Source: Erythrobacter sp. (GTDB lineage Bacteria; Pseudomonadota; Alphaproteobacteria; Sphingomonadales; Sphingomonadaceae). From it: a stretch of DNA of 64,000 nucleotides. The position numbers were made by a program, and so were the translations under genes. Shown here in pieces: positions 1 to 64,000 of the stretch (positions within the stretch are counted from its first letter, which is position 1; each line of letters begins with the position of its first letter). The DNA lies in NCBI GenBank assembly GCA_030148605.1, contig JASBTD010000056.1:1-64000 (forward strand), in the 5' to 3' direction. The notes below the pieces were generated by a model, which worked only from the letters and a program-made list of their open reading frames with translations, had not been told where the DNA came from and made no database searches.

Positions 1-725
1 CCACTGCCGTCAAAGACGGCAATGGCTACAAGATCAACGGCGCGAAAACCTATATCTCCAGCGGCCAGATCGCAGACTTCATCATCGTCGTCGCCAAGAC
101 CGATCCGAATGAACGGGCCAAGGGCATCTCGCTGATGCTGCTCGAGACGGAGGGAGCCGAAGGATTCCAGCGCGGCAAGAAGCTCGACAAGATCGGACTC
201 GATGCGGCTGACACGTCAGAGCTTTTCTTTGACGATGTTTTTGTCCCGGCAGAGAATGTGCTCGGCGGCGTGGAAGGCAGGGGCTTCTACCAGCTGATGG
301 GTGAATTGCCGCAAGAGCGCCTGATCATCGCTGTTGGCGCGATCAACGGGATCGAGAAAGCGCTCGAGACGACGATGGACTACGTCAAGAGCCGCAAGGC
401 CTTTGGCCAGACCATCTGGGACTTCCAGAACACGCAGTTTGTTATGGCAGACCTGAAGGCGCGGGCCACAGCAGCACGGATTTTCGTCAACGATTGTATC
501 GCAAAGCACCTCAAGAAAGAGCTGAGCGTTGATACCGCGTGCATGGCGAAATACTGGGTCACCGAGCTGCAAGGCGAAGTCGTCGACAAATGCCTGCAGT
601 TCCACGGCGGCGCAGGCTTTATCAACGACTATCCGATTGCGCGCATGTATCGCGACAGCCGCATTACGCGGATCTTCGGCGGGTCTAACGAAGTCATGAA
701 GATGGTGATCGCAAGGTCGATGTAA
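1..725 (+). CDS. Acyl-CoA dehydrogenase, C-terminal part (5' end outside window)
   Basis: The open frame runs from base 3 to the TAA at 723-725, so only about 240 C-terminal residues are visible. The protein would oxidise acyl-CoA thioesters to enoyl-CoA with FAD in beta-oxidation or a related acyl pathway. The ELPQERL segment followed by the SRKAFGQ stretch resembles the long-chain (LCAD/isovaleryl) branch. In that branch the catalytic glutamate lies in this helix, and the C-terminal motif reads GGSNE instead of the YEGT of short- and medium-chain enzymes. The chain ends normally. The specific substrate cannot be told from this part. Confidence 0.93.
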   Translation, partial: TAVKDGNGYKINGAKTYISSGQIADFIIVVAKTDPNERAKGISLMLLETEGAEGFQRGKKLDKIGLDAADTSELFFDDVFVPAENVLGGVEGRGFYQLMGELPQERLIIAVGAINGIEKALETTMDYVKSRKAFGQTIWDFQNTQFVMADLKARATAARIFVNDCIAKHLKKELSVDTACMAKYWVTELQGEVVDKCLQFHGGAGFINDYPIARMYRDSRITRIFGGSNEVMKMVIARSM

Positions 726-745
726 CCCGCGCTCATGCCGGACAA

Positions 746-788
746 AGAAGAGGGGCGGCCCGCGCTGTGCGAGCCGCCCCTTCTTTTT
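746..788. terminator. Bidirectional intrinsic terminator
   Basis: A GC-rich stem (GGGGCGGC at 752-759 with GCCGCCCC at 773-780, extended by A-T and G-U pairs) is followed by a T run on the + strand and preceded by an A-rich run. It lies between the convergent acyl-CoA dehydrogenase and TonB receptor genes and can serve both. Confidence 0.8.
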
Positions 789-806
789 GCCTTGCGGCGT
801 TCTGGC

Positions 807-3451
807 TTAGAACTTGCCGCGCAGAGTCACGCCATACATGCGTGGCTCCTGCGTAAAGGCCGAACGCGATCCCGAGCGCAACACGGTGTTGAATGTAACG
901 CCGCGAGTGACCTCATTGGTGAGGTTCGTGACCCAGGCTTCGATGCCCCAAGCGTCGTCAATATCGCCGATGCCTGCGCGCAGGTTGATCTTGATATTGC
1001 TGTCCTGAACATCGAACGGTAGCAGGGCCGTATTGCCTAGCGCAGCTGCGGATGTCGGCACATCGCGAGGCTGTGTCGATGTCCGGCGGTCGCTTTCAGA
1101 ACGCACTTGCGCGTTCAAGAAGTAGCCGAGGTCATTGCCGATTTCGCCGTCATACCGCGCGCCTACGATCGTTACCAACTCCGGCGCATTAGTGAGAGAC
1201 GCGCCACACAGGTTCTGAACCCGAAGTGCATCTTCGCTGCTCGCACAGTCGCTAGGATAGTTTGCATCAACATAGGTCAGGCCCGCGTTGATGGTGAGGC
1301 CATCGGTCGGGCGAATCTGCGATTCAATTTCAAAACCCTTCGAAATCGCCTTTGGCACGTTGAAGGTCTGGAATTGCGCCCCGGTGAATTCGAGCACCTG
1401 GAAGTTCTCGAATTCCTGGTAGAACAGCGCAATGTTGGCTGTAAGCGCGCCGTCGAGAGTGCGCCCCTTCATCCCAACTTCCCATGCATCCACTTCTTCT
1501 GACGCAAAGCGTGGGTCAAGCCCGCCCGCCGCGGCTGTGGTATCAAGGTTGAAACCACCTGCCTTATAGCCGTGCGTAAAGCTGGCGTAGGTGTTCACAT
1601 CACCGAAGTCGTAACCAAGCTTTACAGTGTAAATCAGCTCGTCATCCTTGAAGGATCCGGAAAACTCGCGCGGCAGCGGAAGCGGAATTGCGTCCGAACC
1701 GATGGCCGGAGCTACGAACGGGAAACAGCTCAGAACAAATGCCGTTGGCGCAAGAGCACCTACAGTTTGCGCTGCAGGTCCAGTCGCAGGGTCTGTTCCA
1801 AGCGGTACGCCAGCTGCGACAACTGCGGCTGTCAGGTTGTCGATCCCATTCTGCAAAAATCCAAGGCAAGTATCATTGCCAACCGACAGCTGGTCATAAC
1901 CGCCGTCCTTGGACTCATCAGACCAACGCAAGCCCAGAGTCAGATCCAGATTGTCGGTCAGTTCCAACGTATTGTGCGTGAAGATTGACCAACTCGTGCT
2001 ATTTTGGGTGTAGCGATTGGTGGTGGTTGCCCTGTCGGATCTGCGCCGCCTGACAGGAATGTCAGCGGGTTGGCGGGGTCTAGCGCAAGGCCGTTTGCGG
2101 CCGCGCTATAAAAGATACCCAACGGAGGTGTAATGCTGGCACTACCGCCTGCAAGCAATGCACCGGCCAATTCGCCATAGTCAGCGCCAAGCGAAGCGAC
2201 CACAGTCTGGTCGATATCTTCTTCCGAGTAATAGCCGCCGACCATCCAGCTGAAACGCCCGTCAAACGCTTCACCCTGGAAGCGCAATTCGTGCGTCATT
2301 GTCTCAATGGCGGTACCCCCGCCCTGCTCGATGTTGAACACATCGATGGCAGAGAAGTCCGAATCATAGCCTTCGCTTGAATCGTACTCGCGATAGGAAC
2401 CGACATAGACCACGTCGACAAAGTCGCTAAGCGGATATTCGAGCTCCGCTGTCACGCCCCAGTTCTTGGTATCTGCAACATGCAGGAAATCGACAGATGC
2501 GATCTGGTTGTCGGTCGCACGTTGCGCCGATACCGTGTCAAACGGATCAGTTGCAACATCCGGACCAGCCATACCGCCACGAGCGCCGAGCCCAACAAGG
2601 CCGAAGAGGCCTGCTGTTTCTACCCCTGACTGCAGCACTTCTACCGCAGAGCAGCACACGCCCTCTGCTTTCGCATAATCCGCAATCACACGGCCGCGGA
2701 AGCCGCTGTCTGTTTCCCAGCCAATCTGGCCGCGCAGCATGTACTGGTCTGCCGTATTGCCTTCGCCGATCTTAGTGCCGCTGGCATCGACCAGATCGAC
2801 AAAGCCGTCACGATCGCGCCATGCACCCGTGAGGCGGGCCGCCACTTTTCCTTCTGACAGCGGCACATTGATCGCGCCCTGAAGGTTCTTGTGGTCATAA
2901 TTGCCATAGGTGGCGTTGAAGAATCCGCCCACCTCGTCAAGATCGGGGCGGCGATTGGTGATGTTGAGCGCACCAGCCGAAGTGTTGCGGCCGAAGAGAG
3001 TGCCTTGCGGGCCGCGCAGAACCTCGACACGTTCCACGTCGACAAATTCAGAGAGCGCGACGCCAGGGCGCGATTGGTAAGCACCATCAATGAAGATGCC
3101 GACCGCGCTTTCAAAGCCGATGTTGTTCGATGTCGTACCTACACCGCGGATACGCAGCACCACTGTGCCTGAAGAGTTCTGCGCTTGCGAAGTCGAGAAG
3201 CTCGGGCTGACCTGAGTGATGTTCTGGACGTTGACCACGCCTTGCGCTTCAAGTTGTGCCGGGCTGACCGCAGTCACTGCCAGCGGAATATCCTGTACGT
3301 CTTCAGCGCGCTTGGTCGCCGTCACGATGATGACATTGTCATCAAACGCTTCAGCGCCTTCATCTGCACCGGCATCCTGTGCAAAGGCAGGTGCGACCAT
3401 GAAACTACTGGCCAGCAAGCCAGCCGCGAAAGGGGTAAGTTTACGAGACAT
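807..3451 (-). pseudogene. TonB-dependent receptor interrupted by a frameshift
   Basis: Two overlapping frames encode consecutive parts of one outer-membrane TonB-dependent receptor. The upstream part (about 497 residues) starts at ATG 3451, preceded by GGAGAGG, and has a signal peptide ending AFAQ, a TonB box (NVIIVTATKR), a plug with the VEVLRGPQGTLFGRNTSAG motif, and early barrel strands. The downstream part (to 807) carries the remaining strands and ends in the typical aromatic TLRGKF. The junction is near 2011-2045: the upstream frame runs out of homology after GGADPTGQ, while the shifted frame reads NRYTQNSTSWSIFTHNTLELTDN, which flows into the barrel. The shift equals one missing base or two extra, beside a short CCACCACCA repeat. 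It may be a real recent pseudogene or a sequencing error. The ligand is unknown. Confidence 0.85.
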
Positions 3452-3614
3452 CGGTTTCCTCTCCAAAAAACCTTATAAATGTGCGCAGAATCTACCCATT
3501 GAGCGATTTAAATAACAAGGGCGCGGGCAAGCCTAATGCACGAGAGATTCCTGACAGGTGCAAAAATGCCACAAGGTTCGCGAGGAGTTCTATGGGTATT
3601 GGTATCGTGAAGCC

Positions 3615-4983
3615 TCAGAAGCCGTAGCGGAAACCCGCCCAAACCGTGCGCGGCACTCCCAGATCGATTGCCCCGCCCGAATTGCGGGTTGCGATTGGCT
3701 CGTCGGTCAAATTTTCCCCTCGAACCACCAGCTTCAGCTTTTCCGTCAACGCAATCTGGCCGAACAGATTGAGTGTGGTGGCAGATTCGAGCCGGTCGGT
3801 TTGCTGGTCATCCTCATATTGCGCACCCGCATGGCGCAGGTTGAGCGCAAGGTCCCAACCCGGCTTTGGTGACCAGTTAACAGTGGCCGAGGCCGCCCAT
3901 CTCGGAGTCTGCGGCGGGCGATTTCCGTCAAGCGCAAGCGAAGCACCTCGTCCGTCGATCGTCGCGTCAGTAAATGCCAGCGAACCATCGACGCGAAATT
4001 GGCCCAGCCTGGCATTGATGGAAGCTTCGATACCTTGCGCATCGATAGCTGGCAGGTTCCGGCGCTGGCGCAGGTTTGGCTCAAGCGTGACATTGGCAAT
4101 GGCATTCCCGACCCGATTGTCGAAGGCTGTGAGTGACAGGTTGATCCCGTCAGAAGGGTTCAAAGCCAATCCGATCTCGAACCCCCTGAGCTTTTCGTTC
4201 TCCAACTCTGCATTGGCCTGCGTTTCAACAGGAAAGACAACAAACGGCCGATAGAGCTCGTTGAGAGTGGGCAGGCGCAGTCCGGTATATGCCGCAGCGC
4301 GCAGCGTGAGCGCCTCGCTAGCCCGATAGGCTGCGCCGGCGCGCCATGACAGCGTCCAGTCGCTGCGGTCAGTTGCGATAGTCTCGCTGGCAAGGCCTCC
4401 GCTTGCGTCAACCGCGCGAAAGAACCCTTGTGCTATGCGCGTGCGGTCAGCGCGCAAGCCACCATTCAAAGTCAGCACATCAACCTGCCAATCATCTTCG
4501 ACAAAGAAGCCGAGGTTTGTGTTCGCACCCCCCGCCCTGCGCCGCTCCGTCAGGTTTCCGCTGAATGCGCTGTAGGCCTCTTCCTGCAGTTCACCGTCAG
4601 CACGACGGTAATCGATACCCACGCGCAATGTGTGATCATCACCGACTGGTGGGCGCAGTTCGAACTTGCCGCCGATACCGGTCGATGGCGTGTTGCGCTG
4701 GTCAAGGACCCTGACAAACCTTGTCGAGCTGATCACGACATTGGAGAAGTTCCGCGCCTGAACATAGGCCAGCGCGTCGAACTGCCAGTCACCGCGCCCT
4801 ATGAACCGGATACTCGCGTCTTGTCCATCGCTGGCGGAATCAGCACCATCGAAGCGCAGGGTTCGCGCGTCGCGAAAGGCAAGCGCGCGCGCCTGCAATT
4901 CGACTGTATCACTCAGCGGAGCAACGCCGCGCACACAAAGCCAATGCAGAAGCGAACGAAATGGAGCCTGCGATCTTCAACAT
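3615..4983 (-). pseudogene. TonB-dependent receptor remnant without plug domain
   Basis: The open frame from a GTG at 4934 to 3615 encodes about 439 residues of TonB receptor beta-barrel, with paired extracellular-loop/strand patterns, a TGLRLPTLNELYRPF segment and a terminal aromatic strand (FRYGF). There is no signal peptide and no plug in that frame. Just upstream, in another frame, ATG 4983 starts a convincing signal peptide (MLKIAGSISFASALALCA) that stops at 4909. The simplest reading is a receptor that lost its whole plug by internal deletion with a frame change, leaving signal peptide and barrel fragments. An intact plug-less porin is possible but would need a signal peptide in frame. 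Confidence 0.75.
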
Positions 4984-5058
4984 GCGGCGCGCCCTAGCCG
5001 ATCCTCTCACTCCAGTCAGTTGCAAAATGCCATTTGATCTAGCATTCTCGCACCGGTT

Positions 5059-5080
5059 ATGCTTACATCCTTGTAAGTAA
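5059..5080. promoter_or_regulatory. Palindromic operator, copy 1 (before flavin monooxygenase)
   Basis: CTTAC at 5062-5066 and GTAAG at 5073-5077 form an inverted repeat with a 6-bp spacer, 14 bp before the monooxygenase start. The right half reads GTAAGTAA. The left half matches TTACTTAC at 6 of 8 positions. The same palindrome, perfect over 16 arm positions, sits before the P450 gene at 55686-55707. Size and symmetry suit a TetR-family repressor dimer, but no such regulator is encoded in the window. Confidence 0.6.
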
Positions 5081-5093
5081 GAGAGGGAATTCC

Positions 5094-6602
5094 ATGCTTG
5101 CAACTCCGCCCGATTTCGATGTCCTGATCGTTGGCGCCGGTATTTCCGGCATCGGCATGGCCGCTCATCTGGAGATGATGTGCCCTGATCGCAGCTATGC
5201 AATTGTCGAGCGCCGCGAAGAGATTGGCGGCACCTGGGATCTGTTCCGTTATCCGGGTATTCGCTCTGACAGCGACATGCATACGCTGGGTTTCGTGTTC
5301 GAACCGTGGAAGCATGAGAAGTCGATCGCGGACGGGCCAGCGATCCTCGAATACCTCAACCGGATCGCCGATGAACGCGGGATCCGGCCGCATATCCGCT
5401 TTGGCTACAAGGTCATTTCGGCTGACTTCCGGCCAGACGAAGCGCGCTGGCATGTCACAGTCGAGCTGGACGATGGCGAACGCAAGCTTCTGACTGCAAA
5501 CTTCCTGTTCCTTGGCTCTGGTTATTACGATTACGATGATCCCTATGACGCAGGATTCGACTTCAGCGAATTCGAAGGCGATGTGATCCACCCGCAATTC
5601 TGGCCGGAGAATTACGACTACACCGGCAAGAAAGTGGTGGTTGTGGGGTCAGGCGCGACTGCCGTGACCATCGTTCCGTCGATGGCGGCTGACGCGGCGC
5701 ACGTCACAATGCTCCAGCGCACACCGACATGGATGGGTTCGCGCCCGGCGCGCGATGCGATCGCCAATTTCCTGCGCAAGATCCTGCCGGAGAAGGTCGC
5801 CTATGCGATCACTCGCTTCAAGAATATCAAGATGCAGGATTTCGTCTTCAAGACCGCGCGCAACAAGCCGGAGAAGGTGAAGAAGGCACTTCACAAGCGG
5901 ATAGAGAAGGCGCTCGGCAAGGATTACGACAAGGAAGCCTTCACTCCGCCATACAATCCGTGGGAACAGCGGCTTTGCCTGGTGCCGGACAATGACCTGT
6001 TCGAAGCGATGAAGGCAGGCAAGGCATCTGTTGTCACCGGCCATATCGACAAGTTCGAGAAGAATGGTGTGCGGCTGAAATCGGGCGAATTGCTTGAGGC
6101 CGATATCATCATTACCGCAACCGGCCTCAGCCTGGCTCTGGCGGGCAAGATCGCCATCAGCATGGCGGGCGAACCCGTGAAGTTCGACGAACGCTATTAC
6201 TACAAGGGCGTGATGTTCTCGAACCTGCCCAACCTTGCAGCGGTGTTCGGCTATCTCAATGCCAGCTGGACCTTGCGTGCAGACATCAATTCGGAATTCG
6301 TCTGCCGTGTGCTCAACCTGATGAAGGAACGCGGCGCAGACCTTGCTACGCCTGTCCTTACAGCCGAAGCCCAGGCGAAGCTGGAAGAAGACGATTTGTT
6401 CGACTTCTCATCCGGCTATATCCAGCGCGGCAAGCACATCATGCCCAAGAGCGCGACGAGCTATCCATGGCGCCTCAACCAGGAATATGTGTTTGATCGC
6501 AAGGTCATGCGCAAAGGCGAAGTCGATGATGGCTTGCTCACTTTCACCAAAGCCGGGGCCAATGCGCAGGTAGCCGAAGAACAACTCGAAGCAGCTGAGT
6601 AA
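5094..6602 (+). CDS. Class B flavin monooxygenase (Baeyer-Villiger/EthA type)
   Basis: This 502-residue protein is an FAD/NADPH-dependent monooxygenase that would insert oxygen into ketones or heteroatom substrates. Visible features are the FAD Rossmann motif GAGISG (residues 14-19), the IGGTWDLFRYPGIRSDSD segment typical of EthA-like enzymes, the Baeyer-Villiger signature FxGxxxHxxxW at residues 160-170, and a second, NADPH-binding Rossmann motif (VVGSGATA) near residue 185. Start codon ATG 5094 follows a GAGAGGGA ribosome site. The length suits the family. A palindromic operator directly upstream points to repressor control. The physiological substrate is not deducible. Confidence 0.93.
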   Translation: MLATPPDFDVLIVGAGISGIGMAAHLEMMCPDRSYAIVERREEIGGTWDLFRYPGIRSDSDMHTLGFVFEPWKHEKSIADGPAILEYLNRIADERGIRPHIRFGYKVISADFRPDEARWHVTVELDDGERKLLTANFLFLGSGYYDYDDPYDAGFDFSEFEGDVIHPQFWPENYDYTGKKVVVVGSGATAVTIVPSMAADAAHVTMLQRTPTWMGSRPARDAIANFLRKILPEKVAYAITRFKNIKMQDFVFKTARNKPEKVKKALHKRIEKALGKDYDKEAFTPPYNPWEQRLCLVPDNDLFEAMKAGKASVVTGHIDKFEKNGVRLKSGELLEADIIITATGLSLALAGKIAISMAGEPVKFDERYYYKGVMFSNLPNLAAVFGYLNASWTLRADINSEFVCRVLNLMKERGADLATPVLTAEAQAKLEEDDLFDFSSGYIQRGKHIMPKSATSYPWRLNQEYVFDRKVMRKGEVDDGLLTFTKAGANAQVAEEQLEAAE

Positions 6603-6642
6603 GCCCTTCCCTCACGGGCTGCTCTCGCCTAACGCGAACGCC

Positions 6643-7407
6643 ATGAGCGCATCGGACAAGATATGGACCGCAGGGCTCGTCGTGATCGGCGACGAGATCC
6701 TGTCTGGCCGCACGCATGACAAGAACATCGCGCAGGTCGCGACCTGGCTGCAGGTGCAGGGCATTCGCCTGGCCGAAGTGCGGGTCGTGCCTGATGTCAT
6801 CGAGCGCATTGTCGAAGCGGTGAACGCGCTGCGTGAGGCCTATGACTACCTCTTCACCACTGGCGGCATCGGCCCTACGCATGATGACATCACAGTCGAT
6901 GCAGTGGCGCAGGCGCTGGGCGTTGCGGTGATTGTCCACCCGGAAGCGCGCGCAATGCTGGAGAAGTATTACGCCAGCCGCGACATGGAACTGACCGAAG
7001 CACGCCTGCGCATGGCACGCGTGCCTGAAGGCGCGGATCTGATCCCCAACCGCATGTCAGGCGCGCCGGGGATCAAGCTTGGCAACATCCACCTGATGGC
7101 CGGAGTGCCGCATATCACCGCGGGCATGCTCGACGCGTTGACCGGCACGCTCGAAGGCGGGGCGCCGCTGCTCAGCGAAACGATCGGTTGCTGGACCGCG
7201 GAAAGCGAAGTTGCCGAAGTGCTGCGCGAAGTCGAGAAGGCGCATGAGAACATCCAGATCGGCAGCTACCCCTTCTTCCGCGAAGGCCGCGTAGGTGCCA
7301 ATTTCGTGGTCCGTTCGACGAGCCCCGAAGACCTGAAGAGCGCAGTCGACACCCTGTGCGAAGCGCTGGGCGAAGAGGGTTTCGACTTCACGCCGGGCGG
7401 GATTTGA
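6643..7407 (+). CDS. CinA N-terminal (molybdopterin-binding-like) domain protein
   Basis: This 254-residue protein belongs to the COG1058 family, the MoaB/Mog-like domain found at the N terminus of CinA. It has the GDEILSGRTHDKN start and the TTGGIGPTHDD nucleotide/molybdopterin-binding loop near residues 70-80. It is much shorter than full CinA (about 420 residues) and lacks the C-terminal nicotinamide-nucleotide amidase (PncC) domain. Stand-alone N-domains are common in alphaproteobacteria, and their role (possibly nucleotide pyrophosphatase repair) is not settled. It follows the monooxygenase by 40 bp and may be co-transcribed. Confidence 0.88.
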   Translation: MSASDKIWTAGLVVIGDEILSGRTHDKNIAQVATWLQVQGIRLAEVRVVPDVIERIVEAVNALREAYDYLFTTGGIGPTHDDITVDAVAQALGVAVIVHPEARAMLEKYYASRDMELTEARLRMARVPEGADLIPNRMSGAPGIKLGNIHLMAGVPHITAGMLDALTGTLEGGAPLLSETIGCWTAESEVAEVLREVEKAHENIQIGSYPFFREGRVGANFVVRSTSPEDLKSAVDTLCEALGEEGFDFTPGGI

Positions 7408-7420
7408 TCGACAATTGAGA

Positions 7421-7450
7421 AAGGGCCGGAGGATCGCTCCCCCGGCCCTT
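7421..7450. terminator. Bidirectional intrinsic terminator
   Basis: A perfect stem AAGGGCCGG (7421-7429) pairs with CCGGCCCTT (7442-7450). It lies between the convergent CinA-like gene and rplA and has A/T ends on both sides. Confidence 0.8.
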
Positions 7451-7508
7451 CGCAAATTCATTCCGAGTAGGAAAGCGTTTGTTCAAGGTGGCCATGCCAC
7501 CTTGCCAA

Positions 7509-8201
7509 TTACGCGCCTTCCACTTCCGCAAGGTCAACCTTCAAACCAGGGCCCATGGTCGAGGTCAGCGAGACCTTCTTCACATACTTGCCCTTCGCGC
7601 CTGACGGTTTCGCCTTCACGATCGCGTCAGTCAGTGCTTTGAAGTTGGCCTTCAGGTCTTCGTCCTTGAACGACAGCTTGCCGATGCCAGAGTGGATGAT
7701 GCCCATCTTCTCGACACGGAATTCAACCTGACCGCCCTTGGCGTCCTTAACGGCCTGTTCCACGTTCGGCGTGACAGTGCCCAGCTTCGGGTTCGGCATC
7801 AGGCCCTTGGGACCCAGCACCTTACCCAGGCGGCCGACAACACCCATCATGTCAGGGGTCGCGATGACGCGGTCATAATCAAGGTTGCCGGCCTGCATGT
7901 CTTCCATCAGGTCTTCCGCGCCAACCTTGTCAGCGCCGGCGGCCAGTGCCTTGTCAGCATTGTCGCCCTTGGCGAACACAGCGACTTTCACTTCCTTGCC
8001 GGTGCCCGAAGGCAGCGACACCATGCCACGAACCATCTGGTCAGCATGGCGCGGGTCAACGCCCAGGTTCATCGCAACTTCAACGGTCTCGTCAAACTTG
8101 CCCTTGAACTGGCGCAGAGTCGCGATTGCTTCGTCAACGCTGTAGAGCTTCTCGCGATCGAGTTCGGCCAGCGTCTTCTGCTTTTTCGTCAGCTTTGCCA
8201 T
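7509..8201 (-). CDS. rplA: 50S ribosomal protein L1
   Basis: This 230-residue protein matches L1 over its full length. L1 binds 23S rRNA at the E-site stalk and, in many bacteria, represses its own rplK-rplA mRNA. Diagnostic segments are the N-terminal [20 protein letters not shown], the [12 protein letters not shown] motif near residue 50, [15 protein letters not shown] near residue 130 and the C-terminal [10 protein letters not shown]. It starts 4 bp after the rplK stop codon, forming the usual rplKA pair. Unusually, secE-nusG are not directly upstream but 7 kb away. Confidence 0.98.
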
Positions 8202-8205
8202 CGGT

Positions 8206-8637
8206 TCAGCCCTCCACCACTTCGAGGCCCATCGAACGCGCGCTGCCTTCGATGATCTTCATGGCCTGGTCGATATCGTTTGCGTTCAGATCCACCATCT
8301 TGGCTTCGGCGATTTCCTTGATCGCGCTCTGCTTGATGGTTCCGGCTGAAACCTTGCCCGGCTCCTTTGAGCCTGACTTCAGCTTGGCAGCCTTCTTCAG
8401 GTAGAACGATGCCGGCGGCGTCTTGGTGACGAAGCTGAACGAACGGTCTGCATAGACTGTGATCACAGTCGGGATCGGCGCGCCCTTTTCAAGGCTGTCC
8501 GTCGCGGCGTTGAACGCCTTGCAGAATTCCATGATGTTCACGCCGCGCTGACCCAGTGCCGGGCCGATCGGGGGTGACGGGTTTGCAATGCCCGCGGGCA
8601 CTTGCAGCTTGATATAGCCTTCAATCTTCTTGGCCAC
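8206..8637 (-). CDS. rplK: 50S ribosomal protein L11
   Basis: This 143-residue protein is L11, the GTPase-associated-centre protein bound by RelA and thiostrepton-type antibiotics. It has the N-terminal [13 protein letters not shown] start, the proline-rich [27 protein letters not shown] linker and the C-terminal RNA-binding domain with [10 protein letters not shown]. The start codon is GTG, with AAGGAGG 6 bp upstream. It is followed immediately by rplA. The upstream neighbour is a noncoding stretch, not nusG as in the usual order. Confidence 0.98.
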
Positions 8638-9095
8638 GTGTGGCCTCCTTTCACACTATCTGGGACCTGACCCGCGCGCCCTCTGACAAGCTCAGGACGA
8701 ACGGGGTTTCTTGGACCATCATGTTAAGCGGTCCAGCGGCTTGCCAAATGGCTTGCCTCCCGCACGGTTTCCCACTCGATGAATGAGAAGGCGCGCACAT
8801 AGCCTCTTGCGCGCAGAATGCAAGCGGAAACCGGTCATCAAATCCTACAGGATGGAACACATGGAACACTGTCCAGGCGAAGTTTCCACCCTCGGGAAAA
8901 GCGGCCTTGTTGCGAACGATTAACAAGAGGGGTCGGGCGATTTCCATGGCTGCAACCAAGCCACAATTTGCATCGAGTAGGAAAGCGCTATCTCGACATG
9001 TAGCTGGCAACAGACACGCCTTTGCACGCCTTGCCCGGCGGCATTCTGCATTGCTCAGCGCAAGGCCACGGAATCTTCGGCTTCAGTGGCCCCGA
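8638..9095. other. Noncoding interval upstream of rplK
   Basis: About 460 bp with no convincing gene. It must hold the rplKA promoter (reading leftward). It also contains a dispersed repeat at 8844-8875 and the sequence CGAGTAGGAAAGCG at 8974-8987, whose second copy lies on the other side of rplKA at 7464-7477. Open frames here have no recognisable protein features. Confidence 0.6.
8844..8875. repeat. Dispersed 32-bp repeat, copy 1
   Basis: CCTACAG, one variable base, then two tandem 9-bp units (ATGGAACAC twice), one variable base and GTCCA. A second copy with only two differences is at 51172-51203. Both are intergenic. Confidence 0.8.
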
Positions 9096-9767
9096 TCAGC
9101 CGGAGTTTTCGCTTGCCGAATAAGTCAGCTCGCCTTGCTCGTCCATGATCTGGATCGCCGGCTCGCCAGCCGCATCGACCCCGATCCGGATGCGCGGCCG
9201 CCCTTGAGGATCGGCAATAATCAGCGATGCGTCCTGGTCCTCATTGGCCAGCCAGATCCGCTCCGTGCCTTGCGTGCTGGTGACTGTGCCGGGCTCATAG
9301 GGCCGCCGGTCGCGCACAAAAAGCCCCGCTTTCCAGCCGCTGCCGTCCTGCTTTTCCTGCTTCATGATACCGATCCCGTCGGTCAGCTGATGCGTGAAAT
9401 CGAAGATGAACATGGTCTGGTTCATATCGCGCAGCCGGGCGACGCCGAGCCCCCCGGTTTCGTCGCCATCATCCTCGTAAAACACGATACCGGTCAGCCC
9501 GTCGATGCTGCGTTCGGGGTAGGTTTCTCCGCGATAGATCAGTTCGGGCGGATAGGCCTGATTGGCGATCGCCATGCGCATGGTGCCGTCGGGATCAACA
9601 ATATTGATCCTTTGCGCGCTGATCGTGCCGAATTGCGCGTCCGGCGCCACACCGTCGTTCGCGCTCGCGCCGGGCACCGCCAGATAGGGAGCCAATGCTA
9701 GGGCAAACGCCCCTGCAGCCAGCGCAAAAGTGGCATGAACAAGCGAAAATCGACGGAATAATTGCAT
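9096..9767 (-). CDS. Membrane-anchored or exported protein of unknown function
   Basis: This 223-residue protein is not assigned to a named family. ATG 9767 is preferred over the upstream in-frame start because GGAGG lies 6 bp before it and the chain then begins with a basic stretch and a hydrophobic segment (about residues 9-33, rich in Ala/Phe/Leu) that acts as signal peptide or anchor. The rest is hydrophilic and rich in Asp/Gly, with recurring INIVDPDGTMRMAI, LIIADPQGRPRIRIG and IQIMDEQGEL strands, suggesting a repeated beta structure of the D-x-x-G-x-x-R-x-x-I type, exposed outside the cytoplasm. It lies in the interval that separates nusG from rplK. Confidence 0.75.
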   Translation of the reverse strand: MQLFRRFSLVHATFALAAGAFALALAPYLAVPGASANDGVAPDAQFGTISAQRINIVDPDGTMRMAIANQAYPPELIYRGETYPERSIDGLTGIVFYEDDGDETGGLGVARLRDMNQTMFIFDFTHQLTDGIGIMKQEKQDGSGWKAGLFVRDRRPYEPGTVTSTQGTERIWLANEDQDASLIIADPQGRPRIRIGVDAAGEPAIQIMDEQGELTYSASENSG

Positions 9768-9920
9768 GGCGAACCTCCATTGGGGTCGCCGAGTGTGACA
9801 TAGCGCGACGCACGACGCAAAGTCTGCCGGGCTATCGAATGCGACGGTCAGTCGCACCGGAAAGGCCAAATATGCGAACGACTTGCCCGAATTTCCGTTG
9901 GGCTGGGTGAACGGCAGCGG

Positions 9921-10886
9921 TCACTGCATCCGGCGGGCATCTCCTGGTGTCATGCCGAACTGCTTGCGGAAACAGCGGTTGAAATAGGAAAGATCACCAA
10001 AGCCGACATCATAGGCGATCTCGCTGATCGACAGATGCGCGCGATCCCACGACATAAGCCAGTCCTTGGCTTTCTTCAGTCGCTGACCACGCACAAAGGC
10101 GGTGAAGCTGGTATCCGCTTCTTCAAACAGCCCCTGAATAGTCCTCCGGCTCAAACCAAAAAGCGCCTCCGCCTCATCAAGAGTGAGGTCATTTTCGGCC
10201 AGGTTTGCTTCAATCCAGGCCTTGATCGCGGCAAGGCGCGCAGCTTTCAGTCCCCCTTCGCGAGCCATATCTGCTCCGGGCGCGCGATGATCGAGCGCCA
10301 ACAGCACCAGGTCCCGGAGATGTTCTGCCGCAAGCTTTGCCGTCGCCGGGTCTGAAAGCGTCGTCTTGTGCACTGCGGTCGGGATGTAGCTGCGAAGCAT
10401 CCACAAGGCGGGGTTGGCGGAATCTATCGGCCGGTTAATCGCATCGCGTTGATTGCCAAGCATCGGCAGCAGCATATCGCGCGGAAGCTTGACGCAGAGG
10501 CTCCGGCTAAATCCGTAATTCGTCGCTTCCAGCGGCGCATCGCAGCGGTGGAGCGCCGCTTGGCCATAACCAAGATCGTAGCTCTTCCCGCAATGTCCGA
10601 TTTCGAAGCGGCCTCGACATTCGACGAGGGCAAAGGCGAAATCATCGTCAGCCCTGTCCGGGTCAGCCAGCAAACGCGCACGTGTCGGCGTGCCCTGGCT
10701 TTTTGAAACAACCGCGCCAGGCAATTGATAGATACTGCCCGAAGCGCGAGGCAGTTCGACCAGTGCCTCTGCATCTGCGTTGAGCGCACACTTGTCATAC
10801 TTTGAAAGCAGCGCGGCATGGCTCGCTTCATCTGCAAAATCGGCAAGTGTGTAATGTATCGGCTGGCAATCGGTGTCCTGCTGCAT
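9921..10886 (-). CDS. AraC-family transcriptional regulator
   Basis: This 321-residue protein has an N-terminal AraC-binding-like (cupin-type ligand) domain in about the first 200 residues and a C-terminal double helix-turn-helix. The second part shows the family signature ISEIAYDVGFGDLSYFNRCFRKQFGMTPGDAR at the very end. It would bind a promoter DNA site as effector-responsive activator. It is divergent from the PD40 propeller gene at 11033 with about 146 bp between the two starts, so that gene, and perhaps the TonB receptor beyond it, are plausible targets. The ligand is unknown. Confidence 0.92.
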   Translation of the reverse strand: MQQDTDCQPIHYTLADFADEASHAALLSKYDKCALNADAEALVELPRASGSIYQLPGAVVSKSQGTPTRARLLADPDRADDDFAFALVECRGRFEIGHCGKSYDLGYGQAALHRCDAPLEATNYGFSRSLCVKLPRDMLLPMLGNQRDAINRPIDSANPALWMLRSYIPTAVHKTTLSDPATAKLAAEHLRDLVLLALDHRAPGADMAREGGLKAARLAAIKAWIEANLAENDLTLDEAEALFGLSRRTIQGLFEEADTSFTAFVRGQRLKKAKDWLMSWDRAHLSISEIAYDVGFGDLSYFNRCFRKQFGMTPGDARRMQ

Positions 10887-11032
10887 ACCAGCAGAGTAAC
10901 ACGCAGCGGCTCACCGCCGAAGCTTAAATGCTTGTCTTATTGTGCAATCATAATTTCGAACCATGCGCGCCAGCCCAAGCCAACGCATCATTGAAATCCT
11001 ATCCTTGTGTTTTACCGATAGGGAGAAACGCA

Positions 11033-11950
11033 ATGAAAAAGCCGGGTTTTATGGCCGCATGCGGCGCTTCAATCGTTCTTGCAGCTGGGGCAGGCAGCGC
11101 ATGGGCAACCAATTTTGGCGAATGGAGTGCTCCAATCAACGCTGAAGAGCTTTCCGGCAACAATGGCGCGCCAAACAGCCCGCAAGGCGATGGTTGCCCG
11201 ATCCTCGATCCCTACACAAACGATCTATTCATTGCGTCAACACGCCCGGGTGGCTTTGGGGGACTGGATATATGGATCGCTGCGTGGAATGGCGACGGCT
11301 GGGACGAGCCCGTCAATGCGGGGCCTGAGATCAACAGCGCCACAAATGACTATTGCCCAACTCCCGCGCGCGGCAACCGGCTTTTCTTTGTCAGCCGCCG
11401 CGATGAGCCCAATGGAGATATCTACGTTGCAAAGCGATTGCCGGGCCAAGGCGTGGTCAGTGTCGAGAGACTGCCCTCCCCCATCAACAGCCCGCAAGAG
11501 GAATGGAGCCCCTCGGTCTACGACGACGATCAAGGCAATGAAGTGCTCTATTTCTCCAGCACGCGCGGTGGCGGGCAGGATATCTACGAAAGCATAGCCT
11601 ATGGCGCGCCGAGCAAGGTCGCCTCGCTCAGCACACAATATAGCGATGCCCGGCCCAATGTGAGCCGTAACGGCCGCGAAATCGTGTTTGATAGCGATCG
11701 GCCCGGCGGCCAGGGCGCGAGTGATATCTGGACCGCTACGCGCGGCTCGACATCCTCATCCTGGAACGCGCCTGTTCCGGTCCCGCAAGTCAACTCGCCG
11801 GCGGGGGAATCCCGCGCCTCAATCTCGTGGGACGGAACGATGCTGGTGTTCGGCTCAAGCCGTGAAGGCGGCGAAGGCGGTTCGGACATCTATGTCTCGA
11901 CACGCGAACGCGCAGCCAGCCGCCGGGGCCCCAAGACGATCGAGTTCTGA
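11033..11950 (+). CDS. Secreted PD40 beta-propeller protein (TolB-like repeats)
   Basis: ATG 11033 is chosen because GGGAG precedes it and a signal peptide follows directly (MKKPGFMAACGASIVLAAG, ending SAWA). The 305-residue product contains about five PD40/WD40-like blades, each with a core such as LFIASTRPGGFGGLDIWIA, LFFVSRRD...DIYVA, LYFSSTRGGGQDIYE, IVFDSDRPGG...DIWTA and LVFGSSREGG...DIYVS. Such propellers bind proteins or sugars in the periplasm or outside the cell. It is divergent from the AraC regulator and faces a TonB receptor gene, so a role in sensing or uptake of an extracellular substrate is possible but unproven. Confidence 0.88.
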   Translation: MKKPGFMAACGASIVLAAGAGSAWATNFGEWSAPINAEELSGNNGAPNSPQGDGCPILDPYTNDLFIASTRPGGFGGLDIWIAAWNGDGWDEPVNAGPEINSATNDYCPTPARGNRLFFVSRRDEPNGDIYVAKRLPGQGVVSVERLPSPINSPQEEWSPSVYDDDQGNEVLYFSSTRGGGQDIYESIAYGAPSKVASLSTQYSDARPNVSRNGREIVFDSDRPGGQGASDIWTATRGSTSSSWNAPVPVPQVNSPAGESRASISWDGTMLVFGSSREGGEGGSDIYVSTRERAASRRGPKTIEF

Positions 11951-12016
11951 TGCCCATTCTCAGCGGCACATTGTGACTATTCCCATAGTCCCCGATCTTG
12001 TGTGACCGCACAAACT

Positions 12017-12052
12017 GAAAGGGCCGCTGGTTTCCCGGCGGCCCCTTTTTTC
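12017..12052. terminator. Intrinsic terminator
   Basis: AAAGGGCCGCTGG pairs with CCGGCGGCCCCTTTT (one bulge) and is followed by a run of T on the + strand. It ends the PD40 gene and, with the A run on the other side, may also stop the opposing TonB receptor transcript. Confidence 0.78.
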
Positions 12053-12101
12053 ACTTCCGTTCCGGACCTTGTCTCCAAGCCCGAATGGATTTCAGCTGGG
12101 C

Positions 12102-15100
12102 TTAGAACTCCTTGCGCAATTCGATATGGAACACACGCCCGCGCGCAGAATGCAGTTCGCTGAAATAGCCAAACTGTTCATCGGCCAGCGGCGGATCCTT
12201 GTCGAACACGTTGTTGATCGCAAAGCGCAGCCGTGTACCATCGAGCGGGGTGTCATTCTCGATCTTGTAAGCAATCGAGAAATTGACTGTGAAGATGTCA
12301 TCCACACGGAAGAAGTTGCCGTTCGGATCATCCGTTTCGATCAGCTCGTCACGCGTCACACTGGTGTCCCAGACCTTGCCAACATATTGGCCAAACAGGC
12401 CTACATCGACAGGGCCGCTGCTCCAGTTGATCGAGCTGCTGAAGCGCCATTTGGGACGCCCCTCGATCTCAAGCAGCTCACCAAGCCCGCCCACAGTTAC
12501 ATCGGGCGGCAGGTCACCTGCAGCAATGCCTGCCAGCAGTTCCTGGCTGTCAGGCCCGGCGGATTGGACAAAGCTCTTCAATCGTGCTGCGTTGAACCGC
12601 AGGCGGAAATCGCCGAGACCGAAATCGGGCACACGATAGAACAAACCGAAGTCCCAACCCTTTGACACGCGACTGTCGAGGTTCAGATAGGGATCGAGAA
12701 CCTGGATAATCGCACCGGCTGGCGCGAGGCTGGTGCCTGTGAACAGGGCAATCGCATCGGCATCGGGCTCTTCGCGGATGACGTTGGGATTGGTGCTGCC
12801 GTTGAGGCGGCGCAGCAAGTCCAGCGCTATGGCGTTGTCATCGCCGAAAGTGCCGACCAGCCCGGTCTGCTTCACACGCCAATAGTCCGCGGTCAGCGTA
12901 AGACCGGGGATGAAGCCCGGTTCAAGCACCACGCCCAGATTGATGCTTTCGCTGTCTTCCGGCTTCAGGTTTTCAGAGCCGGAGCGGAAGCTGACCGTGC
13001 TCGCACCGGGGCATGCGCCAAGATTGGCCAGAGTGCCTTTTTCCACCTGAGCCTGACAGAACACGAAATCGTCACGGGTGTTGACCCGCGTCGTTCCCTC
13101 ATCATTTACCTGCACAAGGTTAGGCGCACGGAACCCTTCGGACCATGCACCGCGGAAGGTGACGCCGGGGATCGTGGTCCAGGACGCCGCAACGCGCGGC
13201 ACCATTGCGGTTTCCTTGATATCGTTGAAATGCTCGATCCGGCCCGCCAGCTGGACGTTGAATTCCTCGATCAGCGGAATGTTCATGTCAGGCGATACCA
13301 CCGGCACGAACAGCTCGGCATGCGCCGAATAGACCTCGCGATTGCCGCTGGTGTCAGGCGTGGGGCTGGTTCCCACGACATCGCTGCCATTGAATTCGCC
13401 GGTGATGCTGTCAGTGAAGGTTATCGTTCCGTCAAGCCGTGGGTCACGATCATCGAAGAACGTCTCGCGTCGCCACTCGACCCCTGCGGCGATGCCCAGA
13501 TTCCCGCCGGGAAGCGAGATCAGATCGTCGCGGCTGATCTTGAAGTCGGCCAGCGCCAGGCTTGTCCCGCCCTTGCGGAACACATCGATCCGCATCGAAT
13601 CCAGCACCGCTTCGGGATTGGGAGTGCAATCGCCTTCACCCGGATCATCCAGGCAGCCGCCATTGAACGGGTTATAGGCATCGGGGGTTGTTCGGTTGAT
13701 CGCTTCCTGTGCCAGCGTCAATGACACGCGATTGCGCGCAAGGTCATTCAATCTCGCTTCGGAATACAGGAATCCGGTGTCGAAATCCCACGAACCGAAA
13801 TTGCCGCGCAAGCCGCCGACCAGGCGATAGGTATCCTTGTCAACGCTGACATCGCGGCTGCCGACATCGACAAAGCGATAGCGCTCCATGATCACGTCTG
13901 CACCGCCATCGGCGATAGTTGTTCCGGGCAGCCGGTTGGGGCTTCCGACAGGCCCGAACGGATTCCAGTAAGCGTTGCGCGAGATGCCGATCGGTACCGC
14001 CCCCAGGATGGCAGAGGCTTCATTGTTGCGGCGGCTTTCCGAACGGTAATAGCTGCCTTCGAAATAGGCCTCGAGATTATCGGTCAGCTCATAATTGAGC
14101 AGCGCCATCGCATTGTAGCGATCCTTTTCGCTGATCAGCGTTCCGTCGAAATTCTGGTTGTAGCGGACGGCGGTGGGCGGCGTGGGGGCTCTGGTGGGAC
14201 TCGAAGGGGCTGCGGCGCAGATGCCATTGCCGAAATCCAGGCGGCAACCCGAAAACGTGCTTGGCTGGAGCCAGAAATCATCATCTCCGATCGGAGTGCT
14301 GGTCCGAGAAGCCTGAATGTCGAACTGGCCGAAGGGCCCAAAAGTATTGCGGTTGTTGAACGAGGCATCGCCTTCGAAATCCGTGCCTTCGACCAGCGGC
14401 AAGCGGTTCTCATCTGCGGCATAGCGACGCGCGGAGGTGGGCAGGCCGTTCTCATGGAAATAACCGCCATAGACAGTCAGGTTCCCGCGCCCGCCTCCGA
14501 AGTCGAAGCCGAAACCGCCGCTCAGGCGGTAGCTGTAGAGGCTCGTGCCATCCGATCCGCGCCAGTCGGCTTCCACGAATCCCCCTGTGAGATTGCCCTT
14601 GAGCACGGTGTTGATGACACCTGCGACCGCGTCGGCGCCGTAAATGGCAGATGCGCCATCGCGCAGGATTTCGACCCGGCGGATGCTGCCAGGCGCGATT
14701 TCATTGGTGTCGGAGCTGACTACAGGTACAAGCAACTCAGTCTGGAAGCCGGGGTGTAGCGTCATGCGCCTGCCGTTGATCAGCAACAGCGTGTTGCCCG
14801 TACCAAGGTCGCGCAGGTTGATCGAGCCGACATCGCCGCGCGCGCTATTCTGGGTCGTCGCGTTCTGTTCGTTGAAGGCTACAGTGCCGACTTGCGGGAT
14901 CGCGCGAAACAGCTCGTCGCCTGAAGAGGCCCCGGTATTCTCGATCGCTTGTTCGTCAAGCACAGTGACCGGAAGCACGTCGTTGATCTGCGCCCCTTGA
15001 ATCTGTGTCCCGATTACCACGATTTCGCGGGAAACATCCTGCGCCTCGGTATCACTTGAGACGACAGATTCTTGTGCGAATGCCGGTGATTGCGCAACAA

Positions 15101-15155
15101 GCGCCAATACAGACGAAGCAAGCAAATATTGGAATTTAAAAGGAATTCGGGACAT
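12102..15155 (-). CDS. TonB-dependent receptor (large, complete)
   Basis: This protein of about 1017 residues is an intact outer-membrane TonB-dependent receptor. ATG 15155 is preferred over an in-frame TTG 15 bp upstream because GAGAGGG lies 6 bp before it and a signal peptide (ending SPAFAQ) follows. After it come the TonB box (REIVVIGTQI), a plug with LLLINGRRMTLHPG and VEILRDGASAIYGADAVAGVIN, and a long barrel ending in the aromatic FHIELRKEF. The plug style (GTQIxG, RNLGxxxTLVL-like) is that of the oligosaccharide/peptide-type receptors common in Sphingomonadales. The substrate is unknown. It sits directly downstream of nusG, inside the split ribosomal-protein cluster. Confidence 0.95.
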   Translation of the reverse strand: MSRIPFKFQYLLASSVLALVAQSPAFAQESVVSSDTEAQDVSREIVVIGTQIQGAQINDVLPVTVLDEQAIENTGASSGDELFRAIPQVGTVAFNEQNATTQNSARGDVGSINLRDLGTGNTLLLINGRRMTLHPGFQTELLVPVVSSDTNEIAPGSIRRVEILRDGASAIYGADAVAGVINTVLKGNLTGGFVEADWRGSDGTSLYSYRLSGGFGFDFGGGRGNLTVYGGYFHENGLPTSARRYAADENRLPLVEGTDFEGDASFNNRNTFGPFGQFDIQASRTSTPIGDDDFWLQPSTFSGCRLDFGNGICAAAPSSPTRAPTPPTAVRYNQNFDGTLISEKDRYNAMALLNYELTDNLEAYFEGSYYRSESRRNNEASAILGAVPIGISRNAYWNPFGPVGSPNRLPGTTIADGGADVIMERYRFVDVGSRDVSVDKDTYRLVGGLRGNFGSWDFDTGFLYSEARLNDLARNRVSLTLAQEAINRTTPDAYNPFNGGCLDDPGEGDCTPNPEAVLDSMRIDVFRKGGTSLALADFKISRDDLISLPGGNLGIAAGVEWRRETFFDDRDPRLDGTITFTDSITGEFNGSDVVGTSPTPDTSGNREVYSAHAELFVPVVSPDMNIPLIEEFNVQLAGRIEHFNDIKETAMVPRVAASWTTIPGVTFRGAWSEGFRAPNLVQVNDEGTTRVNTRDDFVFCQAQVEKGTLANLGACPGASTVSFRSGSENLKPEDSESINLGVVLEPGFIPGLTLTADYWRVKQTGLVGTFGDDNAIALDLLRRLNGSTNPNVIREEPDADAIALFTGTSLAPAGAIIQVLDPYLNLDSRVSKGWDFGLFYRVPDFGLGDFRLRFNAARLKSFVQSAGPDSQELLAGIAAGDLPPDVTVGGLGELLEIEGRPKWRFSSSINWSSGPVDVGLFGQYVGKVWDTSVTRDELIETDDPNGNFFRVDDIFTVNFSIAYKIENDTPLDGTRLRFAINNVFDKDPPLADEQFGYFSELHSARGRVFHIELRKEF

Positions 15156-15475
15156 CTCAAACCCTCTCAAAAGTGACCCTTATCGAGGTTTGCTCCGAAT
15201 GTGCCCGGCGACAACAAAATCCTTTATTGGCAAATAACGATTTTTTTCGACTACGATTCCCTATTGACGAAACCGGAAAACTTGTCCGCCTTCCTCAAGT
15301 CAAAACCTGTCCATACTGGTGAGTCGCGATGGGCATTTGAACAGGCAGGCACGAGCTCAAATAGAGATCGCATCCGGACAAGCGGGATGGACATAGAAAA
15401 GATGCGCCCGAGCAATGGCTCAGACGCATCCGGCAATAGACAATGTGCTTACCGCGCCGACAGGCGTGGGCCTTG
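15156..15475. other. Noncoding interval between TonB receptor and nusG
   Basis: This stretch of 320 bp contains the receptor promoter region (AT-rich around 15220-15260) and the nusG terminator (15394-15430). No gene is seen. Confidence 0.6.
15394..15430 (-). terminator. Intrinsic terminator of secE-nusG
   Basis: Read on the minus strand, GATGCGTCTGAGC pairs over 13 positions (two as G-U) with GCTCGGGCGCATC around a CATT loop, and TTTTCT follows. The stem works fully only in the minus-strand RNA, which fits termination 45 bp after the nusG stop codon. Confidence 0.75.
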
Positions 15476-16012
15476 CTACTTGACCAGTTCGACCTGTTCG
15501 AAGTCCAGCTCGACCGGGGTCGCGCGGCCGAAGATCGAGACCGATACCTTGACCTTGGCCTTGTCGAAATCGAGCTCTTCCACCACGCCGTTGAAGCTGG
15601 CGAACGGACCATCCAGAACCTTGACCTGGTCGCCGATCTCGTAATCGACATGGATGTCCTTCTTGGGTGCAGCTTTCGCTTCTTCGACACCGCCGAAATA
15701 GCGCGCTGCCTCTTTCTCGCTGATCGGCTGCGGCTTGTTACCCGAACCGAGGAAGCCGGTGACCTTGGGAGTATTCTTGACCAAGTGATAGACATCATCG
15801 GTCATCTTGAGCTTCGCGAGCACATAACCCGGCATGAACTTGCGTTCGACCTGAACTTTCTTGCCGCGCTTTACCTCGGTCACAGTCTCAGTCGGAACCT
15901 GTACGTCTTCAACTGCGTCTGACAGGCCCAGCCGTTCAGCTTCGGAGATGATATTGTCGCGCACCTTGTTCTCGAAACCGGAATAGGCGTGAATGATGTA
16001 CCAGCGAGCCAT
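15476..16012 (-). CDS. nusG: Transcription termination/antitermination protein NusG
   Basis: This 178-residue protein is NusG, which binds RNA polymerase and links it to Rho or the ribosome. The N-terminal NGN domain begins RWYIIHAYSGFENKV and includes FMPGYVLAKLKM. The C-terminal KOW domain contains GDQVKVLDGPFASFNGVVEELD near residue 125. It follows secE by 30 bp in the normal order. Its usual downstream partner rplK is about 6.8 kb away, and a hairpin terminator follows nusG here. Confidence 0.98.
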   Translation of the reverse strand: MARWYIIHAYSGFENKVRDNIISEAERLGLSDAVEDVQVPTETVTEVKRGKKVQVERKFMPGYVLAKLKMTDDVYHLVKNTPKVTGFLGSGNKPQPISEKEAARYFGGVEEAKAAPKKDIHVDYEIGDQVKVLDGPFASFNGVVEELDFDKAKVKVSVSIFGRATPVELDFEQVELVK

Positions 16013-16042
16013 TGGTTATTCCCGTGAAAAATTGAACGCGTA

Positions 16043-16252
16043 TCAGGCGAGCGACAAAAGCCACTGCACCACGGCGTTGAAGACTGTGTCGATGCCGAGG
16101 AAGAATAGCGAGAGGATCACCATCATGATGAACACGAAGATCGCGGTGCGGATGGTTTCCTCACGCGTTGGCCATACAACCTTGCTGGTTTCGCTGCGAA
16201 CCTGATTCACAAACTCGGCAGGCGATGTCTTGCGCTTTTTCTCTTCGGCCAT
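16043..16252 (-). CDS. secE: Preprotein translocase subunit SecE
   Basis: This 69-residue protein is the single-span short form of SecE, which clamps SecY in the inner-membrane translocon. It has the conserved cytoplasmic VRSETSKVVWPTREET amphipathic helix followed by one transmembrane helix (about residues 38-60). It is upstream of nusG in the standard order. The normally adjacent tRNA-Trp gene lies 2 kb further upstream, beyond a symporter gene on the opposite strand. Confidence 0.97.
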   Translation of the reverse strand: MAEEKKRKTSPAEFVNQVRSETSKVVWPTREETIRTAIFVFIMMVILSLFFLGIDTVFNAVVQWLLSLA

Positions 16253-16615
16253 GGGTCGAGCCCTTCGTCCTCGATAAATTCTACCCGTCTTTCCGGGAAC
16301 TGGCTTTCAGGTAGGGTTTCTCGCCGCCCCGAACAAGGTTCGGGAGGGGCTGCTAGCTGATTCCAATGTCGGAAGACGGTTAGGCAGATAGGCGGGGTAT
16401 CGGGTGAATGCAAGTGGGAGATTCTTTGTGTTTCGCACGCCCTCCGGCGCGCGATTTCCTCGCTCACGCGACCTGAAGGTCGCATCGCTGCGGGCGGGCA
16501 GTCGCCCTTTGGGCCGCTTTGCGGCCAAATGATGCCCTGCAAAAACACTAGCATTGTGACGAGTGCCTCTCTAGCGTGCGCGGCTTCTAATCGGGATGCA
16601 TTGGGGAAGCCACAT
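16253..16615. other. Noncoding interval between secE and the symporter
   Basis: This stretch of 363 bp is between divergently read genes and must contain both promoters. It holds several short GC hairpins (for example CCCCGAAC/GTTCGGG at 16327-16344, and GCGACC/GGTCGC and GGCCGC/GCGGCC pairs near 16470-16530). No protein or RNA gene is recognised. Confidence 0.5.
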
Positions 16616-18133
16616 ATGGCAGTTGCAGACACAGCGTCGGTCAGCCTGATCGATCGCGTCACGAATATTTCCGACTTTATCTGGGTGGGCACATGGAACG
16701 GGCAGGAAGTTCTGCCCTTCCCGCCGATGACGATTATCCTGCTGGGTGTCGGCCTGTGGATCATGATCGGGTTGAAATTCTATCCGATCCGCAAGCTGGG
16801 CAGCGCATTTGCAGGGCTGTTTTCCAGTCGCAAGGGCTCTGGTGAAGGCGAGATTTCGCCCTTTGCAGCGCTTTCTACCGCGCTTTCCGGCCAGGTTGGC
16901 ACCGGCAATCTGACCGGCGTTGCAACGGCTATTGCGCTGGGCGGCCCCGGTGCAATCTTCTGGATGTGGATCACTGCCCTGTTCGGCATGGCGCTGGCTT
17001 TCGCCGAAGGTTCGCTCGCCATCCGGTATCGCGAGACAACCTCTGACGGGGTCAAGCGCGGCGGCCCGATGAGCTACATCATGATGGGCCTAGGCCCCAA
17101 ATGGACGTGGCTTGCGATCCTGTTCTGCCTGGGCACGCTGTTCTCAGCCATGGTGACCGGCAACACGATTCAGGCCAATGCCGTGGCTGACGGTCTCAAC
17201 GAACTGTTCGGGATCGAAGAAGCCATGGGCGGGCTGATCGTGGCCGTGCTGGTGTTCATCGTTATCATCGGCGGCATCAAGTCGATCGGTAATGTTGCCG
17301 AAAAGGTCGTGCCATTCATGGCGGCGGCTTACATCCTGATGGCGCTGATCGCGCTGATCATCAACTTCGGCGATCTGCCTGAGACCTTCGGCCTGATCTT
17401 CCACGGCGCATTCAACCCGCAAGCGGCGACTGGCGGCTTTGTAGGTGCGGCGATCATCCTGGCCATCCGCGCCGGCGTGGCGCGCGGGTTGTTCTCCAAC
17501 GAAGCGGGGCAAGGCTCGACAGCTATCGCGCACGCCGTGGCGCAAACCAACGATCCCGAGCAGCAAGGCCGCATGGCCATGCTGGGCACTTTCATCGATA
17601 CCATCGTGATCTGCACCATGACCGCGCTGGTTATCCTGACGGTGCAAGGTGACTTCACCGGAAACGGGGAAGTGGTTGCGCATGCGTGGAATTCGGACCT
17701 TGAAGGGTTCGCCATGACCAGCGGGGCATTTGCCGCGGCCTTCCCGTTCGAGTTTGCCTCGGTTCCGATCGGCACGCTGATCGCCAGCGTGGCGCTGATC
17801 CTGTTCGTGTTCACCACTCTGCTCACGTGGAGCTATTACGGCGAGCGCGCGATCACTTTCATGTATGACCGCATCCCGGGCTCAACCCGCGGCGGCGAGA
17901 AGATCCTGCATATCATCTGGCGCCTGCTGTGGTGCGTGGTGATCTTCATCGGATCGACTCAGGACCTGCAACTGGTCTGGCGTTTGGGCGACATTTCCAA
18001 TGCGGCGATGGCTCTGCCTAACCTGCTGGCGCTGGCGCTTCTGTCAGGCGTGGTGTTCAAGCTGGCTCAGGGTGACAAGACTGCCGGGAAAGACTTCCAC
18101 GCGGAAACGCCGGAGGAACCGGAAGAATATTGA
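16616..18133 (+). CDS. Alanine/glycine:cation symporter (AGCS family)
   Basis: This inner-membrane sodium-coupled amino-acid transporter has about 505 residues and roughly eleven hydrophobic spans. Signature segments are PFAALSTALSGQVGTGNLTGVATAIALGGPGAIFWMW (the family motif near residue 90), the SNEAGQGSTAIAHA motif in the middle and WSYYGERA near the C terminus. ATG 16616 is chosen over an upstream in-frame start because GGGGAAG lies 6 bp before it and the family N terminus begins there. It separates tRNA-Trp from secE and is read in the opposite direction, which suggests later insertion at this locus. Confidence 0.95.
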   Translation: MAVADTASVSLIDRVTNISDFIWVGTWNGQEVLPFPPMTIILLGVGLWIMIGLKFYPIRKLGSAFAGLFSSRKGSGEGEISPFAALSTALSGQVGTGNLTGVATAIALGGPGAIFWMWITALFGMALAFAEGSLAIRYRETTSDGVKRGGPMSYIMMGLGPKWTWLAILFCLGTLFSAMVTGNTIQANAVADGLNELFGIEEAMGGLIVAVLVFIVIIGGIKSIGNVAEKVVPFMAAAYILMALIALIINFGDLPETFGLIFHGAFNPQAATGGFVGAAIILAIRAGVARGLFSNEAGQGSTAIAHAVAQTNDPEQQGRMAMLGTFIDTIVICTMTALVILTVQGDFTGNGEVVAHAWNSDLEGFAMTSGAFAAAFPFEFASVPIGTLIASVALILFVFTTLLTWSYYGERAITFMYDRIPGSTRGGEKILHIIWRLLWCVVIFIGSTQDLQLVWRLGDISNAAMALPNLLALALLSGVVFKLAQGDKTAGKDFHAETPEEPEEY

Positions 18134-18160
18134 TCGGGTTCAGCCCGATCCGAAGAAAGC

Positions 18161-18192
18161 GAAAGGGCCGTCCCACAAGGAGCGGCCCTTTC
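18161..18192. terminator. Bidirectional intrinsic terminator
   Basis: A perfect 10-bp stem, GAAAGGGCCG (18161-18170) with CGGCCCTTTC (18183-18192), lies between the symporter gene and the convergent tRNA-Trp, with T and A runs at its ends. Confidence 0.82.
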
Positions 18193-18212
18193 ATTTTGTC
18201 GCCGATAGGAAA

Positions 18213-18288
18213 TGGCAGGGGTGACAGGATTCGAACCCGTGGCCCTCGGTTTTGGAGACCGATGCTCTACCAGCTGAGCTACACCCCT
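18213..18288 (-). tRNA. tRNA-Trp (anticodon CCA)
   Basis: The 76-nt minus-strand sequence folds as a complete cloverleaf: acceptor AGGGGTG/CACCCCT, D arm with GTAGCTCAGCTGGTAGAGC, anticodon stem TCGGT/ACCGA around loop CTCCAAA, T arm with GGGTTCGAATCC, discriminator G and an encoded CCA end. In many bacteria tRNA-Trp directly precedes secE-nusG. Here a symporter gene intervenes. Confidence 0.96.
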
Positions 18289-18405
18289 GCAGGCGGACGC
18301 TGCCCTCTATAGCCAAGCGCAGCGCATGGCAACATCGCAGTTTGCCAAAGCGCACATGCGATCGAATTTGGCGAAGATTGCGATTGTGCTGCTATAAAGC
18401 ATGCC

Positions 18406-19104
18406 ATGCATTCGCCCTACCCCCCTCCGATTCCGGCCGAGATGCTGCTGCTGGCCTATCGCAGCGGCATTTTCCCGATGGCGGACCGGCGCGATGATCC
18501 GGAAGTTTTTTGGGTAGAACCGCGCGAGCGCGCGATCATTCCGCTAAACCAGTTCCACATGTCGCGCAGCCTGAAGAAGGTGCTCACTCGCGACCGCTTC
18601 AGCGTTACCATCGATCGCGATTTCGCCAGCGTGATTTCCGCCTGCGCAGAGCCGCGCGAGGACCACCCAGAAAGCTGGATCAGCGAGCGGATCATGGCGA
18701 GTTACCGCCAATTGCACGCGCTAGGCCACGCACATTCGATCGAATGCTGGGACGGCGCCGAACTGGTCGGCGGCCTATACGGCGTGAGTTTCGACCAGGT
18801 CTTTTGCGGGGAAAGCATGTTCAGCCGCCAGAGTGATGCCAGCAAGGTCGCGCTGTGCTGGCTGGTGGCGCTAATGCGCCGCGCCAATTATCGCTTGCTG
18901 GATTGCCAGTTCATGACCGGCCACCTCGCCACCATGGGTGCAGTCGAGATCCCGCAGCAACAATATCTCGAAGGGCTCGCCCGATCGGCCGGAACGCCAG
19001 ACATGTCATTGCCTGAGGCGTGGCAGGCCGTGATGCGCGAAGCAGGCTCGGACTATTCCTCGCCCGGAAAACTCATCGCGCAATCCTTGACCCAGACATC
19101 ATAG
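18406..19104 (+). CDS. aat: Leucyl/phenylalanyl-tRNA--protein transferase
   Basis: This 232-residue protein transfers Leu or Phe from tRNA to proteins with N-terminal Arg/Lys, marking them for ClpS-ClpAP (N-end rule). It matches Aat over its length: LLLAYRSGIFPMAD near residue 15, WVEPRERAIIPL near residue 45, the central SYRQLHALGHAHSIECWDGAELVGGLYGVS, FCGESMFSRQSDASKVAL, and LLDCQFMTGHLATMGA. Its 3' end overlaps the convergent DUF2155 gene by about 52 bp. Confidence 0.96.
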   Translation: MHSPYPPPIPAEMLLLAYRSGIFPMADRRDDPEVFWVEPRERAIIPLNQFHMSRSLKKVLTRDRFSVTIDRDFASVISACAEPREDHPESWISERIMASYRQLHALGHAHSIECWDGAELVGGLYGVSFDQVFCGESMFSRQSDASKVALCWLVALMRRANYRLLDCQFMTGHLATMGAVEIPQQQYLEGLARSAGTPDMSLPEAWQAVMREAGSDYSSPGKLIAQSLTQTS

Positions 19105-19562
19105 ATCGGGTGCTCGACCACGTTGAGGCTTGGCGAGTTCTTGAACAGCCAGCCTGAGAAGATCTGGCGAAAATCGTCAGACCCGCGATCCTGCACGGAA
19201 ACCTGCACGAAAGCGCCGGTTTCGCGCTGAAGCTCCCATGGCGCAGTGCGTTCGCACGCTTGCACACGAATCACGATATCGCCGATCCGCTGTGACTGGC
19301 CGGGCGAAAGCTCGATATCCTGGCTCGAATTGTTGCGCTTGTTGAGCAAGCCAAGCGTCGCCACCCGCTGTTCCATCGGCGAACCGATGTGTGCTGTATC
19401 GGTCGCACCGGTGGGCAATGCGTTGTTCGATTGGGCAAGCTCTTCAGGAACTTCGGTTTCAACCGGTTCCGGCGCCAGCGGGTCTTGCGAACAGGCGGCC
19501 ACGAGCGCGGCACCGATGGTGATCGGCGCCCATGCAAAGGCAGACCTGATCAGGCCACGCAT
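19053..19562 (-). CDS. DUF2155 lipoprotein-like protein
   Basis: The 169-residue product from ATG 19562 starts with a signal sequence ending in a lipobox-like LVAAC, so it is probably a periplasmic lipoprotein. The C-terminal half is DUF2155 (VRVQACERTAPWELQRETGAFVQV, IFSGWLFKNSPSLNVVEHPIYDVWVKDC), a family typical of alphaproteobacteria and usually next to NDUFA12 and aat, as here. The function is not known. Its 3' end overlaps aat on the opposite strand, and its start abuts the NDUFA12 stop. Confidence 0.88.
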   Translation of the reverse strand: MRGLIRSAFAWAPITIGAALVAACSQDPLAPEPVETEVPEELAQSNNALPTGATDTAHIGSPMEQRVATLGLLNKRNNSSQDIELSPGQSQRIGDIVIRVQACERTAPWELQRETGAFVQVSVQDRGSDDFRQIFSGWLFKNSPSLNVVEHPIYDVWVKDCAMSFPGEE

Positions 19563-19564
19563 GT

Positions 19565-19960
19565 TCAGCCTTCCGGGCTCCATGCCTCATAATCGCCGGT
19601 TGCGCTGGCTCGCTTGCCGCCGCGCTCAAGCGCACCCTGCGGGCGATATGCATTTGCAGTGCCGGTGGCGTTGGGCGTGTAATCCACTTCCCAGATCTTG
19701 GGCGGCGGCAAGCGACTTTCAGGGACATCATCAAACGCACCGTGCAACCAGCCGTGCCATTCGCTCGGCACCCGGCTGGCGTCATTATTGCCGTTATAGA
19801 TCACCCAGCGGCGTTCACGTTCGCCTTCCTTGGGTTTGGAGCGGTAATACTTGTTCCCTTGCGCGTCAGTGCCAATGTGTTCGCCCTTGCGCGCGGTGAA
19901 CAGCATGGTGCCGATGGTCGCGCCATCCCACCAGGTAAAGAGCTTGCTGAAGAATCCCAT
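19565..19960 (-). CDS. NADH:ubiquinone oxidoreductase accessory subunit NDUFA12-like
   Basis: This 131-residue protein is an accessory subunit of respiratory complex I, shared by alphaproteobacteria and mitochondria. Recognisable segments are MGFFSKLFTWWDGATIGT, GTDAQGNKYYR, RRWVIYNGNNDASRVPSEWHGWLH and KIWEVDYTPNATGTANAYRPQG. It is unlinked to the nuo operon, as usual, and forms a tight pair with DUF2155 (gap of 2 bp to its chosen start). Confidence 0.95.
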   Translation of the reverse strand: MGFFSKLFTWWDGATIGTMLFTARKGEHIGTDAQGNKYYRSKPKEGERERRWVIYNGNNDASRVPSEWHGWLHGAFDDVPESRLPPPKIWEVDYTPNATGTANAYRPQGALERGGKRASATGDYEAWSPEG

Positions 19961-20012
19961 AGCGAGGCTGCGCTTAGCTCAATGTGCTGCGCGGGCCAAG
20001 CGCGAAGAGCGC

Positions 20013-20552
20013 CTAAGGCAAGCGATATTCCACCAGATCACCCGGCTCGATGCCCAATTCGGCTGACCGCCCGGCGCGCAATTCAAGCACAGCGCTGGCA
20101 AGCCCGCTCGAACGCACCGATTCGAGCGAATAGGGCTCGGTATTGGCCGCAATATTCATGATACGGCTGTCTACACCGATAAAAATGATGTCGAGCGAGA
20201 TCGGAGTGTTCCGCATCCAGAAGCTGCGGACCTGCGGAACCTGTGACGGAAACAGCATGCCTTCATCATCGCCCAGCTCGGTGCGGAACATCAGCCCGCG
20301 CGCCTGCGCTTCGGACGTATCCGCCAATTCGACACGGAAAGCATGGCTCGACGCATCGGTAGAGACAGAAAGGTCGATCACTTGCAGGCCTGAAAGCGGA
20401 TGACGCTCCGCCTGCGCTTCATCAGACTGCGCCGCGGCCCCCTGATCCCCGCTTGCCTGCCCCGACACAGCACTGGCTTCGCCATTGGGCGAACATGCCA
20501 GCAATGCAGCTGCAAAGAAAATCGCCAGCGATGATGGCTTCAAAAATTGCAT
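20013..20552 (-). CDS. DUF192 lipoprotein-like protein
   Basis: The product from ATG 20552 has about 179 residues with a signal peptide and lipobox (ALLAC), a Ser/Ala/Gln-rich linker to residue 55 and a DUF192 domain with AFRVELADTSEAQARGLMFRTEL, MLFPSQVPQVRSFWMRNTPISLDIIFIG and AVLELRAGRSAELGIEPGD. DUF192 proteins are small beta-rich exported proteins without settled function. The start lies inside the recX 3' end, so the two are translationally coupled. Confidence 0.9.
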   Translation of the reverse strand: MQFLKPSSLAIFFAAALLACSPNGEASAVSGQASGDQGAAAQSDEAQAERHPLSGLQVIDLSVSTDASSHAFRVELADTSEAQARGLMFRTELGDDEGMLFPSQVPQVRSFWMRNTPISLDIIFIGVDSRIMNIAANTEPYSLESVRSSGLASAVLELRAGRSAELGIEPGDLVEYRLP

Positions 20553-21097
20553 TCGCGCGCTTCCTCTACCCAGCATTCGAGCTCTTCAATGCTTGTGGCA
20601 TCAATAATCGATCTTGCCACGTCAAATCCATGGCCCGCGCGGATCATTGCGGCAATCTGCTTCTCACGTTTCTTCGGATCGGACCTGTCCAGACTTTCGC
20701 CAAATGGCCCGAAACCGCGCTTGCGGGCGAGCATGAAGGCTGCATTGCGGCTCGCATGTTCATCAGGCGCCACCTCGTCGCGCGTCTGTTCACCGATCCC
20801 GGCAAAACGCAGCGCCTGGTCAACCCGGCGCGCACCATATCCCTTGCGCAGCAAGCCCGCCGATCGCGTCTTGGCATAGGCTTCGTCATCGACATAGCGC
20901 AGATCAACCATCCGCTGGACCAGCCCGGCCACGTCCAATTGGCCAGCCCCCTCATCAACCCCGCGCTCACGGATTTTGCGCTGCAAATAGGCTTCCAGTT
21001 TTGCCGATGAAGTCGCAAACCGCGCCAGATATGACAGTGCCAGCTCTTCCAGCCGGGCCGGATCAAGTGGGGCAGATTTGCGTCGATTACGTGACAT
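20540..21097 (-). CDS. recX: Regulatory protein RecX
   Basis: The 185-residue product from ATG 21097 is a RecX-family protein, a modulator that binds RecA filaments. It shows the three-helix repeats of the family: LEELALSYLARFATSSAKLEAYLQRKI, then VAGLVQRMVDLRYVDDEAYAKTRSAGLLRKGYGARRVDQAL, then a final FDVARSII helix. It is not next to recA in this window. Its end overlaps the start of the DUF192 gene by 13 bp. Confidence 0.88.
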   Translation of the reverse strand: MSRNRRKSAPLDPARLEELALSYLARFATSSAKLEAYLQRKIRERGVDEGAGQLDVAGLVQRMVDLRYVDDEAYAKTRSAGLLRKGYGARRVDQALRFAGIGEQTRDEVAPDEHASRNAAFMLARKRGFGPFGESLDRSDPKKREKQIAAMIRAGHGFDVARSIIDATSIEELECWVEEARECNF

Positions 21098-21248
21098 GAT
21101 GGTTTGCTTTGGCACGATTTCGCCTTATTCGTGCCACACTCCTTATCAATTGGGAAACTTGGAATGGGTGCGGGCTTGGGGAGATTACCGCATTGGGGAC
21201 TGAAAATAGCGCAATCTCGCGCCATAAACCACGGGTATCGCTAGAGAA

Positions 21249-22982
21249 ATGACCGACGCCGTCTTACAGCCGACGCCGAATGACTGCCCCTTGCCACGGC
21301 GGCGAGCCGATTTCGCGACCTTCAATGAAGCGATCGATTACGCTGCACAAAGCGAAAAAGGGCTGAATTTTCACGATATGCGGGGCACTTTGGTGCGCCC
21401 TTATCCCTATTCCGAAATGCGCGAAGACGCATTGCTGATGGCGCGCCGTTTGGTCGCAGCCGGGATCGGCAAGGAAGATCGCATCGCCCTGATCGCAGAA
21501 ACAGGCGCCGATTTCGCGGCGATGTTCTGTGCTTGCGTCTATGTGGGCGCATGGCCAGTGCCACTGCCGTTGCCGACAACCTTTGGCGGCAAGGAAAGCT
21601 ATATCGACCAGCTAGTTGTCCAGCTACAAAGCTCTGACCCGAAGCTGCTGCTTTACCCGCAAGAGATTGCCGAGATGGCGAGCGCCGCCGCAGAGCGACA
21701 GGGCTGTGACGGGGAATCCTACGAGCAGTTTGCCACCCGCGATGCGCCGGAATGCGAATTGCCAGAGGCTGACCCGGAAGACATTTGCTATCTGCAATAT
21801 TCCTCCGGTTCGACCCGCTTCCCCACCGGCGTTGCCGTGACGCACCGCGCGCTGCTGCACAATCTCTATGGCCATGCGACATGCATGGACCTGGGCGAGA
21901 ATGACCGCGTGGTCAGCTGGCTGCCATGGTATCACGACATGGGCCTGGTCGGTTGCTTCCTGTCGCTGATCGCAAACCAGGTGAGCTGCGATTACCTGAA
22001 GCCCGATCACTTCGCGCGCCGACCGCTGGCGTGGCTCGACATGATCAGCCGCAATCAAGGCAACACACTCTCTTACTCGCCAACCTTCGGCTATGATATT
22101 TGCGCCCGCCGCATTTCCAGCCAGAGCCATGTGTCGGAACGGTTCGACCTGTCGCGCTGGCGGGTTGCCGGCAATGGCGCGGACATGATCCGGCCAGATG
22201 TGATGCAAAACTTCGTCAATGCATTCAGCGAGGCGGGTTTCAAGGCCAATGCCTTCACCCCCAGCTATGGCCTGGCAGAGGCTGTGCTCGCCGTAACGGT
22301 AATGCCGCCCGGCGAAGGCATCCGCGTAGAGCTGGTCGAGGAAGAGCGCCTGTCCGGTGCCAATCGCGATCTTTCGCGCCCGGCGCGCTACCGCGCGATC
22401 GTCAATTGCGGCAAGACCCTGCCTGACATGAAGGTCGAAATCCGCGGCGAGAATGGCGAAGTCAAAACCGATCACCAGATCGGCAAGGTGTGGTGCCACG
22501 GGCCCAGCGTCATGCACTCATATTTCCGCAATCCGGAAGCGACGGCGGACTGTCTGGTAGATGACTGGCTCGACACCGGCGACATGGGTTACATGGCAGA
22601 TGGCTATCTGTTCATCGTTGGCCGCGCCAAGGACATGATCATCATCAATGGCAAGAACCATTGGCCGCAGGATATCGAATGGGCGGTGGAGCAACTGCCC
22701 GGCTTCAACCATGGCGATATTGCCGCTTTTGCGCTGGAGCTGGACAATGGCGAAGAAGCGCCAGCTGTGCTGGTTCACTGCCGCGTGTCAGACCCGGAAG
22801 AGCGCGTGCGCCTGCGTGACGAGATTTCCGACAAGGTTCGCTCTGTCACCGGAATGAGCTGCGTCGTGGAACTTGTTCCGCCGCGCACCTTGCCCCGCAC
22901 AAGCAGCGGCAAATTGAGCCGCGCCAAGGCAAAGAAGCTTTATCTGTCAGGCGAAATCGTGCCGCTTGATCTCGCGGCTTAA
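21249..22982 (+). CDS. Fatty acyl-AMP ligase (adenylate-forming enzyme)
   Basis: This 577-residue protein of the ANL superfamily activates fatty acids with ATP. The phosphate-binding loop YSSGSTRFPTGV is at about residue 184, followed by the WLPWYHDMGLVG motif typical of fatty acyl-AMP ligases, the SYGLAEAVLAVT motif, DTGDMGYMADGYLFIVGRAKDMIIINGKNHWPQDIE and the C-terminal lysine motif TSSGKLSRAKAKK. FAALs hand acyl-AMP to acyl carrier proteins of polyketide/lipopeptide or lipid pathways. No such synthase is adjacent, so the acceptor must lie elsewhere. Confidence 0.93.
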   Translation: MTDAVLQPTPNDCPLPRRRADFATFNEAIDYAAQSEKGLNFHDMRGTLVRPYPYSEMREDALLMARRLVAAGIGKEDRIALIAETGADFAAMFCACVYVGAWPVPLPLPTTFGGKESYIDQLVVQLQSSDPKLLLYPQEIAEMASAAAERQGCDGESYEQFATRDAPECELPEADPEDICYLQYSSGSTRFPTGVAVTHRALLHNLYGHATCMDLGENDRVVSWLPWYHDMGLVGCFLSLIANQVSCDYLKPDHFARRPLAWLDMISRNQGNTLSYSPTFGYDICARRISSQSHVSERFDLSRWRVAGNGADMIRPDVMQNFVNAFSEAGFKANAFTPSYGLAEAVLAVTVMPPGEGIRVELVEEERLSGANRDLSRPARYRAIVNCGKTLPDMKVEIRGENGEVKTDHQIGKVWCHGPSVMHSYFRNPEATADCLVDDWLDTGDMGYMADGYLFIVGRAKDMIIINGKNHWPQDIEWAVEQLPGFNHGDIAAFALELDNGEEAPAVLVHCRVSDPEERVRLRDEISDKVRSVTGMSCVVELVPPRTLPRTSSGKLSRAKAKKLYLSGEIVPLDLAA

Positions 22983-22991
22983 CGCAACAGC

Positions 22992-24569
22992 CTACTCAAC
23001 GTCGGCCCATTCGGCCCGCAGCGTGCCCGCACGCCGTTGAGGATTGGCGGATGCGCTGATCCCTGCGTCGGTGAGCAATTGCTGCACGGCGTCGACTTCA
23101 TCTGGCCGCCCCGTGATCGAAACCGGCATATCCAGCCGCCGCGAGGCCCAGATTATCAGCTGGACAGCGGCAACGCCTGCCTGATCAATCTCGCCATCAG
23201 CGAAGGTCACTTCAGGCAAGGGCAAACGCTGAGGGATGATTTCAATCGTCCAGTCAGGCTCGGTCGCGGCAATCCTGAGCTCAAGCTCGCGGTACGTCGC
23301 CAGCGTCGCACCATCAAGCGGGCGCGCCCTCACAATCGCGCGGCGGCGCTGGCGATCAATCGTCAGCTCCTCCTCAGGCACACCGGCAACCAGCGACAGG
23401 CGCCGCGCAAGCGCTTCTGCACGTTCAAGCGCGGCGGCTTCCTCACGAGCGCGGGCGGCTGAAAGCTGCGCTTGCTCAGCTGCCGAGGCACTGGTGCCGA
23501 CCTGGTTCTGGATCAATGTCAGTTCGACCGGCTGTCGCAACCGCGTGGACAAGGCACGTTCGATCTCCGCTTCCGCATCTTCGCGCAAATTGGGTGTCAG
23601 AACTGTTGTCGTGATCACGATCGGCTCGGACTCGAAATCAATATCGAGCGCGCCGATCAGCGAATTCCGGTCAAATTTTTCCTGAATTTCAGCCCGCACA
23701 ACGCGCTGGGCATTGGTCTCGAACGCGATCGACTGGAGCGACAGGAACAGCGGGATTGCCAGCGCAACGAACACTGCGATGACAGCAAAATTCTGAAACA
23801 GCGTCTGCCGCCCGCTCAGAGCCGTGCGGAAGCCATAAAGCCGCGCCATCCCCCAAGCCGTCAGCGCGATGGTGAGCAGGTTGGTGACATAGAGCAGCAG
23901 CGCGCCGGTAAACACCGTCCAGTTCATCGTCGCCAGGCCAAAGCCGACCACAGCCAATGGCGGCATCAAGGCAGTCGCAATGGCCACGCCCACGATCGTG
24001 CCTTCGCGGCCGCGGATCATCGCATATGCACCCGCAAGCGCGGAAAACAGCGCTACGCCAAGGTCAAACAGGTTGGGCTTGGTTCGCGCGGCGATTTCCG
24101 GCGTAATCGTCTGGATTGGCGAGAAGAACACCACCAGCGCGCAGAGGAAGATCGCCATCACCGTGCCCCAGGCAAGCGAACGCGCCGATTGCTTGATCCA
24201 GTTATAATCCCAGATCGCCAGCGCAAATCCCAGCCCCATGATCGGCCCCATCAGTGGAGAGAGCAACATAGCGCCGATCACAACCGCTGGTGAGGAGAGC
24301 AACAGACCGAGAATGGCGATGCCGCCTGACATGGCAGTCATGAAAAGGTACCGCTCGGTCAGCCCGCATTCCTCGCGGCGTTTCTCGATCACTGCAGCCT
24401 GATCGACGGTGCCGACTACATCCTGCAGCCACCAGCGCCGCCAGCTAAAGACGACGCGCGAGAAATTCGAGCTGGTGCCGGTGCTTTCCGTCGCCTTCAG
24501 CTCTGGCGTCGTCGGCTTTGGTTGTGGTGTGTCGTTCAAGTTGAACCCCGTCCCCAATGGATCAATCAC
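22992..24569 (-). CDS. DUF389 integral membrane protein
   Basis: This 525-residue protein has an N-terminal half with about six membrane spans carrying the DUF389 signature (GGIAILGLLLSSPAVVIGAMLLSPLMGPIMGLGFAL near residue 85 and GVAIATALMPPLAVVGFGLA near residue 195). The soluble C-terminal half contains a coiled Ala/Glu-rich segment (about residues 365-395) and repeated alpha/beta elements. DUF389 proteins are thought to be transporters or channels, with no agreed substrate. It is convergent with the acyl-AMP ligase gene (10 bp apart). Confidence 0.9.
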   Translation of the reverse strand: MIDPLGTGFNLNDTPQPKPTTPELKATESTGTSSNFSRVVFSWRRWWLQDVVGTVDQAAVIEKRREECGLTERYLFMTAMSGGIAILGLLLSSPAVVIGAMLLSPLMGPIMGLGFALAIWDYNWIKQSARSLAWGTVMAIFLCALVVFFSPIQTITPEIAARTKPNLFDLGVALFSALAGAYAMIRGREGTIVGVAIATALMPPLAVVGFGLATMNWTVFTGALLLYVTNLLTIALTAWGMARLYGFRTALSGRQTLFQNFAVIAVFVALAIPLFLSLQSIAFETNAQRVVRAEIQEKFDRNSLIGALDIDFESEPIVITTTVLTPNLREDAEAEIERALSTRLRQPVELTLIQNQVGTSASAAEQAQLSAARAREEAAALERAEALARRLSLVAGVPEEELTIDRQRRRAIVRARPLDGATLATYRELELRIAATEPDWTIEIIPQRLPLPEVTFADGEIDQAGVAAVQLIIWASRRLDMPVSITGRPDEVDAVQQLLTDAGISASANPQRRAGTLRAEWADVE

Positions 24570-24637
24570 TATTCCGTCTAGCCGTTTGCGAATTCAAACG
24601 AAAGCATGGACGTTTGAGCGCGTTTGCGCCACAATTC

Positions 24638-24666
24638 TTGAAGTTTGTGTCTTAGATTACTAATAC
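24638..24666 (+). promoter_or_regulatory. Predicted sigma-70-type promoter of the TelA operon
   Basis: TTGAAG (24638-24643) and TAATAC (24661-24666) are separated by exactly 17 bp and lie about 50 bp before the TelA-like start codon in a locally AT-rich stretch. Confidence 0.55.
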
Positions 24667-24715
24667 AGTATGCACAGGCGGTTTTCCGCCACTCCAAGGA
24701 GCAGATTTTTCAGCC

Positions 24716-25927
24716 ATGAGCACGCAGGAAACCACCACCAAGACCGCCACCGATTTCGACCTGACTCCGCCTGATCCGGTGCCGACGGTTACTCCTGAGA
24801 AAGCCGCCGGGCTGGTTCCGGTCGATCAGGAGAAGAAATCGAAGCTTGACCAGAAGGTTGACAATTTCGTGAGCGAGCTGGTGGCCGAAGATGCCAACTC
24901 GCCCGCCTTCGGCGAGAAGGTCGACCAGATCACGCGCATGGGTCAGGAACAGATTCGTGCTGCTGCGGCCATGTCCAACCGGTTCCTTGATCGCCCCGTG
25001 CGCGCGATGGACCAGGACAATGGCGTGGGCAATGATCTGATGGAGCTGCGCAAAACGGTCGAGGATCTCGATCCGGGCCGCAAAGGCAAGATGCGCGGGC
25101 GTAAGCTGTTCGGGATCATCCCCTTCGGCAACAAGCTGCAGCGTTATTTTGACAGCTACACATCGGCCCAAGGGCACATCCAGGCGATCCTTGAACGGCT
25201 CGCCTCCGGCAAGAAAGAGCTGCACGAAGACAATGCAGCGATCGATGTCGAGCGGCAGAAGCTGTGGGAAGCGATGGGCGAGCTGGAGCAGATGATCCAC
25301 ATCGCCAAGACGCTGGACGAACGCCTCGAGCAGAAAGCCAATGAGCTCGACGCGACCGATCCGGCCAAGGCGAAGGCGCTGCGCGAAAGCGCGCTGTTCT
25401 ATGTCCGCCAGCGCACGCAGGATTTGCTGACGCAGATGGCGGTGAGCGTGCAGGGCTATCTCGCGCTCGATCTGGTCAAGAAGAACAATGTCGAGCTGGT
25501 CAAAGGTGTCGATCGCGCCAGCACCACCACCGTTGGCGCGCTGCGTACTGCGGTTACAGTGGCGCAAGCGATGACGAACCAGCGGCTGGTGCTGGGCCAG
25601 ATCACGTCGCTCAACCAGACCACCAGCGACATCATCGATTCGACCAGCACGCTGCTGCGCGAACAGACCGGCCAGATCCACGAACAGGCCGCCTCCAGCA
25701 CTATCCCGCTTGAGACGCTGCAGCGCGCTTTCCAGAATATCTATGACACGATGGATGAAGTGGACGATTTCAAGGTGCGTGCGCTGTCCAGCATGAAGCA
25801 GACAGTCGAAACGCTCTCTGCCGAGGTCGAGAAAACGAAAGGTTATATCGCGCGCGCTGAAGGGCAGGCCCAGGCGCAAGCAAAAGTCGCATCGTCTGAA
25901 CCATCTCTGCTGGCACTTGAGAACTGA
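24716..25927 (+). CDS. TelA-like toxic anion resistance protein
   Basis: This 403-residue soluble, mostly helical protein belongs to the TelA/KlaA family named for tellurite resistance. The typical core is present: DQNNGVGN-like region (MDQDNGVGNDLMELRKTVEDLDP), GRKLFGIIPFGNKLQRYFDSYTSAQGHIQAILERLASGKKELHEDNAAI near residue 135, and SVQGYLALDLVKKNNVELVKGVDRASTTTVGALRTAV near residue 245, with long coiled-coil stretches. Its exact action is unknown. The next gene starts at its stop codon and is an XpaC-like protein, the usual partner. Confidence 0.93.
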   Translation: MSTQETTTKTATDFDLTPPDPVPTVTPEKAAGLVPVDQEKKSKLDQKVDNFVSELVAEDANSPAFGEKVDQITRMGQEQIRAAAAMSNRFLDRPVRAMDQDNGVGNDLMELRKTVEDLDPGRKGKMRGRKLFGIIPFGNKLQRYFDSYTSAQGHIQAILERLASGKKELHEDNAAIDVERQKLWEAMGELEQMIHIAKTLDERLEQKANELDATDPAKAKALRESALFYVRQRTQDLLTQMAVSVQGYLALDLVKKNNVELVKGVDRASTTTVGALRTAVTVAQAMTNQRLVLGQITSLNQTTSDIIDSTSTLLREQTGQIHEQAASSTIPLETLQRAFQNIYDTMDEVDDFKVRALSSMKQTVETLSAEVEKTKGYIARAEGQAQAQAKVASSEPSLLALEN

Positions 25928-26676
25928 TGGGCGATTCAACCCGGGAATCTGACGCGATCCTGAGCGCGGCGGGCAAGACGCTCCAGGTCCAGCGCGATGG
26001 CGGCACGCACCGACCGGCAAAGTCGATCGGTCGCGGTTCGGCTGATGTTCGGCGCAAGAACTGGCTGACCCGTGCCAAATATCTCGCCGGGGCCGTGGTC
26101 ACAATTCTGGTGTCGGCTTCGGTTGCGGGGCTGATCCTTGACGGGATCGGCTTCACCGGCGTTATGGCCGTTGCCTTCGCGGTGATGGCCGCGGTGTGGT
26201 TCTTCTCCAACTACCCCAAAGTCAAAGTGCCCAAGCGCGCCGAGCTCAAGAAAGGCGATGCCAAGCAGATGGTGGCACGCACCGAGCTTTGGCTTGAATC
26301 GCAGCGCCCGGCATTGCCACCGCCCGCGGTGCAGATTGTCGACCAGTTGGGCGTGCAGCTCGACGCGCTCGGCTTGCAACTTCAAACGATCGACCAGAAC
26401 GATCCGGCGATGAACGAAGTGCGCGAGCTGGTGGGCGAATATATCCCTGAAACGATTGACAATTATCAGAAGATTCCCGCCCATTTGCGCGGCGAGAAAC
26501 ATGCCGGGAAAACTGCAGACGAGCGGCTGACTGAAAGCCTTGGCAAGATCAGCGGCGAAGTTGACCGGGTAACGCGGCGCCTTGCCGAAGGCGCGCTTGA
26601 TGACCTGGCGATCAAGTCACGCTATCTCGATTACCGCTTTGGCGGGCCTGAAGCGCTGGAGGATCACAGCAAATGA
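25927..26676 (+). CDS. XpaC-like membrane protein, partner of TelA
   Basis: This 249-residue protein has two hydrophobic segments near residues 48-70 and 75-95, then a helical cytoplasmic domain. Context and the pattern of an N-terminal hairpin membrane anchor plus KYP-like basic linker and helical tail fit the XpaC (5-bromo-4-chloroindolyl phosphate hydrolysis) family that accompanies TelA. The start codon overlaps the TelA stop codon, and the end overlaps the next gene by 4 bp, so the three form one operon. The assignment rests more on context than on a clear motif. Confidence 0.75.
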   Translation: MGDSTRESDAILSAAGKTLQVQRDGGTHRPAKSIGRGSADVRRKNWLTRAKYLAGAVVTILVSASVAGLILDGIGFTGVMAVAFAVMAAVWFFSNYPKVKVPKRAELKKGDAKQMVARTELWLESQRPALPPPAVQIVDQLGVQLDALGLQLQTIDQNDPAMNEVRELVGEYIPETIDNYQKIPAHLRGEKHAGKTADERLTESLGKISGEVDRVTRRLAEGALDDLAIKSRYLDYRFGGPEALEDHSK

Positions 26677-26978
26677 GAGTTGCCCTGCCGCATGAATTGG
26701 GCCGCGAGGAACTGCGCCGCCGTTTGAATGAGCGCAGCCACGAGATCGCGGATTACCTGCCCGGGAATATGGCGCAGGTCGAAACCGACTGGATCGAAGA
26801 AGACGTGATGGCGCTCCATATCACCGCTATGGGCCAGAATATCACAGGGCATATCACAGCCGAAGAAGCGCAAGTGGTCTTCGAAATCAAGCTGCCGGGG
26901 ATGCTTTCTTTCGTCGAGCCGATGATCGAAAAGGCAATCCGCAAGGACGGCGCCAAGATGCTGGAGCCGCCGAAGTAA
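26673..26978 (+). CDS. Polyhydroxyalkanoic acid system family protein (small)
   Basis: This 101-residue protein begins MRVALPHELGREELRRRL and contains VETDWIEEDVMALHITAMGQNITGHITAEEAQVVFEIKLPGMLSFVEPMIEKAI, matching the small PHA-granule-region family found near polyhydroxyalkanoate genes in some proteobacteria. Its fold (amphipathic strands with a C-terminal helix) resembles START-like lipid-binding proteins. Function is unproven. Translation is coupled to the XpaC-like gene by a 4-bp ATGA overlap, an unusual setting without PHA synthase nearby. Confidence 0.82.
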   Translation: MRVALPHELGREELRRRLNERSHEIADYLPGNMAQVETDWIEEDVMALHITAMGQNITGHITAEEAQVVFEIKLPGMLSFVEPMIEKAIRKDGAKMLEPPK

Positions 26979-26990
26979 CGCTCGCTCAAA

Positions 26991-28043
26991 CTACTGGTTT
27001 TTCGCCCCGGACAGCTTGCCGACATGCGGCGCGGCATCGCGGCTCGTTACCAGCACCTCGCCTCCGTCGATGACTATGCAGACGCCCTTAAGCCCCAATG
27101 CCGACACCCGTGGTCCATCGCTGACAACCAGCGTGTCTGTGCAGTCGACAAGCTCCGAACCCTCCGGCGCGTGATTGCCCTGCGCATCGCGCGCGAGCGC
27201 ATCGTGCAGGCTCGCCCAATTGCCGATGTCAGACCAGCCCATGCTCGCGGGCACCATCGCCGCGCGTGACGTGTGCTCCATCACCGCATAGTCGATCGAC
27301 TCGCCGTCGATCGCAGCGAAAGCGGCTGCGTCCGGGTGGAACGCCATGCCGTCCAGGCGGCCCTTGGCAACCGCGTCCTTAACCAGTTGAGCCATTTGTG
27401 GGCGGTGCTTGGCAAGTTCATCGAGCAAGGCCCCTGCCCTGAAGGCGAAAATACCGCCGTTCCATGAATGGCTGCCATCCGTCAGGAACTCGAGCGCACG
27501 TTCGAGTACGGGTTTTTCGACAAACTGTTCAACGCGATAACCGCTCTCCAGCGCTTCGCCGCGCTTGATATAACCATAGCCGACCTCTGGCCGGTCAGGC
27601 GTGATCGCCAGCGACACCAGCCAATCCGCACGCGCAAGCATTGCGGCAGCCTTGGCCGCTTCGACAAAAGCCCGCGTGTCAGCGATAAAGTGGTCACTCG
27701 GGCACACCAGCATCACCGCATCCCGATCGAGCCGGGCGGCGGCAAGCGCGATGGCCGGCGCCGTGTTTCTGGCACAAGGTTCGACGATCAGATGCCCCGC
27801 ATCCAGTCCTTCCGCCTGCTGTTCGATCAGGCTGACATGGTCACCGCCCGCAACAACAATCGGAGCGGCGAATACCGCGCCATCAGATGCGCGCGCCAAT
27901 GTCTGCTGGAACAGCGTCTGCTCGCCCAAGAGCGGCAGGAATGGCTTGGGGCAAGAACGCCGGCTGCGCGGCCAAAGCCGGGTTCCCCCGCCACCGCAAA
28001 GGATCACAGGATGGATCAGGTTCTTGAGGGTTTTTTGCGCCAT
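26991..28043 (-). CDS. manC: Mannose-1-phosphate guanylyltransferase
   Basis: This protein of about 350 residues makes GDP-mannose from mannose-1-phosphate and GTP for polysaccharide or glycan synthesis. It has the nucleotidyltransferase loop VILCGGGGTRLWPRSRRSCPKPFLPL near the N terminus, PSDHFIADTRAF near residue 120, EKPVLERALEFL and WNGGIFAFRAG near residue 195, and MEHTSRAAMVPASMGWSDIGNW near residue 260. The C-terminal phosphomannose isomerase (cupin) domain of bifunctional enzymes is absent. ATG 28043 or 28049 may be the start. Confidence 0.93.
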   Translation of the reverse strand: MAQKTLKNLIHPVILCGGGGTRLWPRSRRSCPKPFLPLLGEQTLFQQTLARASDGAVFAAPIVVAGGDHVSLIEQQAEGLDAGHLIVEPCARNTAPAIALAAARLDRDAVMLVCPSDHFIADTRAFVEAAKAAAMLARADWLVSLAITPDRPEVGYGYIKRGEALESGYRVEQFVEKPVLERALEFLTDGSHSWNGGIFAFRAGALLDELAKHRPQMAQLVKDAVAKGRLDGMAFHPDAAAFAAIDGESIDYAVMEHTSRAAMVPASMGWSDIGNWASLHDALARDAQGNHAPEGSELVDCTDTLVVSDGPRVSALGLKGVCIVIDGGEVLVTSRDAAPHVGKLSGAKNQ

Positions 28044-28087
28044 GCGCATGCCCTAACAAAGCGCCCGCGCGCTTTCCATCGCATTCG

Positions 28088-28807
28088 CTAACTGGCGCGG
28101 CGAAAACGCTGTTCCCACCCGAATTCTGCTTCGATCGGTTGCCCGCGTGCATTGCGAGCCGGTTCAAAGCGGAACCGCGACATGGCCAGCTCACACGTGC
28201 GTGCATCGGTGTCTGGCAGCCCGCTTGAGCCGAAAACGCGGCATCTGCGCGGCATGCCATCCCTGCCGACCAGGATCGCGATCTTGACCGAGCGGCCAAA
28301 GCGCACTTCACGCCCCCCATCGGGCACCGGATAGTCGCGCGCGGAATTGATCGTGCCGGCAATCTTGACCGGGCCGGTTGCCATGCTTGAGCCTTGCCCG
28401 CTGCCTTCATCGCCGCTGCCGGTGCCGGAACCTTCGCCGCTGGCCCCTGTGCCATCGCCGCTCGCGGTCGCGCCTGAAGTTGCGGCGTCACCGGTGCTGG
28501 AAGCTTGCGGCAGGTCGCGATCCGGCGAAGGCGTGACCCGCGGCGTAGGCGCGCTGACAGGATCAGGCACCGCCTCTTCGCCCGGATTGCCCGCCATGCC
28601 CTCGTCTGGAATGTCCGGCGGATCATCAGGCGGCGCAGTGATCGTGACGGTGAACGCCTCGACGACACCGCGTTCGATTGTGTCAGTGATCTGCGGAGCG
28701 AAGGCGCGGGTCAGGCCATAGAGCGCGAGCAGGTGGAACAGCACGATCAGCGCGACCACGCCGGGCTTCAGCTTGCGCCTGCTCTTGAGAAATCCGCTCT
28801 CACTCAT
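28088..28807 (-). CDS. TonB-family energy transducer
   Basis: This 239-residue protein carries a short cytoplasmic N terminus, one transmembrane anchor (about residues 17-36), a long Pro/Asp then Gly/Ser/Thr-rich periplasmic linker (residues 55-145) and a TonB C-terminal domain with FGRSVKIAILVGRDGMPRRCRVFGSSGLPDTDARTC and FRFEPARNARGQPI. It would couple the proton motive force to outer-membrane receptors, and a receptor gene lies next upstream on the same strand (28926-31406), about 120 bp and one terminator apart. exbB/exbD are not in the window. Confidence 0.9.
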   Translation of the reverse strand: MSESGFLKSRRKLKPGVVALIVLFHLLALYGLTRAFAPQITDTIERGVVEAFTVTITAPPDDPPDIPDEGMAGNPGEEAVPDPVSAPTPRVTPSPDRDLPQASSTGDAATSGATASGDGTGASGEGSGTGSGDEGSGQGSSMATGPVKIAGTINSARDYPVPDGGREVRFGRSVKIAILVGRDGMPRRCRVFGSSGLPDTDARTCELAMSRFRFEPARNARGQPIEAEFGWEQRFRRAS

Positions 28808-28874
28808 GCAAAACCCGCTCCTGCATCGCTCACCACGATAGTAAAGCTAAGCGAATCCAGCGCGCAAATGCAAA

Positions 28875-28898
28875 CGGCGGGACCCGAAGGCCCCGCCG
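28875..28898 (-). terminator. Hairpin terminator after TonB receptor gene
   Basis: A stem of about seven pairs (CGGCGGG at 28875-28881 with CCCGCCG in 28891-28898) lies 28 bp after the receptor stop codon. On the minus strand a moderately T-rich stretch follows. Confidence 0.6.
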
Positions 28899-28925
28899 CT
28901 GCAATGTTCAAGTAAGATCTCTGAC

Positions 28926-31406
28926 TTAGTAGCCGATGATCAGCGACAGGCTGGCTGCACGCGGCGCACCGATCTGAGCAAAGCCGAAGTCATCCAGTGA
29001 ACCACCAAAGAAGCCGACATAATACTCATCAAAGATGTTGGTCATGTTGAGCTGAACTGCAACGTCACCACCGGTCGGGAATTCGCCGATTGTCCAACGC
29101 ACATCCAGATCAACCAGGGTGTACGAGCCAACCTTGTCTTCGTTGGTATCGTTCACGAAGCGCGGACCTGTGTGCTTGACCTGCGTGCCGATTTCGAAAT
29201 CGCCAAAAGCGATTTGGCCGCGTGCACCAAACGAATACTGAGGAGTGCCAGACTCCGACTTGCCTGCTGTCGGCAAGAACACATCGTTGGCATCCTGCAC
29301 GTCGTCTTTGATCTCGGAGTCGTTGTACGAACCGAAAACGTAGAGGAGTGAGTTACCGGTCGGGCGCCATGCGATCGAGCCGTCAATGCCCCATTTGTCA
29401 ACTACGCCGAGGTTACGATAAACACGTGCACCTTCACCGTCATTGGCTTCAGGGTCAAAAGCGGTGGCAAGGCGATCATTATACTTGGTGTAGTAAGCAC
29501 CGAGCTGAGCTTCGATATCGCCGCGCCGAAAACGCAAGCCAAGGTCCCAACTATCCGTTGTTTCAGGAACAGGTTGCGCACCTGGGTCGCTAGCATCCAA
29601 AAACAAAGATGCGTAGAGCGGGTCCGTACCTGGTACCGACAGGCCCTTGGCATAGTTAGCGAACACTGAAACATCTGGCGTGAAATCGTAAATGAACCCC
29701 ACGTTCGGCAACAGTTTATCATACTTATAGGTACGCGACTGCGGCGGTGCCGCATTCGGGTTTGCTGATTCGTACCCTGCCACATCGAAGCCCGGATTTG
29801 GACAGTCGACAAAACCACTGATCGAAGTCGTATAGCAGAATTGGTTCAACTCGCGCTCGAAGAACGGTGCACGCAAAGCGAGTTTGGCTGTGAAGTCGCC
29901 GAATTCGCCGCGATATTCACCAGATACTTGATGCAGGATCGCGTACGACAAGCGATTACGCTTATTCACTTCAATTCCGTTCACATCGAGTAGCGGGTTG
30001 TCGATCGCAAAGACATCGCTGATTTCGCCATTGGCCAGCATGTTCGTGATCTGTCCAGTCTGACGGTGACGAGCTCGGTCCCATGTATATGCCACACGGA
30101 CACTGTGTTCGTCATTGATGTCGTAGATCAGGTTGGCAACCAAACCATAGCGGTGGGTTTGCGTCTGGCTTGGATCGTTACCTGCCACTTCGTCGTCAAG
30201 ATCGCCATCGTTGTTTAAGTCGCGGCCAAAATAGTAACCGCCACGAAATGCGCCGGTGTAGTCGGTACCACCAGCAGTGAAGAACGATTCGCGAAGATCG
30301 TCCGGGCCGCCGCCGTTTGCTTTAACGTATTGGTAGCTGGGGTCGAAAGTGAAGGTCAACTTGTCGGTAATCGTGAAGAGTGATGCACCGCGGATATTGC
30401 CCGTATCTGACGGGTTGTAGCGACGGTAAAACGCTGCGCCGCAGCCACTGCGATCGTTGTAGTCGATAGATTCGCCGGGGCTACCGCTTCCGCCGATGAC
30501 AACACGTGGATCCACTTGGCATGGGAATTCGCCAGCGCCTTCGTAGATCGAGAAGCGGTCGCGACCGCCTTTGAGATCGAGCAGATCTCTGATGCTCTCT
30601 GAACCGGCGAAATTGTTACGGTTGCGGTTGAAGTGACCCGAAATGGCAATGAAATCGCCATTGTCGCCAATGTCTTGCCAAATACGGCCGTTGAACTGGG
30701 TCTTGTCGATCTCACCATACGGGTTGTAGGGAACACCGTAAGTTGTGTAGCTAACTGAAGCGAAAACTTTGGTACCTGCGCCTGTAAAATCGCCAGTGTC
30801 GACCATCACGAAACCGCGCCCATAAAGCGTATCGCTTGCGCCAGAAGCGAGAACGTCACCGATAGTCATCGTCGCGACGAGGCCAAGCTTGTCGCCTGGC
30901 TCACGCGTACGAATATTGATTGTGCCGCCGGTTGCTGACGCAGTCGGGCTGTCCACATCGGTCGTGCCAAGGTTAACGTTAACAGATTCCAGAACTTCCG
31001 GGTCGACCTGCTGGTTGGTGTAAAGTGCGTAGTTGCCGGAGTCGTTCAAGGGCAGACCGTCCAGCGTCTGCGAAACGCGGTCGGCGCTAAAGCCACGGAT
31101 TGTAAACCCACCGCCTGATGAACCCCATGGGTCATTGTTCTGGAAGCTAACGCCCGGAACAAGGTTGACGATGTCATTGACTGTTTGGCCCGGGCGTTGG
31201 CGACGGATGATCTCTTCACCGAGTACTTGCTTTGCCTTCGTGGTGTCTGGATTTTCAACACCGCCAACGCCAGCTGTGCGTGCACCTGTCACAACAATCA
31301 CGTTGTCATCAAAGTCAACCGAGCCAGTCGACTGCGCGGAAGCAGGAACTGCAATTGCGGCTGATATGCCGATCGCAGAAGTCGCCAAAAGATATTTGAG
31401 TTTCAT
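28926..31406 (-). CDS. TonB-dependent receptor (complete)
   Basis: This protein of about 826 residues begins at ATG 31406 (AGGGGCC upstream). An in-frame extension of 85 residues further upstream is not credible, because the signal peptide MKLKYLLATSAIGISAAIA...PASAQ starts here. The TonB box is DDNVIVVTGAR, the plug contains VNDIVNLVPGVSF, GGFTIRGFSADRVSQTLDGLPLNDSGNYALY and VESVNVNLGTTDVDSPTASATGGTINI, and the barrel ends AASLSLIIGY. The substrate is unknown. A TonB-family gene follows on the same strand, a plausible functional pair. Confidence 0.95.
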   Translation of the reverse strand: MKLKYLLATSAIGISAAIAVPASAQSTGSVDFDDNVIVVTGARTAGVGGVENPDTTKAKQVLGEEIIRRQRPGQTVNDIVNLVPGVSFQNNDPWGSSGGGFTIRGFSADRVSQTLDGLPLNDSGNYALYTNQQVDPEVLESVNVNLGTTDVDSPTASATGGTINIRTREPGDKLGLVATMTIGDVLASGASDTLYGRGFVMVDTGDFTGAGTKVFASVSYTTYGVPYNPYGEIDKTQFNGRIWQDIGDNGDFIAISGHFNRNRNNFAGSESIRDLLDLKGGRDRFSIYEGAGEFPCQVDPRVVIGGSGSPGESIDYNDRSGCGAAFYRRYNPSDTGNIRGASLFTITDKLTFTFDPSYQYVKANGGGPDDLRESFFTAGGTDYTGAFRGGYYFGRDLNNDGDLDDEVAGNDPSQTQTHRYGLVANLIYDINDEHSVRVAYTWDRARHRQTGQITNMLANGEISDVFAIDNPLLDVNGIEVNKRNRLSYAILHQVSGEYRGEFGDFTAKLALRAPFFERELNQFCYTTSISGFVDCPNPGFDVAGYESANPNAAPPQSRTYKYDKLLPNVGFIYDFTPDVSVFANYAKGLSVPGTDPLYASLFLDASDPGAQPVPETTDSWDLGLRFRRGDIEAQLGAYYTKYNDRLATAFDPEANDGEGARVYRNLGVVDKWGIDGSIAWRPTGNSLLYVFGSYNDSEIKDDVQDANDVFLPTAGKSESGTPQYSFGARGQIAFGDFEIGTQVKHTGPRFVNDTNEDKVGSYTLVDLDVRWTIGEFPTGGDVAVQLNMTNIFDEYYVGFFGGSLDDFGFAQIGAPRAASLSLIIGY

Positions 31407-31657
31407 GTTTAGGGCCCCTGGTGAGAATGGGATTCGAGGAAATGATTCCCGATACAAAGTCGATAAGCGTGTTGCACTGCGGCAAAAAGTCAGATTCATG
31501 ACAAATTTGTGAAACGTTTCGCGTGCTGCGCAAATCGCCCGCTCAATGCGGCGTTTGCATGTCCTGAAACCCGCAGAATCCCTTGGACTCGCGGCCCTGT
31601 TGCAACAGCGCAACAACGCTTGAGATTCTTGCGATTTTTCCCCGATGGCCGGAAGCT

Positions 31658-32587
31658 TCAAGCCAGATTTATCTCGCGCAGCCGCTGCTGGAGGAATTCA
31701 TGGCTGGAAATCGGCTCTGGCGCTTCCGATTCGCGCCCTTCCTCAATGCAACTGTCCAGCGTTTCAATCACATAATCCGGCCGGAAATGCAGGAAGAACG
31801 GCATGGAGAAGCGCGATCGCTTGGCCGATTCGCCTTGCGGATTCACCACCCGGTGCGTGGTCGAGCGCAGCTTGCTGTTGGTGAGCCGGTCAAGCATATC
31901 GCCGACATTGATCACCAGCGCGCCTTCAGGAACATCGACCGCTTTCCATTCGCCTTGTTTGGTGAGCAGTTCGAGCCCGCCCTCTTCCGCGCCCAGCAGC
32001 AAAGTGATGGTGTTGATATCGCCATGTGCCGCGGCCCGGATCGCGCCATCAGGAGCGCCTTCGCCCAGCGGCGGATAATGCAGCAAGCGCATCACGGAAT
32101 TGCCGTCTTTCACCGTTGGCGCGAAATAGCCGCGATCAAGCCCCAGGTGCAGCGCAATCGCTTCCAGCACACGCGCGCCAGCAGTTTCGAACGCGGAATA
32201 AAGCTCGTCAAAAGTCTCCTTGAAGCCTTCGATTTCGCTCGGCCAGATATTGGGCGCCATATATTCGGCAAGCGGATGGCCTTCTGGCAGTGATCGCCCA
32301 ACGTGCCAGAACTCCTTGAGGTCGATCACCTCGGCATCCTTGGCTTTCTCGGTCCCGAACGGTGTGTAGCCGCGCGCGCCGCCGCCGCCCGATATGTGAT
32401 AGCTGCGCTTCACATCTTCCGGCAGAGCGAAGAATTCCTTCGACTTGGCTTCGGCGCGATCGATCAGGTCTTGCGGAATGCCGTGATCGCGGATGACGGC
32501 AAACCCGAATTCGGAAAAGCTGCGACCGATCTCGTCCGCGATATTCTCTAGCGGCTGGTCGAGCGAAACAGATGCAATGTCAGTCAT
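31658..32587 (-). CDS. 2-oxoglutarate/Fe(II) oxygenase, isopenicillin-N-synthase-like
   Basis: This 309-residue protein has a DIOX_N-type N-terminal region (GFAVIRDHGIPQDLIDRAEAKSKEFFALPEDVKRSY) and a double-stranded beta-helix core. The iron ligands are visible as the H-x-D of AAHGDINTITLLLG and the distal His of RSTTHRVVNP, with the 2-oxoglutarate-binding R-x-S in KRSRFSMPFF. Bacterial members hydroxylate or desaturate small molecules. The substrate is unknown. It is followed closely (gap of 9 bp from the upstream NupC gene stop codon), so it is probably in one transcript with the nucleoside transporter. Confidence 0.92.
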   Translation of the reverse strand: MTDIASVSLDQPLENIADEIGRSFSEFGFAVIRDHGIPQDLIDRAEAKSKEFFALPEDVKRSYHISGGGGARGYTPFGTEKAKDAEVIDLKEFWHVGRSLPEGHPLAEYMAPNIWPSEIEGFKETFDELYSAFETAGARVLEAIALHLGLDRGYFAPTVKDGNSVMRLLHYPPLGEGAPDGAIRAAAHGDINTITLLLGAEEGGLELLTKQGEWKAVDVPEGALVINVGDMLDRLTNSKLRSTTHRVVNPQGESAKRSRFSMPFFLHFRPDYVIETLDSCIEEGRESEAPEPISSHEFLQQRLREINLA

Positions 32588-32596
32588 GGCTCTATC

Positions 32597-33844
32597 TTAG
32601 TATGGCAGGAACAAGCTTGCCAGTGCCGCGCTCATCAGGTTCGCGAGGCTGCCGGCGGCGAGCGCCTTTAGTCCCAGACGCGCGATCACAGGTCTTTGAT
32701 TTGGCGCAAGGCCGCCTGTCACCGCCATCTGGATCGCGATCGAGCTGAAATTGGCAAATCCGCACAGCGCGAAGGTCACTATTGCGCGGCTCCGGTCAGA
32801 CAGGGTGGCGGCATCCATCGCGCCCAGCTGGATGAAAGCGACGAACTCGTTAAGCACAACCTTCGTGCCGAACAGCCCGCCAGCAAGCCCCGCCTCTTCC
32901 CACGGGATGCCGATCAGGAACATCACCGGCGCAAAGATATAGCCGATGATCTGCTGGAAGCTGAGCTCGGGATAGCCGAACAATCCGCCCACGCCGCCAA
33001 GTATACCGTTCGCGAGCGCAACAAGCGCGACAAACACCAGCACCATCGCGCCAACCGCAACCGCCAGCTTCACACCGGTCTGTGTGCCTTGCGCGGCGGC
33101 TTCGATCACATTCGCCGGGTGATGGCCTTCCTCAAAGGTCTCAGACACGGCCACAGGATCTGCGTCATGCGCATCATCGCCCTCTTCATCGGGGTAGATG
33201 ATCTTCGCCATCAGGATGCCCCCCGGTGCCGACATGAATGCCGCAGCGAGCAGGAACGGAACCGCTTCCGAACCAATGAAGCTGGCATAGGCGGCGAGGA
33301 TTGTGCCGGCGACGCCCGCCATGCCCACACTCATCAGGGTAAAGAGCCGCGCGGGCGGCAATGCCGCAAGATAAGGCCGCACCACTAGCGGGCTTTCAGA
33401 TTGGCCGACGAAGATATTCGCTGCACTGCCCAGGGCTTCGACCCTGCTGATCCCCGTGATCCAGCCGATCGCACCACCAACCCAGCGCACCAGCCGCTGC
33501 ATGATCCCCCAGTGATAAAGGATCGCCACCAGCGCAGCGAAGAAGATGATCACAGGCAAGGCTGCAATCACGAAGGTGTTGGCAAAGGGGTTGGCCTCCA
33601 TCGATCCGAACACCGCTTCGATCCCGACCTTCGAATAGTCGAGCAGCGCGATCACGCCATTGGACAGTCCCTGGATCGCGGAGACACCCCAAGGTGTGCG
33701 CAGCACCAGCACAGCCATCACCGCTTGCAGCGCGAAGGCCGCGCCGACAACGCGCAATTTGATCCGTTTCTTTCCGTTCGAAAGCAGGAAAGCGATGCCA
33801 AGGATAACAAGAATGCCTGCGAGGCTAACGAGGAATTGCGGCAT
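32597..33844 (-). CDS. Concentrative nucleoside transporter (NupC/CNT family)
   Basis: This 415-residue inner-membrane protein with about nine or ten hydrophobic spans imports nucleosides with H+ or Na+. CNT signatures are GWITGISRVEALGSAANIFVGQSESPLVVRPYL near residue 145, MSVGMAGVAGTILAAYASFIG near residue 180, and GTKVVLNEFVAFIQL plus FALCGFANFSSIAIQMAVTGGLAPNQR in the last third. A short acidic, His/Asp-rich cytoplasmic insert (GDDAHDADPVAVSETFEEGHH) precedes residue 250. It is likely co-transcribed with the downstream oxygenase. Confidence 0.94.
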   Translation of the reverse strand: MPQFLVSLAGILVILGIAFLLSNGKKRIKLRVVGAAFALQAVMAVLVLRTPWGVSAIQGLSNGVIALLDYSKVGIEAVFGSMEANPFANTFVIAALPVIIFFAALVAILYHWGIMQRLVRWVGGAIGWITGISRVEALGSAANIFVGQSESPLVVRPYLAALPPARLFTLMSVGMAGVAGTILAAYASFIGSEAVPFLLAAAFMSAPGGILMAKIIYPDEEGDDAHDADPVAVSETFEEGHHPANVIEAAAQGTQTGVKLAVAVGAMVLVFVALVALANGILGGVGGLFGYPELSFQQIIGYIFAPVMFLIGIPWEEAGLAGGLFGTKVVLNEFVAFIQLGAMDAATLSDRSRAIVTFALCGFANFSSIAIQMAVTGGLAPNQRPVIARLGLKALAAGSLANLMSAALASLFLPY

Positions 33845-34000
33845 AAGTCCCCTAAAGATGCCGTGAAAACTGGTTGGCGGCGGGTGTTGCCGTTTATTGC
33901 GGCATAGTCAAACCCGCTCAGCGCCGGGGTGCATAAACTCCCACAAGGATTTGCAGCCAGAAGCTTTCCTTTTCCGCCTGCTCGCGCTTAGACATCCTGC

Positions 34001-34678
34001 ATGACAGAGAACGCTGCTCCATCGACAGACCTGCGCATCCCGCGCGCCTTTTTCGTCTATGCGATCCTTTATGGCGGCATGACCGTGCTCGCCGGGGTGG
34101 TCGCGTTCAAGCAGGTCCAGCTCTGGCCCAGCAATCTGGCCGTGGAAGCAGGCATCTTTCCGTTCCTGATGCTGGTGGTGATCACCAGCACGATCGCGCA
34201 GCTTTACGGGCAGAAGATGGCGAACAGGATGGTGTGGATCGGCTTCATCCCGCTCGCGATTTCAGCCGCGCTGATTTTCCTGGTGCTAGGCTTGCCGCCT
34301 TCGCTCGAGATGGTTGAATATCGCGCAGAGGACCTTGCCGCTTTTGAACGGGTGCTGGGCCAGACCCCGCGCATCCTGATGGCGGGCCCTGCGGCATACA
34401 TCACGTCGCTTCTGCTCAATGTCTGGATCTTCTCCAAACTACGCGGGAATGGCGAAGGCGGTGCAATCAGCCTGATGGTGCGCGGCGCAATCGCTTCCGC
34501 CCTGAGCCAGGCGATCGATTCCGTGATCTTCATCACGCTCGCTTTCTACGGCGAGTTCGACATTACCGATCTTCTGATCGGGCAGGTTCTTGCCAAGGTC
34601 ACGCTCAGCTTTGTGCTGGTGCCGTTCCTGATTACCGGTGGTGTGGCGTTGGCGAAGTGGCTCGATAGCAGGGACTAG
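34001..34678 (+). CDS. Queuosine precursor transporter (YhhQ/VUT family)
   Basis: This 225-residue protein has about six membrane spans and belongs to the VUT/YhhQ family that imports queuosine precursors (preQ0/preQ1) for tRNA modification. Family marks are the ASNLAVE-like NLAVEAGIFPFLMLVVITSTIAQLYGQ near residue 45, GPAAYITSLLLNVWIF near residue 125, VRGAIASALSQAIDSVIFITLAFYG near residue 160 and LIGQVLAKVTLSFVLVPF near residue 190. It is the last gene before the island. The reading direction is towards the att site. Confidence 0.9.
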   Translation: MTENAAPSTDLRIPRAFFVYAILYGGMTVLAGVVAFKQVQLWPSNLAVEAGIFPFLMLVVITSTIAQLYGQKMANRMVWIGFIPLAISAALIFLVLGLPPSLEMVEYRAEDLAAFERVLGQTPRILMAGPAAYITSLLLNVWIFSKLRGNGEGGAISLMVRGAIASALSQAIDSVIFITLAFYGEFDITDLLIGQVLAKVTLSFVLVPFLITGGVALAKWLDSRD

Positions 34679-34734
34679 CTGGCGCGATAGCTATGCCTCG
34701 TGCTATCCGCTAGCTGCACTGATCGAAATGAGGG

Positions 34735-34787
34735 AAAGGTGGTGAGCCCTGCAGGGGTCGAACCTGCGACCTACTGATTAAAAGTCA
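34735..34787 (-). repeat. att repeat, left (displaced tRNA-Lys 3' half)
   Basis: 53 bp identical to the 3' part of tRNA-Lys (anticodon loop to CCA and a little beyond) except 34753 and 34765. Those two bases form one Watson-Crick pair in the T stem, changed from T-A to A-T, so pairing is kept. It is a remnant and has no 5' half. Confidence 0.92.
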
Positions 34788-34924
34788 TAGGGTTTTGCAG
34801 ACTACCCTAACCTTAGACCCATGCATTCACTCAATTTCTGAATTTTACAACGTCAAATCAGTGCTTTTGGATGAATATTTATCTCCGCTGCACCCCTTTA
34901 TTCCCCGCCAGGACTCGCTATGTA

Positions 34925-34943
34925 TGTCCGGTTAATGTCCGGT
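34925..34943. promoter_or_regulatory. Paired TGTCCGGT sites near left att (probable recombination arm sites)
   Basis: TGTCCGGT occurs at 34925-34932 and again at 34936-34943, an 11-bp period (one DNA turn). The same arrangement occurs near the right att site at 48100-48118. Suggests binding sites for integrase or its accessory factor. It also lies in the integrase leader and could bear on its expression. Confidence 0.6.
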
Positions 34944-34966
34944 TTAGAGGTGTAAGGGGGTTTCAC

Positions 34967-36274
34967 GTGAGTTTGCAAATCTTCAGACGTGGTCCGGAAA
35001 GAATCACTCGTGGCACCATAGGCGCTGCATGGAAGCAGCGGGCGTCTAATCAGCGTACGGTCATCAGCGATGCAGAGTGCAGGGGACTAGCTTTGGTTGT
35101 GAACGCCACCAGCATGAGTTGGCGCTTCGACTACAAGCCGCGCGGTTTGAACCCGCTAACGGGCAAGCGTTGGCCTTCGCGATCCATCACCATTGGCAAC
35201 CCGGAAACCCACTCTCCGGACCAAGCCCGCTCAGAAGCTGGTCGGCTAAAAGGGCAAGCCAAGGCAGGTAAGGACCCCGCCCTTCGAAAGAAGGCTGAAC
35301 TCGAGTTAGAAGCCCAGAAGCGTAGCCAAACAATGGCCCGCCTGGTTGAAGAGTACGCTATCGCTCTCCCGCAGAGGCAGAAATTTCGGGGCGGGCGCGG
35401 AAAGTTATCCCCCCGCGCGGTGGCTGAAGAGCTGGCTCATGTTCATGCCGTCATCAGGGAATTAGATGCAGGGGACAAACCTGTTACAGCAATCTTGCCC
35501 AAGGAGATCACGAGGATGATCGCCAGCCTCTCAGATAAGCCAGCTACAGCAAAACATCGCTACGGGGCGCTATCGCGTTTCTTCGATTGGGCTATGGGCG
35601 AGGAACTAATCGCCTCAAACCCATGTGAAGGCGTACCAAAAGCAAAACGGCCGCGCCCACCGAATCCCCGGCGCAACTTTCACACACCGCAGCAGCTTGC
35701 ACAATTGTGGTCGGCCATTGAGCATACTGAAGGGCTGCAGCAGGTCCATCGCGACTTACTTCAGTTCCTGATTGTTGTGCCGTGCAGAAGAAGCGAAGCC
35801 ACTGGCATGGATTGGCGTGATGTCGACTTAGAAAGCGCGGTTTGGTCACAACCCGGTACACAGACAAAGAACGGCGATCCGCACCGGTTTCACATCCCCC
35901 CACTTGCACTCGAGATCTTGCATAGACGCCACCAGAATGCCGGAAGGCCTGATGATGGTCTTGTCTTTCCCGCCCCCCGGTCCCAGCGACCGATAGATAC
36001 ATTTGGCAAGCTCAAAGCAGCCGTTGGCTCCAATTTGCCATCACATTTTGACTGGCGTGTTCACGATCATCGGCGTTCGTTCGTGACAGCTCTTGGAGAG
36101 CTGGGCGTAGATGAAGCTCTGTTAGATTCGATCCTCAACCATCGTCAGGCCGCTACACGCGGTGGTGTTCTCGGAGTCTATCAATACGCGCAACGTTGGC
36201 CTGAACAGAGAGCCGCGATGAAGGATTGGGATCAACTAATATCCAACGCAATCCGCGGGCACGTGAATAAATGA
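34967..36274 (+). CDS. Tyrosine recombinase/integrase
   Basis: The 435-residue product from GTG 34967, preceded by a strong AAGGGGG site, is preferred over an in-frame ATG 96 bp upstream. It has a DUF4102-like N-terminal arm-binding domain (SDAECRGLALVVNATSMSWRFDYK, ITIGNPETHSPDQAR), a central core-binding SAM-like domain (about residues 120-220) and the catalytic domain. Catalytic residues are visible as R274 in CRRSE, H366 and R369 in HDHRR, H392 in LNHR and Tyr405 or Tyr407. Placement directly beside the left att repeat and reading inward is standard for tRNA-targeted islands. It should catalyse integration and excision at tRNA-Lys. Confidence 0.95.
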   Translation: MSLQIFRRGPERITRGTIGAAWKQRASNQRTVISDAECRGLALVVNATSMSWRFDYKPRGLNPLTGKRWPSRSITIGNPETHSPDQARSEAGRLKGQAKAGKDPALRKKAELELEAQKRSQTMARLVEEYAIALPQRQKFRGGRGKLSPRAVAEELAHVHAVIRELDAGDKPVTAILPKEITRMIASLSDKPATAKHRYGALSRFFDWAMGEELIASNPCEGVPKAKRPRPPNPRRNFHTPQQLAQLWSAIEHTEGLQQVHRDLLQFLIVVPCRRSEATGMDWRDVDLESAVWSQPGTQTKNGDPHRFHIPPLALEILHRRHQNAGRPDDGLVFPAPRSQRPIDTFGKLKAAVGSNLPSHFDWRVHDHRRSFVTALGELGVDEALLDSILNHRQAATRGGVLGVYQYAQRWPEQRAAMKDWDQLISNAIRGHVNK

Positions 36275-36861
36275 GTAGGAGACCTCCAAGAGAGCGTCCC
36301 GTTGGCATCGCTGCTGTAAGGACACAGGCTGACTTAGATCGCTTAGAGCAAGATAAACAGAATGCGTTTGAAGCCATCGAACAACTGAAGATGGCGGCCC
36401 GTCAAATCGATCGACTGAATGGTCCGGAATGCTGGGATCGAGGTATAGCGCGTTCGTGCCTCGAGGCGTGTCTCGCACTATCGCGTGATGTCCTAGATAA
36501 AGAAGAACAATCGGGCGAGATAACTATTGTCGATGCGAGCATCGTCTCAACCGTTTTGGGCGATCTGATCGCACATCTTGATGAGTTGGCTGCCGGACGC
36601 AGTGACAAGCGGCTCCGCCCAGAACGGGGAGGAGCAAGCCGTACACACGACAATAATGACGCGAATTTCAAGTTGTCTGCTCGGGCGTTTGTCAACGCGT
36701 TAAGCACCAAATATCGCGAAGAAGGTCACAATGATTACAGGGCACGCGCTCGCAGGGATGTTGCACGCGAATTCGCTGAAATGGGAATCAGGTTCCACGA
36801 GAAAGATATCAGCACAACGCTTCTCGAAAGCTGGGAGAAGCGCCGAAACGACCGCCGCTAA
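36271..36861 (+). CDS. Island protein of unknown function
   Basis: This 196-residue hydrophilic protein has no family I can name. The N-terminal half is predicted helical with a coiled-coil look (RTQADLDRLEQDKQNAFEAIEQLKMAARQIDRL). The C-terminal half is basic (ARARRDVAREFAEMGIRFHEKDISTTLLESWEKRRNDRR). It overlaps the integrase stop codon by 4 bp (ATGA), so it is translationally coupled to int and is probably co-expressed with it. Confidence 0.8.
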   Translation: MSRRPPRERPVGIAAVRTQADLDRLEQDKQNAFEAIEQLKMAARQIDRLNGPECWDRGIARSCLEACLALSRDVLDKEEQSGEITIVDASIVSTVLGDLIAHLDELAAGRSDKRLRPERGGASRTHDNNDANFKLSARAFVNALSTKYREEGHNDYRARARRDVAREFAEMGIRFHEKDISTTLLESWEKRRNDRR

Positions 36862-36949
36862 CATCAGAGCGACCTCCTCACACTAGGTGCAGAGAATGTG
36901 AGCAGATACGTGCGCTAGAGGACGCTGGCATTCAAAAACGGAGCCAGCC

Positions 36950-37180
36950 ATGAACGACGAAATCAAATTATCAAATTTACCCAAGCGGGTCGATCGATTG
37001 ACGGCCGCGCAGCTCATTACTCAATTATACTTTCCTATCTCTCACCGCACACTGGAAAGGTGGCCGATTGGGTGGCGAGTTGTGAACGGCCGCGCTATCG
37101 CAGATGTGGCTGAATTGTTCGCGGAAGCTGAGCGCAGGCTGCATGCCTCGCCTCAAATTATGGGAGGGGCGCGGACATGA
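36950..37180 (+). CDS. AlpA/excisionase-like helix-turn-helix protein
   Basis: This small 76-residue protein has the layout of AlpA/MerR-type winged helix proteins: LTAAQLITQLYFPISHRTLERWPIGWRVVNGRAIADVAELFAEAERR, where ISHRTLERW is the recognition-helix region and VVNGRAIADVAELFA the wing and dimer part. Such proteins next to an integrase act as excisionase or as regulator of int in satellites. It overlaps the following gene by 4 bp. A close match to any characterised Xis cannot be shown here. Confidence 0.72.
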   Translation: MNDEIKLSNLPKRVDRLTAAQLITQLYFPISHRTLERWPIGWRVVNGRAIADVAELFAEAERRLHASPQIMGGART

Positions 37181-37401
37181 GTTCTCTCCAAAAGGACCGC
37201 GATACGGCTGGCGTCCAATCTTGCCGCAATTGTGCTTACCTAGCGAAAGGTTGGCGCTTCCCAGAGTGTCATAGGCACGCCCCTCAGCTCTCTATTGAGC
37301 GCGCATGCGACGATAACGCGATCGAAACCGTATCCCGCTGGCCGAATGTGTCTTTGAGCGATTGGTGCGGCGAGTTCGCCGCCGAAAAAAAGCGTAGGTG
37401 A
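37177..37401 (+). CDS. Small Cys-rich island protein
   Basis: This 74-residue protein has a possible metal-binding cluster: C16-x2-C19, then C31-x-H-x-H at about residues 31-35, and a later Cys near residue 66 in SDWCGEF. No family is recognised. Tight coupling (4-bp overlap upstream, 4 bp to the primase start downstream) places it in the replication operon. Confidence 0.75.
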   Translation: MSSLQKDRDTAGVQSCRNCAYLAKGWRFPECHRHAPQLSIERACDDNAIETVSRWPNVSLSDWCGEFAAEKKRR

Positions 37402-37405
37402 CACT

Positions 37406-38287
37406 ATGGGCCTCGCTGCAGACTATGCCTCTAGTGGGCTGGCACTAGTTTCGATACCAAAGGGAATGAAGGGGCCTCGCTCCCTTGGTTGGAACCGCAA
37501 GGAAAACATAGTTTGCGAGCCAGGTGTCGCAAGTCGCCTGACAGGGAATATCGGTCTCGCTCACGCTTATAGTATTCCGACCCCCACCATGGCGCTCGAT
37601 GTCGATGATATGGTTGGGACGAAGGAATGGTTGGCGGAACGCAGGATTGATCTGGATGCCCTACTCAGTGCTGAAGATAGCGTGCAAATCGATTCTGGAA
37701 GGCAGGGACGGGCAAAGCTCCTGTACCGGTTACCGGCTGGTGTGCAGCCAATAAGGACCATACAGATCGAGGACCCTGCAACCGGTGCTATGATTCTCGA
37801 GTTCCGCTGCGCGACGAGCGGCGGGCTCACCGTGCAGGACGTGCTGCCACCCTCCATCCACCCTCTTACGGGCAAAGCCTACCAATGGGGCGGAAACGGC
37901 GATTGGCGTTCCCTTCCGGAAATCCCTGCAGAACTTCTCGCCGTTTGGCAGGAAAAAGTGAAGAATACTGCGGGGAGGCGTCCGTCCAGTCTCATGACTC
38001 AGTCTAAGGCTGTGGATGATTCGCCTCGGCAGCGTGCCCGTGTCGAAGAGGCATTGGAGTTTATCTCCGCAGATTGCTCCTACGAGCAGTACCGCAACGT
38101 GGTGTGGGCTATCCTCTCCCTATGTTGGAATGATGCTGAAGACATTGCGCGCCGCTGGTGCGCGACGGCGTCTCATAGGTTCGACGAGGAAAACTTCCAG
38201 CAGGTCGTGGCCAGCCACGATGTGTCCCGCACTCAAACAATGGGCACTCTCATCTATCTCGCCCGCGCGGGAGGCTGGAATGGCTAG
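37406..38287 (+). CDS. Primase-polymerase (AEP/prim-pol) with primase C-terminal domain
   Basis: This 293-residue protein has an N-terminal archaeo-eukaryotic-primase/prim-pol fold with the metal-binding D65-x-D67 in MALDVDDM, the IDSGRQGRAKLLYRLP strand-loop and PPSIHPLTGKAYQW of bifunctional primase/polymerase domains. The C-terminal helical part (about residues 215-290, ALEFISADCSYEQYRNVVWAIL...DEENFQQV) matches a PriCT-type domain. It should prime, and possibly copy, island DNA. It is coupled to the helicase gene that begins 8 bp before its stop, a standard pairing in satellites. Confidence 0.88.
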   Translation: MGLAADYASSGLALVSIPKGMKGPRSLGWNRKENIVCEPGVASRLTGNIGLAHAYSIPTPTMALDVDDMVGTKEWLAERRIDLDALLSAEDSVQIDSGRQGRAKLLYRLPAGVQPIRTIQIEDPATGAMILEFRCATSGGLTVQDVLPPSIHPLTGKAYQWGGNGDWRSLPEIPAELLAVWQEKVKNTAGRRPSSLMTQSKAVDDSPRQRARVEEALEFISADCSYEQYRNVVWAILSLCWNDAEDIARRWCATASHRFDEENFQQVVASHDVSRTQTMGTLIYLARAGGWNG

Positions 38288-39614
38288 CGCTTCTGTCACT
38301 CCGATTCTGCGGTTGGATCCACTGGTTGAGCTGCAGAAGACCATCGCCCTGATCAAACTCGCCGGAAAGGTTGGGTTTCTTGATTTGGACGAAGTGGATC
38401 AGCTCCGTTCTAGGGGGCGCCGCGGAGATCTCAACATTTACTCACAGAAGGATGCAACACTTTTGATGAAGAGGTTTCTCGAAGGCCTTCCGGTTACTTC
38501 AGATCCCAAGAAGGTGATTGCCGATTTCCTCGTGAGCCCCAACACCACGGTTTACGATGAGATCGCATTCAGCCCGCTAACTACTCCTCCCACGACCCTA
38601 AACCTATGGGTGGGGCCAACGGTGGATTCGGCCCGCGGAAACTGCGCGGTTGTGCTCAGGTACCTGCTGGATGTTGTCTGTGCGGGAGATCGGGCCTGCT
38701 ACGACTATCTGATCCGCTTTCTCGCCCACATGGTTCAGCGGCCCGAAGAAAAACCGGGCATTATGCCGGTGCTCCTAGGTGGCCAGGGAACTGGGAAAGG
38801 GACCTACTTCCAGCTGGTGAAGAAGATCTGGTCACACAGCACGCTGCTTGTCTCGGATGTCAGTCATGTGGTGGGCGGCTACAATGCGGCACTCGAACAC
38901 ACCTACGTGGTATGCATGGATGAGGCGTTTTTCAGCGGCAACCGGCAAGCTGTCGACCGTCTCAAATCCCATGTCACAGAGCCGACGATCACCATCGAAG
39001 CAAAATACCAGCCCCGCCGCACAATTCAGTCATACCATCGCTATTTCGCCGCCAGCAACCACGCCCATTTTGCGCAGGTGGACGCGGACGACCGACGCTT
39101 TCTATTCCTGCGGATGAGTGACGCCCGCAAAGGTGACTTCGCGTATTGGGACGCGCTCCACGGTGCGATTGATGATCCGGCGGTCATTGCCGCCTTCCTT
39201 TTCTGCCTGCAGCGGTACCCGCTCGGCAATTTCAATGTCCGGCAACGCCCTACGACCAGCGAGCACATGGACCAGAAGCTGCGGTCCCTGACCGGGTTCA
39301 ATCGCTATTGGTATGAGTGCCTGCAAGTGGGGAAACCTACAGGCGCTTACGGACCCGAATGGGAACAGGGTGCGTTCGTCAGCACGGAAGACCTGCAGCG
39401 CAGCCTAAACGAATATCAAAAAGGTACGCGGAGGTGGGATCCCCCCCAGGGACGCGACATCAGGACGGCATTAAAGCGCCTCTGCCCCTCGGCAATCGCG
39501 CGCCGGAGGATGCGTCACAGCCGCCAAGAACGTGGCTATATTTTGCCATCGTTGCCAGATGCGCGGGCTGAATTCGCTGCCGCGATGGGTGGAGAAGTCG
39601 ATTGGGACGATTAA
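38280..39614 (+). CDS. SF3-type (DUF5906) replicative helicase
   Basis: The 444-residue product from ATG 38280 is preferred over an in-frame start 264 bp upstream, which would overlap the primase gene heavily. Motifs of a superfamily 3/AAA+ helicase of the DUF5906 (NrS-1 polymerase-associated) type are clear: Walker A GGQGTGKGT (K173), Walker B VVCMDEAF (D214, E215), and the sensor/motif C block YHRYFAASNHAHFAQVDADDRRFLFL. It probably unwinds the island origin with the neighbouring prim-pol. The pair gives the element autonomous replication potential after excision. Confidence 0.9.
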   Translation: MASASVTPILRLDPLVELQKTIALIKLAGKVGFLDLDEVDQLRSRGRRGDLNIYSQKDATLLMKRFLEGLPVTSDPKKVIADFLVSPNTTVYDEIAFSPLTTPPTTLNLWVGPTVDSARGNCAVVLRYLLDVVCAGDRACYDYLIRFLAHMVQRPEEKPGIMPVLLGGQGTGKGTYFQLVKKIWSHSTLLVSDVSHVVGGYNAALEHTYVVCMDEAFFSGNRQAVDRLKSHVTEPTITIEAKYQPRRTIQSYHRYFAASNHAHFAQVDADDRRFLFLRMSDARKGDFAYWDALHGAIDDPAVIAAFLFCLQRYPLGNFNVRQRPTTSEHMDQKLRSLTGFNRYWYECLQVGKPTGAYGPEWEQGAFVSTEDLQRSLNEYQKGTRRWDPPQGRDIRTALKRLCPSAIARRRMRHSRQERGYILPSLPDARAEFAAAMGGEVDWDD

Positions 39615-39865
39615 CTGGGTGTCCTCTAGGGACTTTCCTGGCAAATTTGCCGGCACTTGCCACCATCTATGGCAAGCAAAAACGTCGGATTTCTGAGGGG
39701 TTGAGGGGTATTTGCCACCATTGCCACCACTTTCTAAAAAACAGGATGAAAACAGAAATAGAAGAGTTTTCGGAAATTGCTGGCAAACGTGGCAAAACGC
39801 ACTTCCATGGGTCGGCGAACAATGATTTTGAAGCCCTCGAAAGGGCCGTTGCTCCAATATCAACC
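39615..39865. other. Noncoding interval after the helicase gene
   Basis: About 250 bp between the helicase stop and the degraded UvrD-like gene on the other strand. Short open frames cross it, but none shows a ribosome site or recognisable motif. Confidence 0.4.
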
Positions 39866-41013
39866 TCAGCCAATCAGGTCGTGGAGATACTCCGGACCCG
39901 GTGTAACAACGCTTACAAGAAGTCTGTCCCGCGCTCTCGTGCAAGCCACGTACCGCAGACGGCGCTCTGTCTCGTATACGCCGTCTAGTTCGGCTTCGTC
40001 TGCTGCGTCAACAACACGCTCATCTAATGGCAGTATGCCCTCATCGCAGGCGATTACAGCTACGGCGCGAAATTCAAGCCCTTGGGCTAGGTGCCTGTTC
40101 GCAATTGTGATCTTGGTTTTGTTTGAGCTTTCCGACACCGCTGCCCGAGCACGGTCCACCAATCCGGGAGTACGGACAAAGATGCCGATTTCTTCAGATT
40201 TGATTCCATCTTTGAATGCAGCCTCAAGGAAATCACTTACCGCATTCCTTTCTTCGCCTCTTCCGCAAAGATACCTATCTCAGGGGCCGGGCCCTCAAAA
40301 GTCGAAACGGTGCCGGACCGTTCATCCTTCAAGCCATCAACATCGCGCAAACGAAGCGGCAGGAGGCGGTCAGCAGCAATGCAAATTTGCTGAGAGATTC
40401 GATAACAAACCTTCAACGTTGAAGATCTGCCCCGCATATCCACGCCAAGAGACTTCCAACTATACGGGTGCTGGAAAATTCTCTGTCCCAAATCACCTGT
40501 GAAGAAAAGCGCATTGGTTGTCTCTGGTGCGATTGCTGCGAAAAATCGAAGTTCGGCAGTTCCGAGATCCTGTGCTTCATCGAGGATGACATGATTAAAG
40601 GGCTTGTTCGTCTTTTCAGACAAATGGCAGGCAAGCTTCGTGAAGACGTCAGTCCAAGTCAGGTAATTCGACCTATTCAGCTTATCGCGAACGCCTTCGA
40701 AAAGAGGCCAAAGTTTCTGCCTCTGCTTAAGTCAAAGGCGGCTTTTCCGGCTCGTGCGCTCGATGTTCATGTATTCTTCGGTTGAAGAGACTCCACAGGC
40801 GCCAATTACGTTCGACCACTCAGAGACATAAAACCAATCGGAAAAGCCCACGTGTTTAAGTTCGCAAGCGGCTTCGATTACGACGTTGCGAATAACCCTT
40901 TCAGAAGCAACCAATGGTCGACCGTCAAAATCAAACTGGAATGGGTCCTCTGCATTCTCGCGGAAAGATGCTGCCGCCACCCACTCCAGCTCGCCGGTCT
41001 TTACTACTGACAC
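39866..41013 (-). pseudogene. UvrD-like 3'-5' DNA helicase remnant
   Basis: Three minus-strand fragments read as one superfamily 1 helicase. From upstream: FRENAEDPFQFDFDGRPLVASERVIRNVVI and KRRSLVK-like tail, then an in-frame TGA at 40732-40734, then KQRQKLWPLFEGVRDKLNRSNYLTWTDVFTKL, the DEAQD box (motif II), TGDLGQRIFQ (motif III) and LKVCYRISQQI (motif IV). A frameshift near 40245-40255 separates these from ERNAVSDFLEAAFKDGIKSEEIGIFVRTPG and the motif VI stretch RLRYVACTRARDRLLVS at the C terminus. The Walker A region upstream of 41013 is missing. It is non-functional as it stands. UvrD-like helicases on islands often belong to defence modules. Confidence 0.85.
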
Positions 41014-41270
41014 CGTTTTCTAAAGGAATACGAAAATATACGGTGAACTGTCCTCACACAAACAAAACATCACGCAGATATTCGCACCATCAATTGACAG
41101 AAACAATTGCCATCCAATATTCTAAGACCGAATAATTTATGTATTAAACGATTAAAATAAAGACGGCTATCTTTTGTTCATCATCTGTCGACTAATCATA
41201 TTTACTTGCGCTATTCGAATTCAAAAGGCTCGCAAACCGGTGATAAATTCACGATCTTTCTCACCTTCAC

Positions 41271-41309
41271 AAAGCAGGCCCATTTTGAAAATCAAAATGG
41301 GCCTGCTTT
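41271..41309. repeat. Perfect 18-bp inverted repeat with 3-base loop
   Basis: An arm of 18 bp at 41271-41288 is exactly complementary to 41292-41309 around an AAA loop. The arms begin AAAGCAGGCCC and end in the same sequence reversed. It lies 8-39 bp before the next gene. It would form a very strong RNA hairpin (terminator or attenuator for the gene downstream) or a cruciform. No T run follows directly on the + strand; TTT closes the 3' arm. Confidence 0.9.
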
Positions 41310-41347
41310 GGCTTTGAGTGGCAAGAAGCCGGCGCCATAACGCTTCG

Positions 41348-42151
41348 ATGATCATTGACCGTCCACTTTTAAAGCCTCGAGACCTTAAAGGCTCCGACTC
41401 CTTGTGGGAGGGTGGAAGTCTAACAGAAAGTGACGTATGGAAAAATATTCCAGCTGTCGCCAAAGCCGAAATGGATGCAGGCAGTCAATCAAAGATTTTA
41501 GTATATAGTTATTGTGACTCGTCGCGCGAGAGCCGATTAAACAAAATATCCGAGATACTCGAAAACTTCGAGGTAATCGAGGCTAGCCAACAAAACATGG
41601 ATATTTTGTTAGCGCGAAGGAATGAAATCGATATCCTGATAGTGTCAGGTGATGATGTGAGGCGAATAACTTCAAACTTTCTAAATCCAAATTTCAATCT
41701 CGTTTATCAAAAGGTTTCCTTCTCAATTTCGAGCGACAATCGACCGAACCGTAGATCTCAGCTTCTTAGACTTGGGTTCGACGATGCCTTTACTTGCAAG
41801 ACACCAAACGACGAAATTGCCATGCGTATCTTTTCCATGGCGACCAAGGCTTTTCTTTACTCTCTTACTTCTGAGGCAAAATTTGAGCACGAATTTGAGA
41901 AATTCTGCTCAAAGAATGTCATTCTTCCGCTTGGCTCAGGCGATCGGAAAAGGCTAAAAACCCTTTACCAGAATATGAATAAGGTTGTGCCATACTCGTC
42001 TTTGGCTAATTATGATTTTGCAACTAATTCATATAGCCTTCAATCTCTTAAAGTTCAAATTTCAAAATTAAGAAGAAAACTTGCGCCAGCACAAATTATC
42101 GCAGTTCCGTCATCCGGTTACTCTTTGGTTGTCGGAGACCAGTTCATGTAA
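41348..42151 (+). CDS. Receiver-like + OmpR-type winged-helix regulator (island)
   Basis: This AT-rich gene encodes about 267 residues. The start is uncertain: ATG 41348, a GTG at 41318 and ATG 41471 are all in frame, none with a good ribosome site. The middle (SKILVYSYCDSSRE to about residue 160) looks like a degenerate receiver domain ending in the LLRLGFDDAFTCK pattern. The C-terminal 90 residues form an OmpR-type winged helix (LQSLKVQISKLRRKLAPAQIIAVPSSGYSLV). No sensor kinase is adjacent. It resembles DNA-binding orphan regulators. Function unknown. Confidence 0.75.
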   Translation: MIIDRPLLKPRDLKGSDSLWEGGSLTESDVWKNIPAVAKAEMDAGSQSKILVYSYCDSSRESRLNKISEILENFEVIEASQQNMDILLARRNEIDILIVSGDDVRRITSNFLNPNFNLVYQKVSFSISSDNRPNRRSQLLRLGFDDAFTCKTPNDEIAMRIFSMATKAFLYSLTSEAKFEHEFEKFCSKNVILPLGSGDRKRLKTLYQNMNKVVPYSSLANYDFATNSYSLQSLKVQISKLRRKLAPAQIIAVPSSGYSLVVGDQFM

Positions 42152-42366
42152 TCAGATGAAAATTGTCGATTTTCAATTTCTGCGTGATCGATTTTTTCAG
42201 TGGTCAATATTAGACGCTCTGCTATTAGCTCGCACAAAGATTTAATATACTTCGAAGCGCTGTCCTCCGTGTCGGGGGTGAGTAGTTGGATTTGGTAAAC
42301 CTGTATTACCGATGTCATTATAAGTTCTTTTGCCTCGAGTAGTTGAGATTTAGGTTCTCTCTTCAA
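42118..42366 (-). CDS. Small hypothetical helical protein
   Basis: This 82-residue frame starts at TTG 42366, with AAGGA 6 bp upstream, and continues KREPKSQLLEAKELIMTSVIQVYQIQLL. It is mostly helical and charged, with a region of possible coiled coil. The end overlaps the convergent regulator gene by 34 bp. No family is recognised. The ribosome site makes it plausible as a real gene but it remains weakly supported. Confidence 0.45.
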   Translation of the reverse strand: MKREPKSQLLEAKELIMTSVIQVYQIQLLTPDTEDSASKYIKSLCELIAERLILTTEKIDHAEIENRQFSSDYMNWSPTTKE

Positions 42367-42430
42367 GTCATTTCCTTAAAAAAAGATTTTTGGTACAGTC
42401 AAATTCTAATCAGAGACGAGAACGACCGCT

Positions 42431-42889
42431 GTGTTACGGACAAAGATTCTAATAGAGGAGCGACTTGACGGTCGCCCCGGTTCGGAAGCCAGGAGATTGG
42501 TTGAACTTAGCTCCTACCTCGAGGGCATTGAGCACATTTACATTTTCCAAATTACATCGTGGTCCGTATTTTTCGAATCAACTTACGAATTTACGATTGG
42601 CGATAAATGTAGAATTTGGTTGCCAGGTTTGAGGTCGGTAAGTGTGATTATATCCCGCCGATCTGGGAATTTGTTTGCCGCGATATTCTCTGAACCTATT
42701 GATTCGAAAATCGTAAGAGAGGTGCGCTTCTCAAACTGGACGAACCCAATGGAAAGCACTAGATCAGTAGAGTTGAGGCGGATTTTTCCCACAAGGTCGG
42801 CTAATTTGACTTTCTCCTTGTACTTAGCCCTTGGGTGTTCAGTCTTCTTTTGGTTCTTCGTGTTAGTATACTTTGGCAGCAGAGTCTAG
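42431..42889 (+). CDS. PilZ-like protein with C-terminal membrane anchor
   Basis: This 152-residue protein starts at GTG 42431. The beginning (KILIEERLDGRPGSEARRLVELSSYLEG) and the middle strands (TYEFTIGDKCRIWLPGLRSVSVIISRRSGNLFAAIFSEPID) fit the small PilZ-type beta barrel found in Sphingomonadales, though the c-di-GMP-binding RxxxR and DxSxxG motifs are not clear. The last 25 residues are hydrophobic (LYLALGCSVFFWFFVLVYFG), one membrane span. Read as a tail-anchored or peripheral membrane regulator, with c-di-GMP binding unproven. Confidence 0.6.
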   Translation: MLRTKILIEERLDGRPGSEARRLVELSSYLEGIEHIYIFQITSWSVFFESTYEFTIGDKCRIWLPGLRSVSVIISRRSGNLFAAIFSEPIDSKIVREVRFSNWTNPMESTRSVELRRIFPTRSANLTFSLYLALGCSVFFWFFVLVYFGSRV

Positions 42890-43009
42890 ATGTCTAGAGA
42901 TATGGTCGTATTCCACGATTAACCTTCCTTTTAGGTGTCGGTTCCAATTAGATGTAGATGACGTAGCCTAAGGATTGGATCCGGACCGAGTTGTGCTCTG
43001 CGACCTGAA

Positions 43010-44225
43010 AACTTGACCGTTCGCTGTGGGAGTTTTGCCAAAAGCATCCTTAGTTGGACTAATAGTAAAAGTATTTACTGAAGGCAGGCGATGCCAATGC
43101 ATCGAAATTATCGGGCGGAGCAAGGTGTTCGTGGTGAACCAGGGTAAGGAAGGAGAACGCCTGTGACGGAGATCTACCGAAAGGCAGTGTGCAGTCAGGC
43201 GACCTACTGCAGCTAGAAGAAGAGGTAAGCGGGATTAATGCCGTCGGAAATGCGGCCGTCGAAAATGCGGCGGTTGCGTTAACTAGAAGATAAAAACAGT
43301 CGATTGAGGAAGATCGTGGCGGACCGGACGCTCGATTGCGAGATGCTGCAGGACGTTATCAATCGGAAGCTCTGAGGCCGGATCGGAAGCGTGAGCTTAT
43401 TGACGCGGTCCGGCAGGAATGGCAGGCTCCGAGTTTTAGGGCTTGTTTGGCTTTGCAGATTGATCGTTCGACCAATCACTACCAGTCCCGCCGAAGCGTT
43501 CCGACCTTTTTGAATAATCGCATCAAGGAGATCGACAAGACGCATTTCCGCTATGGCTATCGGCGCGTGTATTACTTCCTGCGCCCCGATGGTTGGGCTG
43601 TGAACATGAGGATGGTGTACAGGCTTTTTGGGGAGTTCGGTCTTCAACTGCACAATAAAATGCACAAACGGCCGGTCAAAGGGAGGCTGAGTGTGGGCCG
43701 TGCACCGGCGGTACAGCTGAACGATGCCTGGGCCATGGACTTGTTTCATGATCACCTAGCGACTGGGCTCAAGCTGCGCTTCTTGACGGTTGTCGACAAG
43801 TTCGCGCGGTTGTTACCGCTCAACGATCCCCGGTTCAACTACTGTAGTGAGGAAGTGGTCACCACACTGGATCGCGCCTGTCGGAAGATAGCCTATCCCA
43901 AAACGATCAGGGTAGACAATGGTAGCGAGTTTATCTCTCGTGAAATGCATTTGCAGGCATACCAACTTGGTGTCGTACTGGACTTCCCCCGCACTGGTAA
44001 GCCTACAGACAAGGCGTTCATCGATGCGTTCAACAGCAAGCTGCGCAGCGAGTGTCTGAACGCTCACTTGTTCTTCAGCCTCGAAGGTGCTTGCGAAAAG
44101 CTTGAGGCATAGCGTAGACGCTACGACCAAGAGCGACCCCACAGCGCGATCGGGAGTATCCCCGGGATCTTGCTGGCAAACTCAGCCGGTGAAACCAGCC
44201 CACCGGATATGAGAAAGGAGTAAAA
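43010..44225 (+). mobile_element. Degraded IS3-family insertion sequence
   Basis: The interval holds decayed orfA and orfB of an IS3-type element. Traces of orfA at about 43140-43380 (…RRLR, LEDKNSRLRKIVADRTLDCEMLQDVINRKL) are broken by several stops, and orfB follows. Possible terminal repeats are degenerate (ACTTGA…GAGTTTT near 43011-43045 and inverted near 44225-44240), so the ends are approximate. No target duplication can be shown. Confidence 0.7.
43336..44223 (+). pseudogene. IS3-family transposase (OrfB), nonsense-mutated
   Basis: The frame encodes an IS3-type integrase-core transposase: RKRELIDAVRQEWQAPSFRACLALQIDRSTNHYQSRR, YGYRRVYYFLRPDGW, WAMDLFHD (first Asp), IRVDNGSEF (second Asp) and FIDAFNSKLRSECLN. 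The position normally Glu in the third catalytic motif is Asp. A TAG at 44110-44112 replaces the conserved Trp codon of the last block, after which the frame continues with RRRYDQERPHSAIGSIPG to a natural stop at 44223. The upstream OrfA is also broken, so the element is inactive. Confidence 0.85.
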
Positions 44226-44700
44226 CTCTAGGCTCAAGTGGTCCGACGTTGGGTAGCAGTGTAAAAGTGGGCCTAGACGCTTTCTACATACGTCCACACT
44301 CGTATTCTAAATATCTCCAAAATGGTGGTTTATACGGTAGCAGATACGCATCGTTTGTGCGATCGACAGGTTGTGCTTTCGGGCACCCTCCGATGTACCT
44401 AATGAATATTTTAAATATCGAAGGTGCAAACCCGTTTGGTTCCTCTTCGGGGTTACTGAAGCCGCCGGGCTCATCTTACCTTGGGTCTGGCGGCACTTTT
44501 TGATGTTACTGACTTACGAAACAGTGCTTCCTCAGGTGCCAGTGACGTGACCCCCTGATTTTCCTCCAAGTTCGATTAGAGTCCAGCCTTGAAGGTCGGG
44601 TAGACGGCGCCGCGAACGAGGCTTTCATCAGAGCAGCTCATTGCCGTGCTTAAGAACGCGGAGGCGGGCGCGAGGACCACTGACTTCACCCCTCTGAGCG
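44226..44700. other. Interval between IS remnants, no gene recognised
   Basis: About 475 bp. A short + strand frame (44249-44503) has no recognisable feature. A sequence near 44540-44600 (reverse strand reads AATCAGGGGGTCACG) resembles an IS end, which is not proven. Confidence 0.35.
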
Positions 44701-44714
44701 CAGTTTCGGCACAG

Positions 44715-45365
44715 TCAAAATCTGGTGTTGAAGATCAAAAAAGAGATCAGGTGTGCATCAAGGTAAGCGGTTCGGTTTCTAGATCCCGGGCTCATTGGCA
44801 GCGACCCATAGGTGTGTTGAGAAGAGTTTGATGGCTGCGAGGAAATGGTCGGCGCGTTTGTCCATCGTTTGGCCAAGTCTCTGGTGCGCTTGAGTCTTGC
44901 GAAGAAACGCTCGACCAGATTGCGGTGTCGGTAGGTCAACGAGCTGAAAGCGAAGCCCCTCTTACGATTGGCCTTGGGCGGGATGTTGGCGGAGTTCCCG
45001 CGCGCGCTTCGACCTTGTCGCTAGTGGCGTCGCTGTCAGAGGTCTTATCAGCGCGAATGGGGCTGCCCTCGGGCACAAAGTCGAGCAGGGAACCAGCCTC
45101 CTTGCAGTCGCTCCCTTGCCCTTCGGAAAGGTGCAGCTCGATCGGTAGCTCTCGGCCGTCGACTAGCACGTGGATCTTGCTCGTCAGACCGGCCCGAGAA
45201 CTGCCCATGCAACGATTTGATCCCCCATTTAGGGTAGCAACTTGCTAGAGAACCCTGATCGAGGAACTGTCGATCTTCACCAATTCTCCGTCGAAAACCT
45301 ACGGAACCGCCGCCCGCACAAGCCGATTTATGAGTTAGCGGTCGAGGTCTCGTGCAATTTCCCAA
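44715..45365 (-). pseudogene. IS5-family (IS427-like) transposase remnant
   Basis: Fragments in different frames match the IS5/IS427-type transposase: MGSSRAGLTSKIHVLVDGRELPIELHLSEGQGSD (the GRSRGGLTTKIHA motif region), IRADKTSDSDATSDKVE and, near the end, YRHRNLVERFFARLKRTRDLAKR (the YRNLVERFF motif). Frames shift at about 45205 and about 44935, and the catalytic region is scrambled, so it is a dead copy. Confidence 0.75.
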
Positions 45366-45462
45366 ATTAGTCTCATTATGAACCCTAATATGGCAACCTT
45401 TGCGATACCATTTGTGACATAGATCAATATCGTCCAGCGCAAAAATTTATAGGCACAAAGTG

Positions 45463-46263
45463 ATGGACGAAATCAAAGATAAAATTGCTGTTGTGGATCA
45501 AAACGACGAAGCGAGATCTGCCCTCTCAAAGCTATTAAAGATGCTGGGTTACGATGTGCTTGAAGCACCGACTGGCGCCGATTTATTGAAAATGATAATC
45601 GATTCCAGAGGTATAAACGTTGCTATAATAAATATACATTTGTCCGATTTTGATGGAGTATCTTTAATCAAGGAAATTCGCCACCGCCACAGGTCTAATA
45701 AAGAATTATCAATTCTGGTGACCACAGCTGATCCGGATACTACCGAAGTAGTTGAATGCCTTAAAGCAGGGGCAGATGACTACATACACTACCCTCTGAG
45801 ACTATCGAAAATTTCTCAAAACCTTAATGAAGCAGGAATAAAGAGGAGGAGTTTTACTGGAAATAATGATAGGTTAAAATTTAATTTTGATGCTGAAATA
45901 AAGTCAAGAACCATTTCGCATAGTTTAACGGAAAATAATTTAGATTTAAGATCTATTATTAAGTGGCGGAAGAGTCGAGAAGAATATTTCAAATCATTAC
46001 GCTTTACTGATCCATATTGGGATATCTTGTTGGAATTGACTAACGCTTTTCAGCAAGGCGTTGAATCGCCTCTATTAAGTGTATACGCTGCTTCTAACGT
46101 CCCAATGTCAACAGCTGCTCGGTATGTTCAAGCACTTCATGAGAAAGGGCTGGTGACACGATGGGAGGACCCTATGGATAGGCGGCGAATTTGTGTTTCG
46201 CTCACTGAAGAGACATTTGAACAAATGCGTGAATGTATGGGACAAATTAATATTGATCTTTGA
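45463..46263 (+). CDS. Pseudo-receiver + MarR-like winged-helix regulator (island)
   Basis: The 266-residue protein starts at ATG 45463. Residues 1-125 follow the receiver fold (acidic D12 and D15, NVAIINIHLSDFDG, ECLKAGADDYIHYPLRLSK) but the phospho-acceptor Asp is Asn57 and the usual Lys-Pro is Tyr-Pro, so phosphorylation is unlikely. A C-terminal winged helix (about residues 175-260: WDILLELTNAFQQG, AASNVPMSTAARYVQALHEKGLVTRWEDPMDRRRICVSLTEET) has the look of MarR-type DNA-binding domains of Sphingomonadales. It probably acts as a phosphorylation-independent regulator. The surrounding DNA is AT-rich. Confidence 0.78.
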   Translation: MDEIKDKIAVVDQNDEARSALSKLLKMLGYDVLEAPTGADLLKMIIDSRGINVAIINIHLSDFDGVSLIKEIRHRHRSNKELSILVTTADPDTTEVVECLKAGADDYIHYPLRLSKISQNLNEAGIKRRSFTGNNDRLKFNFDAEIKSRTISHSLTENNLDLRSIIKWRKSREEYFKSLRFTDPYWDILLELTNAFQQGVESPLLSVYAASNVPMSTAARYVQALHEKGLVTRWEDPMDRRRICVSLTEETFEQMRECMGQINIDL

Positions 46264-46351
46264 CCTAGGAGGAAAAGCCTCATGGCTTAGACGGTAGGTA
46301 GAACGGGCGACCTGCCCCCTGTCAATTGGGCAGTTTCTTATAGAATTCGTT

Positions 46352-46660
46352 ATGCCTCTTCCGAATATCATCTCCGGCAAAACGCAGCGCTGCCAAGCGC
46401 AATCGAGGAGGAGCAAGAAACGCTGCAAGAATCCCGCTGCGTACGGCATGCCGGTGTGTCGTTATCACGGAGCTCGGCGGCCAGAGACGATAAAATCTGG
46501 CGCCGACCATCCTAACTATAAACATGGCCGAGAGACGATAGAGGCTAAGGAAGAAAGAAGTCGACGGCTCGCTGAATTGCGTGACCTTGAGGCATTAACT
46601 TTCTCGCTCGGATTTGCTTCTGGACCTAAATGGCGTGGCAGAAAGCCCAAGGTCCGCTAA
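46352..46660 (+). CDS. Small phage-type protein with HGG-like motif
   Basis: This 102-residue basic protein has the pattern RCQAQSRRSKKRCKNPAAYGMPVCRYHGARRPETIKSG, the HGGxSTG/HGG-type small Cys/His motif found in phage and island proteins (four Cys/His likely binding one metal: CQA, CKN, CRYH). The C-terminal part is helical and basic. Its role is unknown. The start has no strong ribosome site. Confidence 0.65.
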   Translation: MPLPNIISGKTQRCQAQSRRSKKRCKNPAAYGMPVCRYHGARRPETIKSGADHPNYKHGRETIEAKEERSRRLAELRDLEALTFSLGFASGPKWRGRKPKVR

Positions 46661-46732
46661 CAAACCAGTTACGGAATTAAGAGGTTTCCAGCTGCGTGCC
46701 CAAAACCAGCCGTGTAGCTCTGAAAATGCTGC

Positions 46733-47713
46733 TCAAAATGGAATGTCGTCGTCTAGATCATTCCAGGACGATGGAGACGAAGGCAGCGCCCCCTTGGGTA
46801 GTGGAAGGTTCGTGACCACAAACAAGTTGAGGATGTCATCCCGGTCCATAAACATTACCTGCGAGCGCTTCGTCGCATCGAGTTTATTGCCAATCCAGTT
46901 CCGGGTCTGCTTCGTTATCTCCCCACCAGCGACTATGAAGGCGTGGTCTACCAGCACCCGCCTGCTCATCTCAGGGTCGAATATCTCGTGCCCCAGCATC
47001 ATCGTGATCTGATTGTGTAGCTCCGCGACGCTGTTCTTGCTCGCCCCCGATGCATCCAACTTACCCTTCTTGGCTTGGATTCCGAAGTAAAGGATGTGGT
47101 GTGTCGGGAGCGTGAATTTCATCCACACGTCCTTGCCCTATTCGAGCGCCTTGTCTTTGTGGCCCGCCGCCGTGATGCGGTGGAAGCCCAGCTGTCTAAA
47201 CAGCGGCAGTAAGGCCTCCTCGATTAATTCGTCTTCAGAGCACTTGTCGAGGTAAACGACTAGCTGGTCGCGCTTCTCTATCTCAAAAAGGGTAAGTGGG
47301 CGGTGCGGGTTCGCGGCTTGCGCGATGGTGTTCGTAGCGATGTGACGGAGTTGGCCGACACCATTCTCATCGTAGAACGCCTGCCATCCCTCGCGCGCCA
47401 AAACGATATTCAGCGCACCCAATGCCCGCGACCGGTCCGGGTCGTCTTCGGTCGCCTCTCCCCGATCCAGTACCCGCTGAATCACACGTAAGAACGCGTC
47501 GGGAGGAACGGAGGCGTTTGCGTGCGGCATTGCCAACACGTCCGCCATTCGCTCGGCTGTCCAAACGGGCCGCGTTTCACCGCGGTGGACGTATTCAAGT
47601 TCGCAATCCTCAAAGAACTCGGTGATGTATTTGCTAGACCGATATTGGAAATAATCAGCATCGCCGCAAACGATGCGACCAAGCTCTCGAAGGTTGCGGT
47701 TCTTCCATCCCAT
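46733..47713 (-). pseudogene. AbiJ-like N-domain + PD-(D/E)XK nuclease gene broken by an amber codon
   Basis: The single frame from ATG 47713 (an in-frame TTG 39 bp upstream is also possible) to 46733 is broken only by TAG at 47138-47140. The N-terminal half (RNLRELGRIVCGDADYFQYRSSKYITEFFEDCEL...RALGALNIVLAREGWQAFYDENG) resembles the N-terminal domain of AbiJ-type abortive-infection proteins. The C-terminal half (EGKD-type block GKDVWMKFTLPTHHILYFGIQAKKGKLDASG, then HNQITMMLGHEIFDPEMSRRVLVDHAFIVAGGEITKQTRNWI) is a restriction-endonuclease-like fold with the Q-x-K motif. TAG replaces the residue in the E-Y-G-K-D motif. Both frames stay open for hundreds of bases on each side, so the mutation is recent, or an error. 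Confidence 0.7.
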
Positions 47714-47752
47714 GGTCGGAACATAACGTGACCTAGTTGCTCTGCCTAGCAA

Positions 47753-48160
47753 TCCCAGGATTGAACATGTGCCCGAAGAACAGGCGCCAGAATCGACCGG
47801 CAGTTAGTTAAGCAAATTGCTGCAAATATCGCGGATCCTCCGTCGTCAGCCTTTTCTGAGTAGCTCGCTGAGGCCGGACCATCTGCTTTCCATCCAGTTG
47901 CAGACATTCACCTCATCGACAGGCACCAAATTTGAATCCAGCTGATCGAACGCGCAGAATAGTATGTAAGGGGTGTTTGGGTCCCATCTGGCGAGAAAAG
48001 GGGGTTCCCGGGGGTGGCGGTGCGCTAGCTAGAAAATCAGGGGTCGGGGTTCTTCGACAGAGAGTAGACGGCGGGTAGCAGACGTGAAATCTGCTTGATT
48101 GTCCGGTCAAAGTCCGGTTCAAAATTAACGAAAAGCAGGCTGCTGAGCCTAAACCATTGA
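47753..48160. other. Noncoding interval near right att site
   Basis: About 410 bp between the defence-like gene and the right att site. It contains the second pair of TGTCCGGT-type sites at 48100-48118. No gene is recognised. Confidence 0.5.
48100..48118. promoter_or_regulatory. Paired TGTCCGGT-type sites near right att
   Basis: TGTCCGGT at 48100-48107 and AGTCCGGT at 48111-48118, again with an 11-bp period and in the same orientation as the pair near the left att site (34925-34943). They lie 43 bp from the right repeat and suit an arm-site for integrase. Confidence 0.6.
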
Positions 48161-48213
48161 AAAGGTGGTGAGCCCTGCTGGGGTCGAACCAGCGACCTAC
48201 TGATTAAAAGTCA
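48161..48213 (-). repeat. att repeat, right (within intact tRNA-Lys)
   Basis: 53 bp that match the left att repeat, differing at 48179 and 48191. It overlaps the 3' half of the intact tRNA-Lys gene, so the island end restores a working tRNA. Confidence 0.92.
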
Positions 48214-48241
48214 GTTGCTCTACCGACTGAGCTAAGGGCCC
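48166..48241 (-). tRNA. tRNA-Lys (anticodon TTT)
   Basis: The 76-nt minus-strand sequence folds as a complete cloverleaf: acceptor GGGCCCT/AGGGCTC (one G-U), D arm GCTC/GAGC, anticodon stem ACTGA/TCAGT with loop CTTTTAA, T arm GCTGG TTCGACC CCAGC, discriminator A and an encoded CCA. It is the integration target of the island on its 3' side. Confidence 0.96.
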
Positions 48242-48283
48242 ACCTGATGCGCAGCGCCGTTCGATAGCCCTGCACGAGGCGCG

Positions 48284-48784
48284 TCACCTAGGGACAGGGC
48301 GCGGCTTGGTCAAGCGCGCATATAGCTGAGCGACCGACAAATTGCTGACCGGGTCGCGCCAGTCCCCGGCAATCGCCTTGGCTGGCTGTAAAACGAACCC
48401 GCGCGTCCGGAATTGGGGATGCGGAATGATCAGAGTCGCGCTCGCCCAAATGCCGCCATCCCACAGCACGATATCCAGATCGAGCACGCGCGAAGCCCAG
48501 CGCTGGCCGCGCCGCCTGCCGAACACCTGCTCGATACCCTTGAACAGGCCAAGCATGGTTTCCGGCCCACGCTGCGTCTCGACCACGGCGGCGGCATTGG
48601 CATACCAACGTTGCGAGGGGCCAACAGGCGCGCTGTCGATCACCGGCGAGATCGCGTGGAACAGCAGCCCGACATCTTCCAGCACTTCCACCGCGGCTTC
48701 GATCACCTTGCGCGGCGGCCCGTCGCGCACAGTGCGCATGTTAGAGCCCAGCGCGATCAGGTAGAGATGCGAAGGCTGGCTCAA
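48284..48784 (-). CDS. folK: 2-amino-4-hydroxy-6-hydroxymethyldihydropteridine pyrophosphokinase
   Basis: This 166-residue protein is HPPK, which pyrophosphorylates the pterin precursor in folate synthesis. Key segments are LIALGSNMRT near residue 10, SAPVGPSQRWYANAAAVVETQ near residue 50, RRRGQRWASRVLDLDIVLWDGG near residue 95 (the pterin/ATP site with D-L-D-I) and LIIPHPQFRTRGFVLQP. It overlaps the aguB stop codon by 4 bp, so the two are co-transcribed. Confidence 0.94.
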   Translation of the reverse strand: MSQPSHLYLIALGSNMRTVRDGPPRKVIEAAVEVLEDVGLLFHAISPVIDSAPVGPSQRWYANAAAVVETQRGPETMLGLFKGIEQVFGRRRGQRWASRVLDLDIVLWDGGIWASATLIIPHPQFRTRGFVLQPAKAIAGDWRDPVSNLSVAQLYARLTKPRPVPR

Positions 48785-49656
48785 ATGTCCTCGCAGATGC
48801 GCCCATAAAGCTGCGGGCGGCGATCACGGAAGAAGCCCATGCCGGCGCGGTGTTTCGCGGCCTGGTCCAGATCGAGCGTCGCAACGAGCACGCCCGATTC
48901 TTCCTTGCCAAATTCGCACACCATGTCGCCCCATTCATTGGTGATGAAGCTGTGCCCGTAGAAGGCTTGCTCGCTGCCGGTTTCCAGCTCCTTGCCAATG
49001 CGGTTTGCAGCAATCACCGGCATGCAATTGGACACGGAATGCCCCTGCATCGCGCGCTGCCACATGCGGCTGGTGTCTAGATCCGCGTCGTATGGCTCCG
49101 AACCTATCGCGGTGGGATAGAACAGCAGCTCCGCGCCCTTCAACGCCATTACCCGCGCGCATTCAGGATACCATTGATCCCAGCAGATACCTACGCCGAT
49201 CCGCGTGGCTCCCGCACTTGTGGGCACATCCCACACCTTGAAACCGTCATTTCCGGGGCGGAAATAGTACTTTTCCTCATAGCCCGGCCCGTCAGGAATG
49301 TGGCTTTTGCGATAGGTGCCCATGATCTCGCCATCAGGCCCGATCATGGCGAGCGTGTTGTAATAATGGTGCCCGTCGCGCTCGAAAAAGCTGGTAGGGA
49401 TCGCAACCTTCAGCTTCGCTGCAAGCTTGCGCATCGCGATAACAGAAGGATGCTCAAGCGTCGGGCGCGCCAGCGCGAAGAACTCTTCCTCTTCGGTCTT
49501 GCAAAAGTAAGGCCCGGAAAAAAGCTCGGGCGGCAGCACGATCTCCGCGCCGCGCGCAGCGGCTTGCTCGACAAGCTCGGATACAGCCGCGATGTTCTCG
49601 GCTTCGTCATCCGAAGCAAGCGCAAGCTGAAGGGCGGCAACTGTGATATCTCTCAT
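48781..49656 (-). CDS. aguB: N-carbamoylputrescine amidase
   Basis: This 291-residue nitrilase-superfamily protein hydrolyses N-carbamoylputrescine to putrescine in polyamine synthesis. The Glu-Lys-Cys triad is visible in VLPPELFSGPYF (Glu), YRKSHIPDGPGYEEKYYF (Lys) and GVGICWDQWYPECARVMALKGAELLFYPTAIG (Cys). It is close to plant and bacterial AguB over its length. Agmatine deiminase (AguA) is not adjacent. Operon partner is folK. Confidence 0.92.
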   Translation of the reverse strand: MRDITVAALQLALASDDEAENIAAVSELVEQAAARGAEIVLPPELFSGPYFCKTEEEEFFALARPTLEHPSVIAMRKLAAKLKVAIPTSFFERDGHHYYNTLAMIGPDGEIMGTYRKSHIPDGPGYEEKYYFRPGNDGFKVWDVPTSAGATRIGVGICWDQWYPECARVMALKGAELLFYPTAIGSEPYDADLDTSRMWQRAMQGHSVSNCMPVIAANRIGKELETGSEQAFYGHSFITNEWGDMVCEFGKEESGVLVATLDLDQAAKHRAGMGFFRDRRPQLYGRICEDI

Positions 49657-49673
49657 AGCGCCGCCCCTTAGAC

Positions 49674-50510
49674 CTAGTCCGCCTTCTTGAACAGAAGCGT
49701 CATGCGATCGCTTTCGCCGATGTTCTCAAGCTCGGGTCGCTTGGTGCTCCAGTTCGGCTTCATTTCCCACACGCCTTGCGGGTGGTCGGCGGTGTCGCGC
49801 GGGTTGGCGTTGATCTCGGAGCTTGCCACCAGTTCATATCCGGTGAGTTCCATCAGCTTGATAACATCTGCCTGGCGCAGATAACCGCGCGCCGGATTAA
49901 CGTCGTCAAAGCTCGCATCGGCAGGCGCGCGATGCTGGACAATGCCGACCATTCCGTCATCCTTCAGCATCTTGCGCACTTCGCGCATCCAGTTCTGCAA
50001 CACGCCGCCGTTCCATGCGCCGTGCATGGCGCGGATTATGATTGCACGATCGACCGTGCCGTACATCTCCTCGGGAAACTCGTCGATCTCATAGGCATGA
50101 ACATCCTTGGCTTCACCGCCGAATTCCGTTGCAAAGTCTTCAGCGAAACGTTCAGGCCAGCTCTTTGCGCGAGCCTCTGATACACGGTCTTCATATTCGA
50201 CCTCGTCACTATCCCTTGAGAGCGCGATATATTGCCCATCCTGCGCAAGATAGGGCGCGAGGATGCGCGTGTACCAACCGCCGCCTGGCGCGAATTCGGC
50301 CACCGTCATGCCTGGTTCGACCTGGAAGAACGCGAGCGTTTCAGCCGGATTGCGATATTGGTCACGCGCGCGATCTTCGTCGCGGCGCTCATGCGCGAGC
50401 ACTTCGGCAAGGCTTGGCGCATGTGCGTGTTCGCCGTGACCGTCCGCCATGGCAGGAGCGATAGGAGCAGCCAGCGTCAGCGCTGCTGCGGCTAAAAGCA
50501 GTTTCTTCAT
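49674..50510 (-). CDS. Exported SAM-dependent methyltransferase-like protein
   Basis: This 278-residue protein starts with a clear signal peptide (about residues 1-22, MKKLLLAAAALTLAAPIAPAMA) followed by a His-rich stretch. The body has a Rossmann SAM-binding pattern (GMTVAEFAPGGGWYTRILAPYL near residue 70, VHAYEIDEFPEE, DRAIIIRAMHG, ML KDDGMVGIVQHRAP) typical of the COG4798 family of putative periplasmic methyltransferases. SAM is not expected in the periplasm, so catalysis there is doubtful. No substrate is known. Confidence 0.88.
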   Translation of the reverse strand: MKKLLLAAAALTLAAPIAPAMADGHGEHAHAPSLAEVLAHERRDEDRARDQYRNPAETLAFFQVEPGMTVAEFAPGGGWYTRILAPYLAQDGQYIALSRDSDEVEYEDRVSEARAKSWPERFAEDFATEFGGEAKDVHAYEIDEFPEEMYGTVDRAIIIRAMHGAWNGGVLQNWMREVRKMLKDDGMVGIVQHRAPADASFDDVNPARGYLRQADVIKLMELTGYELVASSEINANPRDTADHPQGVWEMKPNWSTKRPELENIGESDRMTLLFKKAD

Positions 50511-50616
50511 TTAGTCAGTCCCTTTCCCGGAATTCTTCTGCGAGGTTTTCCAACTACAGCCGAAACGATGACAAGTGGCAATGCGTTCCCTATCTGTGGT
50601 GACAAAGGAGAACCCG

Positions 50617-51156
50617 ATGAGTGGATTGCAGCAAGCCATTGTCGCAGGCGGATGTTTCTGGTGCACAGAGGCGGTGTTCCGCGATGTCGTGGGCGTTGCC
50701 GATGTCGAAAGCGGCTATATCGGCGGCACGACCGAGAACCCCAATTACAAGGAGGTGTGCAGCGGCACCACCGGCCATGCCGAAGCGATCCGGGTGACCT
50801 TCGATCCGGCAGTGATCTCGCTGGCTGACATCCTTGACGTGTTCATGGGCACGCATGATCCGACACAATTGAACCGCCAGGGCAACGACATCGGCACACA
50901 GTATCGCAGCGCGATCTTCCTGTCCGACGATCTGGACCGCGGTGCCGCCGAAGCCGCGATCGGCCGCTGGAATGCCGAAAACGGCGCAATGGCGGTCACC
51001 ACCATCGAAGGCCCGGCGACCTGGTATCCGGCCGAGGGCTACCATCAGGAGTATTGGGAAGGCGAAGGCCAAAGAAACCCATATTGCTTGGCGGTGATCC
51101 CGCCCAAGCTGCAAAAGCTGCGGAAGAGCTTCGCAGCCAAGGTGAAGACGGACTGA
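50617..51156 (+). CDS. msrA: Peptide-methionine (S)-S-oxide reductase
   Basis: The 179-residue product from ATG 50617 (AAGGAG upstream) repairs oxidised methionine. The catalytic Cys13 sits in GGCFWCTEAVF, followed by the GYIGGTTENPNYKEVCSGTTGHAEA block near residue 40 and FMGTHDPTQLNRQGNDIGTQYRSAIF near residue 85. A second Cys near residue 163 (NPYCLAV) may resolve the sulfenic acid. No msrB is adjacent. Confidence 0.95.
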   Translation: MSGLQQAIVAGGCFWCTEAVFRDVVGVADVESGYIGGTTENPNYKEVCSGTTGHAEAIRVTFDPAVISLADILDVFMGTHDPTQLNRQGNDIGTQYRSAIFLSDDLDRGAAEAAIGRWNAENGAMAVTTIEGPATWYPAEGYHQEYWEGEGQRNPYCLAVIPPKLQKLRKSFAAKVKTD

Positions 51157-51171
51157 TCCAAACGGCGATTC

Positions 51172-51203
51172 CCTACAGCATGGAACACATGGAACACAGT
51201 CCA
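51172..51203. repeat. Dispersed 32-bp repeat, copy 2
   Basis: Same element as at 8844-8875 (CCTACAG, tandem ATGGAACAC units, GTCCA), two differences, lying 16 bp after the msrA stop codon. Confidence 0.8.
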
Positions 51204-51361
51204 TGGGGCAAAAGATCATCGTGCCCTTTCTGAAGAAATCGGGCGCGAATACATAGGGTTGAGTGGAAAATTCGGGCATTTTCCCGCTTTGCCATGAGAA
51301 ACGCGCTGTAGGAAAGCCCATATGGCGTCGGCGGGTATCAGCCGGCCTTTCGTCAGCCCAT

Positions 51362-51742
51362 TCAGGCCGGGTCCAGCCGCCATGGTGGGAAGCGGCGATC
51401 TGCCCCTGCATGGAACAGGCATAGCCGGTTGCCGGATGGATCGGCGAAACGCGCTTCGCGCCAGTTCCAGCGCTCGTCACGCGGTTCGCTTTCGAATTCT
51501 ATTCCTGCGCGCTTCAACTCCGCATGCCGTGCGTCGACATCATCGACTTCGAAATAGAGCAAGGTACCGCCCGGTTGATGCTTTTCGTCAAAATGAAGCG
51601 AAAGGGTGCTTGAACCCGAAGGCAGCTCAAAGCGCGCATAGCGCCCCGCTGCGAGCACGATCAGCTTCAATCCCAGCTTGCGGTAAAATGCGACCGACGC
51701 ATCAAAATCGCGCGCGCCGATCGTCACCTGATTCATATCCAT
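51362..51742 (-). CDS. VOC-superfamily (glyoxalase-like) protein
   Basis: The 126-residue product from ATG 51742 (AAGGA at a suitable distance) belongs to the vicinal oxygen chelate fold: MDMNQVTIGARDFDASVAFYRKLGLKLIV near the N terminus, TLSLHFDEKH, LLYFEVDDVDARHAELKRAGIEFESEPRDERWNWREARFADPSGNRLCLF. Two beta-alpha-beta-beta-beta modules are plain. Members are metal-dependent enzymes or binding proteins. The specific activity (glyoxalase, extradiol or resistance) cannot be told. Confidence 0.88.
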   Translation of the reverse strand: MDMNQVTIGARDFDASVAFYRKLGLKLIVLAAGRYARFELPSGSSTLSLHFDEKHQPGGTLLYFEVDDVDARHAELKRAGIEFESEPRDERWNWREARFADPSGNRLCLFHAGADRRFPPWRLDPA

Positions 51743-51785
51743 AATCATGTCCTTTTCGATAATCCGAATCGTCAGGACATCCTCC

Positions 51786-52694
51786 ATGCAACCTCAAGTC
51801 TGGTTGAGGTCAAGCCCGTTCTTGAAAGGCTTGCTCCGCCGGATGGGCACTGTAATCTTCAACTCGATGAACGCACCCAAAGGCCCCGCTTATACCTGTG
51901 ACCATTCAGTCGCGGAAAACGGCACGGTTTCATTCCAGTGCTCGCGCGATGTTGACGCATGGCCATGGCTCGAACTGGCACCACAGCATCCGGTCGTCAT
52001 CCAGACGCAGAATTACTGGAGCAGCGTGGGCGCTTCGGCGGCATTGGGAACACTTGAAGAAGGCAAATGGAGCGCGCTGACCTGGACCGACTCGAAACTC
52101 GGCGATCGCAGCGCCGAACATACAGCGCGCGGCACATTCACGCGGACGCTGGTGGATGACAAGCTCGCATTCGAGACCAGGCTGTTCGATGATGCTGACA
52201 GGTTGATTGTAACGATGCGCGGGCGCGGGGTCGTGTTCCGCAACCGCAACTTCGAAGCATGGCGCGAAGGCGCCAAGCGCGAGCTTGCTGGTGAGGCCGA
52301 ACAGCCTGCCATTGTTTACGCCCCGCGCGAACTGTTGAACCTGACCCCGGCTGAAACTCCGCTTGTTTCAGAGCTGGATGGCGACCGTGCGTCAGTTCTG
52401 ATCACCAGGGAGAACGGGCTGATGCCCGCGCACCGCTATTTCAGCGGCTCAGGCGATCACGTGAATGCCCCGCATCTGGCTGAAGTGGCGCGGCAGATCG
52501 CAAGCCAGATCAATCAGGGCGCACCGCTGCTTGTCACTGGCGGCGAGATGGACATGTATCGCTATGTCGAGCTGGGCATCGGCTTCAAGGCCACACTGCT
52601 TGAGCGTGATGCGAGTTCTGTCACCATGGAGATTATGCAAAGGGATAAATCCTGCGCCCGGCTGAGCATGCAGTGGGAAACCGTTAGCGGCTGA
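51786..52694 (+). CDS. Protein of unknown function (possible hot-dog fold)
   Basis: The 302-residue product from ATG 51786 (AGGA 8 bp upstream) is not assigned. An alternative start is 51843. The sequence is acidic and beta-rich and appears as two similar halves. Each has a FxCxxDVDxWPW or RFxFSGS-like segment, and the GTVSFQCSRDVDAW, RGRGVVFRNRNFEAWRE, and VELGIGFKATLLERDASSVTMEIMQRDKSCARLSMQWE stretches suggest hot-dog strands as in thioesterases. It is convergent with the RsmB gene (11-bp overlap) and divergent from the VOC gene. Confidence 0.6.
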   Translation: MQPQVWLRSSPFLKGLLRRMGTVIFNSMNAPKGPAYTCDHSVAENGTVSFQCSRDVDAWPWLELAPQHPVVIQTQNYWSSVGASAALGTLEEGKWSALTWTDSKLGDRSAEHTARGTFTRTLVDDKLAFETRLFDDADRLIVTMRGRGVVFRNRNFEAWREGAKRELAGEAEQPAIVYAPRELLNLTPAETPLVSELDGDRASVLITRENGLMPAHRYFSGSGDHVNAPHLAEVARQIASQINQGAPLLVTGGEMDMYRYVELGIGFKATLLERDASSVTMEIMQRDKSCARLSMQWETVSG

Positions 52695-53943
52695 TCCAAC
52701 GTCCCACAAAGAAACCGTCGAGCCCGCCGTGCTGCGGCAGCATGCCCGGATGCGTGCGTAGCCAGCCTTGCTCGGTCGGTTGCAGTCCGGCGGGAAGTTC
52801 CTCGACTGTGACAGGATAAGGTTTCAGACCAAGCTTCGCGTCGATCCATTCGGCCTGCGCTTCACCCTCTTCGCGCTCTAGCGAGCACACCGCATAGACC
52901 AGCACCCCGCCGGGCTTGAGCCAGCCCGCCGCGCGCGCGAGCAACGCGCGTTGCAGCTCGACCATCTCCCCGATCTGGCGCGGGCCGATCCGGTGCAAGA
53001 CATCGGGATGGCGGCGGCAAGTGCCGGTAGCGGTGCATGGCGCATCGAGCAGAACCGCGTGGAACTGATGTTTGGGCTGCCAAGTCAGCGCATCGGCACG
53101 CAGCGGTGATGCCTTAAGGCCGGTGCGCTGCAAGTTCTCCTTGAGCAGGGCCAGCCGCCGCTTGCTGATATCCAGCGCAGTGACATTCCAGCCGCTGGCC
53201 GCCAGTTGCAGAGTCTTGCCACCCGGCGCAGCGCATAGATCGAGCGCGCGCCTTGCCCCCAAGTCGTTGGCGCCTGATCCCAGCAGCCGCGCGGGCAGCG
53301 TTGCCGCGAGATCCTGCACCCACCATTGCCCTTCGGCAAAGCCTGCGATCTTTTCGACCGCTTCGCCCCGCGCGAGCCTCAGTTGCCCCGGCGCGAGCGT
53401 ATCTGCAGAAAGCTGCACCGCCATTCGCCGTGTTTCGCCGGGATCGCGCAGGGTGAGGTCAAGCGGCGGCGGCTCGGCGAGACCGGGCGCGATTTGCGAA
53501 GCCATTTCGCCCCACCGCTCGGCTACGCGGTCGGGCAGCGTCGGGACAGCGGGCAGCGATGCTTCCTGCTTCGTCAGCGTCGAAAACACCCCATGCGCCA
53601 GCCTGCGCGGGCCGCCTGCAAGCAGCGGCAGGGCAGTCGCAATCACGGCGTGCGGCGGCGTGTCGAGCCTGAGCCATTGCGCCAGCATCATGCGCAGCAC
53701 CGCGCGCGGCTTGGCATCATCGGGCAAGCGTTGCTTGGTTGCGCTATCGATCAAAGCGTCGAGATCGGTCAGCCAGCGCAGCACTTCATTGGCGATTGCG
53801 AGAGCCAAGCCCCTGTCAGCAGGTTTGCGCACTTGCCGAAGCGCGGCATGCTCGGCCTGTTCCAGCGTTTCGCCCCGGCGCAAAACGGCATCGAGCATTT
53901 GCAAGGCGGCGCGGCGCGCGTGAATTCCGGAAGGCTGGACCAT
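52684..53943 (-). CDS. rsmB: RsmB/NOP-family rRNA (cytosine-C5) methyltransferase
   Basis: This 419-residue protein has an N-terminal NusB-like RNA-binding helical domain (first about 140 residues) and a Rossmann SAM domain: LDLCAAPGGKTLQLAASGWNVTALDISKRRLALLKENL near residue 215 and the catalytic-Cys motifs LLDAPCTATGTCRRHPDVL near residue 285 and VYAVCSLEREEGE near residue 345. It most likely methylates a cytosine of 16S rRNA (m5C967 by analogy to RsmB). Its 3' end overlaps the hot-dog-like gene by 11 bp. Confidence 0.92.
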   Translation of the reverse strand: MVQPSGIHARRAALQMLDAVLRRGETLEQAEHAALRQVRKPADRGLALAIANEVLRWLTDLDALIDSATKQRLPDDAKPRAVLRMMLAQWLRLDTPPHAVIATALPLLAGGPRRLAHGVFSTLTKQEASLPAVPTLPDRVAERWGEMASQIAPGLAEPPPLDLTLRDPGETRRMAVQLSADTLAPGQLRLARGEAVEKIAGFAEGQWWVQDLAATLPARLLGSGANDLGARRALDLCAAPGGKTLQLAASGWNVTALDISKRRLALLKENLQRTGLKASPLRADALTWQPKHQFHAVLLDAPCTATGTCRRHPDVLHRIGPRQIGEMVELQRALLARAAGWLKPGGVLVYAVCSLEREEGEAQAEWIDAKLGLKPYPVTVEELPAGLQPTEQGWLRTHPGMLPQHGGLDGFFVGRWISR

Positions 53944-54000
53944 GGTTCCCGCGCGTTAGGGTCTATTGAAACAATAAGCCAGTGCGCGCATTTAGATTGC

Positions 54001-54171
54001 ATGACGACGAAGAAATCCCCCCGGAAATCCAAAGCCGCAAAGGCCTTCGAAAAGCCGGCGCACTGGACCAATGAGCCGCCGCCCAAGCCAAAGGCAGGCA
54101 AGGTGGACGAGAGGCTTTCCCCCACCCGCTATGGCGACTGGGAGAAAGACGGGATCGCGGTGGATTTTTGA
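54001..54171 (+). CDS. DUF1674 protein (SDHAF4/Sdh8-like assembly factor)
   Basis: This 56-residue protein ends with SPTRYGDWEKDGIAVDF, the diagnostic C-terminal motif of DUF1674, the bacterial and mitochondrial succinate dehydrogenase assembly factor SDHAF4. ATG 54001 begins MTTKKSPRKSKAAKAF, a basic stretch, then a proline-rich linker. The short length is normal for the family. It may help flavinylated SdhA to join the complex; sdh genes are not in this window. Confidence 0.85.
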   Translation: MTTKKSPRKSKAAKAFEKPAHWTNEPPPKPKAGKVDERLSPTRYGDWEKDGIAVDF

Positions 54172-54182
54172 AAGTCTTGAGC

Positions 54183-54232
54183 TCCTGCGAAAGCAGGGGC
54201 CCATGCCGATCGGGGTTCCTGCTTTCGCAGGA
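54183..54232. repeat. Palindromic intergenic repeat (terminator-like)
   Basis: TCCTGCGAAAGCAGG at 54183-54197 is repeated inverted as CCTGCTTTCGCAGGA at 54218-54232 around a 20-base loop. It lies between the convergent DUF1674 and P450 genes. Each arm is itself nearly palindromic. It may stop transcription from both sides or be a REP-like element. Confidence 0.75.
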
Positions 54233-54242
54233 ACTCACAACA

Positions 54243-55658
54243 TCACAAGCTCTTGAACACCACTTTCAGCCCGTCCTTGGGCTTGGGGATTGGCCATGCC
54301 TGCCACTCCGGATCATATCCTTCAGCAATTTCAATCGAATAACGCTGCAGCAGCTGAGTCATCAGGATCTTCACTTGCATATAGGCGAAGTGCAGGCCCA
54401 GGCACATGTGCGCACCGCCGCCAAACGGCACCCAGGCATATTTGTGCCGCGCTTTCACTTGCTCTGGCGTGAAGCGCATCGGATCAAACTTCTCCGGCTC
54501 GGGCCAATACTCTTCCATGTGATGCACATAGTGGATGTTGATTCCCACCATCGCGCCCGCAGGAATGGTGTAGCCGCCATACTCGAAGCTCTTGAGCGCA
54601 CGGCGCGGCATGGAAGGCACCGGCGGGATCATCCGCAGCGCTTCCTTGAACGCCATTTCAGTCAGCTCCAGCTTGCCCAGATCGTCATAGGATAGCGGGC
54701 GCGGCTTGCCATCTGCGTCAGGGCCGCCGGTGACTGCGATGATTTCCTTGCGCAGCTTCTCCTGCCACTCGGGATGCTTCGCGAGCAGGTAGATCAGCGA
54801 CGTCGCGCTTGACGTGATCGTGTCATGCGCAGCCATCATCAGGAAGTTCATGTGATCGACCACTTCATCGACCGGCAGCAGCGAACCGTCTTCGCGTGTG
54901 GCAGTCGCGAATTGGCTGAACATGTCCTGCCCGCCGCCTTCCTTGCGGCGGCGATGCGTTTCCCTGGTGAAATAGTCGACCAGATATTTCCGCCCGTCGA
55001 CACCCTTCTTCATCATCGTGAAAGGCAGCGGTTTGCGCACCGGCGCGACCGAAGCCTGCACCATGTCGACAAAGGCCTGGTTGATTTTGTCCGCTTCCGG
55101 GCCCCAGGGAATGCCGATGAAGCTGTCAGCTGCAAGGTCGAGCGTCAGTTGCTTGATCGCCGGATAGAACTGCATCGGTGTGTCAGCCCAGCCTTCGACC
55201 TCTTGCGCGATGCCGCGATTTAGGCTGCCGGAATAATGCCGCATCGGCTCCGGCTTGAAGGCGATCGAAAGCGCGCGCCGGTCAATCCGGTGATGGTCAA
55301 AATCCATCAGCATCAGCCCGCGCGGGAACAGCTGATCCAGGATCGGGCCCCAGCCTTGTTCAGAAGAGAAAATCTTCTCGCGATCGAACAGCAGCAGCTC
55401 GTTGGCGTCCGGCCCAATCAGAGCGACCTGCCAGCCGCCGAAGGCCTTGCCCTTGTAGACCTTGCCATACTTCGCGACCATTTCCTTCACAAAGGCATGC
55501 GGGTTCGCCAGCATGCGGAAGGTATTGCCGACTATCGGCCAGCCCGCTTCGCCCGGAATGTGATCCAGCGCGTCTTCCGGAAGCTTTTCCGTCCAGTGCT
55601 TGGGGTGGAATTCCGGCTTTTCTTCAATGGCTTGGGGGGAATCTGCAAGGGTGGCCAT
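54243..55658 (-). CDS. Cytochrome P450
   Basis: This 471-residue P450 monooxygenase has the I-helix AHDTITSSATSL near residue 275, the K-helix E-A-L-R motif (KEALRMIPPVPSMPRRAL, near residue 330) and the haem loop FGGGAHMCLGLHFAYMQ with Cys419. It is soluble, with no membrane anchor, and its length is in the bacterial range. It must work with a ferredoxin and reductase not encoded here. The palindromic operator 28-49 bp upstream is the same as before the flavin monooxygenase at 5094, so the two are probably under one repressor. The substrate is unknown; a terpenoid, fatty acid or hydrocarbon is plausible. Confidence 0.94.
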   Translation of the reverse strand: MATLADSPQAIEEKPEFHPKHWTEKLPEDALDHIPGEAGWPIVGNTFRMLANPHAFVKEMVAKYGKVYKGKAFGGWQVALIGPDANELLLFDREKIFSSEQGWGPILDQLFPRGLMLMDFDHHRIDRRALSIAFKPEPMRHYSGSLNRGIAQEVEGWADTPMQFYPAIKQLTLDLAADSFIGIPWGPEADKINQAFVDMVQASVAPVRKPLPFTMMKKGVDGRKYLVDYFTRETHRRRKEGGGQDMFSQFATATREDGSLLPVDEVVDHMNFLMMAAHDTITSSATSLIYLLAKHPEWQEKLRKEIIAVTGGPDADGKPRPLSYDDLGKLELTEMAFKEALRMIPPVPSMPRRALKSFEYGGYTIPAGAMVGINIHYVHHMEEYWPEPEKFDPMRFTPEQVKARHKYAWVPFGGGAHMCLGLHFAYMQVKILMTQLLQRYSIEIAEGYDPEWQAWPIPKPKDGLKVVFKSL

Positions 55659-55685
55659 CGGGCGATCCTCTAGTCGGGGGCTGCG

Positions 55686-55707
55686 TTACTTACCTCAATG
55701 TAAGTAA
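55686..55707. promoter_or_regulatory. Palindromic operator, copy 2 (before P450)
   Basis: A perfect inverted repeat TTACTTAC-N6-GTAAGTAA lies 28-49 bp upstream of the P450 start. The core and spacer length match the site before the flavin monooxygenase (5059-5080). Confidence 0.7.
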
Positions 55708-55746
55708 TTCGCCGCAGCAAATCCAGTTCCGATTGCTCGGAGATGG

Positions 55747-56781
55747 TCAGATCCAGCCGGAAAGCTCGCGCCGGATGATCGCTTCCAGCATTTCCATGCC
55801 TGCTTCCGATGTGTTGAGGCACGAAAGCACGGCATAATGCTCCCCGCCCGCTTCCAGGAATTCATCGCGCCCTTCGATAGCGAGTTCTTCCAGCGTTTCG
55901 ACGCAATCGGCGGAAAATCCGGGCGCAGTCACGGCAAGCCTTTTCGTGCCCTTTTCGCCTTCAGCGATCAGCGTGGCATCCGTGGCCGGTTCAAGCCATT
56001 GCGCGCGGCCAAAACGCGACTGGAACGTTGTCTCGACACGCATGCTCTCGAAGCCGTCCGCCTTCGCCAAGCGCTCGCCCAGCAAGCGCGCGGTCTTGCG
56101 GCATTGGCAGTGATAGGGATCACCCAGTTCCAGCGTGCGCAGCGGCATGCCATGAAAACTCAGCAGCAGCACTTCCGGCACGAAATCGAGCGCGCGCAGC
56201 TGGCGCAAGGTGTCTGCTTCCAACGCATCGATATAGGCGGGGTCGTCATGATAGGGCGGCAAGGTCCGCAAGGCCGCTTGCCAGCGCGTGTCCGCCAGAT
56301 GCTCTGCCGCCTTGTCGACCACGGTCGCGGTGGTCGCACCGCTATACTGCGGGTAAAGCGGCGCGAGCAGGATCCGTTCACAGCCTGCATCCTGCAGTGC
56401 TTTCAACTCTGCCGGGATCGAGGGTTTGCCGTATCGCATCGCGTAGCGCACGATCACGGCATCGCCCAGCCGCGTTTGCAGTCCCGCCGCCTGGTCTTGC
56501 GTGATAACCAGCAAGGGCGAGCCGCGATCCGTCCAGACCTTGGAATAGGCCGCAGCGCTCTTTTTCGGACGGGTGTTGAGGATGATGCCGCGCAGGATCA
56601 CTTGCCAGATCACCGCCGGGATTTCGATCACGCGCGGGTCCGAAAGGAATTCCTTGAGGTAGCGTTTTACGTCAGCCGGATCAGGCGAATCCGGGGTACC
56701 CAGATTGACCACAAGCACGCCAACCTTGCCGCAGTTTACGCGTACATGATTGTCAGGCAGCGAAGGTGGCGCAAGCGTCAT
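55747..56781 (-). CDS. hemH: Ferrochelatase
   Basis: This 344-residue protein inserts iron into protoporphyrin IX in the last step of haem synthesis. Recognised segments are VNLGTPDSPDPADVKRYLKEFLSDPRVIEIP near the N terminus, YSKVWTDRGSPLLVITQDQA, PLYPQYSGATTATV near residue 145, LLSFHGMPLRTLELGDPYHCQC (catalytic His) near residue 210 and VTAPGFSADCVETLEELAIE (catalytic Glu) near residue 285. The start overlaps the upstream molybdenum hydroxylase stop codon by 4 bp. Confidence 0.96.
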   Translation of the reverse strand: MTLAPPSLPDNHVRVNCGKVGVLVVNLGTPDSPDPADVKRYLKEFLSDPRVIEIPAVIWQVILRGIILNTRPKKSAAAYSKVWTDRGSPLLVITQDQAAGLQTRLGDAVIVRYAMRYGKPSIPAELKALQDAGCERILLAPLYPQYSGATTATVVDKAAEHLADTRWQAALRTLPPYHDDPAYIDALEADTLRQLRALDFVPEVLLLSFHGMPLRTLELGDPYHCQCRKTARLLGERLAKADGFESMRVETTFQSRFGRAQWLEPATDATLIAEGEKGTKRLAVTAPGFSADCVETLEELAIEGRDEFLEAGGEHYAVLSCLNTSEAGMEMLEAIIRRELSGWI

Positions 56782-59054
56782 AGGCCGCCTGAAAGTAAGG
56801 GCAGGCGGCGCAACCGCAAGCCAGTGGCGGAATAAAAGGCATTGGCGATGGCCGGTGCAGCGATCACCGCGCCAAGCTCGCCCGGGTCAAAGGCGGGTGC
56901 ATCGCTTTCCATGAATGCGACTTCGATTTCCGGACAATCTGACAGTTTCGGCAAGTTGAGCGCGCTCAATTGCTGCGACTGGGGAAGCCCGCCAGCATAC
57001 TGCGTGCTTGCACCCATCGCTGTTGCCAGGCCGAAAACCAGGCCGCCTTCGATCTGCTGGCGTGCGATATCCAGATTGACGATCCGCCCGATGTCGACTG
57101 CCGCGACCAGCCGCGCAACGCGAACGCCGCCTTCGCCCTGCCTTGCCGTCGCAACGCACGCAATGCGTCCTCCGCTCGCGAGATCACCAATCCGGTGGCA
57201 AGCAATCCCCTGCCCCTGCCTTTCAATACCTTCCCAGTCCGCCAGACGCGCGGCGCGCTGCAGGCAAGCGGCGAGCCGTGGGTCACCGCCCAGCATCGCC
57301 ATGCGATAAGGCACCGGATCGCGCCCCGCGCTGGTCGCCACTTCATCGATCAGGCTTTCCGTCGCAAAAGCGGTATAGGTGTGCGCATTGCCGCGCATGC
57401 GCGAAACCGGAAGGCCGATCTCGACCGGGATATGGTCAATCGCGACATGCGGAATTGCGTAGGGCGGCATCGCCCCTTCGGTAGCGAGCGCATCCGCTTC
57501 GCCTTCGGTGTCGCGGATCGCGGCCCAGCTGGTCTTGTTTTCGAACAGACGCTGGGCAAACTCCAGATTGGCAGGCGGCATGGCAATACGGGTTGCAAGC
57601 GCTTCAATCCGTGTGTCCTCGCCTGCGCCAAGCTTGGCGCGCAAGACCAGTGCTGCGGGCGAGCGTGGGCGGCTTGCCAACATTTCCTGCCAGCGTGACC
57701 AGACCAGCTGGACCGGGCGGCCAATCTCGCGCGCGATCAGCGCGACTTCGATTGCGTGATCATGCTCAAGCCGCCGGTCAAAGCTTCCGCCAGCGGGCAT
57801 GGGATAAAGCACCACGTCTTCGACATCGATATCAAGCGCGCGCGCCGCGGCGATACGGGCGCGTTCCGGAGCTTGCGACGCGATCCACAGTTCCAGCCGC
57901 CCGTCTTCAAACCGCGCGGTAACACTGCTGGTTTCGATCGTGGCATGGACACCCGGCTCGATGTCATAGCGCAGCTCGATGCTGGCATTTTCCCGCAAGT
58001 CCCCGCCATCGCCAGCTTCAGCGATGCGCTCAGCTTCGCCGCTTGCCAGCGCTTCGTCCAGGCGCTGCGTGATTTCATCGCTGCCAGCCAGATGATCGAC
58101 GCTGAAGCGCGCATTCATGGTATCGAGCGCTTGCTCTGCCGCCCACCAGTTCGTAGCGCACACGGCCAGCCAGCGCTTGCCCTCCACCGCGCCGACAATC
58201 CCGCGAATATTGCGCGCATTGAACGGGTTGAACTCGACCAGTTGGGCCTTGTCGACCGGGCCATGGCGGATCGCGGCATAGACCATGCCCGGCAAGCGTA
58301 CATCGCCAGCGAAAAGATGCGATCCATCGACTTTTGATGGCAGGTCAAGCCGGGGAAAGGCGATTGTCGCACTGGCCTCTGCTTCGCCGGGCAATATCTC
58401 GTCCGCATATTGTTCGGGCCGCAAAGGGGCTGGATCTGGCGGATCGAATTCCACCGCTTCCTCGGCCAGTTCGCCAAAACTCAATCGCCTGTCACCATGG
58501 CGAATGAAGCCGGATTCGGCTTCGCATTCTTCCCACGAAACATTCCAGCGTTCGGCTGCAGCTTGCGCCAGCATCGCGCGCGCTGCAGCGGCGGCTTCGC
58601 GGCAAGGCGCTTCGAAAGCGTCAAGCGACATGCCGTCAGCAGTGGCGTTGAAGCGGTTGTTCTCGGCAAAGCGGCGGGCAAGATATGCGTCGGGCTCGCT
58701 CGCCATTTCGGGCGCAAAGGGCATCCACAATGGTGCCCATTTCGCCGCTAATGGCACATTGGCGTAGGTTCCGCTTACGGGAGCGGGTTCCACGGCGATC
58801 TGGCGCCAGTCCGCGCCCAGTTCGATAGCGACCAGCTGCGGCAGGATAGTCGATACGCCCTGCCCCATTTCCAGCTGCGGCACGGCCACTGTAACCACGC
58901 CATCGGCCGCAATTTTCAGCCAAGCGCCGAAAACCTGCTCATTGGCGCGTGCCGTGAGCGGATTGGGGAAGCTGCGCGGGTAAAGCGACCAGGCAACAAG
59001 CAGACCGCCGCCTACGGCTGCCCCGGTCAGCAATCCGCGGCGGGTCACTTCCAT
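56778..59054 (-). CDS. Molybdenum hydroxylase large subunit (xanthine dehydrogenase family, IorB-like)
   Basis: This 758-residue protein resembles the molybdopterin-cytosine-dinucleotide subunit of aldehyde/isoquinoline oxidoreductases. It has a twin-arginine-type signal (VTRRGLLTGAAVGGGLLVAWSL), LEMGQGVSTILPQLVA, QAPERARIAAARALDIDVEDVVLYPMPAGGSFDRRLEHDHAIEVALIAREIGRPVQLVWSRWQEM near the middle, and the catalytic Glu motif FDPGELGAVIAAPAIANAFYSATG near the end. The [2Fe-2S] small subunit that such enzymes need is not adjacent. The operon order is mrp, this gene, hemH, with 2-bp gap and 4-bp overlap. Confidence 0.88.
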   Translation of the reverse strand: MEVTRRGLLTGAAVGGGLLVAWSLYPRSFPNPLTARANEQVFGAWLKIAADGVVTVAVPQLEMGQGVSTILPQLVAIELGADWRQIAVEPAPVSGTYANVPLAAKWAPLWMPFAPEMASEPDAYLARRFAENNRFNATADGMSLDAFEAPCREAAAAARAMLAQAAAERWNVSWEECEAESGFIRHGDRRLSFGELAEEAVEFDPPDPAPLRPEQYADEILPGEAEASATIAFPRLDLPSKVDGSHLFAGDVRLPGMVYAAIRHGPVDKAQLVEFNPFNARNIRGIVGAVEGKRWLAVCATNWWAAEQALDTMNARFSVDHLAGSDEITQRLDEALASGEAERIAEAGDGGDLRENASIELRYDIEPGVHATIETSSVTARFEDGRLELWIASQAPERARIAAARALDIDVEDVVLYPMPAGGSFDRRLEHDHAIEVALIAREIGRPVQLVWSRWQEMLASRPRSPAALVLRAKLGAGEDTRIEALATRIAMPPANLEFAQRLFENKTSWAAIRDTEGEADALATEGAMPPYAIPHVAIDHIPVEIGLPVSRMRGNAHTYTAFATESLIDEVATSAGRDPVPYRMAMLGGDPRLAACLQRAARLADWEGIERQGQGIACHRIGDLASGGRIACVATARQGEGGVRVARLVAAVDIGRIVNLDIARQQIEGGLVFGLATAMGASTQYAGGLPQSQQLSALNLPKLSDCPEIEVAFMESDAPAFDPGELGAVIAAPAIANAFYSATGLRLRRLPLLSGGL

Positions 59055-59056
59055 GG

Positions 59057-60022
59057 TCAGGCGCTTTCCCTTGCAAGCCAGTCTGCCACTTTGCGCGCGA
59101 TCGCGGCGAAAGCCTCTCCTTCCTCGCTGTCGCTTGCAGCCGGTGGCTCGCCGCTGTCGCCTGCTTCGCGGATCGGCAAAGCCAGCGGAATGCGGCCGAG
59201 GAAGGGAATCTCGACTTTCTCAGCCATGGCTTCGAAACCGCCCTTGCCGAAAGGATCGGACACTTCGCCGCAATGCGGGCAGGCATATCCGGCCATATTC
59301 TCGACCAGTCCGATAACCGGCACCTTGCCCTGTTCGAACAGCTGGCCGGCACGCGCGGCATCGATCAACGCAAGGTCTTGCGGCGTGGAGACCAGGATCG
59401 CGCCATCAGGCCGATGTTTTTGCAGCATGGAAAGCTGCACATCGCCTGTGCCCGGTGGCAAGTCGATCAGCAGCAATTCAGTGTCATGCCATTCGGCATC
59501 GATCAGCTGCGACAGCGCATTTCCCGCCATCGGCCCGCGCCAGGCCAGCGCCTGCGCAGGCTTCACCAAAAAGCCCATCGACAGCACAGGCACGCCGTGC
59601 TTGCTCGCCACCGGCACCAGCTTTTCGCCCACAGCTTCAGGCTTCATGCCTTCCGCAGCGAGCAGCTTGGGCTGCGACGGGCCGTAGATATCGGCATCGA
59701 CCACGCCCACCTTCACGCCCAGCCTGCGCAAAGCGACTGCCAGATTGGTGGTGAGCGTGGATTTGCCGACACCGCCTTTGCCCGAACCAATGGCAATAAT
59801 CCGGCGCTTCACACGGTCCGCCATCATCGCCACGCGCACTTCTTTGACGCCGTCTTTCGCTTCCAGCGCCGCGGTGATTTCGCGTTCGGCAGCCTCGCGT
59901 TCCCCGGCGGTGAGCCCTGTCGCGTCGAGCACGACAACTGCCCTGTCACTGACCATATTGGCTGACTTTACTCGCGCGGCGATCGCTTCGGGAACCAGAT
60001 CCAGCAAATCTTGCTTATCCAT
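59057..60022 (-). CDS. Mrp/ApbC-type iron-sulfur carrier ATPase
   Basis: The 321-residue product from ATG 60022 is chosen over an in-frame start 60 bp upstream, since it begins with the usual small DUF59-like N-terminal domain. The deviant Walker A GKGGVGKST is at about residues 81-89, VVDADIYGPSQPKLL and LLIDLPPGTGDVQLSML follow, and a CxxC (YACPHCGEVSDPFG) near residue 248 would bind a bridging [4Fe-4S] cluster. The protein delivers Fe-S clusters to apo-targets. It starts the operon with the molybdenum enzyme and hemH, all users or makers of metal cofactors. It is divergent from hflK, 73 bp apart. Confidence 0.92.
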   Translation of the reverse strand: MDKQDLLDLVPEAIAARVKSANMVSDRAVVVLDATGLTAGEREAAEREITAALEAKDGVKEVRVAMMADRVKRRIIAIGSGKGGVGKSTLTTNLAVALRRLGVKVGVVDADIYGPSQPKLLAAEGMKPEAVGEKLVPVASKHGVPVLSMGFLVKPAQALAWRGPMAGNALSQLIDAEWHDTELLLIDLPPGTGDVQLSMLQKHRPDGAILVSTPQDLALIDAARAGQLFEQGKVPVIGLVENMAGYACPHCGEVSDPFGKGGFEAMAEKVEIPFLGRIPLALPIREAGDSGEPPAASDSEEGEAFAAIARKVADWLARESA

Positions 60023-60095
60023 GGCGCAAGCCCCTAGCACCATTTTCCGGCGTGCAACCCCTGTTTTTCGCCAGAAGGCCACCTATAAGAGACTT

Positions 60096-61271
60096 ATGGA
60101 CATGTTCGACAGCTTCAGAAAATCGATCGGCCTTGCAATGGCTGGCAAGAAAAGCCCTTGGGGAAGTGGCAGCGGCGGAGGCGATGAGCCCGCAGGAGAT
60201 GGCGATTCCCCCGGCAGCGAAGGCGGTGATAGTGACGCAGGCAGCGGCAGCGACGGCGGCCCGCGCAATCCGTGGCTTCCCGGCAGCGGTGGAGACGGCA
60301 AGCGCCGTTCAGCCAATATCGAAGACATCTTCAAGCATCGCGGGCCAGAAGGTCCGCGCCGCAGAGGCGGCGGCCCGCGCGGGCCAAACTTCCGCTTGCC
60401 AGAGCGGCCCGGCGGCAAGAGCTGGCTGCCGCTGATAGGCGCAGCCATTGTCGGCGTGTGGCTGTTCACAACAGGCGTGCACTTCGTCCAGCCGCGCGAG
60501 CAAGGGATCGTGACCTGGCTGGGCGGCAAATACTCCAGCACGCTCAATCCGGGGACAAACTTCTCTTTCCCCTGGCCGATCCAGCAAGTGACAGTCGAAA
60601 ATGTCAGCCAGATCCGCTCGGAAAAGATCCCTGAAGGCAATCAGGAAAAGCTGATTCTGACCGGTGACCAGAACCTGGTCGATCTGAGCTATCTTATCCG
60701 CTGGAACATCAAGGATCTGACCGATTTCGAGTTCCAGTTGCAAGAACCGGAAGAAACGGTTCGTGAAGCCGCCGAAGCCGCCATGCGCGCCTCGGTAGCG
60801 GAACAGCCGCTCGACCGCGTGCTGTCAGGTGAAGGTCGCGCCGAAATCGAACAGCGCGTGATGACCAGGATGCAAGCCATACTGGATGGCTACCGCGCAG
60901 GCATTGCAGTTCAAGGTATCGAAATCGACAAGACTGACCCTCCGGCTCAGGTCATTGATGCCTTTAATGATGTGCTCGCGGCACAGCAGGATGCCGAGCG
61001 TGAGATCAATCAGGCGCAGCGCTATGCCCAGCAAATGCTGGCCCGTGCCGAAGGTGATGCTGAAGCATTCAATCAGATTTATGCAGAGTACCGCCTCGCG
61101 CCCGAAGTCACGCGCCGCAGGCTCTATTACGAGACAATGGAAAGCGTGCTTTCAAAGACCGACAAGACCATCATCGAAGCAGACGGCGTAACGCCATATC
61201 TGCCGCTGCCTGAGGTCCAACGGCGCGCGCGCGAGGCGCAACAGCAAGCCCAGCAGACAGGAGGCCAGTAA
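60096..61271 (+). CDS. hflK: FtsH protease activity modulator HflK
   Basis: The 391-residue product from ATG 60096 is preferred over an in-frame start 351 bp upstream. It has an unusually long Gly/Ser/Asp-rich cytoplasmic N terminus (about residues 20-70), one transmembrane span (about 109-130) and a SPFH/band-7 domain (FVQPREQGIVTWLGGKYSSTLNPG, EKLILTGDQNLVDLSYLIRW, GIAVQGIEIDKTDPPAQVIDAFNDVLAAQQDAEREINQAQRYAQ). It ends in a Gln-rich tail. It oligomerises with HflC in the inner membrane around FtsH. The stop codon overlaps the hflC start by 1 bp. Confidence 0.95.
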   Translation: MDMFDSFRKSIGLAMAGKKSPWGSGSGGGDEPAGDGDSPGSEGGDSDAGSGSDGGPRNPWLPGSGGDGKRRSANIEDIFKHRGPEGPRRRGGGPRGPNFRLPERPGGKSWLPLIGAAIVGVWLFTTGVHFVQPREQGIVTWLGGKYSSTLNPGTNFSFPWPIQQVTVENVSQIRSEKIPEGNQEKLILTGDQNLVDLSYLIRWNIKDLTDFEFQLQEPEETVREAAEAAMRASVAEQPLDRVLSGEGRAEIEQRVMTRMQAILDGYRAGIAVQGIEIDKTDPPAQVIDAFNDVLAAQQDAEREINQAQRYAQQMLARAEGDAEAFNQIYAEYRLAPEVTRRRLYYETMESVLSKTDKTIIEADGVTPYLPLPEVQRRAREAQQQAQQTGGQ

Positions 61272-62116
61272 TGGAAAACATCTGGCAGAACTATAAGGGC
61301 GCAGTCATCGCGGCATTGGTCGCGCTGGGCGTTGCCTTCTCGTCGCTGTTTGTTGTGTCTGAAGATCAGCAGGCCGTGATCATCCGAACGGGTGAACCGC
61401 AAAAGGTGGTCAACATCTTCCGCCCCAATGTACCGTTTGGCGAGACCAAGGCCGGGCTGTACTGGCGTATTCCGCTGGTCGAGCGGGTGCAGATGGTGGA
61501 ACGCCGCATCCTTGATCTGGACATGGAACGGCAGGAAGTACTCACCAGCGACCAGCAGCGTTTGCAGGTCGATGCCTATGCCCGTTTCCGCATCATTGAT
61601 CCGGTCCAGATGATCGAGAATGCAGGCACGGAAGAGAATGTCCGGCTGCAGCTCGCACCGATCCTGACTTCGGTCTTGCGGCAAGAGCTTGGCCGTCGCA
61701 CCTTTGCTTCGCTGCTGACGGCAGAGCGCGGCACAGCGATGACCAATATCCGTGACACGCTGGACACGCAGGCGCGCCAATATGGGGCGCAAGTGATTGA
61801 CGTGCAGATCAAGCGCGCTGACTTGCCTGAAGGCACACCGCTGCAGGCTGCATTCACCCGCATGCAGTCTGACCGGCAGGAGGAAGCAGAGACGATCCGC
61901 GCGCAAGGCCGCAAGAATGCGCAGATCATCCGCGCCGAAGCCGAAGCGAATGCCGCGTCGACCTATGCCGATGCCTATGGCAAGGACCCTGAATTCTACG
62001 ATTTCTACCGCGCCATGGAAAGCTATCGCCGCACCTTCGAACAAGGAACGGGCGACAGCTCGATGATCCTTGACCAGGATAGCGAATATTTCCGCCAGTT
62101 CCGCGGTCGTCGCTAA
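61271..62116 (+). CDS. hflC: Protease modulator HflC
   Basis: This 281-residue protein has one N-terminal transmembrane segment (about residues 9-27) and a SPFH/band-7 domain with QAVIIRTGEPQKVVN, PGLYWRIPLVERVQMVERRILDLDMERQEVLTSDQQRLQVDAYARFRI near residue 70 and a coiled-coil-rich end (RIRAQGRKNAQIIRAEAEANAASTYADAYGKDPEFYDFYRAMESYRRTF). It is the partner of HflK, and the ATG overlaps the hflK TAA. Confidence 0.96.
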   Translation: MENIWQNYKGAVIAALVALGVAFSSLFVVSEDQQAVIIRTGEPQKVVNIFRPNVPFGETKAGLYWRIPLVERVQMVERRILDLDMERQEVLTSDQQRLQVDAYARFRIIDPVQMIENAGTEENVRLQLAPILTSVLRQELGRRTFASLLTAERGTAMTNIRDTLDTQARQYGAQVIDVQIKRADLPEGTPLQAAFTRMQSDRQEEAETIRAQGRKNAQIIRAEAEANAASTYADAYGKDPEFYDFYRAMESYRRTFEQGTGDSSMILDQDSEYFRQFRGRR

Positions 62117-62299
62117 GCGGCTGCGGAACAACCGGGAATTGTACGCAATTCCGACGAACGGCTAATGCAGAACTGCCGAATGCATGGCCGTTCAATCGCG
62201 GTTAAGTGCGCCTTGGCCCATAAGGCGCAGCTAGATGAGTGCCTCAGGAATGCGCTGCATGCCTGAGCGAAGAATAAACAACGAGAGGACGAAAAGCCT

Positions 62300-63826
62300 G
62301 TGCGTTACGTATACGGACTGACAACTGCATTGCTGGTGGGTGGTGCCACCCTGTCGCTGGCGACCGGATTTCCGGCCGGTGCCCAAGTTGCACAGAATGA
62401 CGAGGCCGCGATCGAGCGGATCGTGCCGCGCCAGGGCGCGCCTGCAAGCTTTGCTGACCTGACTGCGCAATTGCAGCCGGCGGTGGTCAATATCTCCACC
62501 CGCCAACGGATCGAAGTGCAGCAGAACAACCCCTTTGCCGGCACCCCGTTTGCAGATTTCTTCGGGCGGCGCGGCAATAACCAGCAGCAGCAACAGCCGC
62601 GATTCCGCGAAGGCCAGTCGCTTGGTTCCGGCTTCATCATTTCCGCTGACGGCTATGTCGTGACCAACAACCACGTTGTCGCGCCGGATAACCGCGCGAC
62701 GCTGGAAGAGATCACCGTGACCATGCCCGATGGCACTGAATATCAAGCCAGCCTTGTCGGTGCTGACCCGGCATCGGATCTGGCCGTGCTGAAAATCGCA
62801 AGCAACCGCACTTTCCCGTTCGTGCAATTCGGCAATTCGGAGGAAGCGCGCGTGGGCGACTGGGTGATTGCGATCGGCAATCCGTTCGGCCTGGGCGGCA
62901 CGGTAACCAGCGGGATCGTATCCTCCGTGCTGCGCAACACCGGCGGCGGCGCCTATGACCGCTATATCCAGACCGATGCCAGCATCAACCGCGGCAATTC
63001 GGGCGGTCCGCTGTTCGACATGCAAGGCAATGTGATCGGCATCAACAATGCGATCATCTCGCCCAATGGCGGCAGCGTGGGGATCGGTTTTGCGATCCCG
63101 TCAGAAATCGCCGCGCCCATCGTAGAACAATTGCGCGCCGGTGAAGAAATCGAGCGCGGGTTCCTGGGTGTCAGCATCGTGCCGGTCAGCGATGATCTGG
63201 CTGACTCGCTCGGGCTACCGCGCAATCGCGGCGAGTTCGTGCAGACCGTGCAGGAAGATGGTGCAGCAGATCGCGCCGGCATTCGCCCGGGCGATGTGGT
63301 GACAGCGATCAACGGCCAACCGGTCACCAATGACCAGACACTGTCGTTCCTGATTGCCAATATTGCGCCCGGCACGCGCATCCCGATCGATCTGATCCGC
63401 GATGGCGAGGAACGCCGCGTGACAGCCACAGTTGGCAAGCGCCCGAGCGAGGAAGAACTGCGCCGCCAGCAAATATTCGATCCTGATGCCGAGCCGGAAG
63501 AAGCTCCGGAAGAATCGGACGGCACGATCGAAGAGAAACTGGGCCTGCAGGTTCTCGTGCTTACGCCGCAGATCGCCGGGCAACTGGGCGCGGATGCTGA
63601 CACTGTCGGGTTGGTGATCGGTGCAGTCGATCCCAATGCCGATGCAGCGCGCAAGGGTTTGCGCCGCGGGGATATTATCCTGTCTGCGAACTATCGCCCG
63701 GTCGGCGAGCTAGCTGATCTGGAAGCGGTGATCGCCGAAGCGGAAGGCAGCGGCCGTGAAGCTGTGCTGCTGCGTGTGCAGCGCCGCGGCGGTGCGCCGA
63801 GCTATATCGCAGTGCGACTTCGCTAA
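62300..63826 (+). CDS. Do-family periplasmic serine protease (DegP/HtrA type)
   Basis: This 508-residue protein starts at GTG 62300 with a signal peptide (cleavage near GAQVAQ). The trypsin-like domain has His125 (VTNNHVV), Asp160 (DPASDLAVLKI) and Ser234 (RGNSGGPLF), followed by two PDZ domains (FLGVSIVPVSDDLADSL...EDGAADRAGIRPGDVVTAING near residue 320 and LGLQVLVLTPQ...DAARKGLRRGDIILSANYRPV near residue 460). An acidic linker (about residues 395-410) separates them. It degrades or holds misfolded envelope proteins. It lies directly after hflKC, 183 bp apart. Confidence 0.95.
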   Translation: MRYVYGLTTALLVGGATLSLATGFPAGAQVAQNDEAAIERIVPRQGAPASFADLTAQLQPAVVNISTRQRIEVQQNNPFAGTPFADFFGRRGNNQQQQQPRFREGQSLGSGFIISADGYVVTNNHVVAPDNRATLEEITVTMPDGTEYQASLVGADPASDLAVLKIASNRTFPFVQFGNSEEARVGDWVIAIGNPFGLGGTVTSGIVSSVLRNTGGGAYDRYIQTDASINRGNSGGPLFDMQGNVIGINNAIISPNGGSVGIGFAIPSEIAAPIVEQLRAGEEIERGFLGVSIVPVSDDLADSLGLPRNRGEFVQTVQEDGAADRAGIRPGDVVTAINGQPVTNDQTLSFLIANIAPGTRIPIDLIRDGEERRVTATVGKRPSEEELRRQQIFDPDAEPEEAPEESDGTIEEKLGLQVLVLTPQIAGQLGADADTVGLVIGAVDPNADAARKGLRRGDIILSANYRPVGELADLEAVIAEAEGSGREAVLLRVQRRGGAPSYIAVRLR

Positions 63827-63850
63827 ACAAAGGCGAAAACCGGAAATTGG

Positions 63851-63884
63851 AAGGGCGCTGGAGGGGAACCTCCGGCGCCTTTTC
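63851..63884 (+). terminator. Intrinsic terminator after the protease gene
   Basis: A stem with one mismatch (AAGGGCGC-GGAGG with CCTCC-GGCGCC, about 63851-63880) is followed by TTTT and lies 25 bp after the stop codon. Confidence 0.75.
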
Positions 63885-63894
63885 TCTATGACGC

Positions 63895-64000
63895 GTTAAT
63901 CGACCCGATCGCGTTCACGCCGCTCACGCGCGGCATCGCTAGGGCGGATCGTACGCGGCATGGGCGGCTCTGGCGGCATGTTCTGCCCGGTCGCGCGCTC
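63895..64000 (-). CDS. Partial gene at window edge (Arg/Pro-rich C terminus)
   Basis: The minus-strand frame entering from the right edge stays open and ends with TAA at 63895-63897. It encodes about 34 C-terminal residues (NMPPEPPMPRTIRPSDAARERRERDRVD), rich in Pro, Arg and Asp. Convergent with the protease gene across a terminator. The identity cannot be told. Confidence 0.4.

What the first reader, a model, noticed from the sequence alone, without database searches (positions are those of the whole stretch)
46733..47752. AbiJ-like/REase defence gene broken by an amber codon inside the nuclease motif
Both halves lie in one frame that is otherwise open for about 1 kb. A TAG at 47138 sits just after the Glu of the expected E-Y-G-K-D motif, exactly in the nuclease core. 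A fresh nonsense mutation, a self-inactivated toxic effector or a sequencing error would all fit. The domain pairing (AbiJ-type N domain with an Mrr-like nuclease) next to a tRNA is a defence-style arrangement.
Basis: partly seen in the sequence, partly recalled or inferred. Interest (0 to 1): 0.75.

Follow-up and report, generated by a model that had tools for sequence, protein, structure and literature searches.

The report
Broken defence-type nuclease on mobile island
A bacterium carries a predicted DNA-cutting protein of a kind thought to fight viruses, riding on a mobile DNA element next to a tRNA gene, but this copy is cut short by one premature stop codon and is probably dead, while intact relatives occur in many groups of bacteria.

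Summary
On the minus strand, ATG 47713 to TGA 46733, one 326-codon frame is open except for a TAG at 47140-47138 (codon 192), directly after an invariant Glu. Relatives 57-81% identical read through: 78 of the 80 genome loci kept (of 131 found) are unbroken. TAG is an ordinary stop here: none of 40 tRNA genes found reads it and RF1 is present. So this is a nonsense-broken copy of an intact family; a sequencing error is not excluded.

The C-terminal half is a predicted PD-(D/E)XK nuclease (VIA-align Z 9.9 to AspBHI). The N-domain also precedes an Abi_C/AbiJ region, PDC-S32 C-termini and a TIR-like effector, like the published AbiJ-NTD architectures (PMC3710099). The gene is terminal cargo of a 13.4 kb tRNA-Lys integrative element with integrase and 53-nt repeats; a relative has the empty site. 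An IS3 transposase in the element carries a nonsense codon too. Most likely: a recently killed AbiJ-like nuclease gene on a decaying island. New member of a known kind; defence untested.

The parts
46733..47713 (-). Broken gene: 326-codon frame (N domain + nuclease domain), ATG 47713, TGA 46735-46733
47138..47140 (-). In-frame TAG, codon 192, directly after invariant Glu191; 47 of the 48 rows (read-through query included) have Tyr, 1 His
47300..47713 (-). N-terminal AbiJ-type domain (residues 1-138), mainly helical with a small beta hairpin
46736..47299 (-). C-terminal PD-(D/E)XK nuclease-fold domain (residues 139-326); invariant E191, D195, Q213, K215
46733..47128 (-). Downstream ORF left by the TAG; begins after D195, so any restart product lacks the conserved Asp
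48166..48241 (-). tRNA-Lys (anticodon TTT), attachment site of the element
48161..48213 (+). Right copy of the 53-nt att-like direct repeat (3' part of tRNA-Lys)
34735..34787 (+). Left copy of the 53-nt att-like direct repeat (96% identical)
34871..36274 (+). Tyrosine integrase (Arm-DNA-bind_3 + Phage_integrase) beside the left repeat
37406..38287 (+). Prim-Pol / PriCT_2 primase gene of the element
38016..39614 (+). DUF5906 / phage DNA primase-helicase part (ORF as listed; true start probably further in)
43336..44112 (+). IS3-family transposase in the element, also ended by an in-frame TAG
44715..45365 (-). Short overlapping ORFs of a DDE_Tnp_1 transposase in different frames; probably broken
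45460..46263 (+). Response-regulator receiver plus winged-helix protein, cargo
46352..46660 (+). Small protein, partial match to phrog_3678 (unknown function)

Best explanation
The feature is a recently inactivated gene. Its intact relatives encode a single-protein, AbiJ-like effector: a variable N-terminal recognition/control domain joined to a very conserved C-terminal PD-(D/E)XK nuclease. Proposed action of intact copies (inferred, after the scheme published for AbiJ-NTD proteins): the N domain holds the nuclease in check and responds to an invader component, after which the nuclease cuts DNA of the invader or of the host. In this genome one TAG at codon 192 ends translation inside the nuclease core, before the conserved Asp195 and Gln213-x-Lys215; a restart downstream would lack Asp195. 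So no active nuclease is expected. The gene is the terminal cargo gene of an integrative element in tRNA-Lys whose cargo region is decaying. Shown: frame, stop, intact family, fold prediction, domain swapping, element ends. Inferred: loss of activity, defence role, switch mechanism, recency.
For: Frame and stop. Unbroken relatives: 78 of 80 genome loci, 10 of 11 viral loci. E191, G193, D195, Q213, K215 invariant in 48 of 48 rows. TAG not recoded: 40 tRNA genes found, none with a CTA anticodon; RF1 present; 10 of 41 non-overlapping ORFs of 200 aa or more end in TAG, two of them being the broken genes discussed here, others such as the Vut_1 gene being ordinary. Recent: no second lesion in the frame; 3 deviations at 118 columns conserved at 95% or more, 16 of 47 other rows have as many or more; dN in the nuclease part 0.05-0.13 against relatives while dS is mostly saturated. 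Fold: C domain Z 9.9 AspBHI, 9.6 MspJI, 9.3 FokI, 9.3 Avs4. Domain swapping: N-domain relatives end in Abi_C (E 2.1e-20) and PADLOC AbiJ, PDC-S32 (3 proteins) and a TIR-like effector. Element: repeats (30), integrase and primase (36, 76), empty site (37).
Against: No reads: the TAG could be an assembly error. Recency is weak evidence, since the nearest relative is only about 81% identical and synonymous sites are saturated; the 3 deviations all lie after the stop (66 of 117 conserved columns lie there, so this may be chance). No Pfam, PADLOC, NCBIfam or PHROG model covers the protein at its cut-off; at the same weak level as AbiJ_NTD3 (7 of 48 members) unrelated families also appear (Pan3_PK 15 of 48, LssY_C 8 of 48). 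PADLOC AbiJ matches 1 of 48 members and Stk2 4 of 48, weakly. The N domain has no structural match (best Z 3.4). Defence has not been tested for any member, as far as my searches show.
Confidence: 0.75

Rival explanations
1. Sequencing or assembly error: the living cell has an intact gene.
For: A draft of 66 contigs; the rest of the frame is flawless and the family is under strong constraint.
Against: The IS3 transposase 3 kb away also ends at an in-frame TAG and DDE_Tnp_1 fragments lie in several frames, so the region looks decayed in its own right. Assembly is 97.78% complete, 0.44% contaminated.
Confidence: 0.12
2. The TAG is read through or suppressed, giving regulated or low-level full-length nuclease.
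For: The frame stays conserved after the stop; two TAGs interrupt otherwise intact frames in one element.
Against: None of 40 tRNA genes found has a CTA anticodon (the assembly is not complete); RF1 is present; the two TAGs stand at different residues, Tyr in relatives of the gene and Trp in the IS3 relative; TAG ends ordinary genes.
Confidence: 0.06
3. Selected self-inactivation: loss of a costly, self-toxic effector rather than neutral decay.
For: Broken copies recur: 3 of 13 genomes with the family or a remnant in the genome draws (own TAG; G986 TAA at codon 235; G418 remnant), 2 of 80 genome loci, 1 of 11 viral loci, plus an IS21-split plasmid copy and a frame-broken E. albertii plasmid copy.
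Against: No control rate for other mobile cargo genes was measured; lesions fall in both domains; transposases in the same island are broken as well.
Confidence: 0.25
4. Not a defence protein but a maintenance or modification-dependent nuclease of the mobile element itself.
For: Best structural matches include modification-dependent AspBHI and MspJI; the gene sits on plasmids (46 of 72,556 records), in a prophage and near vapBC.
Against: The N domain is shared with Abi_C/AbiJ, PDC-S32 and TIR-like proteins; some neighbours are restriction or defence genes.
Confidence: 0.2

Closest known systems
AbiJ-NTD fusions to REase-fold domains (Anantharaman et al. 2013, PMC3710099; section 12 read in full; passages)
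   Same: N-terminal AbiJ-type domain exchanged between HEPN, TIR-like and REase-fold effectors in single proteins.
   Different: This N domain is only weakly similar to AbiJ_NTD3; whether it equals NTD1 or NTD2 of that paper could not be checked, as the alignments lie in a supplement that I did not see.
AbiJ (Lactococcus abortive infection protein; Abi_C, HEPN)
   Same: Related N domain in front of Abi_C in L157.
   Different: The C-terminal effector here is a PD-(D/E)XK nuclease, not HEPN.
Mrr-type / modification-dependent REases (AspBHI, MspJI)
   Same: Predicted fold and conserved D...QxK core; Z 9.9 and 9.6.
   Different: No N-terminal DNA-reading SRA-like domain found by the searches made; sequence profile match to Mrr_cat is poor.
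P4-like satellites and other integrative elements carrying antiviral cargo (PMC9122126, seen only as a search listing)
   Same: tRNA attachment site, tyrosine integrase, primase-helicase, variable cargo at one end.
   Different: No helper phage or packaging genes identified; IS-ridden and partly broken.

Membership tests
AbiJ proper | C-terminal Abi_C/HEPN domain | tested here: not met
   Abi_C is not among the 22 Pfam families matched by any of 48 members; the C domain matches PD-(D/E)XK structures instead.
AbiJ-NTD effector proteins (broad architecture) | N domain shared with AbiJ-type proteins of other effector types | tested here: met
   Profile A1 finds its N part in L154-L157 and L161 (E 3.6e-28 to 2.9e-7 among 262 ORFs), which end in PDC-S32 (3), Abi_C/AbiJ (1) and TIR-like (1) regions. 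The link to L157, the only Abi_C case, is the weakest.
AbiJ-NTD effector proteins (broad architecture) | Homology to Pfam AbiJ_NTD3 | tested here: inconclusive
   Query E 0.076, 12.9 bits against a cut-off of 32.5; 7 of 48 members at E up to 10; hhalign probability 79.5 over 44 columns, cross-controls 1.8 and 0.6.
PD-(D/E)XK nuclease superfamily | Fold of the C domain | tested here: met
   AlphaFold2 model pLDDT 84.4; AspBHI Z 9.9, rmsd 3.7, 137 residues aligned; MspJI 9.6; FokI 9.3; Avs4 9.3. The tool notes that Z 7-8 is common for models without clear matches.
PD-(D/E)XK nuclease superfamily | Conserved D...(D/E/Q)xK core | tested here: met
   D195, Q213, K215 in 48 of 48 rows; D and QAK in register with Mrr_cat in the hhalign alignment. 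Catalytic role is inferred.
Mrr_cat (PF04471) | Sequence-profile match | tested here: inconclusive
   2 of 48 members at best E 0.01; hhalign probability 5.4, 107 columns.
Pseudogene by nonsense mutation | Frame interrupted where relatives are intact, stop not decoded | tested here: met
   Reads were not available.
tRNA-integrated mobile element | Integrase, att repeats at a tRNA 3' end, empty site in relatives | tested here: met
   in L112 the flanking Vut_1 gene ends 36 bp from tRNA-Lys. Of 14 same-genus loci fetched only 3 reach a Vut_1-like match (gaps 36, about 560 and about 1340 bp).
Phage satellite | Mobilisation by a helper phage | not testable with these tools
   Only int plus primase-helicase organisation seen.
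Anti-phage defence system | Protection against phage | not testable with these tools
   Needs an experiment with an intact relative.

The most novel reading that the evidence does not exclude
The broken gene is the visible tip of an unmodelled, mobile single-gene defence family spread over several phyla, in which a fast-changing sensor domain of a fold not matched in the PDB controls one of the most conserved mobile nuclease domains (57-81% identity over the loci kept), and whose copies are repeatedly switched off by nonsense codons, frameshifts or insertion sequences because the intact enzyme is costly to its host.
Probability: 0.25. Interest if true: 0.55.

Novelty: new member of a known kind. 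Interest (0 to 1): 0.32.

Why it matters
The single broken copy is ordinary decay of mobile cargo. The family behind it is more useful: it has no Pfam, NCBIfam, PADLOC or PHROG model at its cut-off, is annotated as hypothetical protein in the plasmid and E. coli records that I looked at, and 191 of 5,426 complete E. coli genomes hold a relative. It pairs an AbiJ-type sensor with a DNase, so it would let the sensor-effector idea published for AbiJ-NTD proteins be tested directly, and recurrent inactivation would allow the cost of carrying such effectors to be measured.

Tried and rejected
Chance adjacency of two ORFs: rejected, relatives are continuous. Naturally split gene: rejected for the relatives examined; none is split at this codon. 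TAG recoding or suppressor tRNA: no support. A conserved operon partner: not found; the commonest neighbour cluster, read as type I HsdR from the Pfam and PADLOC results, occurs in 9 loci, directly upstream in 7 of the 8 printed, among the 96 loci used; the neighbour scan took 147 nearest ORFs of 100-1200 aa, one per side, and was cut at 49,000 residues, without a control set. Solved structure by sequence: nothing meaningful. N-domain fold in the PDB: no match (Foldseek best E 0.29, VIA-align best Z 3.4); that is no proof of a new fold. Viral structure library: weak nuclease and Rpb5 matches only. Phage records: none of 50,697 holds a relative. A related element by integrase: one partial relative, 62% over residues 148-461, among 199 genomes; not followed. 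Branch-specific selection test: not possible, synonymous sites saturated. Papers: searches (six protein accessions, no hit) found no work on this very family; most subscription journals and supplements are outside the library.

Names recalled rather than found by a call: folK for the gene at 48284-48784, IS5 as the family of the DDE_Tnp_1 fragments, the active-site reading of D, Q and K, and the P4 comparison.

Full report
What is there. On the minus strand the window holds a frame from ATG 47713 to TGA 46733 that is open for 326 codons except for a TAG at codon 192, + strand 47138-47140. The own genome (66 contigs, 2.6 Mb, 97.78% complete) holds this gene once.

The family. Read past the stop, the protein found 131 relatives in the genome collection, of which the best 80 were kept. 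These 80 are 57-81% identical; 78 are unbroken, the exceptions being L028 (two TAG codons, both at positions with Gln in the query) and L075 (frameshift near residue 85). Eleven viral contigs hold relatives, ten unbroken; 46 of 72,556 plasmid records and none of 50,697 phage records do. By record titles the hosts include Pseudomonadota, Actinomycetota, Cyanobacteria, a Desulfovibrio, and bins named Verrucomicrobia-type Chthoniobacteraceae and Bacteroidota-type Cyclobacteriaceae. Yet the gene is patchy: 6 of 298 genomes of the own taxonomic family, own included. In E. coli 191 of 5,426 complete genomes have a relative; the one chromosomal copy that I looked at lies in a prophage. The pattern is that of a mobile gene.

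The stop. Residue 192 is Tyr in 47 and His in 1 of 48 aligned rows, the query's Tyr being my reading. Most loci were found by a seed that contains this Tyr (64 of 80); sets free of that bias give 16 of 16 Tyr, 5 of 5 Tyr, and 4 Tyr, 1 His, 1 Phe of 6. Neighbouring E191, G193 and D195, and Q213 and K215, are invariant in 48 of 48 rows. The N-terminal fragment ends at E191 and the downstream ORF starts after D195, so neither fragment has a full core. TAG is an ordinary stop: 10 of 41 non-overlapping ORFs of at least 200 aa end in it (two are the broken genes themselves); RF1 is encoded; none of the 40 tRNA genes found has a CTA anticodon. I conclude nonsense, not recoding.

Age. The frame has no second lesion. 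At 118 columns conserved in at least 95% of the other rows the query deviates at 3, and 16 of 47 other rows do so at 3 or more. All three deviations lie after the stop, where 66 of 117 such columns lie, which could be chance. dN in the nuclease part is 0.05-0.13 against eight relatives while dS is mostly saturated. The loss looks recent against the age of the family, but no close copy exists to date it.

Domains. The model of the read-through protein has mean pLDDT 84.4. Residues 139-310 match PD-(D/E)XK enzymes: AspBHI Z 9.9, MspJI 9.6, FokI 9.3, Avs4 9.3 (rows within 1 are tied). The invariant D195...Q213-x-K215 fits the core of that fold (inference). A direct profile comparison with Mrr_cat sequences gathered here is weak, probability 5.4, but sets D and QAK in register. 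The N domain, folded alone at pLDDT 91.4, has no PDB match. It resembles AbiJ_NTD3 only below threshold (hhalign probability 79.5 over 44 columns, against 1.8 and 0.6 for cross-controls); unrelated families appear at the same weak Pfam level, so that scan alone means little. More telling, genome searches with the family profile found the N domain in front of other effectors: PDC-S32 C-termini (L154-L156), Abi_C/AbiJ (L157) and a TIR-like region (L161). The N part is more variable than the nuclease part (mean column identity 59% against 78%). This is the logic described for AbiJ-NTD proteins, where the NTD is proposed to sense viral components and hold a C-terminal toxin in check, and where fusions to REase-fold domains were already listed (PMC3710099; section 12 read).

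Setting. A 53-nt direct repeat (96% identical) of the 3' part of tRNA-Lys lies at 34735-34787 and 48161-48213. A tyrosine integrase sits beside the left copy and Prim-Pol and DUF5906 genes follow. In a genome of the same genus (L112) the left flank gene (Vut_1) ends 36 bp from tRNA-Lys with the right flank gene next, so the 13.4 kb element is absent there; in the other 13 loci fetched the stretch mostly does not reach that gene. The broken gene is the last cargo gene before the tRNA. The IS3 transposase of the element is likewise ended by an in-frame TAG: reading past it doubles the rve_3 score (30.9 to 60.3 bits), and a Croceicoccus relative continues through the site with Trp. DDE_Tnp_1 fragments lie in several frames. 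The cargo region is decaying.

Recurrent loss. Among 13 genomes with the nuclease family or a remnant in the genome draws, 3 copies are broken: the own one, G986 (TAA at codon 235) and G418 (remnant). An E. coli plasmid copy is split by an IS21 element and an E. albertii plasmid copy is frame-broken. Without a control rate this is only a lead for the cost-of-effector idea.

Verdict. The gene is a dead or dying copy of an AbiJ-like DNase carried by an integrative element; a sequencing error remains possible. It is a new member of a known kind. The interest lies in the intact, widespread, unmodelled family, whose defence role is inferred and untested.

Noticed in passing
window 43336-44112 (+): IS3-family transposase inside the same element also ends at a single in-frame TAG; homology continues past it.
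   Followed up: partly
window 34735-48213: 13.4 kb integrative element in tRNA-Lys with 53-nt repeats, integrase and primase-helicase genes, absent at the same site in L112.
   Followed up: partly
L028 6001-6987: A relative in a Geminicoccaceae bin carries two TAG codons, at positions 121 and 213, both with Gln in the query; neighbouring ORFs of the locus look normal under the standard code.
   Followed up: partly
L160 (G986) 1501-2505: A relative with an independent nonsense codon (TAA, residue 235) in the nuclease domain.
   Followed up: no
L117, L118 (E. coli and E. albertii plasmids): Relatives next to vapBC are split by an IS21 element or frame-broken.
   Followed up: no
L119 12001-12981: Chromosomal E. 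coli relatives (189 of 5,426 genomes at 80-90% identity to the plasmid copy); the one examined lies in a prophage between rspB and ydfJ.
   Followed up: partly
L154-L157, L161: The N-terminal domain occurs in front of PDC-S32, Abi_C/AbiJ and TIR-like C-termini.
   Followed up: partly
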